Of a DNA stretch of 64,000 nucleotides, positions 1-64,000 are shown piece by piece. The DNA comes from Desulfuromonadales bacterium (lineage in GTDB: Bacteria; Desulfobacterota; Desulfuromonadia; Desulfuromonadales; BM103). Location: the NCBI GenBank assembly GCA_030145205.1, contig JAQYVZ010000001.1:1-64000 (forward strand), given 5' to 3'. The notes below the pieces were generated by a model. It was not told the DNA's origin and did no database searches. It worked only from the letters and a program-made list of their open reading frames with translations. The position numbers and the translations under genes are program-made. Position 1 is the stretch's first letter. Each line of letters begins with the position of its first letter.

Positions 1-1
1 C

Positions 2-148
2 ATGAATAACAACAGCGCCATGATGGAAACCGTTAAGTCCAGTTACCTCACAGTCGTCCTCTCAATCCTCGGTGTCTTCGCAGTTGTCTCCGCCGTCCTG
101 ATCGCATGGCCTGCCCTCTCCTACCTGGGCGCCAAGATGTTCAACTAA
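2..148 (+). CDS. Small single-span membrane protein, unknown function
   Basis: A 48-residue frame starts with the ATG at base 2 and ends at a TAA. Residues about 15-36 form one hydrophobic segment (LTVVLSILGVFAVVSAVLI), flanked by a polar N-terminus rich in Asn and a short tail ending KMFN. Only one base of upstream sequence is present, so a ribosome site cannot be checked and this could be the C-terminal end of a longer protein. The frame stops 23 bp before a strong hairpin terminator, which fits a genuine transcript end. No family is recognised. It is one of only two plus-strand genes in the window and converges on the chemoreceptor gene. Confidence 0.5.
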   Translation: MNNNSAMMETVKSSYLTVVLSILGVFAVVSAVLIAWPALSYLGAKMFN

Positions 149-171
149 ACGATCACGACAAACACAGAATC

Positions 172-209
172 AAAAAGGCCGCTTCCCAATCAAGGGAAGC
201 GGCCTTTTT
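172..209. terminator. Bidirectional rho-independent terminator
   Basis: A perfect 16-bp stem (AAAAAGGCCGCTTCCC and its complement) closes a 6-base loop. It has A-rich and T-rich flanks on both sides, so it can end transcripts arriving from the small plus-strand ORF and from the chemoreceptor gene on the minus strand, whose stop codon lies 22 bp away. Confidence 0.9.
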
Positions 210-231
210 TACATTCTCAACTCGTGACGAA

Positions 232-2385
232 TTATTCAGTACCCTGGCTGGCCTCTGCGTCATCATCTCCAAGCTTGAAGGTCGCCATTTCATCTTGAAG
301 GACCACAACCTGCTTCGACTGCTCCGTAACCACCGTCTTCATCATATTGCTGGCATCCAGGTTACTCCGGGTCGAATGGCCAATCTGATCAACCGCAGCA
401 ACAATGGCATCAACCCCGCCCTTCTGATCCTGGCAGGCACGTCGAATATGTTGAGCCATCTCACTAATATCTTCCATGGCATCCGCAATGACCTTACCCG
501 CTCGACTCTGTTCGTCAATTGACACTTTCACCTGATCGGTGAGATTCTTCATGTCGTGAGTCGCTTCGGCGATATCATGGCCGGCCTGCTTCTGCTCCCT
601 GGTCGCGGTTGCACCCTTGACCGACATCTGGGACACGTGATCAATCGCCTCGGTAATCTTCTGGCTCCCCTGGCGCTGCTCAGACGTCGCCCGGACGATC
701 TGCTTCATCCATTCATCGACCTTACCGACTTCTTCAACAATATGATTCAAGACTTCTTCTGATTTTCGTGACAGACGCTCTCCTTCGGCGACACTGGATG
801 ATGCAGCCTGAATGGAACGTAGGGCCAGAGCCGCTTCAGACTGAACTTCATTGATATTCGCAGCAATCTCCCGGGTCGAAAGACTGGTACGATCTGCCAA
901 TTCCCTGATTTCATCGGCGACAACAGCAAAGCCCTTCCCATGATCGCCCGCCTGTGCGGCAATAATCGCTGCATTGAGAGCCAACAAGTTCGTCTGATCC
1001 GTGACCTCGTCAATAACAGCAAGAATAGAGTTGATCTTCTGGACTTTCTCCGCCAGAGAGGACGTCACGTCGGAAGCACTGTTGGAGGCTTCCCTGATAT
1101 CGGCAATGCCTTTAATTGTTGACTGAACCGATTCCTGACCGCGCGTTACATCTCCCTGCAATCCGGCGGTAATCGCCGCCGTCTCACGCGCGTGACCTTC
1201 GACTTCACGAATTGACCCCTCCATCTCCTCAATAGAGGATGCCGTGGTTTCAACAGATCGATCCAGGGATTCGCTACTCTCTGCCTGAGCATCAACGGAG
1301 GCGACAATCTGCGTCAAAGATGAACTGACGTTCGCCACGATTTCAGCCAGACGACCGGTATTAATCGCTGCCTCCTCGATGCTTGACGCCATCTCCAGAC
1401 TCGATGAGGTACTCTCCTCGGCCGCAGTCGTGAGCTTGTCGACATTTTCACTGACATAGTCAACTGACTGACGAATATTCTCGGTTGCCAGTTCCGTGTC
1501 AGTAACATTGTTGGACTGCAGCTGTGCCGAAGACTCCACCGTACGTGAGGTCCCCTCGATCCGGCCGGAAATTTGTCGCAAGGTCTCGGAGGAGTGACTC
1601 ACCCGAGAGACCATCCCACCCAGATTTTCAGCCATCGTGTTCATGGCACGCGCCAGCATGCCAATCTCGTCCTCTGAATGTATCTCAAGCCGATGCGACA
1701 AATCCCCCTTCTCGATCGCTTCAGCCAAGGTGACACCCTTCTTCAAAGGGTTCACGATCATCATCGAGAAAAGACCGAAAATCACGGTACAGAGAACAAT
1801 CAAACCAATCACAGAAGTAATCACAACCTGTTTGATCACCGAACTGGCCGCAGCAGATCCTGTTGTCTTGGCAACCTCAGAGGTGGTATCAATCCGTTTG
1901 ACAAGCCCAGCCACCGTCTCATCGACAGCGGCATAACTCACTTGCAGTTCCAGATGCCCAAACCGATTGCCTGCCAGTTCAATGTCACGCTTGATCGTTC
2001 TGTTCTGCGCCTGATCTTCGGCAACAGAAGTCAGCGGGCTGCCAGTGCTGTCAAAAAAGACTAGCGAGATGACATCCGGGTCTTTTTCAAGACTTTCAAC
2101 CAAAGAGAACAGCAGGTCGTAGTCATAATTGACCATCATATCCAGAGCTGAATTCGCCATCAGGTCTGCAAGTAAATTGCATTTGGCAAACAACTGAGCC
2201 CTGAGAGCCTCTTCCTGTTTAACCTGTTCCGATCGCAACTGCTCCACGGTCGCTGTCGACAATTCCGAAACCGCGTTGCGCGTCAGGTTGACTGTGCCAA
2301 CAGCAACGGCCGTGAGAATGACGATCGTCAACAACGCAATCAAGGTGAGGAACTTGGTTGTGAGACCTAACTTGATCGATGACAT
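232..2385 (-). CDS. Methyl-accepting chemotaxis protein
   Basis: A 717-residue transmembrane chemoreceptor that relays ligand signals to CheA/CheW. A first membrane span lies at about residues 11-33. A periplasmic domain of about 150 residues follows; it contains a stretch ([17 protein letters not shown]) resembling Cache-type sensor domains. A second span is near residues 185-212, then a HAMP linker and a long cytoplasmic coiled-coil. The signalling tip around residues 455-490 reads [18 protein letters not shown] followed by [15 protein letters not shown]. At the position where many receptors have NAAIEAARAG, this one has Ile and Gln. No CheR/CheB-tethering pentapeptide is seen at the C-terminus (ends ASQGTE). 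An AAGGAT ribosome site precedes the ATG. It lies 83 bp downstream of, and in the same direction as, a periplasmic binding protein gene, so the two are probably co-transcribed. Confidence 0.93.
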
Positions 2386-2404
2386 AGCTGATCCTTATGG
2401 ACGC

Positions 2405-2438
2405 CACCTCCCCGACAGAGTGTTCCGCCGGAGAGGTG
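2405..2438 (-). other. Intergenic stem-loop between binding protein and chemoreceptor
   Basis: On the minus strand CACCTCTCCG pairs with CGGGGAGGTG (10 bp with one G-T pair) around a 14-base loop, between the stop of the binding-protein gene and the chemoreceptor start. There is no T-run after it, so it is not a standard terminator. By analogy with operon stem-loops that protect upstream mRNA it could raise binding-protein output relative to the receptor; this is inference. Confidence 0.5.
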
Positions 2439-2468
2439 ACAAGCCCCCCTGCTTATACCTGCAAGCTC

Positions 2469-3239
2469 TTACTTATTCGCTGTCAGCAACCCGAACTGTT
2501 CCACCTGCTTGCCCCAGTCGGCGCTCATGGCGTAGATGGCAGCAGCTTGAACCAGTGGGTGAGTCGCGTTCTTCTTGTCGTAGACCAGGCCGAGACCAAC
2601 ACCGGACGAGAACCCGGCGACATCCACAACCGTGACTTCCTCAAAATTGGGCAGGGCGCCAAAGGCAATTGCATTGACACCATCAGGAGATTTCAGGAAG
2701 TTGACCACCTGATGATCTTTTTTGAAGACCTGGTCAAAAGGAACATCCGTGAAAAAGGCATAATCTGACTTCAGTACTGAGTAAAGCGCTTCGGTCGGTT
2801 CACGTCCGACCAGAACAATCGGCGCATCCTGGCCACCCACCTGGCTCCAGTTGCTCACCTGCTTGGTAAAAACTTTCTGGAGTTGGTCCAGCGTCAGAGT
2901 GGAGACACCGGCATTCGGGCCAACGGCAAAAGCAATCGGCACCCGGGCCAGAAAAATCTCTGCCTTATTCCTGGAGGCTTCCGCCGCATTCAAAGGGCGA
3001 CCAGTCCGGCCGAAAATGTAGCTGTCCGTGTTCTTGAGACCACCGGCGTGCTTGGCCGACCGGGGCGGGACCTGAAACTCATATCCGGCAGCCGCTGGCT
3101 GCGTGACAAAATGATCAACAAACAACTGAACCACCTTGGTGGATGGACCGGCCCCGGCAACAACCTGAACTTCGGTCGCACTGGCGACGCAGGCAAAAGA
3201 AAGCAGGAACGCACATAACACAACCAGCATCTTTTTCAT
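2469..3239 (-). CDS. PstS-like periplasmic substrate-binding protein
   Basis: A 256-residue exported protein. The start is the ATG at 3239, preceded by a clear AGGAGG; a 17-codon upstream extension lacks a ribosome site and was rejected. Residues 1 to about 21 are a signal peptide (MKKMLVVLCAFLLSF...VASA). The body matches short phosphate-ABC-type binding proteins: the segment STLTLDQLQKVFTKQVSNWS followed by VGGQDAPIVLVGREP is typical of that fold. No permease or ATPase genes lie beside it, so it is unlikely to serve a dedicated ABC importer here. The chemoreceptor gene immediately downstream suggests it may be a soluble ligand-binding partner for taxis. The ligand is unknown; phosphate or another oxyanion is only a family-based guess. 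Confidence 0.85.
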   Translation of the reverse strand: MKKMLVVLCAFLLSFACVASATEVQVVAGAGPSTKVVQLFVDHFVTQPAAAGYEFQVPPRSAKHAGGLKNTDSYIFGRTGRPLNAAEASRNKAEIFLARVPIAFAVGPNAGVSTLTLDQLQKVFTKQVSNWSQVGGQDAPIVLVGREPTEALYSVLKSDYAFFTDVPFDQVFKKDHQVVNFLKSPDGVNAIAFGALPNFEEVTVVDVAGFSSGVGLGLVYDKKNATHPLVQAAAIYAMSADWGKQVEQFGLLTANK

Positions 3240-3604
3240 GGAATCCTCCTGAAGGCGTTGGCACCTGGAATGCTTCATCAACCTCGTCAAAATGACAAAT
3301 TAACAAAACAAGAGGTGCAACATAAAGAAATGCTCAGCTCGTCGAAAAACATTTTTTTTGGAATCAACACAGACAATAACAATTTGTTGAACATTGACCG
3401 TAACAGCCGCCCCATCCCGTGGCAGCAAAACCGACCAGTAAGTAAAAAGATACACAAGCAATTTATCAGCCAAAACGTCAACAGGATAATCATATGTCAT
3501 TTAAAGCACTTAGAGAAACACAACTCACGCTGAGCAATAGCATGTCGCCATATAACTGCTGTTCACGGTGAATACACCAAAAATCTTTCCTCGCAGGTGC
3601 AACA
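3240..3604. other. Gene-free interval upstream of the binding-protein gene
   Basis: About 365 bases without a credible gene; short frames on both strands lack ribosome sites and family features. It should hold the promoter of the binding-protein/chemoreceptor unit, but no convincing minus-strand -35/-10 pair was identified. On the plus strand at 3259-3274 there is a 16-base match to the sigma-54 -24/-12 pattern (TGGCAC, five bases, ATGCT) pointing away from any known gene. Confidence 0.5.
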
Positions 3605-3643
3605 CAAAAAAGCGCCAGACATGCCTCTAGGCAGATCTGGCGC
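3605..3643 (-). terminator. Rho-independent terminator of ahcY
   Basis: AGCGCCAGA (3611-3619) pairs with TCTGGCGCT (3635-3643), with an inner TGCC/GGCA stem. On the minus strand the hairpin is followed by TTTTTTG. It begins 26 bp after the ahcY stop. Confidence 0.85.
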
Positions 3644-3669
3644 TCTTATCGATACAGAAAATCCTCAAG

Positions 3670-5133
3670 TCAATAACGGTACCAATCCGGCTTATAGGGA
3701 CCTTCAACCGGCACATCAATGTAATCTGCCTGATCCTGGCTAAGAACCGTCAGGCGCGCCCCCAGCTTCTCCAGATGCAGCCGTGCTACTTTTTCATCAA
3801 GGGCCTTCGGCAGCACGTAAACTTGGTTCGCATACTTCTCGGGTGAACGGAACAGTTCGATCTGGGCGATCACCTGGTTACTGAAACTGTTCGACATCAC
3901 GAAGGAGGGATGACCGGTGGCGCAACCGAGGTTAAGCAAACGTCCTTCTGCCAGAATGATGACAGCATGACCATCGGGGAAGACCCACTGGTCAACCTGG
4001 TTGCCGTGCTCCTGGGGATTTTTCAGGTTGATCTTCTGAATCCCATCCACAGACGCCAGCGCCGCCATTTCGATCTCATTGTCAAAGTGACCGATGTTGC
4101 CGACAATGGCGTTGTGCTTCATCTTCGCCATATGCTCGACGCGGATAACATCCTTGTTGCCTGTAGTGGTCACGAACACATCCGCGTCACTCACCGCATC
4201 TTCCAGCGGCTTGACCTCATACCCTTCCATCAGCGCCTGCAGGGCACAAATCGGGTCGATCTCGGCAACAATCACCCGCGCGCCCTGGCCGCGCAACGAC
4301 TGGCAACACCCTTTGCCGACATCGCCATAGCCGCAGACCACGGCGACCTTACCCGACAGCATGACATCAGTCGCTCGCATGATCCCATCAACCAGACTGT
4401 GGCGGCAGCCGTAGATGTTGTCAAACTTGCTCTTGGTCACAGAGTCATTGACATTCATGGCCGGGAATGGCAGCTGACCATCCCGTTGCAACTGGTAAAG
4501 ACGGTGAACACCGGTGGTCGTTTCTTCAGTCACGCCACGGATGGTCCTGCAGGTGGTCACCCAATCAATGCGTTTTTCGGCAATGGAGCTCTCCAGGCAT
4601 TTGACCAGTTCGACCCAATCTTCCGGGTCGTCTGCGGCCAAAACAGGCACGCTCTGTTCCTGCCATTCGGCGCCCTTCATGACCATCATGGTCGCGTCGC
4701 CGCCGTCATCGAGAATCATGTTGGGCAAGGCACCATTCGGCCAGCTGAGCGCCCGTTCAGTACACCACCAATACTCCTCGAGAGTTTCACCCATCCAGGC
4801 GTACACGGGCACTCCTGCCGGATTCTCTGGAGTACCGTCGCGTCCAACTGCGATGGCTGCGGCAGCATGGTCTTGAGTGGAAAAGATATTACAGGAAGCC
4901 CAACGCACCTCGGCACCGAGATCCAGTAGGGTCTCAATCAGAACCGCGGTCTGGATGGTCATGTGCAATGAGCCGGTGATCCGAGCACCCTGCAGCGGCT
5001 GCTGCTCCCGAAACTCGTCACGCAGCGCCATCAGGCCCGGCATCTCGACCTCGGCCAGCTCAATCTCGCGGCGGCCCCATGCAGCCAGAGCCAGATCCTT
5101 CACCTTGAAATCGTCAAATGGAGTTCCTGCCAT
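3670..5133 (-). CDS. ahcY: Adenosylhomocysteinase (S-adenosylhomocysteine hydrolase)
   Basis: A 487-residue cytoplasmic enzyme that splits S-adenosylhomocysteine into adenosine and homocysteine, relieving product inhibition of methyltransferases. Recognisable segments include the N-terminal [30 protein letters not shown], the NAD-binding [29 protein letters not shown], and [17 protein letters not shown]. The C-terminus ends KPDWYRY, as the family normally does. Length is in the normal range for the long proteobacterial form. AGGAG lies upstream of the ATG. The leader, about 75 nt between the neighbouring terminator and the start, was inspected for an SAH riboswitch and none was recognised. 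metK lies 2 kb away, giving two enzymes of the methyl cycle in one neighbourhood. Confidence 0.98.
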
Positions 5134-5205
5134 AACTTTTTGTCTCCTCGTTGCGATCGGCCCCAGACAAAGACCGATGTCACTTTAGATTGATTGTCTT
5201 CACAA

Positions 5206-5231
5206 GAAAAAGCGGGCGACAAACCGCCCGC
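5206..5231 (-). terminator. Rho-independent terminator of lipoprotein gene
   Basis: GCGGGCG (5212-5218) pairs with CGCCCGC (5225-5231). On the minus strand the stem is followed by TTTTTCTTG. It separates the lipoprotein gene from ahcY. Confidence 0.8.
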
Positions 5232-5259
5232 ATAAATTTCCGATAAGAGGATGCCTCCT

Positions 5260-5991
5260 CTACAGGATCAACAGCACTTGGTAGGTCGCACCCGTATCGA
5301 CGTCCCTGAACAGAATTTTCAGTTGGCCGCCATCAGGAGCCTCACCGGGGAAGAACAGAAAACCGTGCCCCATGGTGCCAGGATCAATGATCCGGTTGAC
5401 CAGCTCTTTATTTGCCAAGTCGCGTGCGATCTGACGTCCCGCCTCACCGGAGGTTCCGGCATTGACGCCGCCGGCAATCGCCCCACCGGCCGCACCGACA
5501 ACAGCACCCCGGCCGATGTCCTCAGCAACATTGCCGCGCCCCAGAACTCCGACAGCAAGTCCGACCAGGGCACCCGTTGCTGCACCGAGCACAGATGACC
5601 GCCCTGCTCCTTTAGCAATGGTTCCAAATTCGCTGCTTTTCTCGACTCGCTGGTAGGCAGTACGACGATCGAGAAGGTTCCAGTAGCCGCCGCTGCTGTC
5701 AACCAGAAAGGTCTGATCCGGCACCAGTTCGAGCGCCGCTGAGCCCCGATTATCAATCACCATCTGAACCGGCATCAAGCCTGCGCCGCGGATATCGAAA
5801 CCGAAAACATCACGTGCCTTGCCAACATCGCCATAAGCTTCGGCGGCCACGTTGGCACCAGCGACAACCTGAGCGTTGGCGTACTGCTCAGGGGGCCGGA
5901 AAGAAACCTGCCGACTCTCATAAAAGGTGCAGGAACTGAGTAGCGCAGCAATCATCATCAGGGCCAAGATACGGCTTGGAAACTGTAACAT
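5260..5991 (-). CDS. Glycine-zipper lipoprotein, unknown function
   Basis: A 243-residue predicted lipoprotein. A short signal sequence ends in the lipobox LLSSC, giving Cys at about residue 21 as the lipidation site. The centre (about residues 130-180) is a run of Gly/Ala repeats (LGAATGALVGLAVGVLGRG, then GAVVGAAGGAIAGG) of the glycine-zipper type found in outer-membrane-associated proteins. The flanking regions are beta-rich; the C-terminus ends TYQVLLIL. AAGGAGG precedes the ATG with good spacing. It is transcribed alone: a terminator follows, and the gene upstream is an unrelated glycosyltransferase. It is probably anchored to an envelope membrane, and no specific role can be assigned. 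Confidence 0.8.
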   Translation of the reverse strand: MLQFPSRILALMMIAALLSSCTFYESRQVSFRPPEQYANAQVVAGANVAAEAYGDVGKARDVFGFDIRGAGLMPVQMVIDNRGSAALELVPDQTFLVDSSGGYWNLLDRRTAYQRVEKSSEFGTIAKGAGRSSVLGAATGALVGLAVGVLGRGNVAEDIGRGAVVGAAGGAIAGGVNAGTSGEAGRQIARDLANKELVNRIIDPGTMGHGFLFFPGEAPDGGQLKILFRDVDTGATYQVLLIL

Positions 5992-6051
5992 ACGAGACCT
6001 CCTTAGCTACGACCTTCATTTACTGGATTATATCATAGGAAATGCTGCGCT

Positions 6052-7131
6052 TCATGCGCTTTGCAGCCGCCACCGAACAGCACAGACAAAGAACCAGCAC
6101 CAGGTCAGGGTTCCGGCCAACAACGCTCCGCCGGGATGATCCGTCAAAGGGTCAAACCAACGCCTAAAACACCTGACTGATTGCATTCCGACCTCGTCAG
6201 ATGACTGCCCCAGAAGGAAACAACGTCGGGCTTCGCGCTGGAACACCAGTTGCCAAGCCTGACTGCGTACAAAACGTCCGGTCGCATACCACAATCGGAA
6301 ACGTGCCCCCAGGGACATCTGGCGGAGCTGTCGCCTGATTGCAGTCCAAAAGGGCTGCAGATGCAGACGACCTGTCTGCACCTGCTGGCGGTACAGGTCG
6401 GGCGCCTGTTGCAAAAAAACGTCCCAGCCAACAAACAGAAAGTTAACCAGCAGGGCATTCAGGATCTGGCGTTCTCGCAGACCTTCCGACTTAAAACGTC
6501 GTGCTGAGGTCCTGATCTCAATCGGCAGCAATTCCCAACGCCCCACCTTGCGTATCGCCTCGGCCAGCCAGGTGTCCTCCATCACCGGGAGGTCCTCCCG
6601 GAAAGGGCCAACCTCCTCAAAAAAATTGCGCGACAGAAGAAAGCCCTGATCGCCATGAGTGCAGCCCGGCTCGTCAAGCCGCGACTTTGCCTGGCAAAGG
6701 AACAGGCCGAAATCCGGCTCATTGTCATCCGTATCAAACCGCAACGAAAAACGGGCCGCAACTCGGCTCTCCTCATCCGTAGCAAGGATGTCCCGTAGAC
6801 TCCCGACGGCCTGCGCAAACGCTGTCCGGTCCGAGAGACGACTATCGGCATGCAGGAACAGCAACCACTTGCCACGAGACTGTTGAACCGCACGGTTCAG
6901 TTGTCGGCCGCGCCCTGGAGCTCCGGCCACAACTTTGTATGGAACCCGACTTGCATTGAGAACTTCGGAGGCCAACTGACAGGTTGCATCATTGGAACCC
7001 CCATCGCTGACCAACACCTCGTATGTTAGCCCGTCCTGGCACAGAATGTCACCAAGCAGCAGAGGAAGGGCCGTTTCCTCGTTAAGGGTCGGAATAATCA
7101 CACTTAGCTCTGGTGTCCCGGCAGGATTCAT
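6052..7131 (-). CDS. Family 2 glycosyltransferase (TIGR04283-like)
   Basis: A 359-residue protein with an N-terminal GT-A domain: LSVIIPTLNEE at the start, SDGGSNDAT, GAPGRGRQLNRA, the metal-binding-type motif LHADSRL, and GDQGFLLSR in the acceptor region. The order of PGRGRQ, LHADS and GDQG matches the TIGR04283 subgroup, often found with radical-SAM/seleno-domain genes, though none is seen here. The C-terminal third is Arg-rich with a hydrophobic stretch near the end, suggesting membrane association. The ATG at 7131 is preferred over a TTG six codons upstream that overlaps the metK terminator. Sugar and acceptor are unknown. It starts about 20 bp beyond the metK terminator. Confidence 0.85.
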   Translation of the reverse strand: MNPAGTPELSVIIPTLNEETALPLLLGDILCQDGLTYEVLVSDGGSNDATCQLASEVLNASRVPYKVVAGAPGRGRQLNRAVQQSRGKWLLFLHADSRLSDRTAFAQAVGSLRDILATDEESRVAARFSLRFDTDDNEPDFGLFLCQAKSRLDEPGCTHGDQGFLLSRNFFEEVGPFREDLPVMEDTWLAEAIRKVGRWELLPIEIRTSARRFKSEGLRERQILNALLVNFLFVGWDVFLQQAPDLYRQQVQTGRLHLQPFWTAIRRQLRQMSLGARFRLWYATGRFVRSQAWQLVFQREARRCFLLGQSSDEVGMQSVRCFRRWFDPLTDHPGGALLAGTLTWCWFFVCAVRWRLQSA

Positions 7132-7150
7132 CTCTGCGGCCCTATTCAAA

Positions 7151-7183
7151 ACAAACGGGCGAGCCTGTCTCTGGCCCGCCCGT
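7151..7183 (-). terminator. Rho-independent terminator of metK
   Basis: ACGGGCG (7155-7161) pairs with CGCCCGT (7177-7183), with an inner GCC/GGC. On the minus strand it is followed by TTGTTTTG. It lies 23 bp after the metK stop. Confidence 0.8.
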
Positions 7184-7206
7184 AAAGTTCCACAACGAAT
7201 TACGGT

Positions 7207-8376
7207 TTAGATTCCGGCGCGATTACGCAGAGATTCTACCCGGTCGGTCAACTCCCAGGTAAACTCGGGAAGCTCACGTCCGAAGTGACCATAAGCAGCC
7301 GTCTTCTTGTAGATCGGCCGCAACAGGTCGAGCGTCTCGATAATCGCGGCAGGGCGCATATCAAACTCTTCCTGAGCGATACGAGCGATATCGTTGGACG
7401 GGATCTTGCCAGTGCCGAAGGTATTAATCATCACTGAAACCGGCTCGGCAACACCGATCGCATAAGCGAGCTGAACTTCACACTTGTCAGCCAGCCCGGC
7501 AGCAACAATATTCTTGGCCACGTAGCGTGCCATGTAGGAGGCACTGCGATCCACTTTAGAGGGGTCCTTCCCGGAGAAGGCGCCGCCGCCGTGAGATCCC
7601 TGTCCGCCGTAGGTATCGACAATAATCTTGCGGCCGGTCAAGCCGCAGTCGCCCATCGGGCCGCCGACCACAAAGCGCCCGGTGGGGTTAACCAGGAAGC
7701 GGGTCTTTTCGTCCATTAACTCTTCGGGAACGATCTTACGGATGACTTCTTCAACAATCGCCTCCTGGAGCGTTTCGTAGGAAACTTCCGGCGTATGCTG
7801 AGAGGACACAACCACGGTATCAACCCGGATCGGCTTATCGTTGATGTACTGAATGGAAACCTGCGATTTGCTGTCCGGCCGCAAAAACGGCAGCAGCCCG
7901 CTTTTGCGAACCTGGGACAAACGTTTGGTCAACTTATGCGCAAACGTGATCGGCATCGGCATCAACTCAGGCGTCTCATTGCAGGCGTAGCCAAACATCA
8001 AGCCCTGATCACCGGCACCCTGCTCTTTGAACAGGCCCTCACCCGCAGTCACCCCTTGGGAAATATCAGGGGACTGCCGGTCAATTGTCTGGATCACGGC
8101 GCAGGTTTCCCAGTCGAAACCCATCGCGGAATCCTCGTAACCGATTTCCTTGATCGTCTGCCGGACGATGTCAGGCATATCGACATAGGCGGTCGTCGTA
8201 ATCTCGCCGGCGATCATCGCCATACCGGTTGTCACCAAAGTTTCGCAAGCAACCCGGGCTGCCGGGTCTTGACCTATAATTGCGTCCAGGATGGCGTCGG
8301 AAACCTGGTCAGCAACCTTGTCCGGATGTCCTTCGGACACTGATTCGGACGTAAACAGAAAATCGGTCATCGCCAT
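7207..8376 (-). CDS. metK: S-adenosylmethionine synthase
   Basis: A 389-residue enzyme making S-adenosylmethionine from methionine and ATP. It shows the family signatures: [17 protein letters not shown] at the N-terminus (catalytic His), [20 protein letters not shown], the glycine-rich P-loop-like [16 protein letters not shown] and [17 protein letters not shown] lies 10 nt before the ATG. A clear sigma-70 promoter is directly upstream, and the leader is only about 34 nt, too short for a SAM riboswitch. A hairpin terminator follows, so it is a monocistronic unit although it sits directly behind ptsI. Confidence 0.98.
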
Positions 8377-8416
8377 TGTTTGATTGCTCCTTAAAAAAAG
8401 TATTATTCAACGGATG

Positions 8417-8445
8417 AATTTAGCTTTTGGAGGCAACTCTGTCAA
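8417..8445 (-). promoter_or_regulatory. Sigma-70 promoter of metK
   Basis: On the minus strand a perfect TTGACA (8440-8445), a 17-bp spacer and TAAATT (8417-8422) sit about 40 bp before the metK ATG. Predicted start of transcription is near 8410. Confidence 0.75.
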
Positions 8446-8518
8446 GTCTTGGCGTGCGTGCACCCCGCATCAAATGTCCGGAAGCGGGACACGCAGCAAT
8501 GCGGCAGGGCGTTTTTGG

Positions 8519-10306
8519 CTAGATCCCGGACAAATTGAACAATTCAGGAAAGCGTTTGCGCATCGCGTCTTCAAGTGCCAGATTGACGTCGGCTGCAGTC
8601 GGCAGGTCAATAATTTTCTCGAAAATCTCCTGGACTTCCTGCAAGGACACCTGACGCATAATCCGCTTCAGACGAGAGATATTGGTCGCGTTCATCGACA
8701 ATTCCCGGAAACCGAGGGCGATCAGGACAACGCAATAGAGTTGCTCGCCCGCCATCTCGCCGCACATGCCGATCTCGATGCCGGCCGTCTCGGCCGCCTG
8801 GCAAACCTGCTTCAGGGCCCGCAGCACCGCCGGGTGCAAAGGCTCGTACAAGTAAGCAACATGCTCATTGCTGCGGTCGATCGCCAGACAGTACTGGATC
8901 AGGTCGTTGGTCCCCACCGAGAAGAAATCGGATTCGCGGGCCAGCAGATCGGCAATCAGCACAGCTGACGGCGTCTCGATCATGATCCCGACCGGGACAG
9001 AGTCATTAAATGCGAGACCTTCGTCCCGCAACTCCTGTTTGACCTCATCAAGGTACTGCCTGCAGGCACGCAACTCCCCAACCCCAGAGATCATCGGAAA
9101 CATAATCCGCAATGAGCCGTAAACAGAGGCCCGCAGGATCGCCCGCAACTGACTCTTGAACAGGCGCCCCTCCTTAAGGGAAAAACGTACAGCCCGCAAG
9201 CCCATAACCGGATTGAGCTCGTCGCAGAGGTTGAATTCGGGAACGAATTTGTCGCCGCCGACATCCAGGGTGCGGATCGTCACAGGGTGGGGCCTCATCT
9301 CCTCGGCCACCTGACGGTAAACCGCGAACTGCTCCTCTTCATTCGGTGCAACGTCATGCTCCATAAAGAGGAATTCAGTCCGGAACAGGCCAATCCCTTC
9401 TGCGCCCAGTTCCCGAGCTTCGGCAGCTTCATCACTCAAGTCGAGATTCGCGCGCAGCGCGATATGGTGCCCGTCACGTGTCTCCGCAGGAAGAGTTCGA
9501 AACGCCTCCAACTCTTTCTCAAGATATTCGTAGCGCTGTTTCTTCTCGAGATATTCGCGGAAAGTCTCTTGGGAAGGGTTGAGGATCACCGTCCCGGATA
9601 TGCCATCAATGATCATTGGCAAGGCATTCGGCACCAGCGAGGTCACCGTCTCGAGACCGACAACCGCCGGAATCCCCAGGGACCGTGCCAAAATCGCCGT
9701 ATGCGCAGTCCGACTGCCAACGTCTGTGACGAAGCCAATGATTTTTTCTTTGTTCATCTGCACGGTGTCAGCCGGCGACAGGTCATGGGCAACAACGATG
9801 ACCGTGTCCTCGATATCGTTGAGAGTGTCCCGAACTTCCCCCACCAGGTTCCGCATAATGCGGTCGCCAACCAGGTCAATATCGGAGCGTCGTTCACGTA
9901 GATATTCATCAGTGATACTGTCAAACACTTTACGCAGACGCCCCAAGGTCCTACTGATAGCCCCTTCCGCATTGACCAGTTCCTTCTGAATCAACTCTTT
10001 CGTCTCACCAACCAGCATCTGGTCTTCGAGAATCAGCAGGTGTGTGTCAATGATATAGAGATGATCGGAAAGACCTTCGGTGAGGGCCTGTTTTTTTACC
10101 TCAAGGAGCTGTCCCCGGGAAGTCGACAAAGCGTCGTCAAACGCTTTGATTTCGGCCTGAACTTCTTCGGGCGCAATGCGGCGTTCCACAGCCGCAACCC
10201 GGGCGCGATTGACCAGGTGACTGTTGGCAATCGCGATACCGGGAGAGGCACCAATGCCGACCAGGATGGTGTCCTGCTCTATATCAATCTTCACCGAAGC
10301 CATCAT
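8519..10306 (-). CDS. ptsI: PTS enzyme I (phosphoenolpyruvate-protein phosphotransferase)
   Basis: A 595-residue cytoplasmic enzyme that takes phosphate from PEP and passes it to HPr. The phosphohistidine domain carries GSRTAHTAILARSLG with the active His near residue 202. The C-terminal PEP-binding barrel has GLFRTEFLFM, the RTLDVGGDK motif and the catalytic Cys in IGMCGEMAGE. There is no N-terminal GAF domain, so it is the ordinary sugar-type EI and not EI-Ntr. It overlaps the end of ptsH by 23 bp, indicating tight co-translation. As the only EI in the window it probably feeds both the mannose-family EIIA and PtsN. Confidence 0.97.
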   Translation of the reverse strand: MMASVKIDIEQDTILVGIGASPGIAIANSHLVNRARVAAVERRIAPEEVQAEIKAFDDALSTSRGQLLEVKKQALTEGLSDHLYIIDTHLLILEDQMLVGETKELIQKELVNAEGAISRTLGRLRKVFDSITDEYLRERRSDIDLVGDRIMRNLVGEVRDTLNDIEDTVIVVAHDLSPADTVQMNKEKIIGFVTDVGSRTAHTAILARSLGIPAVVGLETVTSLVPNALPMIIDGISGTVILNPSQETFREYLEKKQRYEYLEKELEAFRTLPAETRDGHHIALRANLDLSDEAAEARELGAEGIGLFRTEFLFMEHDVAPNEEEQFAVYRQVAEEMRPHPVTIRTLDVGGDKFVPEFNLCDELNPVMGLRAVRFSLKEGRLFKSQLRAILRASVYGSLRIMFPMISGVGELRACRQYLDEVKQELRDEGLAFNDSVPVGIMIETPSAVLIADLLARESDFFSVGTNDLIQYCLAIDRSNEHVAYLYEPLHPAVLRALKQVCQAAETAGIEIGMCGEMAGEQLYCVVLIALGFRELSMNATNISRLKRIMRQVSLQEVQEIFEKIIDLPTAADVNLALEDAMRKRFPELFNLSGI

Positions 10307-10550
10307 TAATCAACTGTCCTATGGTTTCCAGAGCCTCGTCCGCATCTTCACCCTGCACACTGATCCGGATCATGACACCCTGTGGTGCTGCCAGCATGAG
10401 CAGCCCCATGATGCTCTTTCCATTAACTTCCGTGCCGTCCTTTTCGACGGTCACATCCGACTTAAACCGATTGGCGGTCTGCACCAGCTGTGCTGCCGCA
10501 CGAGCGTGCAGACCAAGCCGATTGACAATTTTAAATTCAGCACTCTGCAA
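10284..10550 (-). CDS. ptsH: Phosphocarrier protein HPr
   Basis: The start is placed at a TTG (10550), five bases after a strong AAGGAGG. This gives 88 residues, the usual HPr length, and puts the phosphorylated histidine exactly at position 15 (NRLGLHARAA). The regulatory serine falls at position 46 in GKSIMG, the site used by HPr kinase. An in-frame extension to 10772 overlaps the EIID gene and is not credible. The gene lies between EIID and ptsI. Having both His15 and Ser46 together with hprK in the same operon implies two modes of HPr phosphorylation. Confidence 0.95.
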   Translation of the reverse strand: MQSAEFKIVNRLGLHARAAAQLVQTANRFKSDVTVEKDGTEVNGKSIMGLLMLAAPQGVMIRISVQGEDADEALETIGQLINDGFGED

Positions 10551-10561
10551 ACAACCCTCCT

Positions 10562-11338
10562 TCAAAACAAAAAGGCAAGAACCAGCAAACTCACCGTCGT
10601 CACCAGGACAAGGAACATACTGGAGACTCCCTTGCGCGACAAGCGTGCGAACAACAGCACCACGGGCAGCAGAGCAAACCCCCATACGGAAGGGATTTCC
10701 TGCAGGTTGCAGCCCTTGTGCGCCAGGTAGGCACAGATCACACCGAGCAGAACAATTGAAATTTCCTTGCACCGGACCGAAACATCCGGCAGGTGGAAAC
10801 GCTGAATCGTTTCAATAGCGCGTAAACCCCCGTAGTAGCCGAGCAGCAGCCCAAAACTGCGACACAACAAATGCGGCAGGTTAAACAGCGCTAGGAAAAC
10901 CACCGGAGCCCACAGGGATCCCTGAGCGGCCAAGAACAGCGCAATAATCGCCGCCAACGGACGAATTCCGCCCCAAAACAGCGAATCGCCGATCGCAGCA
11001 AATGGCGCCATCACCATCTTCTTGAATTCAGCGACCTCGACCGGCACGTCTCCCCCTGCAGCAGTCGTTGCTTCAAGCCGCAACGTTGCACCAGCAACCA
11101 GAGGGGCAAAATAAGGATGAGTGTTAAAATACTCCTTGTGCCGGGCCAAAACCTCAGCCGGGATGTCCCGACCGTAAATTGCGCGCAACCCGGGCAGAAT
11201 CAGGAACAGAAACCCCAAATTCTGCAGCCGTTCAAAGTTCCAACTGGCCTGCAAAAGAAAAGAGCGTCCGAACATTTTCAGGAGCGGCACACGCATTTCA
11301 CGCGGCGCGATCTCTTCTTTACTGTGCAGTACCGGCAT
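10562..11338 (-). CDS. PTS mannose-family EIID component
   Basis: A 258-residue membrane subunit of the mannose/sorbose-type permease. Family-like segments are SFLLQASWNFERLQNLGFLF, HKEYFNTHPYFAPLVAGATL and MVMAPFAAIGDSLFWGGIRP, followed by several hydrophobic spans in the C-terminal half. It works with EIIC to move the sugar while EIIB donates phosphate. Only 4 bp separate it from the EIIC gene. The substrate cannot be read from the sequence, since no sugar catabolic genes are adjacent. Confidence 0.93.
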   Translation of the reverse strand: MPVLHSKEEIAPREMRVPLLKMFGRSFLLQASWNFERLQNLGFLFLILPGLRAIYGRDIPAEVLARHKEYFNTHPYFAPLVAGATLRLEATTAAGGDVPVEVAEFKKMVMAPFAAIGDSLFWGGIRPLAAIIALFLAAQGSLWAPVVFLALFNLPHLLCRSFGLLLGYYGGLRAIETIQRFHLPDVSVRCKEISIVLLGVICAYLAHKGCNLQEIPSVWGFALLPVVLLFARLSRKGVSSMFLVLVTTVSLLVLAFLF

Positions 11339-11342
11339 AACC

Positions 11343-12032
11343 CTACCTCAACCAGAGAACCAGCAGAGTCCCCGCGAACGAGGCGCAAAAGAGAGACATT
11401 CCCCGAGCGATATTGATCAACCCGAGCAGTGCGGCAGATCCGACCAGAGTAAAACTGTACTGCAGCCCGAGACCTGCTTCCCGCACCAAATCAATCACCA
11501 GAGGAGCAAAATTGTACAGCAGCAGGACACCGATGAGCAGGATCGATGAATAGGTCGCAAGACCAGCAAGTGCGAAATTGATCAACCCCTTCAGATGGAG
11601 CCGTTCAAGCGCTACGCTTTCACCCGTTTCCAGAGCCTTGTTGCGCTTCAGCGTCAGCCCATTGGCGTGTCGCGCGAGCCGATCGAACAGCTGCCCAAAT
11701 TTACCGAGCGGAACAGCTGTCAGCACACACAATATTACGACCGGCATCCCAGACATACCGAGCAGACGTTCCATGCTCAGGGCAAGAACAGTTGCTCCGA
11801 TCGCAACTTGAGTATCATCCGGCGGGATAGACGCACCAACCGGTAGACGTCCAAGCCAGAGCAGTTCGAGCATGGTGCCGATCTCGAGCCCGACTAGGGG
11901 GTTACCCATCAGTAAACCCGCCAGGGGGGCAGCGACAATCGGACGGGAGACCATAAACTGCAGCAAGGCCATCCGATCCAGCCCTGCCAGCATCGCTAAA
12001 ACACCCGTCAACAGATAATCGCCCCAGACCAT
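11343..12032 (-). CDS. PTS mannose-family EIIC component
   Basis: A 229-residue polytopic membrane protein. The region PIVAAPLAGLLMGNPLVGLE, LELLWLGRLPVGASIPPDD and the following hydrophobic spans are typical of the EII-sorbose/mannose EIIC family, which forms the transport channel with EIID. It begins 1 bp after the EIIB stop, indicating one operon with EIIA, EIIB, EIID, HPr and EI. Confidence 0.93.
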   Translation of the reverse strand: MVWGDYLLTGVLAMLAGLDRMALLQFMVSRPIVAAPLAGLLMGNPLVGLEIGTMLELLWLGRLPVGASIPPDDTQVAIGATVLALSMERLLGMSGMPVVILCVLTAVPLGKFGQLFDRLARHANGLTLKRNKALETGESVALERLHLKGLINFALAGLATYSSILLIGVLLLYNFAPLVIDLVREAGLGLQYSFTLVGSAALLGLINIARGMSLFCASFAGTLLVLWLR

Positions 12033-12033
12033 A

Positions 12034-12522
12034 CTAACGACCCTTGAATTTCACCAGTTTATGCCAGCCCTGTTCCCGGTCAGAAGGAACGCATTGCGAG
12101 ACGATTGTCACACCTTGCTCTGCGATCTCCTGCAGGTTATCAATATCGGCCGGGTCAAGTGCGATCGTGCAGCTATAACGATTCGTGCCCTCTGCGGAAT
12201 GCATGTTTCCCAGGTTCAATTTGTCGTAGTCGACCCCCATCTTGCGGACCTTCAGGGCATCACCCGAATTGACAAATAGCAGCAGAACCCTTTTCTTAAG
12301 CAGCTGTGCCGAACTCAGAATCTGTGCGGTTTCTTCCAGTGTGCCGATGATCAGTTTGATCGAACTGGGCACGGCCGCCTGCATAATGGTGCTCTGGAAG
12401 CTGTTGGCAGCGACATCGTCATTGGCGACCACGATACAGTCTGCCTTGACCGACGGCACCCAGGCTTCGAGAACCTGACCGTGCACGAGCCGACTGTCAA
12501 CTCTGGCTAGTACGATACTCAT
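12034..12522 (-). CDS. PTS mannose-family EIIB component
   Basis: A 162-residue cytoplasmic phosphotransferase subunit. The N-terminus SIVLARVDSRLVHGQVLEAW contains the active-site histidine at residue 14 in the motif DSRLVHGQ. The rest has the normal EIIB length, with FVNSGDALKVRKMGVDYDKL near the middle. It accepts phosphate from the EIIA encoded 12 bp upstream and passes it to the sugar carried by EIIC/EIID. Confidence 0.94.
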   Translation of the reverse strand: MSIVLARVDSRLVHGQVLEAWVPSVKADCIVVANDDVAANSFQSTIMQAAVPSSIKLIIGTLEETAQILSSAQLLKKRVLLLFVNSGDALKVRKMGVDYDKLNLGNMHSAEGTNRYSCTIALDPADIDNLQEIAEQGVTIVSQCVPSDREQGWHKLVKFKGR

Positions 12523-12534
12523 TTACACCCTCGC

Positions 12535-12936
12535 TCAACGCTTCAGATATTCACTGGCCAGCGAGATGCTCTGCTGACCGTAAGTCTTGAGAATTCCGGC
12601 CAGTTCATCCAGACCCAAGCCTTCCTGACTGTTAAAAAACTTCAAAACCATCGGCAAGTTGATCCCGGTCAGAACCTCGACCTTGTCCGGCTCGAGAAAG
12701 GTCAAGCCGACGTTGGCCGGCGTCCCACCGAACATATCTGTCATAATGACGACACCATCACCTTCCGTGCCGACAGTCGCAATCGCCTGTTTAATCGCCA
12801 CCTGAATATCTTCCAGGGAGTTGTCACGTGCGACACCAACCGCGCAGGCATTGCGGACGGGGCCAATAATCATCTCGACCGCCTTAAGAATTTCATCCCC
12901 AAGATTGCCGTGGGTGGCAACCACCAGACCAACCAT
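12535..12936 (-). CDS. PTS mannose-family EIIA component
   Basis: A 133-residue cytoplasmic protein with the family N-terminus MVGLVVATHGNLGDEIL, the phosphorylated His at residue 9, then DMFGGTPANVGL and LTGINLPMVLKF. It is encoded as a separate EIIA and not fused to EIIB as in E. coli ManX. It is the first PTS gene after rapZ, 42 bp downstream. Confidence 0.95.
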   Translation of the reverse strand: MVGLVVATHGNLGDEILKAVEMIIGPVRNACAVGVARDNSLEDIQVAIKQAIATVGTEGDGVVIMTDMFGGTPANVGLTFLEPDKVEVLTGINLPMVLKFFNSQEGLGLDELAGILKTYGQQSISLASEYLKR

Positions 12937-12978
12937 ATTTACATCCTTTTTGCTGTGAGAACGGCACCAAAAACCGTG

Positions 12979-13842
12979 TTAATCGCCCGTCCGGTCAATA
13001 TCCCGGTGGGTCAACTCGATCAGGCAGCCGCTACCAAGCAGCAACGGCTGCAGTTCTTCAGCAATGGCCACACTGCGATGGCGCCCACCCGTACAACCTA
13101 TGCCAATGGTTAGCGCGCATTTCCCCTCATGACGGTAACGGGGCAGCAGGAAAAACAACAAATCTCTCACCCGGGTGACAAATTCCTGGCAGTCCGGCTG
13201 CGACAGCACGTACTGCCTGACAAGCTGGTCAAGACCGGTCAAGGGGCGCAGTTCTTCCACAAAATGGGGGTTATCAAGAAAACGGACATCGAAGACAAGA
13301 TCCGCCTCTAATGGCAATCCGTAACGGAAGCCGAAGGACCGGACTTGAACCTGCAGCTGCTGGATGGCTGCATCCGCTCCCAGCACAACGCCAAGGGCCC
13401 TGCGACGCAGTTCATGTACCGTCTCCCCTGAGCTGTCCAGAATCGCCGTTGCCAAACCCCGGATCTCCGCCATCATACTGCGTTCCTGGCTAATCGCCCG
13501 GGAAACGCCTTCATCCAGAGCCAGAGGGTGGCGACGACGCGTCTCTGAAAAACGCCGCACCAAGTCTTGGTCAGAAGCCTCAAAAAACAGAACATCAACC
13601 TTGTAACCAGCTTTGCGCAACAGGGTCAATTGACGGTCGCAGCCTTCGAGGAACTCGGAGCTGCGCACATCGACCACCACAGCCACAGGCTGATTGCCAC
13701 GATCTGTCAACTTCAAAAAGTCGCGCAGCATAACCAGCGGCAGGTTGTCGACGACGAAGAAACCAGCATCTTCAAGAGCCCGGGCCCCGGTACTTTTTCC
13801 GGACCCAGATAGGCCCGTAATGATCACCAGTCGGCGCTTCAT
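12979..13842 (-). CDS. rapZ: RapZ-family nucleotide-binding protein
   Basis: A 287-residue protein with an N-terminal Walker A (ITGLSGSGKSTGARALE) and a C-terminal domain containing IGIGCTGGRHRSVAIAEEL, both typical of RapZ (YvcJ/YhbJ). In enterics RapZ is an RNA-binding adaptor controlling glucosamine-6-phosphate synthase. Whether that applies here is unknown, because no GlmY/GlmZ-type RNA is visible. Its start overlaps the hprK stop by 4 bp (ATGA). Confidence 0.95.
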   Translation of the reverse strand: MKRRLVIITGLSGSGKSTGARALEDAGFFVVDNLPLVMLRDFLKLTDRGNQPVAVVVDVRSSEFLEGCDRQLTLLRKAGYKVDVLFFEASDQDLVRRFSETRRRHPLALDEGVSRAISQERSMMAEIRGLATAILDSSGETVHELRRRALGVVLGADAAIQQLQVQVRSFGFRYGLPLEADLVFDVRFLDNPHFVEELRPLTGLDQLVRQYVLSQPDCQEFVTRVRDLLFFLLPRYRHEGKCALTIGIGCTGGRHRSVAIAEELQPLLLGSGCLIELTHRDIDRTGD

Positions 13843-14822
13843 TCGAGATTGTCTCCGATAATGCTCTTGGAATGTAGTCGCGCCGCTTCGGCCATTCGTT
13901 GTTCAAGCCGGTCTTCGAACTCGGCCGCGCTGTGGTATCCCATCTCCTTCAGTAGCTGATTACGCGCAGCAACCTCGACAATCGTCGTGATATTCCGCCC
14001 CGGCCCCACTGGAATGGTTTGCAACGGCAGAGAAACCCCCAACAGGTCATAAGTCCGCTCCTCAAGACCGAGGCGATCATACTCTTGCCCTTCCTGCCAT
14101 TCAACCAGCTCAATCACCAGATCGATCTTTTTGCGTTCCCGAACAGCCGCCACACCGAACAGGTGCTTGATGTTGATGATCCCCAGCCCACGAATTTCCA
14201 TGTGGTAATGCAGCAGGTCACTCCCTTCGCCGAACAGAACCGCTGGCAATTTGAGACGCACCTTGACGATATCATCCGAAACCAGGCGATGACCACGCAG
14301 AACCAGGTCAAGGGCGCACTCACTCTTACCGACACCGCTCTTGCCGGTGAGCAACACCCCGACCCCAAGCACATCAACCAGGACGCCGTGCAGGGTCGAC
14401 TGCGGCAAAAGCCGTTCTTCGAGGTAGTTGGTGATCAGCGAAATAAACGTGGAACTTTGGTGAGGGGTCCGCAGCAGCGGAATATCACGGCGGTCCGCCT
14501 CGTCCAGCAGAATCTTAGGAGGGGACAACGCCTTGGTGATGATGAAGCAGCAGAGATCGACTGAACAGAGTTGGGTGACAACGCGACCGGCTTTCGCCGC
14601 ATCACGCTCAATCAGTTCATCCAGATAGGAGAGTTCTGTCGAGCCGAGCACCTGGATCCTGTCCGGGTGCAGACTCTCCAGATAACCAGCCAACGCCAGC
14701 CCCGGCTTCTGAATGCGCGGGACCTGGACATGCCGCCCGAGACCACGGCTTCCGGCCAGCAGTTCCAGATGCAGGCCAGCCTCTTCTTCGGACAATAGAT
14801 CGGCAATACTCAGTCGCGCCAT
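13839..14822 (-). CDS. hprK: HPr kinase/phosphorylase
   Basis: A 327-residue bifunctional enzyme that phosphorylates and dephosphorylates HPr at Ser46. An N-terminal domain (about residues 1-130) precedes the catalytic domain with HGVLVDVLGVGVLLTG, Walker A GKSGVGKSE and HRLVSDDIV. The HprK signature follows near MEIRGLGIINIKHLFG. The matching HPr serine is present in this operon. In Firmicutes this pair mediates catabolite repression through CcpA. In proteobacteria the target is less clear, and control of PTS flux is plausible. Confidence 0.96.
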   Translation of the reverse strand: MARLSIADLLSEEEAGLHLELLAGSRGLGRHVQVPRIQKPGLALAGYLESLHPDRIQVLGSTELSYLDELIERDAAKAGRVVTQLCSVDLCCFIITKALSPPKILLDEADRRDIPLLRTPHQSSTFISLITNYLEERLLPQSTLHGVLVDVLGVGVLLTGKSGVGKSECALDLVLRGHRLVSDDIVKVRLKLPAVLFGEGSDLLHYHMEIRGLGIINIKHLFGVAAVRERKKIDLVIELVEWQEGQEYDRLGLEERTYDLLGVSLPLQTIPVGPGRNITTIVEVAARNQLLKEMGYHSAAEFEDRLEQRMAEAARLHSKSIIGDNLE

Positions 14823-14915
14823 GGCTCCCTGTCAAAAAAGCCCCTGAGACGGGCTGATGATGTAGGAGAGATAGACCGCCAACGACACAGCAACCAGCAA
14901 TCGGGGCGGCGGGAA

Positions 14916-15377
14916 TCAGAGCTGTTCTTCCTCTTCCTCAATCACCCGGTGAATCTCTTCACAATTCTCGGCTGCCTGCAACCGGTCGCGAACCGTCGGA
15001 CTTTTGAGCAGTTTGGAAATCCGCGCCAGAGTTTTGAGGTGAACGCCAACGGACTCTTCCGGAGCCACCAGCAGGAAAAACAGCTGCGCTGGCTTGCCGT
15101 CCATTGAATCGAAATCGACGCCGTCCCGGCTCAAGCCAAAAGAAATCCTGAGCTGGTCAAGGTTTTTCAGCTTCCCGTGCGGGATGGCAACACCATCCCC
15201 GATTCCTGTGCTGCCCAGGCGCTCACGTTCCATCAGCACCCGCAGGACATCCTCACGGTCAAGCGAGGCATCAGCCATCAACAAGGCATCGGTCAACTCG
15301 CCAAGGATTTCCTTTTTACCGGTCCCCTTAAGGTCGACAACAATGGCTGCAGGGTCAAGCAACTCCGAAATTTTCAT
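14916..15377 (-). CDS. ptsN: Nitrogen-type PTS EIIA (PtsN)
   Basis: A 153-residue EIIA of the fructose/Ntr type. The phosphorylatable histidine is residue 67 in DGVAIPHGKL, and ERERLGSTGIGDG precedes it as usual. The C-terminus is an acidic run (EEEEEQL). PtsN is normally a regulator and not a sugar transporter, acting on potassium, nitrogen or stress responses. No NPr or EI-Ntr is present, so HPr and EI of this operon are its likely phosphate donors. It lies between hpf and hprK, behind the hpf terminator. Confidence 0.95.
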   Translation of the reverse strand: MKISELLDPAAIVVDLKGTGKKEILGELTDALLMADASLDREDVLRVLMERERLGSTGIGDGVAIPHGKLKNLDQLRISFGLSRDGVDFDSMDGKPAQLFFLLVAPEESVGVHLKTLARISKLLKSPTVRDRLQAAENCEEIHRVIEEEEEQL

Positions 15378-15412
15378 AATAATTCAACTCAAATAACGCG
15401 TTTAATCCCAGG

Positions 15413-15451
15413 TCAAAAAACATCGGCAGGCGGGCTAAAACCCACCTGCCG
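15413..15451 (-). terminator. Rho-independent terminator of hpf
   Basis: On the minus strand CGGCAGGTGGG pairs with CCCGCCTGCCG (11 bp with one G-T pair) around TTTTAG, followed by ATGTTTTTTG. It is 12 bp after the hpf stop and should partly or fully uncouple hpf from ptsN. Confidence 0.85.
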
Positions 15452-15463
15452 AAAAACATAGCC

Positions 15464-16009
15464 TTAAATCTGCGGAACAATCAAGCCATAATTTCCATCT
15501 TTACGCCGATAGACGACATTAATCGCCTCGGAATTCGAGTCAGTAAACACAAGAAATTCCTTATCGAGAAGGTCCATCTGCATCACCGCCTCATCAACTG
15601 ACATCGGCTTGACGTGAAAGCTGTCTGTCTTGATAATCGTCGGCTCACTGTGACCCTCATCAATACTATCGGCCGTAAAAACCGTCTTATTGACTGTCCA
15701 GTCACGACCGCCGGCCGGCTTGTGGCGCTTGATTTTTTCCTTGTAGCGTTTCAACTGGCGCTCAATCTTGTCCAACATGCCGTCAATGGCAGCGTACATG
15801 TCGCTAGTCTCATGAGAGGCTTTGATGGTGATCCCCTTGGCGAGCAGGATCACTTCCGATTTGTGACGAATCTTCTTCTCCACGGAAAGTGCCACCTGTG
15901 CCTCGACCGGCTCATCAATATACTTTTTAACTTTTGCCAGCTTCTCTTCGACGTAGGTTTTAACAGGCTCACTGCTTTCCATGTGTCTGAATGTCACCGC
16001 AATTTGCAT
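15464..16009 (-). CDS. hpf: Long-form ribosome hibernation promoting factor
   Basis: A 181-residue protein. The N-terminal domain (1 to about 100) is the ribosome-binding HPF/YfiA fold (MQIAVTFRHMESSEPVKTYV, basic RHKSEVILLAKG and KRYKEKIKRHK). A linker is followed by the C-terminal dimerisation domain (FHVKPMSVDEAVMQMDLLDK to DGNYGLIVPQI). This is the long form, which makes 100S ribosome dimers without RMF. It has its own terminator and a likely promoter with a palindrome, so it can be induced separately from rpoN. Confidence 0.96.
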   Translation of the reverse strand: MQIAVTFRHMESSEPVKTYVEEKLAKVKKYIDEPVEAQVALSVEKKIRHKSEVILLAKGITIKASHETSDMYAAIDGMLDKIERQLKRYKEKIKRHKPAGGRDWTVNKTVFTADSIDEGHSEPTIIKTDSFHVKPMSVDEAVMQMDLLDKEFLVFTDSNSEAINVVYRRKDGNYGLIVPQI

Positions 16010-16066
16010 AATAGACCGACCTCCTGGATAGTAGGGTTATTCCTCTGGACTCTCTCTTTGACTACA

Positions 16067-16095
16067 ATTATACCTGTGAAACGCGGAGGTTTCAC
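16067..16095 (-). promoter_or_regulatory. Putative hpf promoter with inverted repeat
   Basis: A perfect TATAAT (16067-16072, minus strand) lies about 60 bp before the hpf start. Seventeen bases upstream is GTGAAA, a 4/6 -35 match that is half of a perfect inverted repeat, GTGAAAC-6-GTTTCAC (16076-16095). The repeat sits 7 bp past the rpoN stop and has no T-run, so it looks more like an operator or RNA stem than a terminator. Confidence 0.5.
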
Positions 16096-16102
16096 CCCTC
16101 TT

Positions 16103-17548
16103 TCAAAACAAACGTTTCCGTTGAGTGGATGACCCGATATTCAGCATCTCCCGATACTTGGTGACCGTCCTGCGGGCAATGTCGATACCTTGCGTTCTGA
16201 GCAGGTCGACGATCTTCTGATCGGAGTAGGGCTTCCGCTCATTCTCAACGGCAATAATATCCTTGATCTTCATTTTGACGCTCTCCGAGGCAACCGAATC
16301 TCCCTCTGTCGTGCTGATGCCGCTGTTAAAGAAAAATTTCAGCTCGAACAGTCCCTGCGGAGTCTGGACATACTTGTTGGTCGTCACCCGACTGACGGTA
16401 GATTCGTGCATGCCGATATCTTCCGCGACATCACGCAGGACCAGCGGCTTGAGCTGGGCAACACCCTGGTCAAAAAAGTCACGCTGGAACTTAACGATAC
16501 TCTTGGTCACCTTGTAAATGGTGCGTTGTCGTTGGTGGATGCTCTTGATCAGCCAGAGTGCGCCTCGCAGCTTGTCCTGGATATATTCGCCCGCTTTCTC
16601 ATCAACCTTGGTTGCCCCGGACAGTGCATTGCGGTAAAAGGAGTTGATCCTCAGGTTGGGCAGCCCTTCATCATTCAGGACAACGATATACTCATCACCA
16701 ACCTTGTGGACGAAAATATCCGCTGAGATATAGTGGATTTCTTCCTGGCTGTACTGACTGCCCGGCCGCGGGTCGAGCTGGCCGATCAGCTTGGCAGCTT
16801 CATACACTTCATCTACCGCAACATGCAGGGCACGGGCAATCACGGGATAACGACGATTTTCAAGGTCTTGCAGGTGATCACGCAAGACCAGGGCAACCAG
16901 GGAATCCGACATCCCCAATTGATCTACCTGTTTCAGCAGACACTCCTGAAGATTGCGACTGGCGACGCCGACCGGGTCAAAGTCCTGCACCACAGCGAGG
17001 ACCTGCTCGACCTGCTCCAACGCCACCCCAAATTGCTCACCAAGATCTTCCAGCGGCTCTTTCAGGTAGCCATCCTCATCAATATTACCGATCAGCTCAC
17101 CGGCGATCTGACGATCCAGCGCCTCAAGGCGCGACAGATTCAACTGCCACATCAGATGGTCCTGCAAGGACGTTTTGCGTGTCAGCAGATTTTCATAAGA
17201 AGGTTTTTCTTCATCGGCTTCGTAGTTGTCGGCCGTCGACCCACCGAGGCTGTAACTCTCTAGGTAGGTCTGCCAATCGATATCAGAAACCCCTTCTTCT
17301 TTACCGGCGACCTCCCCAGGATCACTAGCCGCAAGTTCTTCGGCAGCTTCGGTTTCTTTTTCGACGTCAGTCTTTTCTTCCGGTGCCTCCTGGCCTTCTT
17401 CAAGAACCGGATTCTCCTCCAGCTCCTGGCGGACAACATCCATCAATTCCATGCGTGAAAGCTGCAGCAACTTGATCGCCTGCTGTAACTGCGGCGTCAT
17501 TACAAGCTGCTGGCTGAGCTTTAATTGTTGTCTTATTTCAAGGGCCAT
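16103..17548 (-). CDS. rpoN: RNA polymerase sigma-54 factor
   Basis: A 481-residue sigma factor. Region I is the Gln/Leu-rich N-terminus (LKLSQQLVMTPQLQQAIKLL), region II is an acidic stretch (about 50-85), then the core-binding domain, the HTH segment (VAEDIGMHESTVSRVTTNKY) and the C-terminal RpoN box RRTVTKYREM. It directs polymerase to -24/-12 promoters with enhancer-binding activators. It is placed between lptB and hpf, the widely conserved order. Confidence 0.98.
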   Translation of the reverse strand: MALEIRQQLKLSQQLVMTPQLQQAIKLLQLSRMELMDVVRQELEENPVLEEGQEAPEEKTDVEKETEAAEELAASDPGEVAGKEEGVSDIDWQTYLESYSLGGSTADNYEADEEKPSYENLLTRKTSLQDHLMWQLNLSRLEALDRQIAGELIGNIDEDGYLKEPLEDLGEQFGVALEQVEQVLAVVQDFDPVGVASRNLQECLLKQVDQLGMSDSLVALVLRDHLQDLENRRYPVIARALHVAVDEVYEAAKLIGQLDPRPGSQYSQEEIHYISADIFVHKVGDEYIVVLNDEGLPNLRINSFYRNALSGATKVDEKAGEYIQDKLRGALWLIKSIHQRQRTIYKVTKSIVKFQRDFFDQGVAQLKPLVLRDVAEDIGMHESTVSRVTTNKYVQTPQGLFELKFFFNSGISTTEGDSVASESVKMKIKDIIAVENERKPYSDQKIVDLLRTQGIDIARRTVTKYREMLNIGSSTQRKRLF

Positions 17549-17578
17549 CGTTCGTTCGCAATCACATCAAGGGGCGAT

Positions 17579-18301
17579 CTACAGTCGAAATTTTTCGCCG
17601 AGATAAATGGCCCGGGCGCGCGGACTGGCCGCGATCTCATCCGGGGTTCCCTCTTCAAGGATACAACCTTCATTCAAAATGTAGGCACGTTCGCAAACCC
17701 CCAGGGTTTCTCGAACGTTGTGGTCGGAAATCAATATCCCGATCCCACGGTCTTTCAGTTCAACGATCAGGTCCTGGATGTCCAACACAGAAATTGGATC
17801 AATTCCGGCGAAGGGTTCATCCAGTAGAATGAATTTCGGTTCGAGCACCAAGGCACGCGCAATTTCCACCCGGCGTCTTTCGCCACCAGAGAGGGCGTAA
17901 CCGTAAGAACCCGCCACGTGGGTCAACCGAAAATCATTCAACAGCTTATCTTTACGCTCCTGCTGGGCGACCCGATCTGACTCTATCGTCTCTAAAATCG
18001 CCAACAGGTTCTGTTCAACTGTCAACTTCCGAAAAACAGAGGCTTCCTGCGGGAGATAGGAAATCCCCATTCTCGCCCGCTGGAACATCGGTTGCTCCGT
18101 AAGTTGGTGTTCATCCAGAAACACATCGCCGGCATCCGGCCGGACCAGCCCGACGACCATGTAGAATGACGTCGTCTTGCCAGCGCCATTCGGTCCGAGC
18201 AATCCGACCACTTCACCGGAAGTCAGCTCCAGATCAACTTCATGAACAACCTGGCGCCCCCGATATGTCTTGCACAGGCCGCGAGCAGCAAGACGATGCA
18301 T
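17579..18301 (-). CDS. lptB: LPS export ABC transporter ATPase LptB
   Basis: A 240-residue cytoplasmic ATPase that drives LPS extraction from the inner membrane together with LptF/LptG. It has Walker [10 protein letters not shown], the Q-loop region [13 protein letters not shown], the signature [15 protein letters not shown], Walker [14 protein letters not shown] and the switch His in [10 protein letters not shown]. The start overlaps the lptA stop by 1 bp. lptF/lptG are not in this window. Confidence 0.97.
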
Positions 18302-18795
18302 CAGTCATCCGCTCCTGAACCGGGTTGAAAAACCGCCTGCACCCGACCGCCTGCACCGCCCTTGACCAGGCTGCGTCGGCCGTCCATGAACAGCACAATT
18401 TCATCACCGCGCACGGAATTAGGTCCTTCACTTACAACGGGTGAACCGGACAACACGATCTGCTCATTCTGCTTGTCATAAACAGCCCGCTGACCCGTCG
18501 CAGTTCTTGCTCCCTGGACAATCTTGACGTTGCCCTCGGCAACGATCTGCTTCACTTGACGGTCTTCCGCCAGATATTCGATCGTCAACTGATCTGAAGC
18601 GATTGAGACATCACCCTGGCGGGCAACAGCGTTGCCAGCGAAAACCATGGTACGAGCAGCGTCATCTGCCTCAAGCCGGTCGGCAGTAATTTTGACCGAT
18701 TCGCTGGAGGTGCCACCAGGCAAGTCTGCGGCGATAACCGATAAGGGCAGGCTCACCAGCAATAGACTCAACAACAGAGAGGAGAACAGTTTCAT
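18301..18795 (-). CDS. lptA: LPS transport periplasmic protein LptA
   Basis: A 164-residue exported protein with a signal peptide ([23 protein letters not shown]) and an OstA-type beta-jellyroll ([39 protein letters not shown]) that bridges inner and outer membranes for LPS passage. The ATG at 18795 shares one base with the lptC stop, so translation is coupled. An upstream in-frame TTG adds only one residue. Confidence 0.93.
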
Positions 18796-19376
18796 CAACG
18801 GTCCTTCTTGGTTTCAGCGATCGGCAAAACCGCCTCAACGTGATCGTAAACAGTCATGGTCTGTGCATCGAGATCAAGGATCAACCCATCACCTGAAACC
18901 GTCAGATCACCGATGTCAAACACGACCTGCGAATCGGAAAAGATTTTCCGTTCCTTCTGGCGATAAACCAGTTGTTCAGCAGACAAGTGGTAGCCACGTT
19001 CCGATTCCACCTGAACATTGCCACGCAGATGAATTTCCGAAAAGTCCTTGTCGGCATCACCCTCGTCGGCGTGAACCTTTGTCTGGGGCGCACCTTGTTC
19101 GTCGTAGAAGGTCAGAGCAATCTTCTCAACGGCAAGCTGCCCTTCCGTGACCAGTCGCTCCGCACGTTTCGCCTCAAGGCGCCAGCGGGCAAGCCCCGCT
19201 TCACTGTGCATGTAATCCACATCCTGCAAGGCCAGCTCAACTTCAGACGGCAAAGCCTCAATAACCTCGGCGATTTCGGAGACAGCGCGATAACGCACTG
19301 TAATCGTAACAACCAGGGCGACCGCCAGCAAAAGGGCCAGCAGCAAGATCAAATTGCGGCGTTTCAAGTAACTCAT
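18795..19376 (-). CDS. lptC: LPS export protein LptC
   Basis: A 193-residue bitopic inner-membrane protein with one N-terminal span (about residues 8-28) and a periplasmic LptC/YrbK-like domain (RLEAKRAERLV, VHADEGDADKDFSEIHLRGN, YHLSAEQLVYRQKERKIFSD) structurally akin to LptA. It hands LPS from LptBFG to LptA. The ATG at 19376 is favoured over a TTG one codon earlier. No strong ribosome site is seen. Confidence 0.9.
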   Translation of the reverse strand: MSYLKRRNLILLLALLLAVALVVTITVRYRAVSEIAEVIEALPSEVELALQDVDYMHSEAGLARWRLEAKRAERLVTEGQLAVEKIALTFYDEQGAPQTKVHADEGDADKDFSEIHLRGNVQVESERGYHLSAEQLVYRQKERKIFSDSQVVFDIGDLTVSGDGLILDLDAQTMTVYDHVEAVLPIAETKKDR

Positions 19377-19388
19377 CAAAGCACCGTC

Positions 19389-19417
19389 AGTATATCACTG
19401 CCGTCCCGCCGGAGTAA
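19389..19417 (-). promoter_or_regulatory. Possible promoter of lptC-lptA-lptB-rpoN
   Basis: Minus-strand TATACT (19389-19394), preceded by TGA as in an extended -10, with TTACTC 17 bp upstream. The predicted start would leave a leader of only about five bases before the lptC ATG, so the call is tentative. Confidence 0.35.
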
Positions 19418-19454
19418 AGAAGATTGGCATGAGAATTGTATACAGGATTTAATT

Positions 19455-19970
19455 CTAATCGAAATATCGCGCTGTTACGGCATCCCATTGACCGGAAGCT
19501 CTGAGGAGATGGTCACAAATCTCGCGGACCGCGCCACGTCCTCCCGGTCGCTGCGTCACAAAGTCAACGCACTGTTTCACTTCATCAACAGCGTCGGCAA
19601 CGGTTGCCGAGAATCCGACCTTCAACAGGATCGGCAGGTCGACCAGGTCATCACCAACGTAAGCTACCTGATGCGGTTCAAGTGCCAGTTGGGTCAAAAA
19701 CTCCCGGAAGGGGATGCGCTTATCTTTTGCGCCTTGGCAGACCAGGCGAATCCCGAGTTCATCGGCCCGCCGCGCCACCACAGATGACTGCCGACCGGTA
19801 ATGATCCCAACTTCGAAGCCGGCGCGCTGCAGCAACTTCAGGCCATGTCCATCCTTGACATCAAAAGCCTTCTGCTCCCCACCCTGGTCATCGTAGACAA
19901 TGCGGCCATCCGTCAAAACGCCATCGACATCAAGCAGGAGCAGCCGAATCTGTGATAAGTCTTGAATCAT
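19455..19970 (-). CDS. kdsC: 3-deoxy-D-manno-octulosonate 8-phosphate phosphatase
   Basis: A 171-residue HAD-superfamily phosphatase releasing Kdo from Kdo-8-phosphate. The nucleophile motif LLLDVDGVLTDG has Asp14 and Asp16; AFDVKDGHGLKLL, IITGRQS and YVGDDLVDLPIL follow. The C-terminal tail VTQRPGGRGAVREICDHLL covers the active site in this family. Its start overlaps the kdsD stop by 1 bp. A second KdsC-like domain exists in this window, fused to the CMP-sugar synthetase at 49.8 kb. Confidence 0.96.
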   Translation of the reverse strand: MIQDLSQIRLLLLDVDGVLTDGRIVYDDQGGEQKAFDVKDGHGLKLLQRAGFEVGIITGRQSSVVARRADELGIRLVCQGAKDKRIPFREFLTQLALEPHQVAYVGDDLVDLPILLKVGFSATVADAVDEVKQCVDFVTQRPGGRGAVREICDHLLRASGQWDAVTARYFD

Positions 19971-20940
19971 CAGATAACCCCGGCTCTCAAAAGATCGTGC
20001 AGGTGAATAATGCCGATCGGCGCCTTGTCGCTTACTGCTTCGAACACGAACAGAGAGGTAATCGAATGGTTTTCCATGACCTGCAACGCCTTGGCCGCCA
20101 AGTTGCTGCGCAGAATACGCTTCGGCTCACAGTTCATGAACTCTTCAACCGGACGATTGAGCAACTCCACCCCTTTTTCAATTGTCCGACGCAGATCACC
20201 GTCCGTGAAGACGCCGACAAGTTTACCTGTCTCATCAACCACGCCGGTGATACCGAGTTTTTTACTGGAAATCTCATAGAGGCTGTCTTTGAGAAGGGTC
20301 CCTATCGAAACGACCGGCACCTCGTCATCGGCATGCATGATATCTTCGACACGCAACAAAAGCCGCTTGCCAAGGGCTCCGCCCGGGTGATAGAGGGCAA
20401 AGTCCTCTTCTTTGAAGCCGCGCTTCACCAACAGCGACACCGCCAGGGCATCCCCCATGGCAAGAGTCGCAGTCGTACTGGCCGTCGGTGCCAATTGCAA
20501 CGGGCACGCCTCTTCCTTGACGGACACGTCGAGGAAGACATCGCCGGCCCTGGCAAGAGTGCTGGTCGGGTTGCCGGCCATGACAATCAGAGGCAGGCCC
20601 ATCCGTTTGATGGTTGGTAAAATCCGGTTAATCTCTTCCGTTTCGCCTGAATTGGATACGGCAATGACAACATCGCCGCGCATCAGCATACCGAGGTCAC
20701 CATGGAGCCCTTCAGCGGGATGCAGGAACAAGGCAGGCGTGCCGGTCGAAGCCATGGTGGCGGCCATTTTCTGACAAATCAACCCCGACTTGCCCATCCC
20801 GGTCACCACAACTCTGCCATTGCAGGCGAGAATCATCTCGACTGCAACAACAAACTGATCATTAAGCCGTGCCGCTAACGCCAATACGGAAGCAGCTTCA
20901 ATTTCGAGAACGCGCCGGGCTTCAACGAGCGTGTCTGCCA

Positions 20941-20941
<1 letters not shown>
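19970..20941 (-). CDS. kdsD: D-arabinose 5-phosphate isomerase
   Basis: A 323-residue enzyme converting ribulose-5-phosphate to arabinose-5-phosphate for Kdo synthesis. An N-terminal SIS domain (VVVTGMGKSGLICQKMAATM, ALFLHPAEGLHGDLGML, VIAVSNSGET, HPGGALGKRLLLRVED) is followed by two CBS domains. GGAG/GAGGTG precedes the ATG at 20941, which shares one base with the kdsA stop. Confidence 0.97.
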
Positions 20942-23378
<2,437 letters not shown>

Positions 23379-23430
23379 CTACACTTCCTCTCGTGGACGT
23401 GACGTCACTGTTCTTGGATTTAACCTAACG

Positions 23431-23459
23431 ATTTTACACATCCGCCATTGAAATGAAAA
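23431..23459 (-). promoter_or_regulatory. Possible promoter of the pyrG-kdsA-kdsD-kdsC unit
   Basis: Minus-strand TAAAAT (23431-23436, 5/6 match) with TTTTCA (23454-23459, 4/6 match) 17 bp upstream, in the 130-bp gap between kdsB and pyrG. Confidence 0.45.
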
Positions 23460-23508
23460 CCCCATTTGAGCGTTTGTCACAGGATTTTTACCAACGTGCA
23501 AAGAATGT

Positions 23509-24255
23509 TCAAGCGGACAAGATAGCTTGCACGCGCTGCAGATCCTCCGGGGTGTCCACCCCCTGGACGGTCATGGGTGTTTCGGCCACCTTGATCTTAT
23601 AACCATGTTCAAGGACACGCAACTGCTCGAGCTTCTCAGATTGCTCGAGAGGTGTCTCCACAAGACTCTGATAATGAAGCAGAAAATCACGACGATATAC
23701 ATACAAACCGACATGCTTGGCGACAGGCAGCGTTGGCCAGCACACCTCAAGCTGAGCGGCATGGTCACGCGGGTAGGGGATGGGGGCCCGGGAAAAATAG
23801 AGTGCGAAATCATGCTGATCGGTCACAACCTTGACGACGTTCGGATTGAGGTATTCCTCCAAGGACCCCAGAGGGGCTTGCAACGTCCCCATAGGGATGC
23901 TGTTGTCTGTGAGCAAGGGCTGTACAGCCGCATCGATCATGGCAGGCTCAATCAACGGCTCGTCGCCTTGCACGTTAACCACCAAATCCGTCTCCAGAGA
24001 CTCAGCCACCTCCGCCAGGCGATCTGTACCGGTGGGGTGGTCAGCACGGGTCATGGCCACTTCGCCACCAAAACGACATACGGCGTCGGCGATCCGCTCG
24101 TCATCGGTTGCCACAATCACCCGATCAACGGATGTGCACAAGGAAGACCGTTCATACACCCATTGGATCATCGGCTTGCCGCAGATCTCGGCAAGCGGCT
24201 TGCCGGGAAACCTGGTTGAGGCGTAACGTGCTGGAATTATGACTGTTGTACGCAT
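23509..24255 (-). CDS. kdsB: 3-deoxy-manno-octulosonate cytidylyltransferase
   Basis: A 248-residue enzyme that activates Kdo to CMP-Kdo. Motifs are [62 protein letters not shown] and [13 protein letters not shown]. The ATG at 24255 is chosen over a TTG four codons upstream. The ribosome site is weak. A sigma-70 promoter lies 40-70 bp upstream, between this gene and the tRNA terminator. Confidence 0.96.
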
Positions 24256-24293
24256 ATAAATATCCAAATCTCAGGTTGCCATCTGTTCAGGTT

Positions 24294-24322
24294 ACCCTAT
24301 GTTAAACAGGGTGGACTGTCAA
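24294..24322 (-). promoter_or_regulatory. Putative promoter of kdsB
   Basis: Minus-strand perfect TTGACA (24317-24322), 17-bp spacer and a weak TAGGGT -10 (24294-24299), between the tRNA terminator and the kdsB start. Confidence 0.55.
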
Positions 24323-24337
24323 GATTTCGGGCAAAAG

Positions 24338-24370
24338 CAAAAGGGCCCGGCGTGTTACCAGACCCTTTTG
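24338..24370 (-). terminator. Terminator of tRNA-Leu
   Basis: On the minus strand CAAAAGGGTCTGG pairs with CCGGGCCCTTTTG (13 positions including G-T pairs) around a 7-base loop, starting 6 bp after the tRNA CCA end. The T-run is carried within the 3' arm. Confidence 0.7.
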
Positions 24371-24376
24371 CAGAGA

Positions 24377-24463
24377 TGGTACCCGGGACGAGAATCGAAC
24401 TCGTACAGCCTTACGGCCGAGGGATTTTAAGTCCCTTGCGTCTACCAGTTCCGCCACCCGGGC
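24377..24463 (-). tRNA. tRNA-Leu(TAA)
   Basis: An 87-nt class II tRNA with encoded CCA. On the minus strand the acceptor arms are GCCCGGG and CCCGGGT. The anticodon stem-loop GGGACTTAAAATCCC gives anticodon TAA. A variable arm (CGGCCGTAAGGCTG) and the T arm ACGAGTTCGATTCTCGT follow. The long variable arm and anticodon identify leucine. Confidence 0.96.
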
Positions 24464-24485
24464 ATTTTTTTCAATTTTCAGCTAC

Positions 24486-24514
24486 TATGTATGCAATTTT
24501 GAGCTGTGTGTCAA
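24486..24514 (-). promoter_or_regulatory. Promoter of tRNA-Leu
   Basis: Minus-strand perfect TTGACA (24509-24514), 17-bp spacer and TACATA (24486-24491), placing the start about 16 bp before the mature tRNA. The -35 box lies inside the leader of the divergent Nudix gene. Confidence 0.6.
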
Positions 24515-24529
24515 CCGGAGGTTCACGAT

Positions 24530-24985
24530 ATGAAAGAGACACTGACCTGCCCAAACTGCAGCGCCGAGGTCCAGCGTTATCGAAATCCCTTTCCGACCGT
24601 CGATATCATCATCCGCATCGAAAACCGGATTGTTCTGATTGAGCGAAGCAATCCACCACTTGGATGGGCTCTGCCCGGCGGCTTCGTCGATTACGGTGAA
24701 AGCCTGGAGAGTGCTGCCCGTCGCGAAGCTCTTGAAGAAACGGGACTGACCCTGAAAAACCTGCAACAGTTCAGAGCCTACTCAGACCCGCAGCGTGACC
24801 CGCGCCATCACACTATTTCGATGGTATTTGAGGCTGACGGCTCAGGACAACTGCAAGCCGGTGACGATGCCTCGGGCGCCAGACTTTTCCCGCTGGACAG
24901 TCTTCCGGCCCCCCTTTGCTTCGATCACAGCCTGATCCTGGCAGATTACCGCACGCAGCAGGCGTCTTCCATAGAAAAGAGGTGA
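24530..24985 (+). CDS. Nudix hydrolase with N-terminal zinc-ribbon remnant
   Basis: A 151-residue protein. The ATG at 24530 follows CGGAGG; an in-frame GTG eight codons earlier overlaps that site. The N-terminus has CPNC, half of a zinc ribbon. The Nudix box is complete: GGFVDYGESLESAARREALE then ETGL, giving GX5EX7REXXEEXG. Such enzymes hydrolyse nucleoside diphosphate-linked compounds; ADP-ribose or a nucleotide sugar are possibilities. It is the only plus-strand gene away from the window edge, and its last 40 bp overlap the 3' end of mqnA in convergent orientation. Confidence 0.88.
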   Translation: MKETLTCPNCSAEVQRYRNPFPTVDIIIRIENRIVLIERSNPPLGWALPGGFVDYGESLESAARREALEETGLTLKNLQQFRAYSDPQRDPRHHTISMVFEADGSGQLQAGDDASGARLFPLDSLPAPLCFDHSLILADYRTQQASSIEKR

Positions 24986-25794
24986 AACTCCGGGACAGTG
25001 TCCAGCAGCCCATACTTGTGGCAGAGCGTGAAGTAGAGTTTCAGCCCTTCCAGATGCCCATCCGTCAATTCATAAGACACCGTCTGCCAGTAGGTCTTCA
25101 GCTCCACCACGGACATGCCGCTAGACGGCGCCAATTCCTCTGCAAGTTCATCCAGGCGGTCAAACGCCATCATCCGCGCCATCTGCAGTTGGGCAGCAAG
25201 CCTCTGCATCTCTTCCGGCATCGCCTTGGCGGCATCGCACCGTGCGATCCAGAGCGCGAAGACAAACGGCAAACCGGTGTACTGGTACCAGATTTGGCCC
25301 AAGTCGACGACCTGCATATCGTCGCGTCGAAATGACCGCGCTGCCCGTAAGGCACGATCCCCAATCAACAGGGCACTCTCACCCTGCTCCAGAACAGCCT
25401 CAATCGGCACATCCGGCACCCGGTAGCTGACATTGTCTACCCTGCAGAACTCCTGCATGATTACTTTCAGGAGGTTGATTGAAGTCGCCGATTCGCCGGT
25501 CAGAAAAATTTCCCCACCTTCGAGTGCCGAGGCGTCTCGCGAGACAAACCAGAGGACACTCTGCACCGGGCCGACACTGCTGATCGACAGGTCGGGCAGG
25601 AAGCAGTAATCCTGACTGTGCAAGGCATATTCGAATGAGGACGAGGGACAAACGTCGATCGTACCTTCAAACAGCTGACGGTTAAGGTCTGACGGAACAC
25701 CAGCAGTCACTTCACCCGCAAACCCCATTTCTTCCAGATAATGAAAGAAAGGAGCACAATTCAGATAGGTAATCCGACCAACATTCAAAGACAT
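24946..25794 (-). CDS. mqnA: Chorismate dehydratase MqnA (futalosine pathway)
   Basis: A 282-residue periplasmic-binding-protein-like enzyme dehydrating chorismate to 3-enolpyruvylbenzoate, the first step of futalosine menaquinone synthesis. Family segments are VGRITYLNCAPFFHYLE, the GVPSDLNRQLFEGTIDVCPS run, SSFEYALH, SVGPVQSVLWFVS and LTGESATSINLL. DLGQIWYQYTGLPFVFALWI follows towards the C-terminal side. There is no signal peptide, consistent with a cytoplasmic enzyme. No other mqn gene is adjacent. It has its own promoter with an operator-like palindrome. Confidence 0.95.
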   Translation of the reverse strand: MSLNVGRITYLNCAPFFHYLEEMGFAGEVTAGVPSDLNRQLFEGTIDVCPSSSFEYALHSQDYCFLPDLSISSVGPVQSVLWFVSRDASALEGGEIFLTGESATSINLLKVIMQEFCRVDNVSYRVPDVPIEAVLEQGESALLIGDRALRAARSFRRDDMQVVDLGQIWYQYTGLPFVFALWIARCDAAKAMPEEMQRLAAQLQMARMMAFDRLDELAEELAPSSGMSVVELKTYWQTVSYELTDGHLEGLKLYFTLCHKYGLLDTVPEFHLFSMEDACCVR

Positions 25795-25826
25795 TTCACC
25801 ACCACTTCTTTAAAGAAAACCGAGCG

Positions 25827-25856
25827 ATCATAGCACGCCATTGTCCGGAGGACAAT
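25827..25856 (-). promoter_or_regulatory. mqnA promoter with perfect palindromic operator
   Basis: Minus-strand TATGAT (25827-25832, extended by TGC) with TTGTCC 17 bp upstream (25850-25855). The -35 box is one arm of a perfect inverted repeat, ATTGTCC-GGA-GGACAAT (25840-25856). A repressor bound there would block polymerase. The cognate regulator is not identifiable. Confidence 0.6.
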
Positions 25857-25928
25857 CACGCGTTCAGGCGTTCAGTCTGTGTCCCTTCAGGTATTTATTA
25901 ACCGGACGAGGTATCAAAGGCCGACAGC

Positions 25929-25960
25929 GCGGAAAGTCCATTCAGCGGAAAGTCCATTCA
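25929..25960. repeat. 16-bp exact tandem duplication
   Basis: GCGGAAAGTCCATTCA occurs twice in direct succession (25929-25944 and 25945-25960) across the 3' end of the lipoyl-transfer gene. It supplies that gene's present stop codon. Confidence 0.95.
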
Positions 25961-26745
25961 GGGTTTACATATTTTTCTGCACAAAGACGCTCGGCTAACT
26001 GCAATTCAGTTGATGAGGGCTGAGAATCCAACCATTGCACATCGAGATGGTGCAGGAATGCCGTAACCAGAGCTGCTTCCACTTCAGCAATATTCAGCGG
26101 GCGCTCAGACCAACGATTCAGCCAACCGACCTTCTGAAAACGTTTTACGGCAGGGATATCCCTGTTCCCCGGCAATATCCGGGCAAGAAGGTCCAAATCC
26201 ATCTCCAGAGGCAGGGAACCATGCTGCAAAAACCCCCTCCCTTGCCGTTTCTGGGCACTTCCGGCAACCTTGCAGCCTTCGATCAGAAGTTCATACTGGG
26301 ACGGTGCCGTGAAACAAACAGCCCGGTCAGGGCGGGAGGGTCCCGATTGACGGCGCCCCGGCACCAGGCGGGCTGACAGGCCGAGGTTCTCCAGAGCCAG
26401 CTGCAGGGCTTCAGCGATCACCCGGTAGCATTCCAGGACCGAGCCCTCGAAACAGCCTTGCTGCACGGGAGCAATCACCGCATAGGTCACTTCACACGCA
26501 TGAAGGACAGCACGACCACCGGTGATACGCCGTACGAGATCAAGATTCGCATCTCGGCAAGCCTCCAGGTTGATATCGCCCTGGGCGGATTGAGCATACC
26601 CCAAGGTGACCGTCGCAGGCTGCCAGCGGTACAACCGCAGGATCGGCGGAGAAGCCCCGGTTGCGACTGACTGCAGCAGAGCTTCATCCAGTGCCATGTT
26701 CATGGCACCGGGGAGTGCCCCGGAATTGATGTAGCGCCATTCCAT
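25942..26745 (-). CDS. LipM-like octanoyltransferase / lipoate-protein ligase family
   Basis: A 267-residue BPL/LPL-fold protein. Motifs: MALDEALLQSV, LYRWQPATVTLGYAQ, LVRRITGGRAVLH, then VCFTAPSQYELLIEG and KVAGSAQKRQGRGFLQHGSL with the conserved lysine. A Cys at about residue 144 in VCF corresponds in position to the catalytic Cys of LipM octanoyltransferases, favouring that role over ATP-dependent ligation. The ATG at 26745 is preferred to a TTG four codons earlier. A 16-bp duplication at the 3' end makes the protein stop at PEWTFR; with a single copy the frame would read on to ...RAVGL. It lies just after the accC terminator. Confidence 0.82.
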   Translation of the reverse strand: MEWRYINSGALPGAMNMALDEALLQSVATGASPPILRLYRWQPATVTLGYAQSAQGDINLEACRDANLDLVRRITGGRAVLHACEVTYAVIAPVQQGCFEGSVLECYRVIAEALQLALENLGLSARLVPGRRQSGPSRPDRAVCFTAPSQYELLIEGCKVAGSAQKRQGRGFLQHGSLPLEMDLDLLARILPGNRDIPAVKRFQKVGWLNRWSERPLNIAEVEAALVTAFLHHLDVQWLDSQPSSTELQLAERLCAEKYVNPEWTFR

Positions 26746-26783
26746 AACGAACCGCAACCCATTTTAATCTAGGATAAAACAGG

Positions 26784-26811
26784 AAAAGGGCCGGAATCCC
26801 TCGGCCCTTTT
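26784..26811 (-). terminator. Rho-independent terminator of accC
   Basis: AAAAGGGCCG (26784-26793) pairs with CGGCCCTTTT (26802-26811) around an 8-base loop; the minus-strand 3' flank is CCTGTTTTATCC. It ends the aro-acc unit before the octanoyltransferase gene. Confidence 0.85.
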
Positions 26812-26833
26812 CACACGTCTGCTGGCGGAACGT

Positions 26834-28171
26834 CTAGATTTTCAGTCGCTCCAGAAATCCGGTATCAATATCGCCTTCAATAAATTCTTTGTTATTCATG
26901 ATCCGCTTATGAAAATCGATGGTCGTGCTAATTCCGCCGATGATGTATTCATCGAGGGCGCGGGCCATGCGCTTAATCGCTTCTTCGCGCGTATCTGCAT
27001 GAACGATCAACTTGCCAATCATGGAATCGTAATGCGGTAAGACCGTATACTGGTCGTAGATCGCGCTGTCGATGCGGACGCCAAGCCCGCCAGGTGGGTG
27101 GTAGCCATCAATTTTGCCGGGCGAAGGTGTAAATTTTACAGGATCTTCTGCGTTGATCCGGCATTCAATTGCATGGCCGCGAATTTTGATGTCACTCTGC
27201 TTGTAGCGCAGCTCTTCACCGGCGGCAATCCGAATCTGTTCCTTGATGATATCAACCCCGGTGATCATTTCTGTCACAGGGTGTTCGACCTGCACGCGGG
27301 TGTTCATCTCCATGAAATAAAACTTGCCCGTTTTGTCGAGCAAGAACTCCATGGTCCCGGCGCTGTAGTAGCCAATCGCCTTAACTGCGGCAACAGCGCA
27401 TTCACATAGTTCTTTGCGCATCTTCGGCGTCAGAACGGGGCATGGAGCCTCTTCAATCAACTTCTGGTGGCGACGCTGGATGGAGCAGTCACGTTCTCCA
27501 AGGTGCAACACATTGCCATGCTGATCAGCAAGGATCTGGACTTCAACGTGACGCGGGTTCTCGCAGAATTTCTCGATATAGACGTCAGGGTTGCCGAAAG
27601 AGGCATTCGCTTCAGCACGTGCCATCGCAAACAGATTCGGCAGGGACGCCGGGGAGTGAACCACCTTCATCCCCTTTCCACCACCTCCGGCTGTCGCTTT
27701 GACAATCACCGGAAAGCCGATCTCTTCGGCAATCCGCTGCGCCTCTTCAACAGTCGGCACATTATCCTTAGTCCCCGGCAGAATCGGCACGCCGACCTGG
27801 GTGACTGAATGGCGTCCAGCAATTTTGTCCCCCATCAGGCGGATACTCTCCGGGGAAGGACCGATGAAAACCAGGCCGCAATTCTTACAAATCTCAGCAA
27901 ATTCGGCATTTTCAGCCAGAAAGCCGTAACCGGGATGGATCGCTTCGGCGTCGGTCACTTCAGCAGCACTGATGATCGCTTTGGTATTCAGGTAGCTTTC
28001 AGAGCTGGCCGCTCGGCCGATACAGATACTTTCATCAGCCAGCTTGGCATGCAGCGAATCACTATCTGCATCAGAATGAACCGCAACGGTGCGGACGCCG
28101 AGTTCCTTGCAGGCCCGAATGATCCGCAGGGCGATCTCGCCGCGATTGGCGATCAGTATTTTATGAAACAT
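26834..28171 (-). CDS. accC: Acetyl-CoA carboxylase, biotin carboxylase subunit
   Basis: A 445-residue ATP-grasp enzyme that carboxylates biotin on AccB. The N-terminus [20 protein letters not shown], the glycine loop [55 protein letters not shown] and [13 protein letters not shown] are canonical. GGAG precedes the ATG. It follows accB by 95 bp and is closed by a hairpin terminator. It catalyses the first committed step of fatty acid synthesis. Confidence 0.98.
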
Positions 28172-28266
28172 AAGCTAACTCCCTGTCGTTCAGAGGTGTG
28201 AGACGTAAAGAGCAAACCATGAGGTCACAACCTCAAGGGTGGCTCCTGTTTCCCGACCCAACTGAA

Positions 28267-28737
28267 TTAAAGCCGTTCCACTCTGAACAGCGGCTCACCG
28301 AATTCGACGGGAGCAGCATCATCCTTCAGGATTTCAACGATTTTGCATTTAAATTCCGCCTCAATCTCATTGAACAGCTTCATCGCTTCCACCAAGCAAA
28401 CCGTCTGACCGGCTTCGACAATCGTGCCTACTTCGACAAACAGATCAGCTTCAGGGCTTGGCTTGCGGTAGAAAGTCCCGACGATCGGAGAATTGATCGT
28501 TTCACCGCTTTCAACAACTGGAGCCTCGGCAGTGGTTGTGGCGGCCGGTGCAGCGGGCGCGGCAGCCGGGGCAACCATCGGGGCTGCGGCCACAGCAGCG
28601 GGGGCCGCAACCTGGATAAACTCCTTGTCGGGCCCACGCTTGATCAGGATTTTTTCTTCGGCGTTCTCCATCTCAAACTCAGTAATATCTGTGTCCGTAA
28701 TCATTTTAATCAGAGATCTTAGATTCTTGACATCCAT
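28267..28737 (-). CDS. accB: Acetyl-CoA carboxylase biotin carboxyl carrier protein
   Basis: A 156-residue protein. A short N-terminal domain (about 1-45) is joined by an Ala/Pro-rich linker (about 48-75) to the C-terminal biotinyl domain. The biotinylated lysine lies in the canonical VEAMKLFNEIEAE motif, and SPIVGTFYRKPSPEADLFVE starts the domain. GGAGAATAGCC precedes the ATG. Partner of the adjacent AccC. Confidence 0.97.
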   Translation of the reverse strand: MDVKNLRSLIKMITDTDITEFEMENAEEKILIKRGPDKEFIQVAAPAAVAAAPMVAPAAAPAAPAATTTAEAPVVESGETINSPIVGTFYRKPSPEADLFVEVGTIVEAGQTVCLVEAMKLFNEIEAEFKCKIVEILKDDAAPVEFGEPLFRVERL

Positions 28738-28789
28738 GGCTATTCTCCTTTATTCCCGTCAATTCGAGTCATCGGTTTCTGTTTTTAAG

Positions 28790-29866
28790 CTAAAGGGTTC
28801 TATATTGTTTTGGCAACAAGGTCAATACGCGATATCCATCTTCGGTGACCAGTGCCATATCTTCAATTCTCACACCGCCCTGTCCGGGCAGGTAAATCCC
28901 TGGTTCGATCGTAAACACCATGCCAACCTCCGCCGTCGCCTTGCTACGTGGCGAAACCGTAGGCTGCTCATGAACTTCCAGACCGACACCATGGCCAAGG
29001 CCGTGGCCGAAATACTCACCATAGCCGGCCTCTTCGATTACACTCCGGGCGAGGCGATCCAATTCAGCCAGCGCAACGCCCGGTCGAACTGCCTCAAGGG
29101 CACGATCATGCGCGGCAAGCGTCACTTCGTAGATTTCAGTCATTACCGGCTCAGGCTGTCCCAAGGCAAAGGTCACGGTTTCATCTGAATGATAACCGCC
29201 GACCCGACAACCGAAATCGATTGTGACCAGTTCACCGTTTCCCAGTTCCCGGTCGCTGGCAACACCATGTGGCAGAGCCCCACGCTCACCCGAGGCTACG
29301 ATAAAATCAAATGCTTTTTCTTCCGCGCCGCGTCGCTTGAGCGCAAATTCGAGCTGCAGAGCCAGATCACGTTCCTTTTGTCCCGGGCGGATCAGAGGCA
29401 AAATTTCCTCAAAGGCGTCCGCGTTCAACTTGGCCGCCTCATTCATCAGGGTAACTTCTTCCGAACTTTTAATCACCCGAAGAGAGGAAAGCTCTTCACC
29501 AAGTACGCGCCAATCCCAACTGGTCTCGCCCTTGTCCCGCAACTCCTGCGTCTGCAGATAGGTCAGGGTTCCTTCAAAACCGATATGTTCAGCACCCCAC
29601 GCTTTAAGTTGCGTGACAATTCCGGCAGCTGGCTGCTTATACTCTACAACCGCATCTGCAGCAACTTGTTCTTGTGACTGGGTAACATAACGGGAATCGG
29701 TCAGAAACGCCGCCCTGTCTCCAACAAAAACCAACGCACCTGCCGTGCCGGTGAAACCGGACAAGTACCTAAGGTTCTCAAGACCAAGAATAACACAGGA
29801 ATCGAGATTGCGGGAGGCGAGCAGCTCAAACAATTTGCTGCGTCGTGAATGATAGTCAATTGTCAC
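28790..29866 (-). CDS. M24-family Xaa-Pro aminopeptidase
   Basis: About 358 residues. An N-terminal creatinase-like domain (LDSCVILGLENLRYLSGFTG, FLTDSRYVTQ) precedes the pita-bread metallopeptidase domain. Metal ligands are visible in VTIDFGC, GYHSDETVTF, GHGLGHGVGLEVHE, FTIEPGIYLPGQGG and VRIED, so it should be active. The GTG at 29866 with a weak AGG is a tentative start; another GTG at 29899 has no ribosome site. It stands between aroQ and accB; in several related genomes efp lies in this gap, but only 52 bp separate the two genes here. Confidence 0.88.
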   Translation of the reverse strand: MTIDYHSRRSKLFELLASRNLDSCVILGLENLRYLSGFTGTAGALVFVGDRAAFLTDSRYVTQSQEQVAADAVVEYKQPAAGIVTQLKAWGAEHIGFEGTLTYLQTQELRDKGETSWDWRVLGEELSSLRVIKSSEEVTLMNEAAKLNADAFEEILPLIRPGQKERDLALQLEFALKRRGAEEKAFDFIVASGERGALPHGVASDRELGNGELVTIDFGCRVGGYHSDETVTFALGQPEPVMTEIYEVTLAAHDRALEAVRPGVALAELDRLARSVIEEAGYGEYFGHGLGHGVGLEVHEQPTVSPRSKATAEVGMVFTIEPGIYLPGQGGVRIEDMALVTEDGYRVLTLLPKQYRTL

Positions 29867-29917
29867 AGTACGCCTGTTATCTGGTCGCTCAAAACACACG
29901 GAGGGATTCTGGCCATT

Positions 29918-30367
29918 TCAGGCTTGCAGCCGTCCGGCCAGAGCTCGCAGGGCAAGAGCATAGCCATCGGCACCGAGGCCGGCAATTTGGCCGACAACCA
30001 CCGGAGCGATGAATGAATGATGACGAAATGATTCGCGGGCGTGAATATTCGACAGGTGGACCTCAATTGCCGGCAAGGCAACCCCGGCCAAGGCGTCGCG
30101 TAGAGCGATACTGGAATGGGTCAAACCACCAGGGTTAATGATAATCGCATCGTAGCCGTCTGATTGCGCGGCGTGAATGCGGTCAATCAGCACCCCCTCA
30201 TGATTAGATTGGCAACAATCAACGACCACCTTCAGAGATGCGCCTAATGTTGTCAGCCCGGCATTCACATCATCCAGCGTCTGACTGCCGTAGACCTCGG
30301 GTTCACGTTGCCCAAGCAGGTTCAGATTGGGTCCGTGCAGAACCAGTATTTTTAGTGAGGGTGCCAT
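29918..30367 (-). CDS. aroQ: Type II 3-dehydroquinate dehydratase
   Basis: A 149-residue shikimate-pathway enzyme. It has [21 protein letters not shown] with the catalytic Tyr region, [32 protein letters not shown], and [18 protein letters not shown]-type sequence (here [18 protein letters not shown]) with the catalytic His. The ATG at 30367 shares one base with the roadblock-gene stop. Other shikimate genes (aroB, aroK) are in the same unit. Confidence 0.96.
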
Positions 30368-30723
30368 CACATGAGCTCATTTTTGAGATTGACGGATTCC
30401 CGCGACAACAGGTATCGTCCTTTGCCGAAATTGCCATCCTGCTTAAGCACCAGAGCGACAAAATACTCAGACGTAACAATTCGGATAACCGTAATCAGCT
30501 GTTCGGTACGAATTGAAACCTCCTGCATCTCGCCCATATCAAGGATCTCTGACGTCTTGCGAATCTCCTTGAGAACGTTCGCATACTCGATAGCAATCAC
30601 CTGCAGATCAAGCTCTTTCTCCTGACTGAAAGACTGCTCGATGGCGATCCCATCGTAACCCATCAAGACAGCACCGACAGCGCCAGCCGTTTCATCGACA
30701 ATCCGTTGCAGAATTTCAGTGAA
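30367..30723 (-). CDS. Roadblock/LC7 (MglB-like) domain protein
   Basis: A 118-residue single-domain protein. The ATG at 30723 is set by GAGGAGGG directly upstream. The sequence [42 protein letters not shown] and [20 protein letters not shown] fits roadblock/LC7 proteins, which dimerise and often act as GAPs for small Ras-like GTPases such as MglA. No GTPase gene is adjacent. Its start overlaps the TPR gene by 8 bp, so the two are probably made together. Confidence 0.88.
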
Positions 30724-31570
30724 CATGCTCCCTCCTCTGCCGGATACCGGCCAGCCAACCCTCAAGGACTTCCAGAGGTGTTCGGATAATTACGGGCTCA
30801 GGCACTGCCTCCTGAGGTGGTACCGGTGCAGGTGTTTTCAATTCCAATGGGGGGGGTACGTCACTCACAGAAGTTTGAGACCCCGTGGTTTCGGCTGCCG
30901 TCAAGGCATTCAAGCGCTCGCGAACTGACTGATTATCCGGGTCACGCCGAAGTATTTCTTCATAAACGCCAACAGCCTTTTCCGGCAACCCCTGCTTGAC
31001 GTAAATTTCAGCGAGTGTAGCCGTCAAGATAACCTCGGCACTTGACGCTTCCGGCTCCACAGGTGCGGCAGGTACGGCCTCAGGGGCAGGAGGTGTCGCC
31101 ACCTGGGATATTTCCGGCTTTCCAACCTTCAGACGATCCCAGGGACGAGGCAGATCGAGCGCAACCAGCATGTTCTGGATATGATCGTCTGCCGGATGGA
31201 AATCAGCCGCCTCATTCAAAATCTTGCGGGCTTGGTCGCGCTCACCACGGATCAGGTGCAGACGCGCCAACCCAACCAGGGCGGCCTGACTTTGCCGGTC
31301 GATGCTCAACGCCTTGGCAAAAGCACTCATCGCCTCGTCAATCCGCCCCATCTGACCCAGCACACGACCCAAGGTTGAAAAACCGGGGCTGAAATGTGGT
31401 AACGACCTCGTCCCCAGCCGCGCCGCCTCAAGGGCGTCATCAAGCAAGCCAACCTGTCGATAGGCTTCAGCCAAGGGCACAAAAGCCGTTGAATGTGAAT
31501 CTTTCGAAATAATCTGCAGATAGCTGCCGATCTTACTGATCAGACTTCCACCGCTACTTGTCTGTGCCAT
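30716..31570 (-). CDS. TPR-repeat protein, unknown function
   Basis: A 284-residue protein with no signal peptide. Four or so tetratricopeptide repeats occupy about residues 30-135 (FVPLAEAYRQVGLLDDALEA, GFSTLGRVLGQMGRIDEAMS, LVGLARLHLIRGERDQARKI). A Pro/Ala/Glu-rich linker follows, then one further repeat (LAEIYVKQGLPEKAVGVYEE) and another Pro-rich segment. The C-terminal tail (PLEVLEGWLAGIRQRREH) is a short helix that could be a docking motif for the roadblock partner encoded downstream. AGAGGA precedes the ATG. Location among aro genes gives no clear function. Confidence 0.85.
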   Translation of the reverse strand: MAQTSSGGSLISKIGSYLQIISKDSHSTAFVPLAEAYRQVGLLDDALEAARLGTRSLPHFSPGFSTLGRVLGQMGRIDEAMSAFAKALSIDRQSQAALVGLARLHLIRGERDQARKILNEAADFHPADDHIQNMLVALDLPRPWDRLKVGKPEISQVATPPAPEAVPAAPVEPEASSAEVILTATLAEIYVKQGLPEKAVGVYEEILRRDPDNQSVRERLNALTAAETTGSQTSVSDVPPPLELKTPAPVPPQEAVPEPVIIRTPLEVLEGWLAGIRQRREHVH

Positions 31571-31607
31571 AAATCCTCTCTCGACAACGCAGAGAAGCTC
31601 TCAGGGT

Positions 31608-32702
31608 TCATTCAGCCGCAGTACAGGATACAAGCAAACGCGGCAAAAGGAGATCAAGGTCGTCAATCATGTACAAATCGGCAGATCCAATGCCACGGTT
31701 AAGGGCCATCCGAAGTCGGCCTTCTTTCACCTTCTTGTCCCGCTGCATCACAGCAAGGTATTCACTCGCCGTAAAATCGGGGGGCATAACCGGCAATTGC
31801 AATCTCAAAAGCAGATTTCGCAGACGATCGACATCCTTCTCAGCGCAAAGCTGTTTTTCTCTGGCAATTTCTGCGGCTATCAACATGCCGATTGCAACCG
31901 CCTCGCCATGTTTGATCACACCATAACCTGCCAAAGTTTCAACAGCATGACCGAAGGTGTGGCCGTAATTGAGAATCGCCCGTAGACCCTGTTCTTTTTC
32001 GTCATTTTCTACAACATTAGCCTTAATTTGGCAAGACATCATTACTGCATGGATCAGCGCATCCGGGTCCTGTTGCAGCAGACTCTCGACATTCTCTTCC
32101 AACCATTTGAAGAAATCAGCGTCTTCAATCACACCATACTTGACAACTTCCGCCATACCGGCAGCAAATTCCCGTTCAGGCAGACTCTCAAGAACTGACA
32201 CATCGATATGCACATAGCGTGGCTGATAAAATGCCCCGATCAAATTCTTCCCAAGGGGGTGATTGATACCGGTTTTACCACCAACGGAACTGTCAACCTG
32301 GGCAAGCAAGCTGGTAGGAACCTGAACAAAAGGGATGCCTCTCAGGAAGGTCGCAGCGGCATAGCCGGTCAAATCACCAATCACGCCACCACCCAGTGCA
32401 ACCAGTCCACAGTAACGATCAAAGCCACGTTCAATCAGTGTGTCATAAATTAACTGTAATGTTTCGTGATTCTTAAAAGCTTCGCCATCGGGGACCTGAA
32501 TAACGCTGACTTCGCGTCCGGATCGACGTAATGCATCGACGACGATCTGTCCATAGTGATTGCCCACCAGTGGATTCGTAACCAGCGCGACTTTTTTCGC
32601 AAATTTCAAGAGGTTCAGCTGTTCACCGACCTGCGACAAAGTTCCGGCCCCGATACCAATCGGGTAGCTGCGATCACCTAAACCGACCAACAACTGCTTC
32701 AT
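31608..32702 (-). CDS. aroB: 3-dehydroquinate synthase
   Basis: A 364-residue shikimate-pathway enzyme cyclising DAHP. Motifs: YPIGIGAGTL, PDGEAFKNHETL, ALGGGVIGDLTGYAAATFLR, VQVPTSLLAQVDSSVGGKTG, GMAEVVKYGVI, and LNYGHTFGHAVE with the metal-binding His residues. The start overlaps the aroK stop by 4 bp (ATGA). Confidence 0.97.
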   Translation of the reverse strand: MKQLLVGLGDRSYPIGIGAGTLSQVGEQLNLLKFAKKVALVTNPLVGNHYGQIVVDALRRSGREVSVIQVPDGEAFKNHETLQLIYDTLIERGFDRYCGLVALGGGVIGDLTGYAAATFLRGIPFVQVPTSLLAQVDSSVGGKTGINHPLGKNLIGAFYQPRYVHIDVSVLESLPEREFAAGMAEVVKYGVIEDADFFKWLEENVESLLQQDPDALIHAVMMSCQIKANVVENDEKEQGLRAILNYGHTFGHAVETLAGYGVIKHGEAVAIGMLIAAEIAREKQLCAEKDVDRLRNLLLRLQLPVMPPDFTASEYLAVMQRDKKVKEGRLRMALNRGIGSADLYMIDDLDLLLPRLLVSCTAAE

Positions 32703-33220
32703 TCGTTGACTCCCTGTAACAGACGTTGTATCTGCCCGACAACCTCTTCGACGCTTTTATGATCCGTGTCGACAATCAGACTTGCTTCTTCGTAAAAAGG
32801 AATCCGGTTCAACAGCAGGCTCTGAACATGCGCGAGGCCTTCCGCACTGTTGAGGAGCGGCCTCTCTGTCGAACCTGCTAGGCGTACCCGCAAAGTCTCC
32901 CAACTGGTCCGCAGGTAAACAACATGTCCAGCAGCACGCATGAACTTACGATTCTCAGCTGCCATAACGATCCCGCCGCCAGTAGCAAAGACCGCACGCC
33001 GTTCAACAGGGACTGAAGTGAGGACCTTCGTTTCCAACTGCCGGAAATAGTCTTCACCATATTCAGCAAAAATCTCGTTGATCGACATTTCTGCCCGGGT
33101 CTCGATTTGATTATCTAGGTCTAAAAAATCGCAGCCGAATTGGGCAGCAAGAAATCTTCCAATCGTTGTTTTCCCTGCCCCCATGAAACCGGTCAGGAAT
33201 ATGGGCCTCTCTAATAACAT
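32699..33220 (-). CDS. aroK: Shikimate kinase
   Basis: A 173-residue kinase with Walker A FLTGFMGAGKTTIGR, the shikimate-binding FLDLDNQIETR, RQLETKVL and FATGGGIVMAAENR, and RPLLNSAEG in the lid. The ATG at 33220 is chosen; a longer frame to 33283 runs through the pilQ terminator and is unlikely. The ribosome site is weak. First gene of the aroK-aroB-TPR-roadblock-aroQ-M24-accB-accC run. Confidence 0.94.
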   Translation of the reverse strand: MLLERPIFLTGFMGAGKTTIGRFLAAQFGCDFLDLDNQIETRAEMSINEIFAEYGEDYFRQLETKVLTSVPVERRAVFATGGGIVMAAENRKFMRAAGHVVYLRTSWETLRVRLAGSTERPLLNSAEGLAHVQSLLLNRIPFYEEASLIVDTDHKSVEEVVGQIQRLLQGVNE

Positions 33221-33247
33221 ATCTGCACTCTTGCTTGTCACATACAG

Positions 33248-33273
33248 AAAAGGACAGGTCACCCTGTCCTTTT
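33248..33273 (-). terminator. Rho-independent terminator of the pil operon
   Basis: AAAAGGACAGG and CCTGTCCTTTT form a perfect 11-bp stem with a 4-base loop, 28 bp after the pilQ stop. It separates pilMNOPQ from aroK. Confidence 0.9.
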
Positions 33274-33301
33274 CCTGCTTCACATCATCACTGACCGTTG
33301 C

Positions 33302-35974
33302 TTACTCAAGTATCCGCGGCGTGATAAAAATCAACAACTCACGTCTTTCCTTAGTCTTGGTTGTCGACTTAAAGAGATGTCCAAGTAAAGGAATATCTTT
33401 CAGCAAAGGAACTCCCGTATCAGCATCTTGCTCTGTTTCTACGAAAATCCCGCCAATGACAGTCGTCTCGCCATCACGCACCAGAACTTTGGTTTGCGCT
33501 TTTTTCTCGTCAATCGAAACCATGTTACCGGTCCCGGTTGGGACAATAGTACCCACAGCACTGTTCGATGCATCAATCTCCAGGATGACACTGCCATCCG
33601 GATTGATTTCCGGCGTTACTTCCAGCTTCAGTTCAGCACTTTCAAAGCTGGTTTCTGTTCCAGCATCACCCACAGTTGTATAAGGAATTTTTGTTCCCTG
33701 GGATATTTTGGCAGATTCACCATTCAGTGTCGTCACACGCGGTGTTGAAACTATCCTGCCCTCACCAGAGGATTCCAAGGCAGAAAGGCGCAGGTCCATG
33801 GTCAGAGTATCCACGCCGACCGTACCGAAACCGATTCCCACTGCAGCGCCAGCAGACCCAACCGACCCTGCAGTCGGCGTTGTAATCAAGTATGAACCAC
33901 CAAGTCCCACCGAGGCCGAATCAATATTCGTCGTTCCAACGCCAACCTCGTCATTCTGATAGGTTCCACCCCATTTGACGCCCAGATCACGGGCGAAGGT
34001 GGTGTTTGCCTCAACGATACGCGCTTCAATCAGAACCTGTTTCTCAGGCTTGTCAATCTGCATGATCAACGCACCCATTTCATCGAGGACAGAAGGGACA
34101 TCTTTAACGATTAACTGTTTGTTGCGAGCATCGGGAATAATGTTACCGCGCTCTGTCAAAAGGTCGGTTATGACTTTTTCCATATCGGCAACCGACGAGT
34201 AGCTGATCTGAAAAACGCGGCTTACCAGCGGAGCCTCTTCAATCTCCTGCTTCTGGGCCTGCAGACTGGTGTTGGCCATATCGCGGATCTTGTCTTTAGG
34301 CATGATGCGCAGGACGTTGCCATTGCGAATCTTCCCAAGGTCAGAGGTCTCAAGAATCAATTCGAGGGCTTGATCCCATGGGACATCAATCAGGCGCAAG
34401 GTGATGCTCCCCTTGACATCATCACTGGCAAGAATATTCAAACCGCTTACATCGCCGATCAGCTGCAAGATACTGCGCACATCGGCACTGTCAAAGACCA
34501 GTGAAATTTTCTGCCCAGAATAAACACCCTCAGCAGTAACTTCTGCCAGGGCAGCTTCATCCAGCTCAACAGTCGGCTCGCCTGCAACCATAGCAGAAGC
34601 TTCAGCGTCAGCAGTGACTTCAGGGGCTTCCACTTCAACAACATCTGACTGCGGAGGCATGGCTTCAGCATAAGCGCCATCGTCAACGACCAAGCGAATG
34701 ACAGCACCATCTTCTTCGAGTGAATAGGCTGCAGCCCCTTTCATTGTAACGGCAAAACGCACGTCCTGGCGATCACCAGCTTTTACAATGTAGGGGGTTA
34801 CGGCATCAATTGCCGTCGGGAAGGCCGCCGTATCCAAGGTGCGACGCAATGCACGACTGATTGTAGCATTCTGAACTTCAAAGCGAATCAGGTTACCCTC
34901 GCGCGTCGGCCCAGATACTTCGGCAGGTGACGTCAGCGTCACCTTAAGGTAACTCCGACCATCCAGGCTTTCAAAATCGACAGCTTCAACGGCAACACTC
35001 TCGGCAGATTTCTGAATCGCCGGAGCCTCAGGGGTCGATGTCACAGGCGACGCCGCTGCAACGACCTCTTTTACCGGTTCCTTGACCGGCACAACCTTCT
35101 CGTCAGATGTATTGACCGTGTCGCTCCAGGCGACTGCAAGGTCAGAGTCATTTTGCGTTACGGTGTGCTTCGGCAGCTTTTCATTTTCAGAGTCAAAAAC
35201 CAGTCGCGTTTTATCCTTGTAAATACCGACACGCAGTTGGCTCATCCCTGCTTCAGCAGGAAAGCTTCTCTGCTTAAATCCTGGACGGATACCGTAAAGA
35301 TCGACAACCAGGCGAGGCGGACTGGCCAATGCAAAATACTTATAACGATCGATTTCACCATTCATCGCCAAGACAGCCTGGCCAGGCGTCATAACAACTT
35401 CACGCAGCACGCTGGCCGCTGCATCAGACGCAGCAACCGGTTGAGTTGCTGCCGTATCAGCAACAACCTCTTCGGCCGCTTGCTGCTGCTCCGGTGCGGC
35501 TACAGGTTCAGAAACTACGGCAGCCTGACCCTCAAAAACGAGTTTAAACTGATTACCGTCAAGGAGTACCTGATAGTCTGCGCTCTCTTTCAACAGCACT
35601 TCGACCCGGGCCAAATTTCCCGAGGACAGTTCAAAGGTCGCGACTCGAACCTCTTGGACAGCGCCTTGGTTGACAGGCAGCACATCCTTGACGTCCGTCA
35701 TGTCCATCCCTGGAAAATCGACAACGACCCGAATCGGATCGTAAGAATCATAGACTGTGTATCGGTACCCTACCGGCTCAGTCGTCTGAACCAGAACCGT
35801 TGGCGACGACGCAGCAGCTTCCATGGCAACAGAAACCAGCTTATTGCTCGGATCGGCCCCAAACGAAGACGTCGACAGGAGAAATAAAAGCACTGCTATT
35901 GCCAAAAAGCTCGTGCAAATCCGCGCAGTTGCTCCGCCCGATACCCGCCTGGCTCTTTTCATCATCCCTCGCAT
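33302..35974 (-). CDS. pilQ: Type IV pilus secretin PilQ
   Basis: An 890-residue outer-membrane secretin through which the pilus passes. A signal sequence (about residues 18-40) is followed by three AMIN-like peptidoglycan-binding segments (roughly 45-150, 200-290 and 325-430). A low-complexity linker, an STN/N0 domain (ISLVFDSADVRSILQLIGDV), an N1 domain (SRVFQISYSSVADMEKVITD) and the C-terminal secretin core (ARIVEANTTFARDLGVKWGG, TPRVTTLNGESAKISQGTKI) come next. It ends near LLIFITPRILE, as is typical. It is long for the family because of the AMIN array. AAGGAG is 8 nt before the ATG; the gene starts 3 bp after pilP. Confidence 0.96.
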   Translation of the reverse strand: MRGMMKRARRVSGGATARICTSFLAIAVLLFLLSTSSFGADPSNKLVSVAMEAAASSPTVLVQTTEPVGYRYTVYDSYDPIRVVVDFPGMDMTDVKDVLPVNQGAVQEVRVATFELSSGNLARVEVLLKESADYQVLLDGNQFKLVFEGQAAVVSEPVAAPEQQQAAEEVVADTAATQPVAASDAAASVLREVVMTPGQAVLAMNGEIDRYKYFALASPPRLVVDLYGIRPGFKQRSFPAEAGMSQLRVGIYKDKTRLVFDSENEKLPKHTVTQNDSDLAVAWSDTVNTSDEKVVPVKEPVKEVVAAASPVTSTPEAPAIQKSAESVAVEAVDFESLDGRSYLKVTLTSPAEVSGPTREGNLIRFEVQNATISRALRRTLDTAAFPTAIDAVTPYIVKAGDRQDVRFAVTMKGAAAYSLEEDGAVIRLVVDDGAYAEAMPPQSDVVEVEAPEVTADAEASAMVAGEPTVELDEAALAEVTAEGVYSGQKISLVFDSADVRSILQLIGDVSGLNILASDDVKGSITLRLIDVPWDQALELILETSDLGKIRNGNVLRIMPKDKIRDMANTSLQAQKQEIEEAPLVSRVFQISYSSVADMEKVITDLLTERGNIIPDARNKQLIVKDVPSVLDEMGALIMQIDKPEKQVLIEARIVEANTTFARDLGVKWGGTYQNDEVGVGTTNIDSASVGLGGSYLITTPTAGSVGSAGAAVGIGFGTVGVDTLTMDLRLSALESSGEGRIVSTPRVTTLNGESAKISQGTKIPYTTVGDAGTETSFESAELKLEVTPEINPDGSVILEIDASNSAVGTIVPTGTGNMVSIDEKKAQTKVLVRDGETTVIGGIFVETEQDADTGVPLLKDIPLLGHLFKSTTKTKERRELLIFITPRILE

Positions 35975-35977
35975 CGA

Positions 35978-36508
35978 TTAAACTCCTTCCCGCTTGGGAA
36001 CAACAATATCCTGAAGGTTGGTCCTGACATTTCCTGAGAAGTCGTAATACTTCTCTTCCACTTGAATAACTTCATTTGAGATGTCCACTACGACACCGTT
36101 GTTCTTGCCTATTTTGACACCCTTCTTAAGGATGTATGATTTTCCATCAGGTGCCACAACCATCGCCCGTGGCACATCCAGTCCGACAATCACGCCGATC
36201 AGTCGGTACTGCTGCAATTCATATTGCTGCAAAGGCGTCAAAGGTTCTTCGGAAACCGGGCCAATCGGCTTGCGGATCGAGGTCAAAGGCAGGAATGGGT
36301 CGCGACGTCCCTCAGACTGATAAGCGAATTTCTGCTCTTTTTCAGCCTTTTCCTCCTTAGCTACTGCCGCAGGGGCCTTTTTGACGGGAGCTTTAGCAAC
36401 CGCTCTTGGCTTAGCAGAGGCAGACTTGGAGGCTGGCTCATCAGAGCAGCCATAAAGGCCGGCCACAAGCAGAAACATGCCAATCAGGTATCCAATGCAA
36501 CGCATCAT
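35978..36508 (-). CDS. pilP: Type IV pilus assembly lipoprotein PilP
   Basis: A 176-residue inner-membrane lipoprotein linking PilNO to PilQ. The ATG at 36508 follows AAGGACAG. The signal ends in VAGLYGC, the lipobox. A Lys/Ala-rich flexible region (about 25-65) leads to the PilP fold (EGRRDPFLPLTS, LQQYELQQYRLIGVIVG, GKSYILKKGVKIGKNNG). Twelve bp separate it from pilO. Confidence 0.94.
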   Translation of the reverse strand: MMRCIGYLIGMFLLVAGLYGCSDEPASKSASAKPRAVAKAPVKKAPAAVAKEEKAEKEQKFAYQSEGRRDPFLPLTSIRKPIGPVSEEPLTPLQQYELQQYRLIGVIVGLDVPRAMVVAPDGKSYILKKGVKIGKNNGVVVDISNEVIQVEEKYYDFSGNVRTNLQDIVVPKREGV

Positions 36509-36519
36509 ATCCACTGTCC

Positions 36520-37089
36520 TTATTGATCGACAAATCGGAAGGTCACGACCTTGCAATTGACCTGCAAAGCAACCTGGCCATCTAACACTTTAGGGCTTTT
36601 CAACTGGAGATCCGTCAAATTGACAATTCTGGACAATTCTCCAACTGACTGCGCAAAATGAGCGATGTCGTGATACGCTCCCTTCAATTGCAAATCAGCC
36701 GGGACCTCTGCAAAAAAACCCTTGGATATTTCCCCTTTAGGTTTGAACGACTTGACATCCAAACCGCTGTCTTTGGCAAGCGCCGCCAAATTAGTCAGCA
36801 GGGTTGGTATCTCTTTTTTATTCGGCAGCTTGGTTAATGCCTTCTCAAGCATTTTTTCCATTTTGGCAAACTCTGCCTTAAATTTTGGCAGGTTGTTAGC
36901 AATCTGCCGTTTTTGGATCAGCTCAACATCGAGCTTATCTTGGGCCTTCTTCAACTGCTCAAGCTCGTCAAACTGCGGGACAACCAAGAACCAGCCAAAA
37001 GCGGCAACGATCAGAACGACCACGACCCCAAGGCCAAGCAACCGTTGATACAACGGCAGTTTGAGTATTTTTTCAAGACGAGGATTCAT
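36520..37089 (-). CDS. pilO: Type IV pilus inner-membrane protein PilO
   Basis: A 189-residue bitopic protein: a short cytoplasmic N-terminus, one span (about residues 17-38), a coiled-coil (DELEQLKKAQDKLDVELIQ) and a periplasmic ferredoxin-like domain (GLDVKSFKPKGEISKGFFAE). It pairs with PilN in the alignment complex. Confidence 0.95.
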   Translation of the reverse strand: MNPRLEKILKLPLYQRLLGLGVVVVLIVAAFGWFLVVPQFDELEQLKKAQDKLDVELIQKRQIANNLPKFKAEFAKMEKMLEKALTKLPNKKEIPTLLTNLAALAKDSGLDVKSFKPKGEISKGFFAEVPADLQLKGAYHDIAHFAQSVGELSRIVNLTDLQLKSPKVLDGQVALQVNCKVVTFRFVDQ

Positions 37090-37113
37090 CTGACAAGTAT
37101 CTCCTCAAGCAAT

Positions 37114-37710
37114 CTAGGTCCCCTTAGATTTCCGTTTTTTAGCAGAGCCCTGGACCTTGATATCCGGCTTCTTCATCACGGTTTTACATACCAGACTAAA
37201 TTTATGAAACTTATTCCCCTTTTGCTCCGTCAACTGGGTCACCTTGAGTTCAACGTTGTTGTAGAAATCAGAAGCCTCCAGCTCGCGCATAAACAGGGCA
37301 ACTGTTTCCTCGTTAACACCAACTCCGTCAATCTTGACAACACCACTTTTTTCACTAAAGGTTGTCAACCAAAGTTTCTCAGGCAAGGCCTTGTAGAGTT
37401 CGTCCAGAAGACGAGCCGGACCAGAGCGAGCCTCCTCTAGCTTGTCCATCACATCCAACTTGGCACGCAGTTCCTTCTGCCGCTTCTTGAACTGGTTGAC
37501 CTCCCCGATCGTCTTCATCAGCTTGGAGATCTCAAACCGTTTCTGGTCGATTTCAGCCTGAGCATCGCTGATTTTGTTAAGGAAGTGCATATAAACAGAA
37601 GCACACAGGGCCCCAGTAACAATCAAGGTGAGGCAAACAATAAGTAACTGCCCTTTCAGTTTCTCTTTTTTCTGGGCAGCCTTAACTGGAAGAAGGTTGA
37701 TGCGGATCAT
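37114..37710 (-). CDS. pilN: Type IV pilus inner-membrane protein PilN
   Basis: A 198-residue bitopic protein. The N-terminus MIRINLLPVKAAQKKEK carries the INLLP motif that binds PilM. It is followed by one span (about 22-44), a coiled-coil and a periplasmic domain. The start overlaps the pilM stop by 4 bp (ATGA). A basic tail (KKRKSKGT) ends the protein. Confidence 0.96.
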   Translation of the reverse strand: MIRINLLPVKAAQKKEKLKGQLLIVCLTLIVTGALCASVYMHFLNKISDAQAEIDQKRFEISKLMKTIGEVNQFKKRQKELRAKLDVMDKLEEARSGPARLLDELYKALPEKLWLTTFSEKSGVVKIDGVGVNEETVALFMRELEASDFYNNVELKVTQLTEQKGNKFHKFSLVCKTVMKKPDIKVQGSAKKRKSKGT

Positions 37711-38762
37711 TTGTCTCCCATCCTCCTCATGGCCAGACCGGCGGCAACACTAAAGACCGGGCCGACAGACTGGAGATATTCCGGATCGAACTCCTTTTCA
37801 CTGAAGCTGACCTGGCGCCATGGATCCAGAACCTCGACAGGGACACCCAGTCGGTTCGCCAATGACTCTCGAACCATCGCCACCAAAGAGACGCCACCGG
37901 TAATATACGCTTTTTGCACTTTCTCATCGGACGATGTCGCGGAGAAAAAGTCTATAGAACGCTGCACTTCCTGAGTCAGGGTCTCCGTAGCATTATTCAT
38001 TACTTCAGTGACATCATCAGAACTGACTTCGTCGATCGCGCCCCCGAGTTTGACCTTCTCAGCATCTTCGTTGTTCAAGCCGAAGCGCTTCTGGATTTCT
38101 TCGTTGTAAGCGCTGCCACCCACCTGGATATCGCGGGTAAAAACTGACATCCCACTCTTGAGGATATTGACATTCATCGAACTGGCCCCCATATCGATCA
38201 GGGCCACAATCTCATCATCAATCCCGTAATTGGCCTCGAAGACATTCTGAACGGAGAAACAGTCAATATCCATGACTTGCGGGTTGAAACCACACTCCTT
38301 GAACAATGAAACATAATCTCCGACAAAATCTTTCTTGGCCGCAACCAGAATGACATCCATCTGTGATGCATCGTTGGAATCGGGGCCAAGTATCTGAAAA
38401 TCAAGATTGACTTCGGAAATTTCAAAGGGGATATACTGCTCAGCCTCCCACTGAATCGAGGCCTCCATCTCCTCTTCTGTCATGATGGGCAATTGAATCT
38501 TTCTGATGATCACTGAATGGCCTGACACAGACGTTGCGACATTTTTTGTCTTGACCTTCAGGCTTTCCACCAGATTTTTAACCACATCGATAATCGACTG
38601 GGAGTCCATGATGGCATTGTCAACGATCGCTTCAGCCGACAGCTTGGCCAGACCGAGCGTTACCAGTTGATAGCCGCCCTTAGCTTCACGCAACTGTACC
38701 AGCTTGACCGAACTTGAGCCGATATCAATACCAACGAGATCCTTTTTCTGCTTGAATAACAT
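37707..38762 (-). CDS. pilM: Type IV pilus assembly ATPase PilM
   Basis: A 351-residue actin-like cytoplasmic protein with LVGIDIGSSSVKLVQL (phosphate 1), VALIDMGASSMNVNIL (phosphate 2) and AYITGGVSLVAMV (adenosine region). It binds the INLLP tail of PilN and couples the cytoplasmic motors to the alignment complex. AGAGG precedes the ATG. The small HTH gene lies 69 bp upstream in the same direction. Confidence 0.96.
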   Translation of the reverse strand: MLFKQKKDLVGIDIGSSSVKLVQLREAKGGYQLVTLGLAKLSAEAIVDNAIMDSQSIIDVVKNLVESLKVKTKNVATSVSGHSVIIRKIQLPIMTEEEMEASIQWEAEQYIPFEISEVNLDFQILGPDSNDASQMDVILVAAKKDFVGDYVSLFKECGFNPQVMDIDCFSVQNVFEANYGIDDEIVALIDMGASSMNVNILKSGMSVFTRDIQVGGSAYNEEIQKRFGLNNEDAEKVKLGGAIDEVSSDDVTEVMNNATETLTQEVQRSIDFFSATSSDEKVQKAYITGGVSLVAMVRESLANRLGVPVEVLDPWRQVSFSEKEFDPEYLQSVGPVFSVAAGLAMRRMGDK

Positions 38763-38831
38763 CAGTCGCCTCTGGCCTAAAAGTTCTCACCTACCTGCGC
38801 ATGTCGGTAAATAAAGCAATCTGCATACCAG

Positions 38832-39035
38832 TTAGCCGTTATTCTCCGGAAATACCTGATCGCGGTCGGCTAGCCCAAGCCCCAGAGCCAGGATGATCTT
38901 GCGCTTGGTCGACATACGACAAGGCGCACTACCTTCGATACGATCCACAGTCACCGGAGAAATTCCAGCCTTGCGCGCCAGTTCAGCCTTACTCATCAAC
39001 TGCTCTTCGCGAATTTCTCGAACTCGGTTTTTCAT
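38832..39035 (-). CDS. Small XRE-type helix-turn-helix protein
   Basis: A 67-residue protein that is essentially one DNA-binding domain: EIREEQLMSKAELARKAG then ISPVTVDRIEGSAPCRMSTK and KIILALGLGLADRD, the layout of Cro/XRE-family HTHs. The ATG at 39035 is used; a GTG 20 codons upstream is possible. There is no clear ribosome site. It lies directly upstream of pilM with the same orientation and no terminator between, and is preceded by a near-consensus promoter flanked by palindromic AT-rich sequence. It may regulate itself and the pilus operon; this is inference. Confidence 0.82.
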   Translation of the reverse strand: MKNRVREIREEQLMSKAELARKAGISPVTVDRIEGSAPCRMSTKRKIILALGLGLADRDQVFPENNG

Positions 39036-39342
39036 AGGCAAACCATCGGTAAATGTTGACTTGGGTCGTCTATCCGAGTGAAGCGCCTCCCTCACTCATT
39101 GTATCCCAAGTTTTATCAATTATACAAAATTAGGTGTAATTATATGTAAATTAAAACTACTGTCAAGAAATTATAATTACTGCTAAACCATATTGGGGGC
39201 ATAAATCCCACAAGTTGGTTTTGCCACCACAACATCAAGTAGCCATTTTTTCAAATTGCCACTAGATAAAGTGGTGAAAAATTATTGATTTTTTTGTTAT
39301 TTGAAGAAAATTAAGGGGGAAATCAGACCGAAGTGAGTCCGT
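39036..39342. other. AT-rich intergenic region upstream of the HTH-pilM unit
   Basis: About 307 bases with no credible gene, conspicuously AT-rich compared with the flanking genes. It holds the promoter listed at 39139-39178. The part nearer the prepilin peptidase gene (about 39182-39342) shows A/T runs but no further pattern that could be supported. Confidence 0.6.
39139..39178 (-). promoter_or_regulatory. Near-consensus promoter of the HTH-pilM unit
   Basis: Minus-strand perfect TTGACA (39161-39166), 16-bp spacer and perfect TATAAT (39139-39144). A 10-bp palindrome AATTATAATT (39169-39178) lies just upstream of the -35, and a related TAATTATA covers the -10. The AT-rich sequence could be an UP element, an operator, or both. 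Leader is about 97 nt. Confidence 0.8.
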
Positions 39343-40152
39343 TCAGGAGAAAATACTTCTCCAGATATCCATCAGGGCGACACCATACCAACGCATCAGA
39401 GGATCCCAAAACTGGATAAAGAAACCGTAAATCAAAGCACCGGCAGCCAGAAATGGGCCAAATGGTATCGCCAATTTGCCGTCGCTCTTTTTCAGCAGCA
39501 TCAGCGGCACCCCGACCAGCGTTCCCAACACGGACCCGAGAAAGATAATCGGGAAAACAGCGCGTACTCCCAGGAATGCGCACAGCATGGCCAACAGTTT
39601 AACATCACCAAGGCCCATTCCTTCACGCTTGGCCAGGAGTTCATAACCCAAGGCAATGACAAGCAGGACTCCCCCTCCGGCCAGGATCCCCAGCAGGGAG
39701 CTCTGCCATGAGACCCAGGGCACAGCGAATGAGCAGAGAAAACCTATCGGAATTCCCGGCAGACTGATAACATCCGGAATGATCTGGTGGTCCAAGTCGA
39801 TAAAGCTAATGACGACCAAAGTTGCACACAGCAGCCAAAACACCAAGGTCACAGGATTGAATGCAAAACGGTACAAAAACAGGGTAAACAGAATCCCCGT
39901 CAAAGCCTCGACCAAAGGATAGCGTATTGACACAGGGACCTCACAATAAGCACAGCGCCCCTTCAGCAGAACCCAACTGAGAATAGGAATATTATGGTAC
40001 CAGCGAATCGGTTCGAGACACTTCGGACAGCGTGAAGCTGGACGGACAATCGACAATCCGGCCGGGATGCGATAGATACAAACATTTAAGAAGGACCCGA
40101 TAACTGCCCCAAAGATGAACGCGCAGGCGAGCAGCAAACCAATTTTTGTCAC
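39343..40152 (-). CDS. pilD: Prepilin peptidase / N-methyltransferase
   Basis: A 269-residue polytopic membrane aspartyl protease that cleaves and methylates prepilins. The N-terminal cytosolic zinc domain has CPKC and CAYC, the catalytic aspartates are in FIDLDHQIIPD and GMGLGDVKLL, and eight or so hydrophobic spans follow the usual pattern. The start is a GTG preceded by AAGGGG. No pilin gene is in this window. Confidence 0.96.
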   Translation of the reverse strand: MTKIGLLLACAFIFGAVIGSFLNVCIYRIPAGLSIVRPASRCPKCLEPIRWYHNIPILSWVLLKGRCAYCEVPVSIRYPLVEALTGILFTLFLYRFAFNPVTLVFWLLCATLVVISFIDLDHQIIPDVISLPGIPIGFLCSFAVPWVSWQSSLLGILAGGGVLLVIALGYELLAKREGMGLGDVKLLAMLCAFLGVRAVFPIIFLGSVLGTLVGVPLMLLKKSDGKLAIPFGPFLAAGALIYGFFIQFWDPLMRWYGVALMDIWRSIFS

Positions 40153-40195
40153 AATACATCCCCTTCACTGTCATGGTGGGTCGTCAGACACAGCT

Positions 40196-41275
40196 TCATA
40201 CCAACGCCAGGACACTCTCCAGCACCGTTTCAACGTCGATCTCACACAGGCAACGCACCTCGAAGGAGCAATCCGGCATGGCACCGTAACAGGAACAGGG
40301 AGCGCAGTCCAGATTCTGCCACAACACGCGATGAGACTCACCATGCGGCCCCCACTTTTTCGGGTTGCTCGGCCCGAAAATTCCGACCGTAGGCCGTCCA
40401 AGCCCGGCAGCCAAGTGCAGCAGGCCCGTGTCGTTGGCAACCACGGCCTTGCTCATCTGTAACGCGACGGCACTTTCAAACAGGCTGGTTTTGCCAGCAA
40501 GGCAGACACCCTGCCCGGCATCAGCGACCCTTGAAGCAACAGCAACATCGTCTGACCCGCCGAGGACGACGTAGCGGAGACCTTCTGCTGCAAACTTCCT
40601 GGCCAGTTCGACAAACCGACCTGCCTCCCACGATTTTTCCGGGCGGCTTCCGCCGGGGCAAAGAGCAATAAATTCCCCCTCAGGGGAATTGGCGAGCAAC
40701 GAATAAATGTTTTCTCGTCCCCGCTCAGGGGGGGTTAGAAAAGGCATCTCAAGTTTCGCTGGCGCCTCAATCCCCCAAGGTGTCAAAAGTGACAGAAAGC
40801 TGAACGCCTCGTAACGGTCCAAGTCATAATCGACGGCGCAATTCAAGAGACGGCCGCGATCATTGGTTCCAAAACCAACAAGGACGGGTCCACCGAACAA
40901 GCGTCCGAACAGGGCAGAGAGACGGTGCCACTGTTCCGTATCAACCACAACATCATAGTGGCGCTGTCTGACTTGGGGCCAATCAGAAAAACGGTCATAA
41001 CAAAAAACGTTTTTCACGTCAGCACAAAAGTTAAAAACCCTGACGTTGCGTTTTTCTGCAAGGACATCCACATGGCAATCAGGAAAACGGTTGCGGAACG
41101 CTTTGATCGTCGGGATCAGCAAAACCGCATCACCAATCCCTCCAGGGCGAATAAATAGGACCTGATTTGGAACCGCAGGGACCACTAACGATGTTCGGAA
41201 CAAGAGTCCGAAAGAAGTCATGAGGCGGCCAAATGAAGCGTCAAGGTATTTTAGCGTTCGAATTTTCACAATCAC
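40196..41275 (-). CDS. Family 9 glycosyltransferase (heptosyltransferase-like)
   Basis: A 359-residue GT-B enzyme. The N-terminal VLFIRPGGIGDAVLLIPTIK and the C-terminal ALCPGGSRPEKSWE and ANDTGLLHLAAGLGRPTVGI are GT9 signatures. The tail has a Cys cluster (CAPCSCYG, DCSFEVRCLC) seen in some LPS heptosyltransferases. It probably adds a heptose or related sugar to lipid A-core. The GTG start is tentative; an ATG at codon 19 is an alternative. It begins the polysaccharide locus on its pilus side. Confidence 0.88.
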   Translation of the reverse strand: MIVKIRTLKYLDASFGRLMTSFGLLFRTSLVVPAVPNQVLFIRPGGIGDAVLLIPTIKAFRNRFPDCHVDVLAEKRNVRVFNFCADVKNVFCYDRFSDWPQVRQRHYDVVVDTEQWHRLSALFGRLFGGPVLVGFGTNDRGRLLNCAVDYDLDRYEAFSFLSLLTPWGIEAPAKLEMPFLTPPERGRENIYSLLANSPEGEFIALCPGGSRPEKSWEAGRFVELARKFAAEGLRYVVLGGSDDVAVASRVADAGQGVCLAGKTSLFESAVALQMSKAVVANDTGLLHLAAGLGRPTVGIFGPSNPKKWGPHGESHRVLWQNLDCAPCSCYGAMPDCSFEVRCLCEIDVETVLESVLALV

Positions 41276-41311
41276 CCAAAGAAAGTAAAGCCATCGACAG
41301 CCACAGGCAGG

Positions 41312-42481
41312 TCACTGCTGCTGCGACAGGACGTGCTCGACGGTACTCCATACAGCGTCAACCTGGACATTCTCTATACAGGGGACAGGCGCCCCTGCTG
41401 GGACATTGAAGCGACAATCCCAGTTACAGTTAAAACAATCCATAGGCATGTAAACCGGTATGGGGACAGGTTTTGCCACTTCATCGTCGACGGCATACGG
41501 CAGGAACCGCCCAAAATGTCCCCCACCCAGGATACACACGCTACGCACACCGACTGCCGCTGCGATATGAGCTGCACTCGTCTCATTACTCAGGACGAAA
41601 TCAGCATTCTTGATAATTGCAACCAGCTCAAGTAACGAAGTTTTCCCCACCCAGTCATGAAAGAGGTCTGGCTGGGCTTTAACAAGCCGTTCTCCGAGAA
41701 CCGCTTCGGACGCATCACCACAGACCACAGCTGTCATGCCCGTAAGATCGTAGACCGACTGTGCTATTTGGGCAAAGTTTTCCAAAGGCCACTGTCTGTA
41801 CGGATGCCCAGCGCCAGGCACCACAACATAGTATTTATCGAGAGTGAAACCTTTAGGCCCTACCGGCTGGATATCAAGGCATGGGAGAGAAGGCTCAAAA
41901 TCCGCGTATCCAAGCCCGCGGACAAACTCAGCATGCCTCCGCAACTCCGACATTTCGCCCGCACCCGCTGGAAGCAGTGATGTATACCAACCATCAGAAA
42001 TTTTTTTCGCAAGAAGCGACGTGTTGGTCGTGTCTCCTCTGGCCCCAATGCGATTCAAAGCGCCGGTAGCCCTTACTAACGAATCACCCTGACATAATTC
42101 ACGGGAAACAACCGGATGGACAACTTGGTCAAAACCGGTTCGCCGCACCTTCAGGATAAAGTTTATCCTGTAAAAAAGGTTCTGGACAAACCGTTTTCTT
42201 TCCAATGGCCAGACGACGTCAAAGAGGCCAAGGTCGGCTGCGAGGGAGGCCCACAGAGAGTTCCCCAGCAAAGTAAGTTCATACTGCTCTTTGGGATACA
42301 GCTTTCTCAGTGCACGCGCTGAATTGAGCCAGAGGATAAAATCGCCAATGGCATCGAGACGAATGATCAGGACTTTCTGGCGCAGGGCCTCATCTGAATG
42401 TCTTCGACTTCGGCAAAAGAGCAAAGTCAGAGAATCCAGTGACACAAGCAACAGTACGTGGAACAGCCCCCAAAAATGCAT
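41312..42481 (-). CDS. Family 9 glycosyltransferase (heptosyltransferase-like)
   Basis: A 389-residue GT-B protein with a hydrophobic N-terminus, then VLIIRLDAIGDFILWLNSAR, YYVVVPGAGHPYRQWPLENF and LSNETSAAHIAAAVGVRSV, matching the GT9 fold. A cysteine cluster near the end (MDCFNCNWDC) parallels that of the neighbouring GT9. The length is on the long side for GT9. Acceptor unknown; an LPS-core or repeat-unit sugar is likely. Confidence 0.86.
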   Translation of the reverse strand: MHFWGLFHVLLLVSLDSLTLLFCRSRRHSDEALRQKVLIIRLDAIGDFILWLNSARALRKLYPKEQYELTLLGNSLWASLAADLGLFDVVWPLERKRFVQNLFYRINFILKVRRTGFDQVVHPVVSRELCQGDSLVRATGALNRIGARGDTTNTSLLAKKISDGWYTSLLPAGAGEMSELRRHAEFVRGLGYADFEPSLPCLDIQPVGPKGFTLDKYYVVVPGAGHPYRQWPLENFAQIAQSVYDLTGMTAVVCGDASEAVLGERLVKAQPDLFHDWVGKTSLLELVAIIKNADFVLSNETSAAHIAAAVGVRSVCILGGGHFGRFLPYAVDDEVAKPVPIPVYMPMDCFNCNWDCRFNVPAGAPVPCIENVQVDAVWSTVEHVLSQQQ

Positions 42482-42495
42482 AATTAAAAGCTATG

Positions 42496-43188
42496 TCACT
42501 CTCTTGCCAGAACCTTCAGCTCGTAGGTAAATATCTGAGGGCTTGGCTTATGAAAGGAGCTGGCCGTCACCCTGTTCCAGAACCAGATATTCATTTTATA
42601 AATCTTCAGCAACAAAAGTCGCAGGAATCGAACAGGGTGTGTAGATTCTGCAAGCCCGTCTGGATCCAGGAAAACGACAGAACTGAACCCTGCCAGACGC
42701 AAAACAAAAGAGAGGCTCCCTGCGGTAAAAAGCGTCTTGTGCGTAAAATCCTCATACGCCCAGTAACAACCAGTGTTCGACTGTGCGTTAGGAACCATTA
42801 GAATAAAGCTACCACCAGAGGCTAACAACTTTTCACGAATCAGGGCTAGTGTTTCTACAATTTCTTCCTTCTGAAGATGCTCCAAAACGTGGTTCATCAC
42901 AATAAAATCATAGCGGCTCGAAGATTCTTTGCAGTAATCCTCTAACGAGCCAATTTTCTCGACATTAAGAGTCTTGCGCAAACAGGCGGAAACCGCCTCT
43001 TCAGAAATATCAATTCCAGACAGATCCGAATACCCTCTGCTAGAAAGCTCTTGTAAAAAAGCCCCAAACCCACAACCGATATCAAGGACTCTCGCATCAC
43101 GTTTAGCCGGCAAGACATCGTTCAAATAGCGGGGAAGAACATAAGGGTCCTCCTGCACATTTCTCAAGGTAAAATAATTATCACACAT
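42496..43188 (-). CDS. Class I SAM-dependent methyltransferase
   Basis: A 230-residue protein with motif I VLDIGCGFGAFLQEL, motif II GIDISEEAVSAC and the post-motif YDFIVMNHVLEHL, followed by a C-terminal extension ending ...IFTYELKVLARE. Such enzymes in O-antigen loci methylate sugars or lipid-linked intermediates; substrate unknown. It lies 14 bp upstream of a GT9 gene in the transcription order. Confidence 0.85.
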   Translation of the reverse strand: MCDNYFTLRNVQEDPYVLPRYLNDVLPAKRDARVLDIGCGFGAFLQELSSRGYSDLSGIDISEEAVSACLRKTLNVEKIGSLEDYCKESSSRYDFIVMNHVLEHLQKEEIVETLALIREKLLASGGSFILMVPNAQSNTGCYWAYEDFTHKTLFTAGSLSFVLRLAGFSSVVFLDPDGLAESTHPVRFLRLLLLKIYKMNIWFWNRVTASSFHKPSPQIFTYELKVLARE

Positions 43189-43264
43189 AACACCACCGTT
43201 TAGGGCCTACCCTCGCAAGGGAGGGACTCACCCAAGGCACCCACACCGAAACCATGCTTTTTGT

Positions 43265-44533
43265 TCAACCCATCAAAGCTGCCTTATATGCGGCGACAGT
43301 CCGTTGAGAACATTTCTTCCAGCTGAAAAGATTTGCTCTTTCCAAAGATTTTCTGGAGAGGGTTTCCCGCAAAGAAGATTGGCTGTAAATGTCCAACATT
43401 GCCTGGCTGAGGCTCTCACCATCTTTCGGATCAACCATAATACCAGCATCACCGACCACCTCAGGAAGAGAAGACGTATTCGAAGTGACAACGGGGACAC
43501 CGCACTGCATTGCTTCGAGGGGGGGGAGACCAAAGCCTTCATAAAACGAAGGATAAACAAACATCATTGCACCACTGTACAAAGCGGTTAGATCTTCATC
43601 GAGAACATAACCTGTTACAACAATCCGCTCTTTCATAGTCGAGGCATGTTCTATTTCATCAAGGATCCCACCGAAATCCCAACCTTCAGTTCCTACAAGC
43701 ACCAGATTCAGGTCGTTGATATGTTGCTCTTGCACCAATTGAATAAAACTGCGAATGACTTGTTCGATATTCTTGCGAGGTTCTAACGTACAGACACTTA
43801 GCACATAAGGCCTGTCAGGAATGTGATATCGTTTTTTAACAGAAGAGACTCTTTTGCCATCCGTACAATGAAAAAACATTTCCGAAGCGGCCAATGGTGT
43901 CACAAAAACCCGCGAAGGGTCTAATTGTGCATAGTCACACAAATCATTTTTAGTGGATTCAGAGTTTGTGACAACCCAATCGTCTGCCTCGATACAATCA
44001 ACAATCCTGCGTGACAAATCGCCTTGCTCATCTCCAAAAAACTGAGGGCAACGAATTGGGATCAAATCGTGGACAGTCATGAAACGTTTAAGCTGCCGCT
44101 GCGCCCTGATTGCTTTAGGGAAAGGATAAAAAGTCGAGTGAAATATGTCTTGCCCCGTTATTTCCACAAAGCCACAATCGACACAAAAGCGGTCGACAAG
44201 ATGAAGCAATCCGCTCAAAGCTCGCTGCTGCAACCGCCGATCTTGCGCCACAGAAACTTCGGGGTAAAGTGCTTCAATTGCACCGACAAATGTATTAGCC
44301 AACGAGTTGCCAAAAGGGAGCAGAGAAGAACCTTCAAGCCCTGCAACGGTCCCCGAATTGACTTTGAGCTGCAGATACTCTTCAAAGGAATGAAAGGCAC
44401 AACAAGACAGGTCAACTTCATCTTCGGCGAGCAGAGATATCCGGAGGTTGTCAACAAACCTGGCAACTCCGGTACGGGCCTGATGACTGTAAAGTCCCGC
44501 GCCAAGGACTGAGATGTCATAGACAACACGCAT
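43265..44533 (-). CDS. Family 4 glycosyltransferase
   Basis: A 422-residue GT-B enzyme. The C-terminal nucleotide-sugar site is clear: VLSVCTLEPRKNIEQVI, LVLVGTEGWDFG, VYPSFYEGFGLPPLEAMQCG and VVTSNTSSLPEVVGDAG. Retaining mannosyl- or rhamnosyltransferases often show the EGFGLPPLEAM signature. An 8-base C run lies in that codon group (43519-43526). The start overlaps the preceding GT2 gene by 17 bp. Confidence 0.88.
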   Translation of the reverse strand: MRVVYDISVLGAGLYSHQARTGVARFVDNLRISLLAEDEVDLSCCAFHSFEEYLQLKVNSGTVAGLEGSSLLPFGNSLANTFVGAIEALYPEVSVAQDRRLQQRALSGLLHLVDRFCVDCGFVEITGQDIFHSTFYPFPKAIRAQRQLKRFMTVHDLIPIRCPQFFGDEQGDLSRRIVDCIEADDWVVTNSESTKNDLCDYAQLDPSRVFVTPLAASEMFFHCTDGKRVSSVKKRYHIPDRPYVLSVCTLEPRKNIEQVIRSFIQLVQEQHINDLNLVLVGTEGWDFGGILDEIEHASTMKERIVVTGYVLDEDLTALYSGAMMFVYPSFYEGFGLPPLEAMQCGVPVVTSNTSSLPEVVGDAGIMVDPKDGESLSQAMLDIYSQSSLRETLSRKSLERANLFSWKKCSQRTVAAYKAALMG

Positions 44534-45410
44534 CCAAACGTCCCGTAATATTGCGCCTTATGAGCCCCTTCAAGAGAAACGCATAGCGCAGGAGAAGAAA
44601 AAACCAGAAGAACCGGTAAGGACAGTACTCTTTGTATATTTTGTAGTTTGCCTTGAAATAATAAGCTGATCGGTGATCTTTGAGCAAAGCGGCGAAACCC
44701 ATTTTTTCAACCGCCGACTTTCCAGTACAATGATCAGCTTTATTGAAAATGACACTACCATTATCGACCAGGACTCGGAAGCCCTGTTTGCGCGCTCGCA
44801 GTAAAAGTTCTGTATCAGCATGGTATTGCGGGCAATTGATTTCATCATAAAACCCAACCTCTCGAAACACTTTTGCCGGGACAAGAGTTGAGTTTCCATT
44901 AGCAAGTGGGACCTCCACCGTTCTAGACTTAAAATCCATCTCCTCCATAAGCTGGTCGATGTTTCCACGCCACCAACGAATTTCTCCGCCAAAAAACCTT
45001 ACCGTGTCCCTGTCCACATAATCGTATCCAACGGACGTAATGATACAGTCTTCATTTGCAAGCGCCGTATCAATAAGAGAGGTCAAAAAGTTTGATGAGA
45101 CCTCATTGTCATTGTTAATTGTGAGAATAAACTCTGTGCCACGATCCAGTGCGTCGCGAACTCCCAAATTCGTTCCACCTGTCCACCAGAGATTGCCGTC
45201 ACCCTGCAGAAGTCGCACAGAGGGGAATTGTTCTGCAACTATCCTGCTTGATCCATCAGTTGACCCGTCATCAACAATGATTATTTCATAGTTTTCATAT
45301 GTGATCGCTGATAAGGAATTCAGGAATTCAATGGTATCATCAACGCCGTTAAATATCGGTATTACCAAAGACACCCTTGGTTGTCTGAACGTGCTGTTTA
45401 CAACCACCAT
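44517..45410 (-). CDS. Family 2 glycosyltransferase
   Basis: A 297-residue GT-A enzyme: VSLVIPIFNGVDDTIEFLNS, IIVDDGSTDGS, LLQGDGNLWWTGGTNLGV, the DXD-like NNDNEV and a C-terminal hydrophobic helix. The GNLWWTGG segment resembles dTDP-rhamnosyl-type GT2 enzymes. AAGGA precedes the ATG. Substrate not determinable. Confidence 0.87.
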   Translation of the reverse strand: MVVVNSTFRQPRVSLVIPIFNGVDDTIEFLNSLSAITYENYEIIIVDDGSTDGSSRIVAEQFPSVRLLQGDGNLWWTGGTNLGVRDALDRGTEFILTINNDNEVSSNFLTSLIDTALANEDCIITSVGYDYVDRDTVRFFGGEIRWWRGNIDQLMEEMDFKSRTVEVPLANGNSTLVPAKVFREVGFYDEINCPQYHADTELLLRARKQGFRVLVDNGSVIFNKADHCTGKSAVEKMGFAALLKDHRSAYYFKANYKIYKEYCPYRFFWFFLLLRYAFLLKGLIRRNITGRLDACCL

Positions 45411-45437
45411 TATTGTCCTTTTCTTTCCCCCGAAGAA

Positions 45438-47234
45438 TCATCGTAAAGAGGATGAAAGAATAGCTTCTCCAGCAAAAACTTTATCTTTTGTCAAATCATT
45501 ATGCAAGTAGGCTTCCCTGAGCAACTCAACAGTACGAGAAGTTCCCTGAATAATGTCTGAGGGAGTATCTCTAAAAAAATCGCCTGCCGAGGCATAACTT
45601 TCACAATTAAACTCCTGATCACAGACATAGAAACCATCATCCTTGAAATAGCTGTATAACTTCGAGGTATAGACATTCCCAAAAATCAAGTTCCTCCTGT
45701 TTGAATAGCGTCGGAAGATACTTCTGCCGATTCCACCCTCTAGGTCGACATCCAAAAAATCCGCAAAGCTGAGCAGGAGATCAGCCTGGGTGAAATAACC
45801 ATCCAGTGCCATCGGCTTAGCTACAGGACCGCCAACGATAATAAGGGGAGCATGATGCTGGCTGAGTGCCCGTTCGAGTTCGTTCTTCCCGTAACTGAAA
45901 GCAGCCTCATCCGAGGTGATAACCACCAGGGTGTTATCCAGTTGCCCCCGTTCTCTCAATGCCTCGATGAATTCTTGTAGTGTTTCATCAGCATATTCGA
46001 GAGCCTGCTCCCTTGTGGGGGCAGGCACCCCGGGGACAAGATAGGGATGGTGTGTGCCCACGGTCAGCAAAGTGAGCATCCAAGGGGGCTCTGCCTGGTC
46101 AAGGCTTTCAATTTTTTCAAGGGCCTTTTGATAAAGAGACCGGTCATCCACTCCCCAATTCGAACGGGCGATGGGGTTGAGAAATGCTCTTGATCCAAAG
46201 TCCTCATCGTATCCTATCGTCCTAACAAAACTTCCCTTGTTCATATAATGTGAATTACTGCTTTGCATAAAAACCGAGTGATAACCTTTTTCCTTAAGGA
46301 AAGACGGCAGGCACTCCTTTCCAAACTCCCGCTTCAAAGCGAAATCCATCTTGGCACTTGTGTCCAGGTAGTTAGGATAGTCTCCACATAATGCAGCGTA
46401 CATGCCTCGGTTCGTCTGGCGCTGTAATGTAATAAAGTTGTTAAAAAAAAGGCCCTCGTTTTTCAACTCTGCCAGGAAAGGTAGTTTCCCCTGGTCAATC
46501 AAGTCATAGCTAAGCCCTTCCACCATGACAATCAAGACATTATTCAACGATGTAGGGGTATTAATAATTTTTTCTCCGGACAGGTCTTGACTGTAAAATG
46601 CTTCCATCAATTCAAGGCTTCCAGCCTTTCTAACAAGAATCCCGTTCTGCACCTCCCAGCCAGCAAGACCATCCGAGCGAACATCATTCCTCACGAAAAT
46701 CCGGTTGATAAGATTTCTGGAATTCTCTTCGACAAAGTTCATTTGAGCCCAATAGGGGAAGCCAACCTTCAGGGGAACGCAGAATGAGCCCAAAACTGAA
46801 AGCAGCAAGACCAAGAGAACGGTTTTCCATTTAAAAAAACGCTGGTCAAAATGCTTTCCCAAAAATCGAAACAACCATAAATTAAAGACACAAACACCCA
46901 ACAATGGGATGTTTTTAACGGCAAAAAAGGACCCCAGAATAAATGTCTCGTCGAACCCATATTTTAAAAAATAGAAATTAAGGTTTGAACCATTTGCATG
47001 GATATGTTCATAGTTGACAGCACAAACAACGATAAGAAGCGCGGCTGAGACTATTCGGAACAACCTGTTCACGGGAACCTTCTCCAGCACAAACCAGAGA
47101 CATAACGCCAAAAAAATGTCGGAGGAAAAACCGCGAGAAAACGCAATCCAGGTTTTAAAGGAATCCGGATGAACCGGGACAGTGATCAACCCGATAATTC
47201 TGAAGAAAAGGACCAGGATGAAGTATTTAAGCAT
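45438..47234 (-). CDS. LtaS/OpgB-like membrane phosphoglycerol transferase
   Basis: About 598 residues from the ATG at 47234 (a TTG at 47303 is an alternative). Roughly five N-terminal spans precede a sulfatase/alkaline-phosphatase-fold domain with NVLIVMVEGLSYDLI, the QTNRGMYAALCG region with the likely Thr nucleophile, LLTVGTHHPYLVPG and VVITSDEAAFSYGK. The last motif has Asp-Glu where the family normally has Asp-His, a change in a metal ligand. Homologues transfer glycerol phosphate from phosphatidylglycerol to glycans or lipids. A GDPD-like gene immediately upstream supports a glycerophosphate role. A different sulfatase-fold activity is possible. Confidence 0.78.
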   Translation of the reverse strand: MLKYFILVLFFRIIGLITVPVHPDSFKTWIAFSRGFSSDIFLALCLWFVLEKVPVNRLFRIVSAALLIVVCAVNYEHIHANGSNLNFYFLKYGFDETFILGSFFAVKNIPLLGVCVFNLWLFRFLGKHFDQRFFKWKTVLLVLLLSVLGSFCVPLKVGFPYWAQMNFVEENSRNLINRIFVRNDVRSDGLAGWEVQNGILVRKAGSLELMEAFYSQDLSGEKIINTPTSLNNVLIVMVEGLSYDLIDQGKLPFLAELKNEGLFFNNFITLQRQTNRGMYAALCGDYPNYLDTSAKMDFALKREFGKECLPSFLKEKGYHSVFMQSSNSHYMNKGSFVRTIGYDEDFGSRAFLNPIARSNWGVDDRSLYQKALEKIESLDQAEPPWMLTLLTVGTHHPYLVPGVPAPTREQALEYADETLQEFIEALRERGQLDNTLVVITSDEAAFSYGKNELERALSQHHAPLIIVGGPVAKPMALDGYFTQADLLLSFADFLDVDLEGGIGRSIFRRYSNRRNLIFGNVYTSKLYSYFKDDGFYVCDQEFNCESYASAGDFFRDTPSDIIQGTSRTVELLREAYLHNDLTKDKVFAGEAILSSSLR

Positions 47235-47336
47235 GAGTGACGACTGATAAAAGAGAAGGGGAAATTTCTTTAATCCCTGAAAACAGCTAAACTCTAAGAA
47301 CAAGTAGATACCATGTTACGGAGATCAGTCAAGATA

Positions 47337-48107
47337 TCAGTTTGGCGGCAAAAAATCCGTATAAACCTCTGTGATACCAAGACTCTGTATATATCTTTCA
47401 GCCTCTTTATTATTGTTGATTGTGTGGACATAAGTAGCAACCCCTAAAGCTTCAAACTGCTTTCCAAGGCCGCGTTTTGCCCTTTCTACAGGCATTGTAA
47501 CCGCAAATAAATTCATCTTTGCAACATCCTTCACTATGTCTTCGTCAAAGCGCCTGTCCAGATACAAAGTCCATATTATTTTTTTGTAGCCCATTTCTAT
47601 GGCGGTTTGATACTCACTGGGACAATAAATTTGTGGTATTACACGGCCTAAATCGTGGCCCATTTTTTCGGAGATTATCTTCAAAGCTTTGATGTTTTGA
47701 CTTTTCACATCCGTGACGATCCTGGCTCCCGGATGCTGATCCAACCAATTAACCAATTCATCGAGTGTCAACAGACGGTATTTAGCGACACTTCCCGCCA
47801 ACATAATAAAAATTTTTTTCTCAAGTGGCTCTTTTACAGAACGACCAAAATATCTCTCAAAACTTTTCTGCCAATCATGGAGACAAACAAGAGCGCCATC
47901 ACTCGTCCAATTAAAATCTATCTCGAAAAGTCTGAAGCCTTTTTCATAGTTGAGATTCAAGGCTTCCAAAGAATTGGTGTAAGTATCGCCAGAGATACCT
48001 CCAGCAGCATGGGCGACTCTCGTTCTTGCATCCCGATCACTAAAGAATACCCACCCTCCGCTAATGCATATCAACAAAAGTATGCTGATAACAATTCTAT
48101 TTAGCAT
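47337..48107 (-). CDS. Glycerophosphodiester phosphodiesterase-like protein
   Basis: A 256-residue protein with an N-terminal membrane anchor or signal (residues about 5-24) and a GDPD TIM-barrel: VAHAAGGISGDTYTNSLEAL, FEIDFNWTSDGALVCLHDW with the Glu-Asp and His residues typical of the family, and IVTDVKSQN. It would act outside the cytoplasm. Its position next to the phosphoglycerol transferase suggests removal or turnover of glycerophosphate groups. GGAGAAAG precedes the ATG. Confidence 0.8.
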   Translation of the reverse strand: MLNRIVISILLLICISGGWVFFSDRDARTRVAHAAGGISGDTYTNSLEALNLNYEKGFRLFEIDFNWTSDGALVCLHDWQKSFERYFGRSVKEPLEKKIFIMLAGSVAKYRLLTLDELVNWLDQHPGARIVTDVKSQNIKALKIISEKMGHDLGRVIPQIYCPSEYQTAIEMGYKKIIWTLYLDRRFDEDIVKDVAKMNLFAVTMPVERAKRGLGKQFEALGVATYVHTINNNKEAERYIQSLGITEVYTDFLPPN

Positions 48108-48207
48108 CCCGACTTTCTCCGTACGACTTAGTCACCCAGAATTCTCCGACAATATACCGGAAGGCAAGATCCTGTCGTTTGACGTAGGGCAACCAGCAAA
48201 TCGCACA

Positions 48208-48855
48208 TTATTGATATGCTTTTCGTGCCTCAATGTTCAAACTAATTTTGTAGGATTGCCCTTCTATATCTTTCTGGTATACCGAAAAATCATCAAATGT
48301 TGTCAGGTCACTATCGCCAGGGGACCACTCCTTGATATCAACACAACATGATCGTTCCAAATATTTTGCTAAATTTTTCATATTAAAGACTGAGTAATGA
48401 CAATTATAGCGGTTGTCTTGTCCACCCATAAGTTGTGAAACAAAATCATCCGGATTGCCTGTATCGCTATAAATTTCGATAAGTTTATCGAAATCAGGAA
48501 CCGACAACCTCAGCACCCCACCAGGCTTTAATATTCTAACCCACTCGTTCAGGACTTGAGTAATTTCATAATGCTTGAAATGTTCCAAGCAGTGACTTGC
48601 GTACACCAAATCTACAGAATCATCCGTAAACATAGGTAAATGATCAATTCGATGTACAAAATGCACGTGAGGGTAAGGGTAGGCATCGACATTTATAAAT
48701 TTAGGGTGGTTCGTCATGCCGCAACCTAAATTCACGTAAACATTGCCATCAGTGATCGGCAGCTTAGTTCGCCAAAGGTATTTTTCCGCTTTGGCAAAAA
48801 AAATCTTTCTTTTGTCGTTAAGTCTACAAATAGTCGTTTTAAATTTTTCAAACAT
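48208..48855 (-). CDS. Class I SAM-dependent methyltransferase
   Basis: A 215-residue protein: VYVNLGCGMTNHPKFINVDA (motif I of a compact type), VYASHCLEHF and LRLSVPDFDKLIEIY. The sequence is AT-rich in codon choice compared with core genes, fitting acquired DNA. The NLGCG type is common in O-antigen clusters; the substrate is unknown. Confidence 0.82.
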   Translation of the reverse strand: MFEKFKTTICRLNDKRKIFFAKAEKYLWRTKLPITDGNVYVNLGCGMTNHPKFINVDAYPYPHVHFVHRIDHLPMFTDDSVDLVYASHCLEHFKHYEITQVLNEWVRILKPGGVLRLSVPDFDKLIEIYSDTGNPDDFVSQLMGGQDNRYNCHYSVFNMKNLAKYLERSCCVDIKEWSPGDSDLTTFDDFSVYQKDIEGQSYKISLNIEARKAYQ

Positions 48856-48881
48856 AATAATTCAGACAAATACAAAAAAAT

Positions 48882-49787
48882 CTATTGTTTATCATTAAGA
48901 ACTTCATGCAAAGGAAGTCTGGGGAAGACATCAAGCATTCCTCCGTGTGTAGAATTATAAATTTCGCAGCCTATACTTTTTAAATATTCACGCATCAAGC
49001 GATATTGTTTCCATCTAAGATAATATTCTTCAAACCACCGCTCGGTTGTAAATGCCGAGAGGTGATCTACATCACTAACACCTTCTTTTTCAGGGTAGAA
49101 ATGATGATTGGTCACCCTCTTCGTATCATGTAAATAATCGTGATCACACCCCAAAAGATATATTTCCTTACACCCCATATAGGCAGCCAGCTGAATTGCT
49201 GAATAAATAACTGTCCGTGTTTCAAAGGGCTTTTTTCCGATATCCCAGGTTGACGCAAGCAAATGATTCTGATCATCGAGGGGAGGACTATTGGAGTAAT
49301 CGATGAAATATGTCCTTGTCTTCACGTGTTCAGGATACATTTTCAGAAAATCACAAATTGAAAACTCATAAGGCCGGTGGCCAAAAACATAAGTGGTCTC
49401 ATCCGAATAGGCTTGTTCAAAACCACTGAAAACTTTTTGGAGGTCATCAAAATTAAATGGCGGGTGATATGGGGCAAGCACGTGATAACGAGGGGAGATT
49501 GTTTTAATATCTCTGTGCAGGAAGAAATGGCTGACGGCAACACAAAGTTCTCCCTCCAAACCTGACAAATCTTGCTTTTTTACAGAGGGTCCTGTTGCAA
49601 GAATGAAACATCTCTCGCCTTTATGCTTATTCTTCAGCGATACATTTGCTCCTAAGCAAAGAGATCTCTTTTCCTTACATTCTCCGGCACCCACAACACC
49701 ACTAATTGCATTTTTCAGCAAATTCTTAATACCAGGAGGTAAAGTCCAGTAGGCCGTGGCTATGAATAAATCTTTCAAAAACTGCAT
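48882..49787 (-). CDS. DUF115-like protein, candidate nonulosonate transferase
   Basis: A 301-residue protein. After about 55 residues comes FILATGPSVKKQDLS, the GPS motif shared by DUF115 proteins and GT42 sialyltransferases. Further on, IYSAIQLAAYMGCKEIYLLG followed by CDHDYL resembles the GVYMCAVAIALGYKEIYLSG segment of GT42 enzymes. It is adjacent to the NeuA- and NeuB-like genes, which makes it the best candidate for transferring the CMP-activated nonulosonate. The family includes other activities, so the assignment is provisional. Ribosome site GGTGGAAG. Confidence 0.6.
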   Translation of the reverse strand: MQFLKDLFIATAYWTLPPGIKNLLKNAISGVVGAGECKEKRSLCLGANVSLKNKHKGERCFILATGPSVKKQDLSGLEGELCVAVSHFFLHRDIKTISPRYHVLAPYHPPFNFDDLQKVFSGFEQAYSDETTYVFGHRPYEFSICDFLKMYPEHVKTRTYFIDYSNSPPLDDQNHLLASTWDIGKKPFETRTVIYSAIQLAAYMGCKEIYLLGCDHDYLHDTKRVTNHHFYPEKEGVSDVDHLSAFTTERWFEEYYLRWKQYRLMREYLKSIGCEIYNSTHGGMLDVFPRLPLHEVLNDKQ

Positions 49788-49824
49788 TTTTCTTCCACCG
49801 AAGACATGGGGGCAGGATTGCAGG

Positions 49825-50988
49825 TCAGCGTTTGTTGACTTCCGTGCGACCGGCGCAAATCATTTCACATATTTCCCTAACAGCTCCCCTTCCACCGACA
49901 TATTTTGAAACAAAATGAACAACCCCGGAGACATCTTCAACGGCGTCTGCCGGGCATGCTGAGAAACCAGCCACCCTCAAACATTCCAGGTCATTAACGT
50001 CATCTCCTATGTAGGCAACTGCGTCCATGGTGAGCCCTGATTTGCAAACATGTTCTTCTAGGCAGTCTCGTTTATTTTCAATTCCGACAAAGCAATGCGC
50101 AATCCCGAGTTTCGCAGCACGGGCCAAAACAATCGGAGAATTTTCAGTCGTCATAATCGCGACCTCAACCCCCTCCCTGCGCACCAATTCGAGACCTTTG
50201 GCATCCCTCGTGTTGAATTTCTTCAACTGATCACCTTCTGCAGACCAATACATTCCACCATCAGTAAGCGTACCATCAACATCAACAACCAGCAGTTTGA
50301 TTTTAGACAGGGGACTGGACAGAGATGTCATGCTTCGTTCGCGCAAGGCGCGTTCCACCAGAAGCCAATCAGCAGGGTCATCTATTTCGATAGCATTTTC
50401 CGCCGTCATCTCGTAAATCCCGAGACGCCCTCCCAACCGGCATCTGTTTTCGACAAGGATATTGCGTTTCGTGAAATAAAAAGCCCCGTTTTCCATCAGG
50501 GTCCCGGCAAAGTCCTGCCGTCTTGGTCGCTGTTGAGGATTGTAGTTTAGAGCAATGCCTTCATCGTTCCAGAAAAATCGTTTGGTTCGCACAGCAGTTA
50601 ATAGAGAGTCATAACCCTCTTTTTCAAAAAGATTGTAGGCTTTCTGAAAATCTTCGGGTTTGACCAAAGGTGACGTTGCTTGAATCGTCACCAGCACCTC
50701 AAAGTCAAGTTGTTGTGCAGCATGCAACAAAACCGACTCGGTCGAGGCCTCATCTGTTGCCAAATCGGCAGGGCGCTCAAGAATCTCCACCGGTAACTGC
50801 AGACCACGGACAACGGCGGCGATCTTCTGCGAATCGGTAGAGACCACAACCCTGGCAAAAGCACCGGACCGACAAGCAGCTTCCAGCGCCCAGGCACAAA
50901 GAGGCTTCCCCGCCATCAGGCGAATATTTTTATCTGGGATACCCTTTGAGCCGCCTCGAAGCGGGATTAGTGCAACGACATTACTCAT
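49825..50988 (-). CDS. CMP-nonulosonate synthetase fused to KdsC-like phosphatase
   Basis: A 387-residue two-domain protein. Residues 1 to about 225 form a NeuA-type cytidylyltransferase (VALIPLRGGSKGIPDKNIRL, VVVSTDSQKI, TIQATSPLVKPEDF, IEIDDPADW). Residues about 230-387 form a C0-class HAD phosphatase (VVDVDGTLTDGGMYW with Asp236 and Asp238, IMTTENSPIV, YIGDDVNDLECL, YVGGRGAVREICEM) closely like KdsC. The ATG at 50988 follows AAAGGA and overlaps the neuB-like stop by 8 bp. The fusion suggests dephosphorylation of a nonulosonate-9-phosphate followed by CMP activation, or a structural role as in vertebrate CMAS. Confidence 0.85.
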   Translation of the reverse strand: MSNVVALIPLRGGSKGIPDKNIRLMAGKPLCAWALEAACRSGAFARVVVSTDSQKIAAVVRGLQLPVEILERPADLATDEASTESVLLHAAQQLDFEVLVTIQATSPLVKPEDFQKAYNLFEKEGYDSLLTAVRTKRFFWNDEGIALNYNPQQRPRRQDFAGTLMENGAFYFTKRNILVENRCRLGGRLGIYEMTAENAIEIDDPADWLLVERALRERSMTSLSSPLSKIKLLVVDVDGTLTDGGMYWSAEGDQLKKFNTRDAKGLELVRREGVEVAIMTTENSPIVLARAAKLGIAHCFVGIENKRDCLEEHVCKSGLTMDAVAYIGDDVNDLECLRVAGFSACPADAVEDVSGVVHFVSKYVGGRGAVREICEMICAGRTEVNKR

Positions 50989-51847
50989 CGACATTCCTTT
51001 TGAGTTTTTGCCTCTGAGCACACTCAATCGGCAGGATCTCCTGAGACTTACACGTCAATGCCTTTGAAACATTGCGCAGGTCACGCGCCAGCCGGCGCAT
51101 GCCATCGGGTTCCAGGCTGGCAGCATGATCCGTACCTTTCCATGTTCGATCCAAGGTAAAGTGTCGTTCAAAGGATGTCGCCCCAAGGGCCAATGCGGCC
51201 ACATCAGCCGCGATCCCCAAATGATGTCCAGAAAAGCCTATAGCTCGAACGATACGGCCGAACTTCGCCTTCAACCTCTCGATTTCATGAAGACAAATAT
51301 CTTCGAAAGGCACAGGGTACCCCGATGTACATGCGTAGATTATTAAATCCTGAGCTCGTCCCGATTTTTGAAACAACTCAATGATTCGCTCCTCTTCAGC
51401 ATGTGTTGTCATACCAAAAGACAAATGGATTTCACCGCCATAATTTCCGGCCAGCCACTTCAACAGCTCGAAATCAAGATTACATGCTGATGGAATTTTG
51501 ATCATTCGAGGATCGAGAGAGGCTATCTCCTTGGCGGCCGTCAAATCCCAGACAGACGTGCTGTATTCGGCGCCCCACTCCTCACACCAGGCTTTAAGTT
51601 GCCGGTGTTGCTCAAGGTCAAGCTCAAGAAACTCACGATGCTCTCCATAGGTATCACCATACGAATTTGCGGGGTTTGGATGGGGAGCTAAGTATTCTTC
51701 GGGCGTCAGCAATTCCTGGTTTGTACGTTTTTGGAACTTGATGACGTCAACTTTGCAGAATTGGGCTGCAACTTTGATCATCTCGTGAGCAATATCCATT
51801 TGCCCCAAGTGGTTGCAGCCGATTTCAGCAATAATTTCTGGCAACAT
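50981..51847 (-). CDS. NeuB-family nonulosonate synthase lacking the SAF domain
   Basis: A 288-residue TIM-barrel synthase: IIAEIGCNHLGQMDIAHEMI, VIKFQKRTNQELLTPEEY, KIPSACNLDFELL, CTSGYPVPFEDI, IGFSGHHLGIAADVAALALG and SFERHFTLDRTWKGTDH. Usual NeuB proteins are about 340-350 residues with a C-terminal antifreeze-like (SAF) domain; here the protein ends after the barrel. It condenses PEP with a six-carbon sugar or its phosphate to give a nine-carbon acid. Partner genes follow directly. GGAGGC precedes the ATG. Confidence 0.86.
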   Translation of the reverse strand: MLPEIIAEIGCNHLGQMDIAHEMIKVAAQFCKVDVIKFQKRTNQELLTPEEYLAPHPNPANSYGDTYGEHREFLELDLEQHRQLKAWCEEWGAEYSTSVWDLTAAKEIASLDPRMIKIPSACNLDFELLKWLAGNYGGEIHLSFGMTTHAEEERIIELFQKSGRAQDLIIYACTSGYPVPFEDICLHEIERLKAKFGRIVRAIGFSGHHLGIAADVAALALGATSFERHFTLDRTWKGTDHAASLEPDGMRRLARDLRNVSKALTCKSQEILPIECAQRQKLKRNVDE

Positions 51848-51887
51848 CTACATGCCTCCGATGAAAAGATCTTTCTGTACAAAAAAT

Positions 51888-53078
51888 TCAAAAACCTTTT
51901 TTCTGATTAATCCACCTGGTGAGCTTAACAAAAATGGTTCCGATGGTGGATACATATTCAATCAACGCCGAGAATTTCAGCGAGCACAAGAGTCTTCGAC
52001 GCTTTCTCGTTTCATAAATTAAATCCGGGAGCACAAATGCACCAATCTTATGCATTGAATTATCAAAATCTAAACTCTTCTGTCGGTCTAACTTCCGGCA
52101 GTTATCCATCAGGTCGACGTAGACCTGTTCGTAATGCTGCACCAAAGCTGAAGCAGAATAATAAGTCTCGAACCAGGATCGGCTGGCGCGACCGAGATCG
52201 TCTGCCTCATCTGGATGTGATAAAAAATATTCCAGAGGAGCTTTCGCTTCCTCCATGCGAACATTCACAAAGGGCAGTGCGTTTGCACCTGAAATCTCCC
52301 GCAGGACAAATTCCGTACGTGGGTCCAGGTAGGAGAAAACAGCCCGCCCCATGCTAAGCCCTTCCAGCCCTGACAGGTGATAACTCCCGGTAACCAACTC
52401 ATCAACGATTATCCGCGACCGCTGCTTTGCCGATAAAACCTCTGCCAGTGGTTCCTGGAACATATACTTGAAACGGCAATCTTCTTTGTGAGACACCTGC
52501 TTCAGGATCGCATGCAGGTCACTGTTCCCCTTTGTGTTCCATCGATCATCCCAAGTACCAGCAAATGTCGTCGGGTTAAAAAACAGGTCCCAATCTGGAT
52601 CTCCCTCCAAAGGGAGATAATTCGCGTGGTCCTGGGGGATTACATTGGGAACAACACGGGAGTTCGGGTAATACCTCTCCTGAAACTGGGCAATCACGAT
52701 ACTCGGGATATCATCTTCCAGAACATCTCGCAACGGGCGCCCCATGACGGCTGCAATTAGTTGGGGGTGGCTATGAAAATGACGGACGAATTGCACCCCA
52801 CTCTTCTTTAATTCATGAAAATCAAGGGGGGAGAAATCTTCTGAAGTCAAATCGAGGTAGTTGTGTAAATGGATGATATCTGCATCTTTTGCCAAAGAGA
52901 GCGCGAGATCAGGGTTCTCGGCAAAAACAACATCGTACCCGAAACCGTCGTTGGTAGTGTATCTGTGAAGATCAATCAAGCGGACATTGGAATTGGTATG
53001 CTCTCTTAACGCATTAACCAAACGAATCGGTGCGCCAGCAAGAGGTGTTTTCGAAAAATGGACGATGTTCAGGCTCAT
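51888..53078 (-). CDS. GT-B-type glycosyltransferase-like protein
   Basis: A 396-residue protein starting LNIVHFSKTPLAGAPIRLVN, then IIHLHNYLDL, RHFHSHPQL and HLSGLEGLSMGRAVFSYLDP, consistent with a GT-B sugar transferase of a divergent type. The expected EX7E of GT4 is replaced by a GLEGLSMGRA-type segment. A basic C-terminal helix (VKLTRWINQKKGF) may bind the membrane. Substrate unknown. Confidence 0.75.
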   Translation of the reverse strand: MSLNIVHFSKTPLAGAPIRLVNALREHTNSNVRLIDLHRYTTNDGFGYDVVFAENPDLALSLAKDADIIHLHNYLDLTSEDFSPLDFHELKKSGVQFVRHFHSHPQLIAAVMGRPLRDVLEDDIPSIVIAQFQERYYPNSRVVPNVIPQDHANYLPLEGDPDWDLFFNPTTFAGTWDDRWNTKGNSDLHAILKQVSHKEDCRFKYMFQEPLAEVLSAKQRSRIIVDELVTGSYHLSGLEGLSMGRAVFSYLDPRTEFVLREISGANALPFVNVRMEEAKAPLEYFLSHPDEADDLGRASRSWFETYYSASALVQHYEQVYVDLMDNCRKLDRQKSLDFDNSMHKIGAFVLPDLIYETRKRRRLLCSLKFSALIEYVSTIGTIFVKLTRWINQKKGF

Positions 53079-53089
53079 CTAGCAACCAG

Positions 53090-54028
53090 TCAGTTCCGAA
53101 AAAACGGAGAAAGATACGCACGCAAAAACAATGACCAATAAGTACGTGAGAACATGCTTTCTTCCAGCAACACCTTGGCGTGTTTTTGAGCTGTTTTGTA
53201 GTGCCCGTAGTCAATGGCCATATTGATCCAATGTATCCTTCGTTCAGCGGGCGAGATAAGTATGGCGGGCGCCACGAGGGCCTCCGTATCCATCTTTAGC
53301 CCACGACGGACAGCCATCTCCTTGAGGACAACATTTGCCATCTTCATCTGTTCAGCACGTCTTCTGTCAGTCACTCTGTCAAAGTGGTGTCGATACTGCA
53401 ACAATGTTTTTGAAAGATTCTCGAGCTTGCCAACTTCAGCCAACCTCAAAAAGAGATCCAGATCCTCGGCGGGTTCAAGTTCAGTTCTGTATCCGCCTAT
53501 TGATCTGAGGGCTTCGGTTCGCATCATAACACTAGGATGAACGATTCCCCCGCCGCGGCCATTCATATGAAACGTATCAATATCACTATGCGTGCCCGGG
53601 GATTTAACTTCACCCACAGGCATCCCTTCAGGATCAATGATCACCGCGTTCGTTCCTAAGGCGACGACCTCTGGGTGTGCCTCCATGAACTCATATTGGG
53701 ATTTAAACCGCCCCGGCAGAGAGATGTCATCTGCATCCATACGGGCAATGTATGAACTTCGGCAAACATCTATCCCTTCATTCAACAAGGCGGTATGCCC
53801 ACCATGAGCCCGACGGAACACCCGGATCCTGTCATCGGTCTTGGCGTAACCTTCAATCACAGAGAGAGATTCATCTTCTGAGCCATCATCAAAAATCAAA
53901 AACTCATAGTCACGAAAGGATTGTGACAGAATACTTTCAATGGCTGCGTGCAAATAGTCTCCTGCATTATAAACAGGCATGATGACGCTAATCGCAGGCA
54001 TTGATCTATCCGATTCCATCTTGGTCAC
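53090..54028 (-). CDS. Family 2 glycosyltransferase
   Basis: A 312-residue GT-A enzyme: ISVIMPVYNAGDYLHAAIES, EFLIFDDGSEDESL, ARMDADDISLPGRFKSQYEF (DXD motif) and VMMRTEALRSIGGYRTELEP followed by AEDLDLFLRL. It starts at a GTG (54028) or the ATG at 54019. The set of motifs is typical for inverting transferases adding a hexose or deoxyhexose to a lipid-linked glycan. Confidence 0.88.
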   Translation of the reverse strand: MTKMESDRSMPAISVIMPVYNAGDYLHAAIESILSQSFRDYEFLIFDDGSEDESLSVIEGYAKTDDRIRVFRRAHGGHTALLNEGIDVCRSSYIARMDADDISLPGRFKSQYEFMEAHPEVVALGTNAVIIDPEGMPVGEVKSPGTHSDIDTFHMNGRGGGIVHPSVMMRTEALRSIGGYRTELEPAEDLDLFLRLAEVGKLENLSKTLLQYRHHFDRVTDRRRAEQMKMANVVLKEMAVRRGLKMDTEALVAPAILISPAERRIHWINMAIDYGHYKTAQKHAKVLLEESMFSRTYWSLFLRAYLSPFFRN

Positions 54029-54073
54029 TCAATTCTCAAATTGGATGTATATCAAAATCAATCAACGCGATTC

Positions 54074-55240
54074 TCAGTCACAAAGAGAACTGATGTCTTT
54101 CACTATAGGCTTCAAAACCATTGACCAATCGAAATGCTCTGCTGCGTAAGCATGCATCTGTTCTGCATATTCCGAATGATTGCGTTGCAGTTCGTCATAA
54201 AATCCAACCACCGCCTCAACATCAACAGGGGTTTCATCAGCGGCAATCCTGAAGACCGGTGGAAAATCGCTAGGGAATCCTGGATCAATTGTCGAAGTCA
54301 CGAAGGGGATCCCTCGGGCACAATACTCCCTGTTCTTCAAATCGGAATTCGCCGCAATCCCCACTCTGTGCCAGGCAAGGTTGCCAATACACACATCAGC
54401 CTGGTCAAACAGGGCATCAAGCTTTCCCCCATCCTGATTGCCGCAAAACTCGACAACTTCATCCAACTCTAACGCCACCACAAGTTCTTTGAGGCTCTCC
54501 ATTTCATTCCCAACGCCAGCGATCAGGAATTTCAGTTTTTTTTCTCTATTAACACTGAGATAATCACTTAAGCCTCTGATAAACCTATCATAGCCAGTCC
54601 ATTCACTCAGATGTGCAACCCCTAAAAACCTTATTTCATCATTCTCAGAAGCCACCTTTTCAACACATTTCACATCATCGATATTTATGCCATTATCAAT
54701 TTTTATCGTTTCAATACCAAGGATCTTCTTTTCATCTGAAAATGTAACTATTTTGTTGATGAATAATTTAAGTGCACTTCTAAAAACTTTCTCTCTCCGC
54801 AACACCTCCGGGTAGGCCTTTAGCTCATTATCATATGGCCACGTTGGTATCTCTAAAAGAGAGCATGTAACGTTTGGCAATTTAGAAATTCTATATAAAA
54901 GCCAAAGGTTATAATAATTCATCAGAGGCTTTCTGACATAAACCACAACTCGACTATTGTTCCCTATTGCTTCGCGGAAACAACTTAAGAGATCTATACA
55001 AAAGAGAGGGAGGAAGCTGCGGACAGCATTCCTCAACCTGAATTTTATAGATTCTATATAACCAGGGTCCCCTTTTAAATCAGTTTCATCGTGTTGACAG
55101 GGCGTATCAACGAACACCACTTCGAACCCATTTTTTTCGAACCCTTTGATTTGCCCCAAAACCTTTTTCTTCACACCGAGAAAACGTGTCTTTTCTAAAT
55201 TCAGCCCGGGAGCAACATATAGGATTTTCTTGGTATTCAT
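54074..55240 (-). CDS. GT4-like glycosyltransferase
   Basis: About 388 residues from the ATG at 55240 (an in-frame GTG at 55255 is possible). It begins KKILYVAPGLNLEKTRFLGV. The C-terminal half has IRFLGVAHLSEWTGYDRFIR, LKFLIAGVGNEMESL and VCIGNLAWHRVGIAANSDLK, placing it with GT-B transferases. The coding sequence is AT-rich, standing out from the core genes. Substrate unknown. Confidence 0.78.
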   Translation of the reverse strand: MNTKKILYVAPGLNLEKTRFLGVKKKVLGQIKGFEKNGFEVVFVDTPCQHDETDLKGDPGYIESIKFRLRNAVRSFLPLFCIDLLSCFREAIGNNSRVVVYVRKPLMNYYNLWLLYRISKLPNVTCSLLEIPTWPYDNELKAYPEVLRREKVFRSALKLFINKIVTFSDEKKILGIETIKIDNGINIDDVKCVEKVASENDEIRFLGVAHLSEWTGYDRFIRGLSDYLSVNREKKLKFLIAGVGNEMESLKELVVALELDEVVEFCGNQDGGKLDALFDQADVCIGNLAWHRVGIAANSDLKNREYCARGIPFVTSTIDPGFPSDFPPVFRIAADETPVDVEAVVGFYDELQRNHSEYAEQMHAYAAEHFDWSMVLKPIVKDISSLCD

Positions 55241-55294
55241 TTCAGCACAGCTCACCTTGACCTTGCAGTATTCGTTTCAATACATTGCAGGTCG

Positions 55295-56029
55295 TCATGC
55301 AAAACAAACCGGGACAAAGTCTTTATGTTTTCGACCAGACATGACTGGTCGAAGAGGTACGTGCTCTCGCGATCGGGTTCTATCCTCGTAAACATAGAGC
55401 TGATATTTGTCATCAAACATATCCGAAGAAAAAACCTTCACTTCGCGAAACACTTGACTGAATCTCTCCATATAATCAACCCCAGGGGCTCTGCAATGGT
55501 ATTCCTCCTCAGGATTTGGTTCAGGATACTCAACTGTTTCAACTGCAACAATTGGAACAGGCAAAACAGCAATCCCGCCAGGCCTAAGTATCCTGTAAAT
55601 TTCTTTCATCGCTTCAATATCATCAGGGATATGTTCCAGCACATGTGAGGCAAAGACAAAGTCATAAGAGCTATCTGCAAATGGCATGCACTGAAGATCG
55701 ACTTTGTAATCAACACCCTCCATAGATAAATCAGCCGTTTCGTAATCACCGAATTGAGCAGAAAAGAATTCTGAGAACATTTTTTCTGGAGCGAAATGCA
55801 ACATTTTCATAGTTGCAGTATCCAATTGCTTCATTAGTTCCCGCAGAACAAGGATCTGCAAACGGTGCCTTTCCAGCGAACTGCAAACCTTGCACCTGGC
55901 ATGTTTTCTAAAACCACTTGAACCACAAAACCCCTCAAAAGGGCCAAGATACCCACAAACTGGACACCTAAATTTCCTCTTGGCAAGTGAAAGACTTTTT
56001 CTGAACAGCTTTCCGATGGTGCTCTCCAT
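55295..56029 (-). CDS. Zinc-ribbon SAM-dependent methyltransferase
   Basis: About 244 residues (ATG at 56029; a GTG at 56065 would add 12). The N-terminal segment has CPVCGYLGPF and CKVCSS, a four-cysteine zinc ribbon, followed by MLHFAPEKMFSEFF, DLQCMPFADSSYDFVFASHV and LEHIPDDIEAM, the methyltransferase domain. This architecture occurs in polysaccharide loci, where C-methyl or O-methyl transfer is usual. Substrate unknown. Confidence 0.8.
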   Translation of the reverse strand: MESTIGKLFRKSLSLAKRKFRCPVCGYLGPFEGFCGSSGFRKHARCKVCSSLERHRLQILVLRELMKQLDTATMKMLHFAPEKMFSEFFSAQFGDYETADLSMEGVDYKVDLQCMPFADSSYDFVFASHVLEHIPDDIEAMKEIYRILRPGGIAVLPVPIVAVETVEYPEPNPEEEYHCRAPGVDYMERFSQVFREVKVFSSDMFDDKYQLYVYEDRTRSREHVPLRPVMSGRKHKDFVPVCFA

Positions 56030-56114
56030 CAACTTAACCGATCCATTCAAGAGGCCTAAATGCACAAAACCGCAGGACCATCACCTACAGATGAAGCAAG
56101 ATTTCTTCATTGCA

Positions 56115-57233
56115 TCAGAGGTTGAGAATCTCCATCAACGAAGTTCTTTCGACCTCCCAACTGTATTTTTCCTTAGCCCTCTTCCACCCACGTCTCCCCA
56201 TCGACGCACGCTCCAGGGGAGCACAGCTAAGCGATGCAATATAATCAGCCATTCCGTCAACATCTCCCTCTTCAACCAATAAACCGCAATCCTCGTGGAT
56301 CACAGCTTCAGGGATACCAGCATGCCGTGTTGAAATAACTGGCAGAGCATTCGCCATTGCCTCTAAAATAACAACGGGCAAACCTTCTTCATCTCCTGTC
56401 TCCGGGTCAACAACACTATGCTGCAGAAATATATCGGCCTGCTGCATAAGTCGCATAACATAATCATTCGGCTGCCCACCATGCAATGTCACTCTTTCCT
56501 GTAGTTTGTGCAACCCGATAAAATCAGTGACATCAGGCAACAATGGCCCCTCCCCGACAAAATCAAGGATCAGTCTTGAGTTCTCTGAGGCAGCTTGTCG
56601 AAAAGCCTCAAGTAATTTGAGAGGAGCCTTTTTAGGTATCATTCTCCCAACAGCCAGACAACGAATGTATTCTCCGCCGGTACGGTCAATAGGCTCATTC
56701 AGCACATCGACTCCATAAGGAACAATATGTATTTTCTCGTCCGGAACACCAACTGACAACAAACGTTGGCGCATGACTTGGTTAACAACGATCACACCAT
56801 CTGCCAACGCGTAATCGGCATATCGTTCTCGCCACACATCTTCCTTGTATTTTTGTGACAAATCATATCCATGTGCATGGGCATAAAACCGAATACCGTT
56901 TTTTTTTGCAAAATGAAGATATGGCCAGGAATCGTGCAAAAACTGCCCAAGAATGACTTCTACGTGATGCGCTTTCAGAAACTTCCTTAGAGATACGCGA
57001 GAAATTGCAGCCTTCACTTGCTTCGGGAGCAGCCCCTCTAAAAAAAACTGACCCGACTCCCGGGCAGTGCAAAATTCTGGGCATTTCGGAATCCAGGTCG
57101 CGCCTTTTCCCAAAACATCCCTGTCAGTGACAACAACTGTCCGACCCGGATAAAGACCTTGGATCTGCCGTTTGATGAATGTCTGCGAACGAGCGCCAAC
57201 ATATTCAGTAAATACAGCTAATTTTGCTGACAT
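56115..57233 (-). CDS. Family 4 glycosyltransferase
   Basis: A 372-residue GT-B enzyme with AVFTEYVGARSQTFIKRQIQ at the start, the HAHGYDL motif, HIVPYGVDVLNEP, CLAVGRMIPKKAPLKLLEAF, LDFVGEGPLLPDV, EEGLPVVILEAMANALPVIS and STRHAGIPEAV, a full GT4 set. An A9 run (T9 on the plus strand, 56899-56907) lies at the AKKN codons. GAG lies upstream of the ATG. Confidence 0.9.
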   Translation of the reverse strand: MSAKLAVFTEYVGARSQTFIKRQIQGLYPGRTVVVTDRDVLGKGATWIPKCPEFCTARESGQFFLEGLLPKQVKAAISRVSLRKFLKAHHVEVILGQFLHDSWPYLHFAKKNGIRFYAHAHGYDLSQKYKEDVWRERYADYALADGVIVVNQVMRQRLLSVGVPDEKIHIVPYGVDVLNEPIDRTGGEYIRCLAVGRMIPKKAPLKLLEAFRQAASENSRLILDFVGEGPLLPDVTDFIGLHKLQERVTLHGGQPNDYVMRLMQQADIFLQHSVVDPETGDEEGLPVVILEAMANALPVISTRHAGIPEAVIHEDCGLLVEEGDVDGMADYIASLSCAPLERASMGRRGWKRAKEKYSWEVERTSLMEILNL

Positions 57234-57315
57234 GATCTCAACGTCACTCTCAGCCAGGGGCGATTAAACCTGTACATGTTCGGCCCTTCAAAGGGGGCTG
57301 CCAGACCCGACAACT

Positions 57316-58533
57316 TTATCTGAAACGAGCCAACCTTTTAGCCAATACCGAGAAAAAACTTTCTTGCCGGAAATCTTCCCTGGCAAACTCTTTCCTGACA
57401 TCTGGCAACCTGATTTTAGGGGGGGCAATAAAGGGTTGCCGGACAGGAGCGCTGTCGAGCAATTCCTTACAAAACCCTTCCCAGAGGTCTGCAGCATGCT
57501 GTAAAGAGAATTTTCCCATAATGTGCTGTTTTGCGTTGGCTGCTAAAGATTTACGCAAGTCTGGATCATCAGATAACATCTTAATCGCCGTCAAGAAATC
57601 CTGTCTGCGGTTTTTGACAAGCACACCTGTGACCTTATCAATAACCAAATCCCTGACCCCGCCCTCTATATCGAGGCAGACAGGGACAACCCCGCAGGCC
57701 ATCGCATCCATGACGGCACCTGGTGTCCCCTCATAATCAGACAACAGCACAAGGACATGATATTGTACCAGCTGGTCTTGGATTTGCTCACTGGGACAAA
57801 CACCAGCAATATGAATTCGATGTGACAGACCCAGACTTCCAATACGCTTTTCGACATTTGCACGTTCGGGACCATCACCGTATAAAGTCGCCGTAATATC
57901 AGGCTGACTGTCCATGACAAGAGCCAGAGCATCAATCAGGTCATGAACTCTTTTCTGCTCTTGTACCATCCTCCCGACATATGCAATTTTGAGAGGCCCA
58001 TCGTGTCTGGAAGTTTCAGCAGGGATCGGTACACCGGAAGGAATCACGCATAATTTCGTGTACTCAGGGCACTGTATACTTACTGCATTCTTCAAGTGCT
58101 CACTCACACAGACGAGGCCACTCACCGCCCACAGCTTGTCTCCCAATACAAAATCATCCACCATAGCCCAGTAAAAGTCTTCATCGCTACGATGGCACGC
58201 GATTGTCGGTATTCCGGCTTCACGCGCCCAGCGAGCGGCGAACCAACCCGCGACAGAAAGATTGGGCACGAAAACATCCGGAGAGATATATGAGATCTGC
58301 TGTAAAATCCAGACGATTTTATCTTCGGTCGAACAGTCAAAGGGGTGTACATAACAGTGAACACCTAAGCTCTCAAGATAGTCGGCGCTCGGCGCACCCT
58401 CTGCACCTAAACGGAAGATGAGGCAGTGCACCTCATGCCCACGTGAACAAAGCTCTGGCAACAGTCTCCTTGCGTTAACAATTGGGCCAACAAAGTAGTC
58501 AGGCCTGTCATAAAAAACAAATAGAAGTTTCAC
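57316..58533 (-). CDS. Family 4 glycosyltransferase
   Basis: A 405-residue GT-B enzyme: LLFVFYDRPDYFVGPIVNAR, GIPTIACHRSDEDFY, VIPSGVPIPAETSRHDGPLK, IAYVGRMVQEQKRVHDLIDA, LYGDGPERANVEKRI, EGTPGAVMDAMACGVVPVCL and DIEGGVRDLV. A GTG start follows AGGC. The tail beyond residue 370 is basic. About 150 bp without a gene separate it from the TupA-like gene upstream. Confidence 0.9.
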   Translation of the reverse strand: MKLLFVFYDRPDYFVGPIVNARRLLPELCSRGHEVHCLIFRLGAEGAPSADYLESLGVHCYVHPFDCSTEDKIVWILQQISYISPDVFVPNLSVAGWFAARWAREAGIPTIACHRSDEDFYWAMVDDFVLGDKLWAVSGLVCVSEHLKNAVSIQCPEYTKLCVIPSGVPIPAETSRHDGPLKIAYVGRMVQEQKRVHDLIDALALVMDSQPDITATLYGDGPERANVEKRIGSLGLSHRIHIAGVCPSEQIQDQLVQYHVLVLLSDYEGTPGAVMDAMACGVVPVCLDIEGGVRDLVIDKVTGVLVKNRRQDFLTAIKMLSDDPDLRKSLAANAKQHIMGKFSLQHAADLWEGFCKELLDSAPVRQPFIAPPKIRLPDVRKEFAREDFRQESFFSVLAKRLARFR

Positions 58534-58687
58534 CCAAAAGCCTCACGGAAAGTCCTCACAGATAAGATCGGCTGGATTGAAACAGGGGTCTTTATGAACC
58601 TGACAAGGGAACGGTTGATCATAAAGATATCGACCTTCTCCATGTTAGAACCGCAGGAGAGAAACGTAGCAGTCCTCAGGGTCCTGC

Positions 58688-59641
58688 CTACTTATAGATT
58701 GGCGGCTTAAACGTTGTCCGGTCAAAATCTAACAACTGCCCTAAAGCTTTCTGACCTTCACCGCGGTAGCAGCCCGACATTGGGAAAAACGTCATTTCCC
58801 CAACATAGAGCGCTTTATCTTCCAGGTACATATCTACCCGCACATACTTGAAGGGCTCTGCCAACTTTTCCGCAACGCGAATCATTTCATCCCAAGAAGT
58901 TGGCTTCCCCCCCCCCCCCTGCTGAAAATTTTCATCGAAGCGTACAGGTATTACGGTTCCTGACACATCGAAGATCTGTTCTTTGGTTGAAGAACCGCGA
59001 TCGTAAATGTATTGCAACCACCGCACTTTTCCTTCAACACAATGAAACTTAAAATCTGCTGGAGGAGAGGTTTGTGATGCAGCAAGATACTCTTCAACCA
59101 GAACCCTTGGGTCAATATGAGAATATGCCCATTCCCCCTTTAGCCATCCGTATGGACTTTTTAAGGCCGCCTCTATTTTGCTCTCAACAATTTCAAAATT
59201 GTAATCTGCCTTATTGCGGACTAAAAACACGGTTCCGGAATCATGGTTAGTTTTAATCACAAAAGAATCTGGAAGCAGGTCAAAATCGATTTGTGAAAAA
59301 TGATCATGAGCTTGATAAAGTGTAACTAAATATTTCTGCCCTACACATTTTTTCACATACTCCCTGACAAGAATTTTGTCAGAGCATTGAACCACCTGCT
59401 CACATTGATCGAAAAGCTTCAACCACTGAATTTTATCATTGTAGTCTCTGCAGTGGACCAAATCCGGGAATTCTACCAGCTTATCCCAACAAAACTTATG
59501 AATGTTTTCATACAATTCATAATGTTTCTCCGTTAATGGCAAGCAACGGATATCCGCTTGCCACTTTTTTCGAATTGACAAAAAGAGCTTAGCGGAAGAG
59601 GTATTGTCCCTCATTTTCTCCAAATATCTCTTAATATTCAT
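58688..59641 (-). CDS. TupA-like ATP-grasp protein with poly-G tract
   Basis: A 317-residue protein (ATG at 59641; a GTG at 59656 overlaps capA's end). It matches the TupA-like ATP-grasp family: IQWLKLFDQ, CSDKILVREYVKKCVG, DSFVIKTNHDSGTVFLV, LVEEYLAASQTSPPADFKFH and FKYVRVDMYLEDKALYVGEM with FFPMSGC. Named after teichuronopeptide synthesis in Bacillus, the family ligates carboxylates and amines, but here the substrate is unknown. The coding strand has thirteen G in a row at residues 241-245 (QQGGGGKP). The current length keeps the frame open; a change of one base would stop translation within about 12 codons. Confidence 0.85.
   Translation of the reverse strand: MNIKRYLEKMRDNTSSAKLFLSIRKKWQADIRCLPLTEKHYELYENIHKFCWDKLVEFPDLVHCRDYNDKIQWLKLFDQCEQVVQCSDKILVREYVKKCVGQKYLVTLYQAHDHFSQIDFDLLPDSFVIKTNHDSGTVFLVRNKADYNFEIVESKIEAALKSPYGWLKGEWAYSHIDPRVLVEEYLAASQTSPPADFKFHCVEGKVRWLQYIYDRGSSTKEQIFDVSGTVIPVRFDENFQQGGGGKPTSWDEMIRVAEKLAEPFKYVRVDMYLEDKALYVGEMTFFPMSGCYRGEGQKALGQLLDFDRTTFKPPIYK
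58907..58919. repeat. Poly-C/poly-G homopolymer tract (13 bases)
   Basis: An uninterrupted run of 13 C on the plus strand (13 G on the coding strand) inside the TupA-like gene. All other C/G runs noticed in the window are 8 bases or shorter. This is the classic substrate of slipped-strand mispairing. Confidence 0.97.
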
Positions 59642-59648
59642 AAAGCCA

Positions 59649-60836
59649 TTAGGCACTATATATTTTTCTCAAAATCTGACTTATTGCCTCTTTCATCTGT
59701 CCCAACAATCTCATTCCCAATGAAATCTTTATTTCCGGAATTATGACTAACGATTCGGGCGAATACCAATAGGCCATCACCCCATTACGTAGTTTTGACT
59801 TAAAGACTGGCTCACCCCTGTCTCTCAAAACCAGCTCTTCCCTCTCGACATAGGCCTCGAGTCGAATATTTGCTGCGTCAAGATCAAATGTCAGATCAGA
59901 TTTTTCGATAGGGCGGACTCTTCCATCCCTGAATAACATGGGCTGAATATGTTCTAAGTCTAAACACCCCTCACCATTATCAGGCACTATTTTAAATGAA
60001 ACAGCCAAGGACTCGCGATTGGAAGGCTCATCCCTGATAGAAACTTTTTCAATGCGACCGTTTTCACGGACAGCCTGAGCATACCCAGCTTTAAACAAGT
60101 AGTTCCCTAACCCATAAAAAATCCATCGACCACGATACTGCTCAAAAGTCTGAATGGTGTGTGAATGGCACCCAACAACTGCATCTGCGCCACAATCGAT
60201 TGCATGACGCGCCAGGCGAAGTTGGTCTGGTGCGGGGTCATGCACCCACTCACACCCCCAATGAAGATAGACCAACAAGGCATCGCACATTGATCGCGCA
60301 CCATCAACGGCCTGCTTTAATGTTGCCATCCCAAGCGGTGCGACACCTGGGCTAAGGTGGGTGGCCAGGTTTTCGCTGTTTGTGGTTGGGCAGCACAAAG
60401 CGACAACGCCCAACTTTTTCCCGTCAACATCAAGGACGGCAGGTTCTACTGCAGCATTTATCGTTTCTCCGTAGCCAACAGTCTTAATTTGTTTGGCTTC
60501 CAACAATTCAAGAGTGTCATGTACTCCTCCGGCACCAAAATCCGCAATGTGATTATTGCTCAGGATAACCATCGACAACTCATCCAGAGCCGTATGCCAT
60601 TTTGGCGGCACCTTTAGGTTGGCCCATTTAAATGGCAAGCCCTGTTCCCTGGCTGTGAATGGTCCTTCTAAATTTGCAAGGATTTTATCCTTCGGACTGA
60701 AAACACTCCGCAAACCAGACCAGCAATTTGAAAAGTCCCCACTGAGTTCATCACTCAGATTATCGTTGGACAGACAGAAGTCACCCAAAACAACAATATG
60801 AGAGCACTCCTCTCGTTTGTTTTGGCTATCTACCAT
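59649..60836 (-). CDS. CapA-family protein (poly-gamma-glutamate/metallophosphatase type)
   Basis: A 395-residue protein of the CapA/PgsA family, a calcineurin-like metallophosphoesterase fold. Motifs: IVVLGDFCLSNDN, ILANLEGPFT, VILSNNHIADFGAGGVHDTL, VYLHWGCEWVHDP, AVVGCHSHTIQTFEQYRGRW and FYGLGNYLF. There is no signal peptide or strong membrane anchor at the N-terminus, unlike secreted CapA. In Bacillus, CapA helps make and move polyglutamate. Here the neighbouring ATP-grasp gene, translated just downstream, suggests an amino-acid or peptide decoration of the exported glycan. Confidence 0.85.
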   Translation of the reverse strand: MVDSQNKREECSHIVVLGDFCLSNDNLSDELSGDFSNCWSGLRSVFSPKDKILANLEGPFTAREQGLPFKWANLKVPPKWHTALDELSMVILSNNHIADFGAGGVHDTLELLEAKQIKTVGYGETINAAVEPAVLDVDGKKLGVVALCCPTTNSENLATHLSPGVAPLGMATLKQAVDGARSMCDALLVYLHWGCEWVHDPAPDQLRLARHAIDCGADAVVGCHSHTIQTFEQYRGRWIFYGLGNYLFKAGYAQAVRENGRIEKVSIRDEPSNRESLAVSFKIVPDNGEGCLDLEHIQPMLFRDGRVRPIEKSDLTFDLDAANIRLEAYVEREELVLRDRGEPVFKSKLRNGVMAYWYSPESLVIIPEIKISLGMRLLGQMKEAISQILRKIYSA

Positions 60837-60876
60837 TTATATGGCCGCTTTATCTTTCTCAGAAATGAATAACAAC

Positions 60877-61830
60877 TCATTGTGGGGGTTCACGAAATAT
60901 TTTTTTAACTCGTGACAAACATGCAGAGCCAAAATCATCACTCAAATAAGGAGTTTTTTGCAAACGCCTCCTTATTGAGATATATGCGTTTTTCCAAGGA
61001 TGTGTATTTGACAAATGCCATGGCTTTGATGGCCCATTATAATGTACCAGCAACGGGTTGTTCTTTGCTGCGACAATGTCTTCATATTCAGCAAAATCGA
61101 GATCTGACGTCGGTTTTGTTTGCCAATATGCCATAGTCACATTCCACTCAGGAGACAAGAATTTAAAGGATGGCCCAACGACATAATTTAGAGCACATTG
61201 ATCTGCAAAACGTATTCGGTCCGGGTGCTCACGGATAAAGGAAATCGTTTTTTCAGTAATATTTTCCTGCCTCCATTTAAGCAAGTCAATCACCATGACG
61301 CCTGAATTAAAATAGGGGATATCTTCAGACCTTTTTAAAGAAACACAAAGCTTTTTCCATTGGTCGGTCCAATAAACAGGCCTGGCTGCAACCACATTTC
61401 CGTTCAATGCCGTTCCCAGTAGCGTCCGGACAGACCCCCGCACCAGAACATCACTGTCCAAATAGAGGATTTGATCATCCTTCACATTAATCAACTCAGG
61501 AACAAAAAGACGATAATAGGCAGCGGGCCCCAAATAACTGCAATCCTTTAACCCATCGACCAACTTTATATCGAAGGCAATAAATGTGATGTTGCAATTT
61601 GCTTCTTTTACCAAAGCCTCAATTTTACGGCGCCACCTCACATTGTCTTTTTCGTAGAACAAAAAAATTTCTAAAGATTCGACATATTTGACGACAGAAA
61701 ATATAGCAACAGCGGCATGTTGCCAATAGTCCTCGCAGATACACAAGAAAACTTTATTTCTAATATCTAAATTCATGACGTCAGCTTGTTTTTCTATATC
61801 AATAAAGTGTTCATTACAATATGTTTGCAT
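60877..61830 (-). CDS. Family 8 glycosyltransferase
   Basis: A 317-residue GT-A enzyme: VFLCICEDYWQHAAVAIFSV, AAYYRLFVPELI, DQILYLDSDVLVRGS (DXD), YFNSGVMVIDLLKWRQ, FADQCALNYVV and LVHYNGPSKPW, the GT8 set (galactosyl- or glucosyltransferase type, retaining). The start may be 61830, overlapping the Wzt stop, or the ATG at 61776, which fits the conserved domain better. Substrate unknown. Confidence 0.88.
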   Translation of the reverse strand: MQTYCNEHFIDIEKQADVMNLDIRNKVFLCICEDYWQHAAVAIFSVVKYVESLEIFLFYEKDNVRWRRKIEALVKEANCNITFIAFDIKLVDGLKDCSYLGPAAYYRLFVPELINVKDDQILYLDSDVLVRGSVRTLLGTALNGNVVAARPVYWTDQWKKLCVSLKRSEDIPYFNSGVMVIDLLKWRQENITEKTISFIREHPDRIRFADQCALNYVVGPSFKFLSPEWNVTMAYWQTKPTSDLDFAEYEDIVAAKNNPLLVHYNGPSKPWHLSNTHPWKNAYISIRRRLQKTPYLSDDFGSACLSRVKKIFREPPQ

Positions 61831-63016
61831 TTTTAGTAACTTTTGTATAAGTGATCAAATCACTATCTACAAAAAATCTGGCAACGCTATCGCACCTTTT
61901 AAAAACCACATGCCGATTTTCATCATAAAACTCAGCCATAATCTCATATAAGCCCCCTGTCAGTTCAATTTCACCCAAATCCAAACAGACCGTATGCTCT
62001 CCAGGAGGGAATATTTTATAGCTGTCACTATTATTCTTCACAACACGGTAATTAATTATAACTTTTCCAGAACCATCACCAACTCTTATGTCTAAACAGC
62101 TTCCAACACCTACATCGGACACAAAAAATTTTAAACTGAGATGCAATGTCTCTCTTCGAATATAACAGAGAACATCATCTTTTAATTTTTGCTTCTTATT
62201 TACAAGTTCAGCTTCTAGCATTTCCACTCCCCCTTTTCCAGAGGGAGCATTCTTTTGTATGTTCAGAGTTTCATACACTCTGATCCCTTCATGAACTGAA
62301 GAGGTCAGTCGTTTCGTTCCTCCTCCTTGCATGACCATTACTTTGGTTGCGTACCACGAAATAAATTCCATGCTGTGAGAAACAAGAATAACCGCTGCAT
62401 TAGACATCATTTCCCGAATCCTGTTACCGCATTTTACCCTGAAAGCCATATCCCCCACTGCCAGAACTTCATCCAAAAGCAAGACATCAGGCTTCAAAAC
62501 TGCAGCCACTGAGAAACCAAGTCTTACAGCCATCCCAGAGCTGTAATTCTGCACAGGGGAATCAATAAATGCTTCAATCTCAGCAAAATCGACAATCTCG
62601 TCGAGCTTTTCATCTATCTTCTTCTTGCTCAACCCCAACACCGTTGCGTTGACGTAGACATTTTCCCGACCCGTCAAGATCGGGTTGAAACCTGCGCCCA
62701 AAGCGATCAACGCACCGACACGACCTCTCATTTCAATACGCCCTTTATCCGGCTTGATCAAGCCGTTCAGCATACGCAATAAGGTCGTTTTTCCTGCACC
62801 GTTAGGTCCTACCAACCCAAGGCATTCGCCGCGCTTCAGATCAAACGAGACATCCTTGACCGCCCAGAACTCGTCATCCCTCAACTCACTGATGTCTCCT
62901 TGTCTGCGGCCAGTAACTTCGCGCCCCAAATCCTGCATCCCATACCACAACGACCGCTTGAAACTGCGACAGAACTTCTTTGAGACACCTTCAACTTTGA
63001 TCAATGTGTCACTCAT
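61814..63016 (-). CDS. wzt: Polysaccharide ABC transporter ATPase Wzt with C-terminal domain
   Basis: A 400-residue protein. Residues to about 245 are the nucleotide-binding domain: [20 protein letters not shown] (Walker A), ALGAGFNPILTGRENVYVNA, NYSSGMAVRLGFSVAA (signature), VLLLDEVLAVGDMAFR (Walker B) and LVSHSM. The remaining 150 residues are an immunoglobulin-like region corresponding to Wzt C-terminal domains, which bind the capped non-reducing end of the O-antigen in the best-studied systems. The ATG at 63016 overlaps the wzm stop. The extension implies a Wzt of the type needing a recognition signal on the glycan. Confidence 0.9.
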   Translation of the reverse strand: MSDTLIKVEGVSKKFCRSFKRSLWYGMQDLGREVTGRRQGDISELRDDEFWAVKDVSFDLKRGECLGLVGPNGAGKTTLLRMLNGLIKPDKGRIEMRGRVGALIALGAGFNPILTGRENVYVNATVLGLSKKKIDEKLDEIVDFAEIEAFIDSPVQNYSSGMAVRLGFSVAAVLKPDVLLLDEVLAVGDMAFRVKCGNRIREMMSNAAVILVSHSMEFISWYATKVMVMQGGGTKRLTSSVHEGIRVYETLNIQKNAPSGKGGVEMLEAELVNKKQKLKDDVLCYIRRETLHLSLKFFVSDVGVGSCLDIRVGDGSGKVIINYRVVKNNSDSYKIFPPGEHTVCLDLGEIELTGGLYEIMAEFYDENRHVVFKRCDSVARFFVDSDLITYTKVTKNANIL

Positions 63017-63017
63017 T

Positions 63018-63878
63018 TCAAGCACTCATCCGTTCGATCAGCACCGGCATCGCCAACCGATAAATGACCCAAACCACTAGAAGCAGAACAACCGAAGCGA
63101 TATTTACAGCAACAAAATAAGCAATGAACTCTGGTGATACCCCGGTCAACCAATCACGCGTTGTGAGGATAAGCGGAGTTAACGGATTGAGAGTGAACAA
63201 AGTGGAAACCCAGCCCTCTTTCGGCATGGGGAAAACAACAGGAGTGACATACATAAGGAACTGCATTAATAAAGGCAAGGCTCGCCCGACATCTGTATAG
63301 AGAATGCCAACCGGTGCAATTAGTAGCCCGAGGGCAGTACCGACGAGAATGAGAGAAACAACACCAAGAGGGAAAAACAGAAGAGACCCACCAGGGGCAA
63401 GCGACATAAGGAACAAAACCCCAAGAAGCAACACTATTTTGATCAATGCATTAAAAAGGGTTTGGTAAATACCGGAAAGAATGAGTGCTTCGCGCGGAAA
63501 GTTCAATTTAGAGAGCATCCCCTTGGCCGCGTTGATTTGCTGTAAAGGGGAATTCAGGGCGTCCATGAATATCGCCCAAAGCATCGTTCCGGTAAAAACG
63601 TAAACAGGGTACGGCAATACCGTGTCCGCGATCTTCACAACACCGGTACTGTTGAGAAATATCCAGGCGAGCGTGTTGGCGAGCGGTAGAATAAAAGCCC
63701 AGAGTATCCCGAGGAAGGCTTGTCGGTACTGCCCACGAATATCACGGACAGCAAGGCGCCAAGCTAACTCCCGCCCAGCGGCCAGGTCAGCAAACATCTC
63801 ACGCAACATCACACCCGGACTGGCCAGCGAGGAGTCTGGGGTGTAGATGGTTTTTTTTAATTCTGATTGCTCAGGCAT
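63018..63878 (-). CDS. wzm: Polysaccharide ABC transporter permease Wzm
   Basis: About 286 residues from the ATG at 63878 (an in-frame GTG at 63986 would add 36 residues unlike the family). ELAWRLAVRDIRGQYRQAFL, GILWAFILPLANTLAWIFLN and six hydrophobic spans match ABC-2-type polysaccharide exporters (RfbA/Wzm). It ends ...VLIERMSA and shares its stop region with wzt. This pair moves the finished, lipid-linked polysaccharide across the inner membrane. About 120 bp between its start and the window edge show no gene. Confidence 0.9.
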   Translation of the reverse strand: MPEQSELKKTIYTPDSSLASPGVMLREMFADLAAGRELAWRLAVRDIRGQYRQAFLGILWAFILPLANTLAWIFLNSTGVVKIADTVLPYPVYVFTGTMLWAIFMDALNSPLQQINAAKGMLSKLNFPREALILSGIYQTLFNALIKIVLLLGVLFLMSLAPGGSLLFFPLGVVSLILVGTALGLLIAPVGILYTDVGRALPLLMQFLMYVTPVVFPMPKEGWVSTLFTLNPLTPLILTTRDWLTGVSPEFIAYFVAVNIASVVLLLVVWVIYRLAMPVLIERMSA

Positions 63879-64000
63879 ATTTTCACAGCTGTGTCTGGTG
63901 TTGGCACTGCCTTCCGGTTCCTGCCAATAGCCTACGTTGTGAGCCACAAGAAGTTGAGGTGGCAGCGTGGGCGCATTTAGTTGCACCCTTTGGATTAGCA

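Follow-up and report, generated by a model that had tools for sequence, protein, structure and literature searches.

A gene encoding a TupA-like ATP-grasp ligase, located in a surface-glycan cluster of the window (the whole stretch of DNA analyzed, 64,000 nucleotides), carries a run of 13 G residues on its coding strand (G13). We propose, with moderate confidence, that this run is a slippage-prone poly-G contingency tract switching an amidoligase that would decorate a surface polysaccharide exported by a Wzm/Wzt-type transporter. Phase variation of glycans through poly-G tracts is well known, with contingency loci in Campylobacter jejuni, Helicobacter, and Neisseria. The features of the candidate gene are located as follows.

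58688..59656, minus strand: TupA-like ATP-grasp ligase gene (PF14305), 322 aa from the GTG at 59656 or 317 aa from the ATG at 59641
58907..58919, minus strand: poly-G tract (G13 on the coding strand), ligase codons 246-250
58882..58884, minus strand: TGA ending the frame after loss of one G, 257-aa product (position worked out)
58887..58889, minus strand: TGA ending the frame after gain of one G, 256-aa product (position worked out)
58790..58840, minus strand: codons 273-289, R-V-D-x-Y...G-E-x-T, invariant columns and strands of the model, removed by either frameshift

A run count over the 64-kb window located the tract, which reads as C13 on the forward strand, at nucleotides 738-750 of the 322-codon GTG-start reading. 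Its codons 246-250 correspond to codons 241-245 of the 317-codon ATG-start reading, exactly the position and numbering given for a 13-base G run in the initial annotation, which had also stated correctly that the other C/G runs of the window do not exceed 8 bases (the next longest have 8). Conceptual translation revealed that one G fewer leads to a 257-aa product ending in GGGGSQLLGMK-stop and that one G more leads to a 256-aa product ending in GGGGEANFLG-stop, reproducing both endings previously read from the sequence. Loss or gain of two G residues results in products of 255 and 258 aa, respectively, and the ligase frame stays open upon addition or removal of three. The early stop in both shifted frames therefore stands, at 5 to 7 codons past the tract rather than within about a dozen, as does the loss of the catalytic end, which amounts to 72 of the 322 residues (22%) rather than a quarter. 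The residues removed (251-322) include R273-V274-D275, Y277, G286-E287, and T289. One-unit changes in tract length would convert the intact ligase product to a truncated one, as is expected of a poly-G contingency locus. The location of G13 toward the 3' end of the gene, not the 5' end, counts against a switch.

The relatives align with the ligase in the same frame on both flanks of the tract (alignments of 4, 7, 10, and 11 sequences), indicating that the recorded G13 length corresponds to the ON frame. The tract region encodes QQGGGGKP, in place of QGYQFEKP and HGDSFSKP in two near relatives (L033 and L034, respectively), which are one residue longer. A glycine run at this position was absent from all aligned relatives. 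Thus, G13 looks like a slippage expansion within a loop of variable length, in which changes of three bases are probably tolerated, in contrast to changes of one or two.

The assignment of the gene to the TupA-like ATP-grasp enzymes was borne out by a match to PF14305 (ATPgrasp_TupA; 125.4 bits, E = 3.5e-36, curated Pfam cutoff of 25) and by the ATP-grasp fold of a structural model built from 10 sequences (pLDDT of 89.1, pTM of 0.86); an earlier model, built from 4 sequences, was discarded as poor (pLDDT of 49). The tract is in a stretch modeled mostly as coil, ahead of a helix (residues 255-266) and of two strands (271-279 and 282-289), the last two core strands of the modeled fold, which come after the tract. 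The best Foldseek matches of the model were the ATP-grasp ligases D-Ala-D-Ala ligase, LysX/ArgX, RimK, and PsnB, with a probability of 1.00, yet with TM-scores of only 0.34 to 0.45, and searches of PDB sequences with the ligase profiles returned no relative. Residues D275 and E287, together with R273, V274, Y277, G286, and T289, are invariant in all aligned relatives. The D...E-x-N/T pair of ATP-grasp enzymes, which we take to be represented here by D275 and E287, holds the metal-ATP complex. Codons 273-289 are therefore the probable metal- and ATP-binding strands, and a truncated ligase lacking the C-terminal strands should be inactive.

Among the 58 related genomes searched by protein, only the ligase gene of the window itself was found, and the 395 genomes of the phylum yielded only distant TupA-like proteins (28 to 33% identity), so that these searches gave no second strain with the gene. 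A TupA-like protein from the Geobacteraceae metagenome-assembled genome GWC2_53_11 (L032) is 57% identical to the ligase and is likewise encoded near a gene pair for an ABC polysaccharide exporter, but lacks a poly-G tract, its loop (IEEFTVP) being one residue longer.

The genes surrounding the ligase gene on the same strand are the following.

49825..51847, minus strand: NeuB-family synthase and CMP-sugar transferase/HAD genes (PF03102, PF02348, PF00702), nonulosonate-type sugar supply
57316..58533, minus strand: glycosyltransferase, GT4 type (PF00534), downstream of the ligase gene
59649..60836, minus strand: PGA_cap (CapA-like) gene (PF09587, 184 bits), overlapping the start of the ligase gene
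60877..61830, minus strand: glycosyltransferase family 8 gene (PF01501)
61814..63025, minus strand: Wzt-like ABC transporter ATPase for polysaccharide export (PF00005), with a similar gene near the ligase relative in L032 and L033
63018..63986, minus strand: probable Wzm-like ABC permease, with no Pfam match, assigned by its by-eye likeness to the open reading frame preceding the ATPase gene in L032 (5161-6060)

The cluster also comprises several GT4 and GT2 genes and methyltransferase genes. This Pfam content, that of a capsule- or O-antigen-type cluster with an ABC exporter, agrees with the surface-polysaccharide setting proposed at the outset, so that the tract, judged by gene content only, lies in a surface-glycan gene, as is expected of a poly-G contingency tract. 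The ligase relatives are found in comparable surroundings, close to an ABC ATPase gene (L032 and L033) or adjoining glycosyltransferase and methyltransferase genes (L034 and L208). No terminator-like site was present on the coding strand in 58534-58687, and an Rfam scan of the window detected only one tRNA. Between positions 36001 and 64000 of the window, the G+C content decreases along the glycan cluster from ~54% to 45%. This drop suggests horizontal acquisition, and a search of the 58 nearest genomes found no TupA-like relatives.

The glucuronic acid of the C. jejuni capsule is amidated by a TupA-like domain located at the C terminus of Cj1438 (PMC11800379). The ligase of the window shares with this domain the TupA-like ATP-grasp annotation and the capsule gene setting (PMC11800379), although Cj1438 combines several domains, a GT2 domain among them, whereas the ligase stands alone, and the two are likened by annotation, not by sequence. 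The Pfam family is named after TupA of Bacillus halodurans, which acts in teichuronopeptide synthesis, and the PGA_cap gene adjoining the ligase gene recalls the poly-glutamate/polyglucuronate polymer (PMC8153356), although B. halodurans TupA belongs to another phylum and another type of cell envelope. Our best guess, which borrows its amide chemistry from the Campylobacter protein, is that the ligase is an amidoligase that may decorate the exported polysaccharide at a uronic acid.

According to the proposed model, the recorded G13 would be the ON state of the ligase. If replication adds or drops one or two G residues, the protein would have 255 to 258 residues and would lack the metal- and ATP-binding C-terminal strands, so that the enzyme would be absent; further slippage would restore the frame. 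A three-base change would alter only the glycine loop. A clone would thereby be a mix of cells with and without the decorated glycan. The model presupposes that the tract slips at a high rate and that switching has been selected. By definition, phase variation requires that switching go both ways and be frequent enough to be detected without selection (review PMC11868660). By its gene class, its frame logic, its loop placement, and the parallel cases described below, the locus is constructed like a poly-G contingency locus.

The foremost alternative is that G13 is a homopolymer that arose by chance and that the loop tolerates; it may slip more than average DNA but would have no selected role in switching, its OFF variants being lost or neutral. 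We regard this as possible, if somewhat short of probable. G13 is the longest G/C run of its own assembly (3.72 Mb in 317 contigs), in which no other run of at least 12 bases was found and in which runs of at least 9 bases number 20 (12 of 9, 6 of 10, 1 of 11, and 1 of 13), versus ~24 expected under a first-order Markov model. Long runs are therefore not above chance genome-wide. Nor would one 13-mer in a genome be very surprising, since 0.10 runs of at least 13 bases per genome are expected from the first-order Markov model of the window and 0.15 when the other 19 runs are fitted with a geometric tail; the latter figure corresponds to a 14% probability that a genome has one or more. This ~10 to 14% event counts against a switch, and runs of 9 to 10 bases are also found in frame within unrelated genes of the same genome. 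The runs of 9 to 11 bases were rejected as additional contingency tracts, since they sit in unrelated genes, in intergenic repeats, or near contig ends. Chance fares less well at a smaller scale, as the Markov model and the geometric tail predict only 0.0018 and 0.0027 such runs per window, respectively (~0.002 to 0.003), and the geometric tail predicts 0.0009 (~0.001) for a stretch of 22 kb such as the glycan cluster. Thus, G13 is rare for the window, yet for the genome as a whole it is only mildly unusual, and the absence of a poly-G excess in this genome leaves the location of the tract to carry most of the weight. The genome also encodes both MutS (1,059 bits) and MutL (574 bits), which lowers slippage and counts against a switch.

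Related genomes were surveyed for similar tracts. A G12 or longer tract was present in 46 to 49 of 136 genomes of the same order, and a G13 or longer tract was present in 98 of 395 genomes forming an even sample of the phylum. The 188 tract regions fetched were selected by place, not by function, and sorted by a longest-open-reading-frame rule, which is crude, many of the calls within coding sequences being antisense shadows. The likely intragenic tracts were therefore read again by eye and checked against Pfam, so that the final list is a matter of judgment, and one genome (G034) was left out of one classification. Most tracts in relatives were in intergenic, contig-end, or artifact-like regions, with mixed functions. 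Tract-rich genomes (such as G034, G376, G488, G453, G280, and G429) were set aside because of mixed G/C runs, contig ends, masked bases, and an artifact-like appearance. G034 (L133 to L144), a single contig of 4.1 Mb, contains 23 tracts of G12 or longer, which reach 78 bases, often come in pairs, and are probably sequencing artifacts. The intragenic tracts retained are as follows.

L178:973-2394 (G036, same order): G12 at 1081-1092, in frame (ON), CoA_binding_3 and Bac_transf domains
L278:1544-2542 (G155): G13 near 2001-2013, in frame (ON), Polysacc_synt_2, CapD/PglF-type dehydratase
L270:1694-2373 (G319): G13, halves in different frames (OFF-like), gene between GT4 genes
L162:2210-2953 (G107): G12 in frame, siroheme synthase, in a conserved ST-GGG-SPALA motif, not an obvious contingency gene
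L193:1464-2363 and 2806-3714 (G132): G12 at the same codons in both tandem paralogs, no Pfam match
L127: tract out of frame in a penicillin-binding protein gene
L271: tract in the signal region of a solute-binding protein gene
L274: tract in the signal region of an MlaC gene

Three of the nine intragenic tracts accepted besides that of the window are in surface-glycan genes, a share with a binomial P value of 0.002 to 0.03 under an assumed 3 to 8% of glycan genes, for a list that is small and includes paralogs that are not independent. The L178 gene encodes a WbaP-like polyprenyl-phosphate sugar-1-phosphate transferase, with the tract near the N terminus between hydrophobic segments, and is a second candidate glycan switch. 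The L278 protein is two residues longer at the tract than C. jejuni WlaL; its gene neighbors CoA_binding_3 and GFO_IDH_MocA genes, and the usual N-terminal half is encoded by a separate upstream open reading frame. The split gene of L270 is weakly sulfotransferase-like (E = 0.55). That tracts of at least 12 bases in the order are mostly outside genes and of mixed functions agrees with a chance origin, whereas the recurrence of glycan genes among the few intragenic tracts of relatives argues against it. The occurrence of tracts in glycan genes of other species makes a switch at the tract of the window more plausible.

Tracts were also observed in other positions. The paired tracts of L193 may reflect independent expansion or a recent duplication. 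Two genomes from different families (L120 in G006 and L161 in G107) each carry a G12 tract directly ahead of the start of a ComF-like gene. Possible promoter-type tracts, ahead of genes named by eye, are a G17 located 79 bp ahead of an acyltransferase-like gene (L275 in G223) and a C16 located 36 bp ahead of a sulfotransferase-like gene (L265 in G462).

An error of sequencing or assembly, with a true tract that is shorter, longer, or mixed and of which G13 is merely the consensus, is improbable in our view. The assembly is a draft in 317 contigs, so that the recorded length could be wrong by one or more bases, many poly-G runs of relatives are at contig ends and look artificial, and Illumina sequencing can give false homopolymer indels, especially beyond 14 bp (PMC8808543); the tract of the window, however, is inside a long contig with unique flanks, and with 13 bases the frame is open and matches that of relatives on either flank. 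Slippage of RNA polymerase or of the ribosome, leading to a fixed mixture of full-length and truncated proteins with unchanged DNA, would fit a ligase frame open at the DNA level and the ability of long homopolymers to cause transcriptional slippage, but is very unlikely, since the truncated product, devoid of the catalytic end, would have no apparent use and nothing in the sequence points to such slippage.

Similar to the loci of Campylobacter, Helicobacter, and Neisseria, the candidate switch combines a long G tract with a surface-glycan gene, in which a one-base change truncates the product and a three-base change keeps the frame. Unlike those loci, it belongs to a genome with a single tract, no excess of shorter tracts, and mismatch repair genes, in a lineage of the free-living type, and it is known from one recorded length. 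Several loci per genome (a phasome) are usual in the classic species, without being strictly required, in comparison to the single tract of at least 12 bases found here. In the open-licence literature searched, we found nothing on phase variation in Desulfuromonas, Desulfovibrio, or deltaproteobacteria, and only unrelated papers for Geobacter, in keeping with the initial annotation, in which no such tract was known to be described for this group. Within that literature, both the bacterial group and the target of the poly-G tract, a TupA-like amidoligase that stands alone, appear to be new.

Together with L178, L278, and L270, the tract of the window leads us to suggest, tentatively, that poly-G switching of surface-glycan genes may be an undescribed habit that recurs in this phylum, whose members are mostly free-living, usually with one or few tracts per genome, presumably kept by pressure from phages or grazers. 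If the proposed switch is real, it would act on the amidation of a glycan. Phase variation of glycans through poly-G tracts, for which host-associated bacteria are the best-studied examples, would then also occur in a sediment-type lineage, in which the likely selective force would be phages or grazers rather than an immune system.
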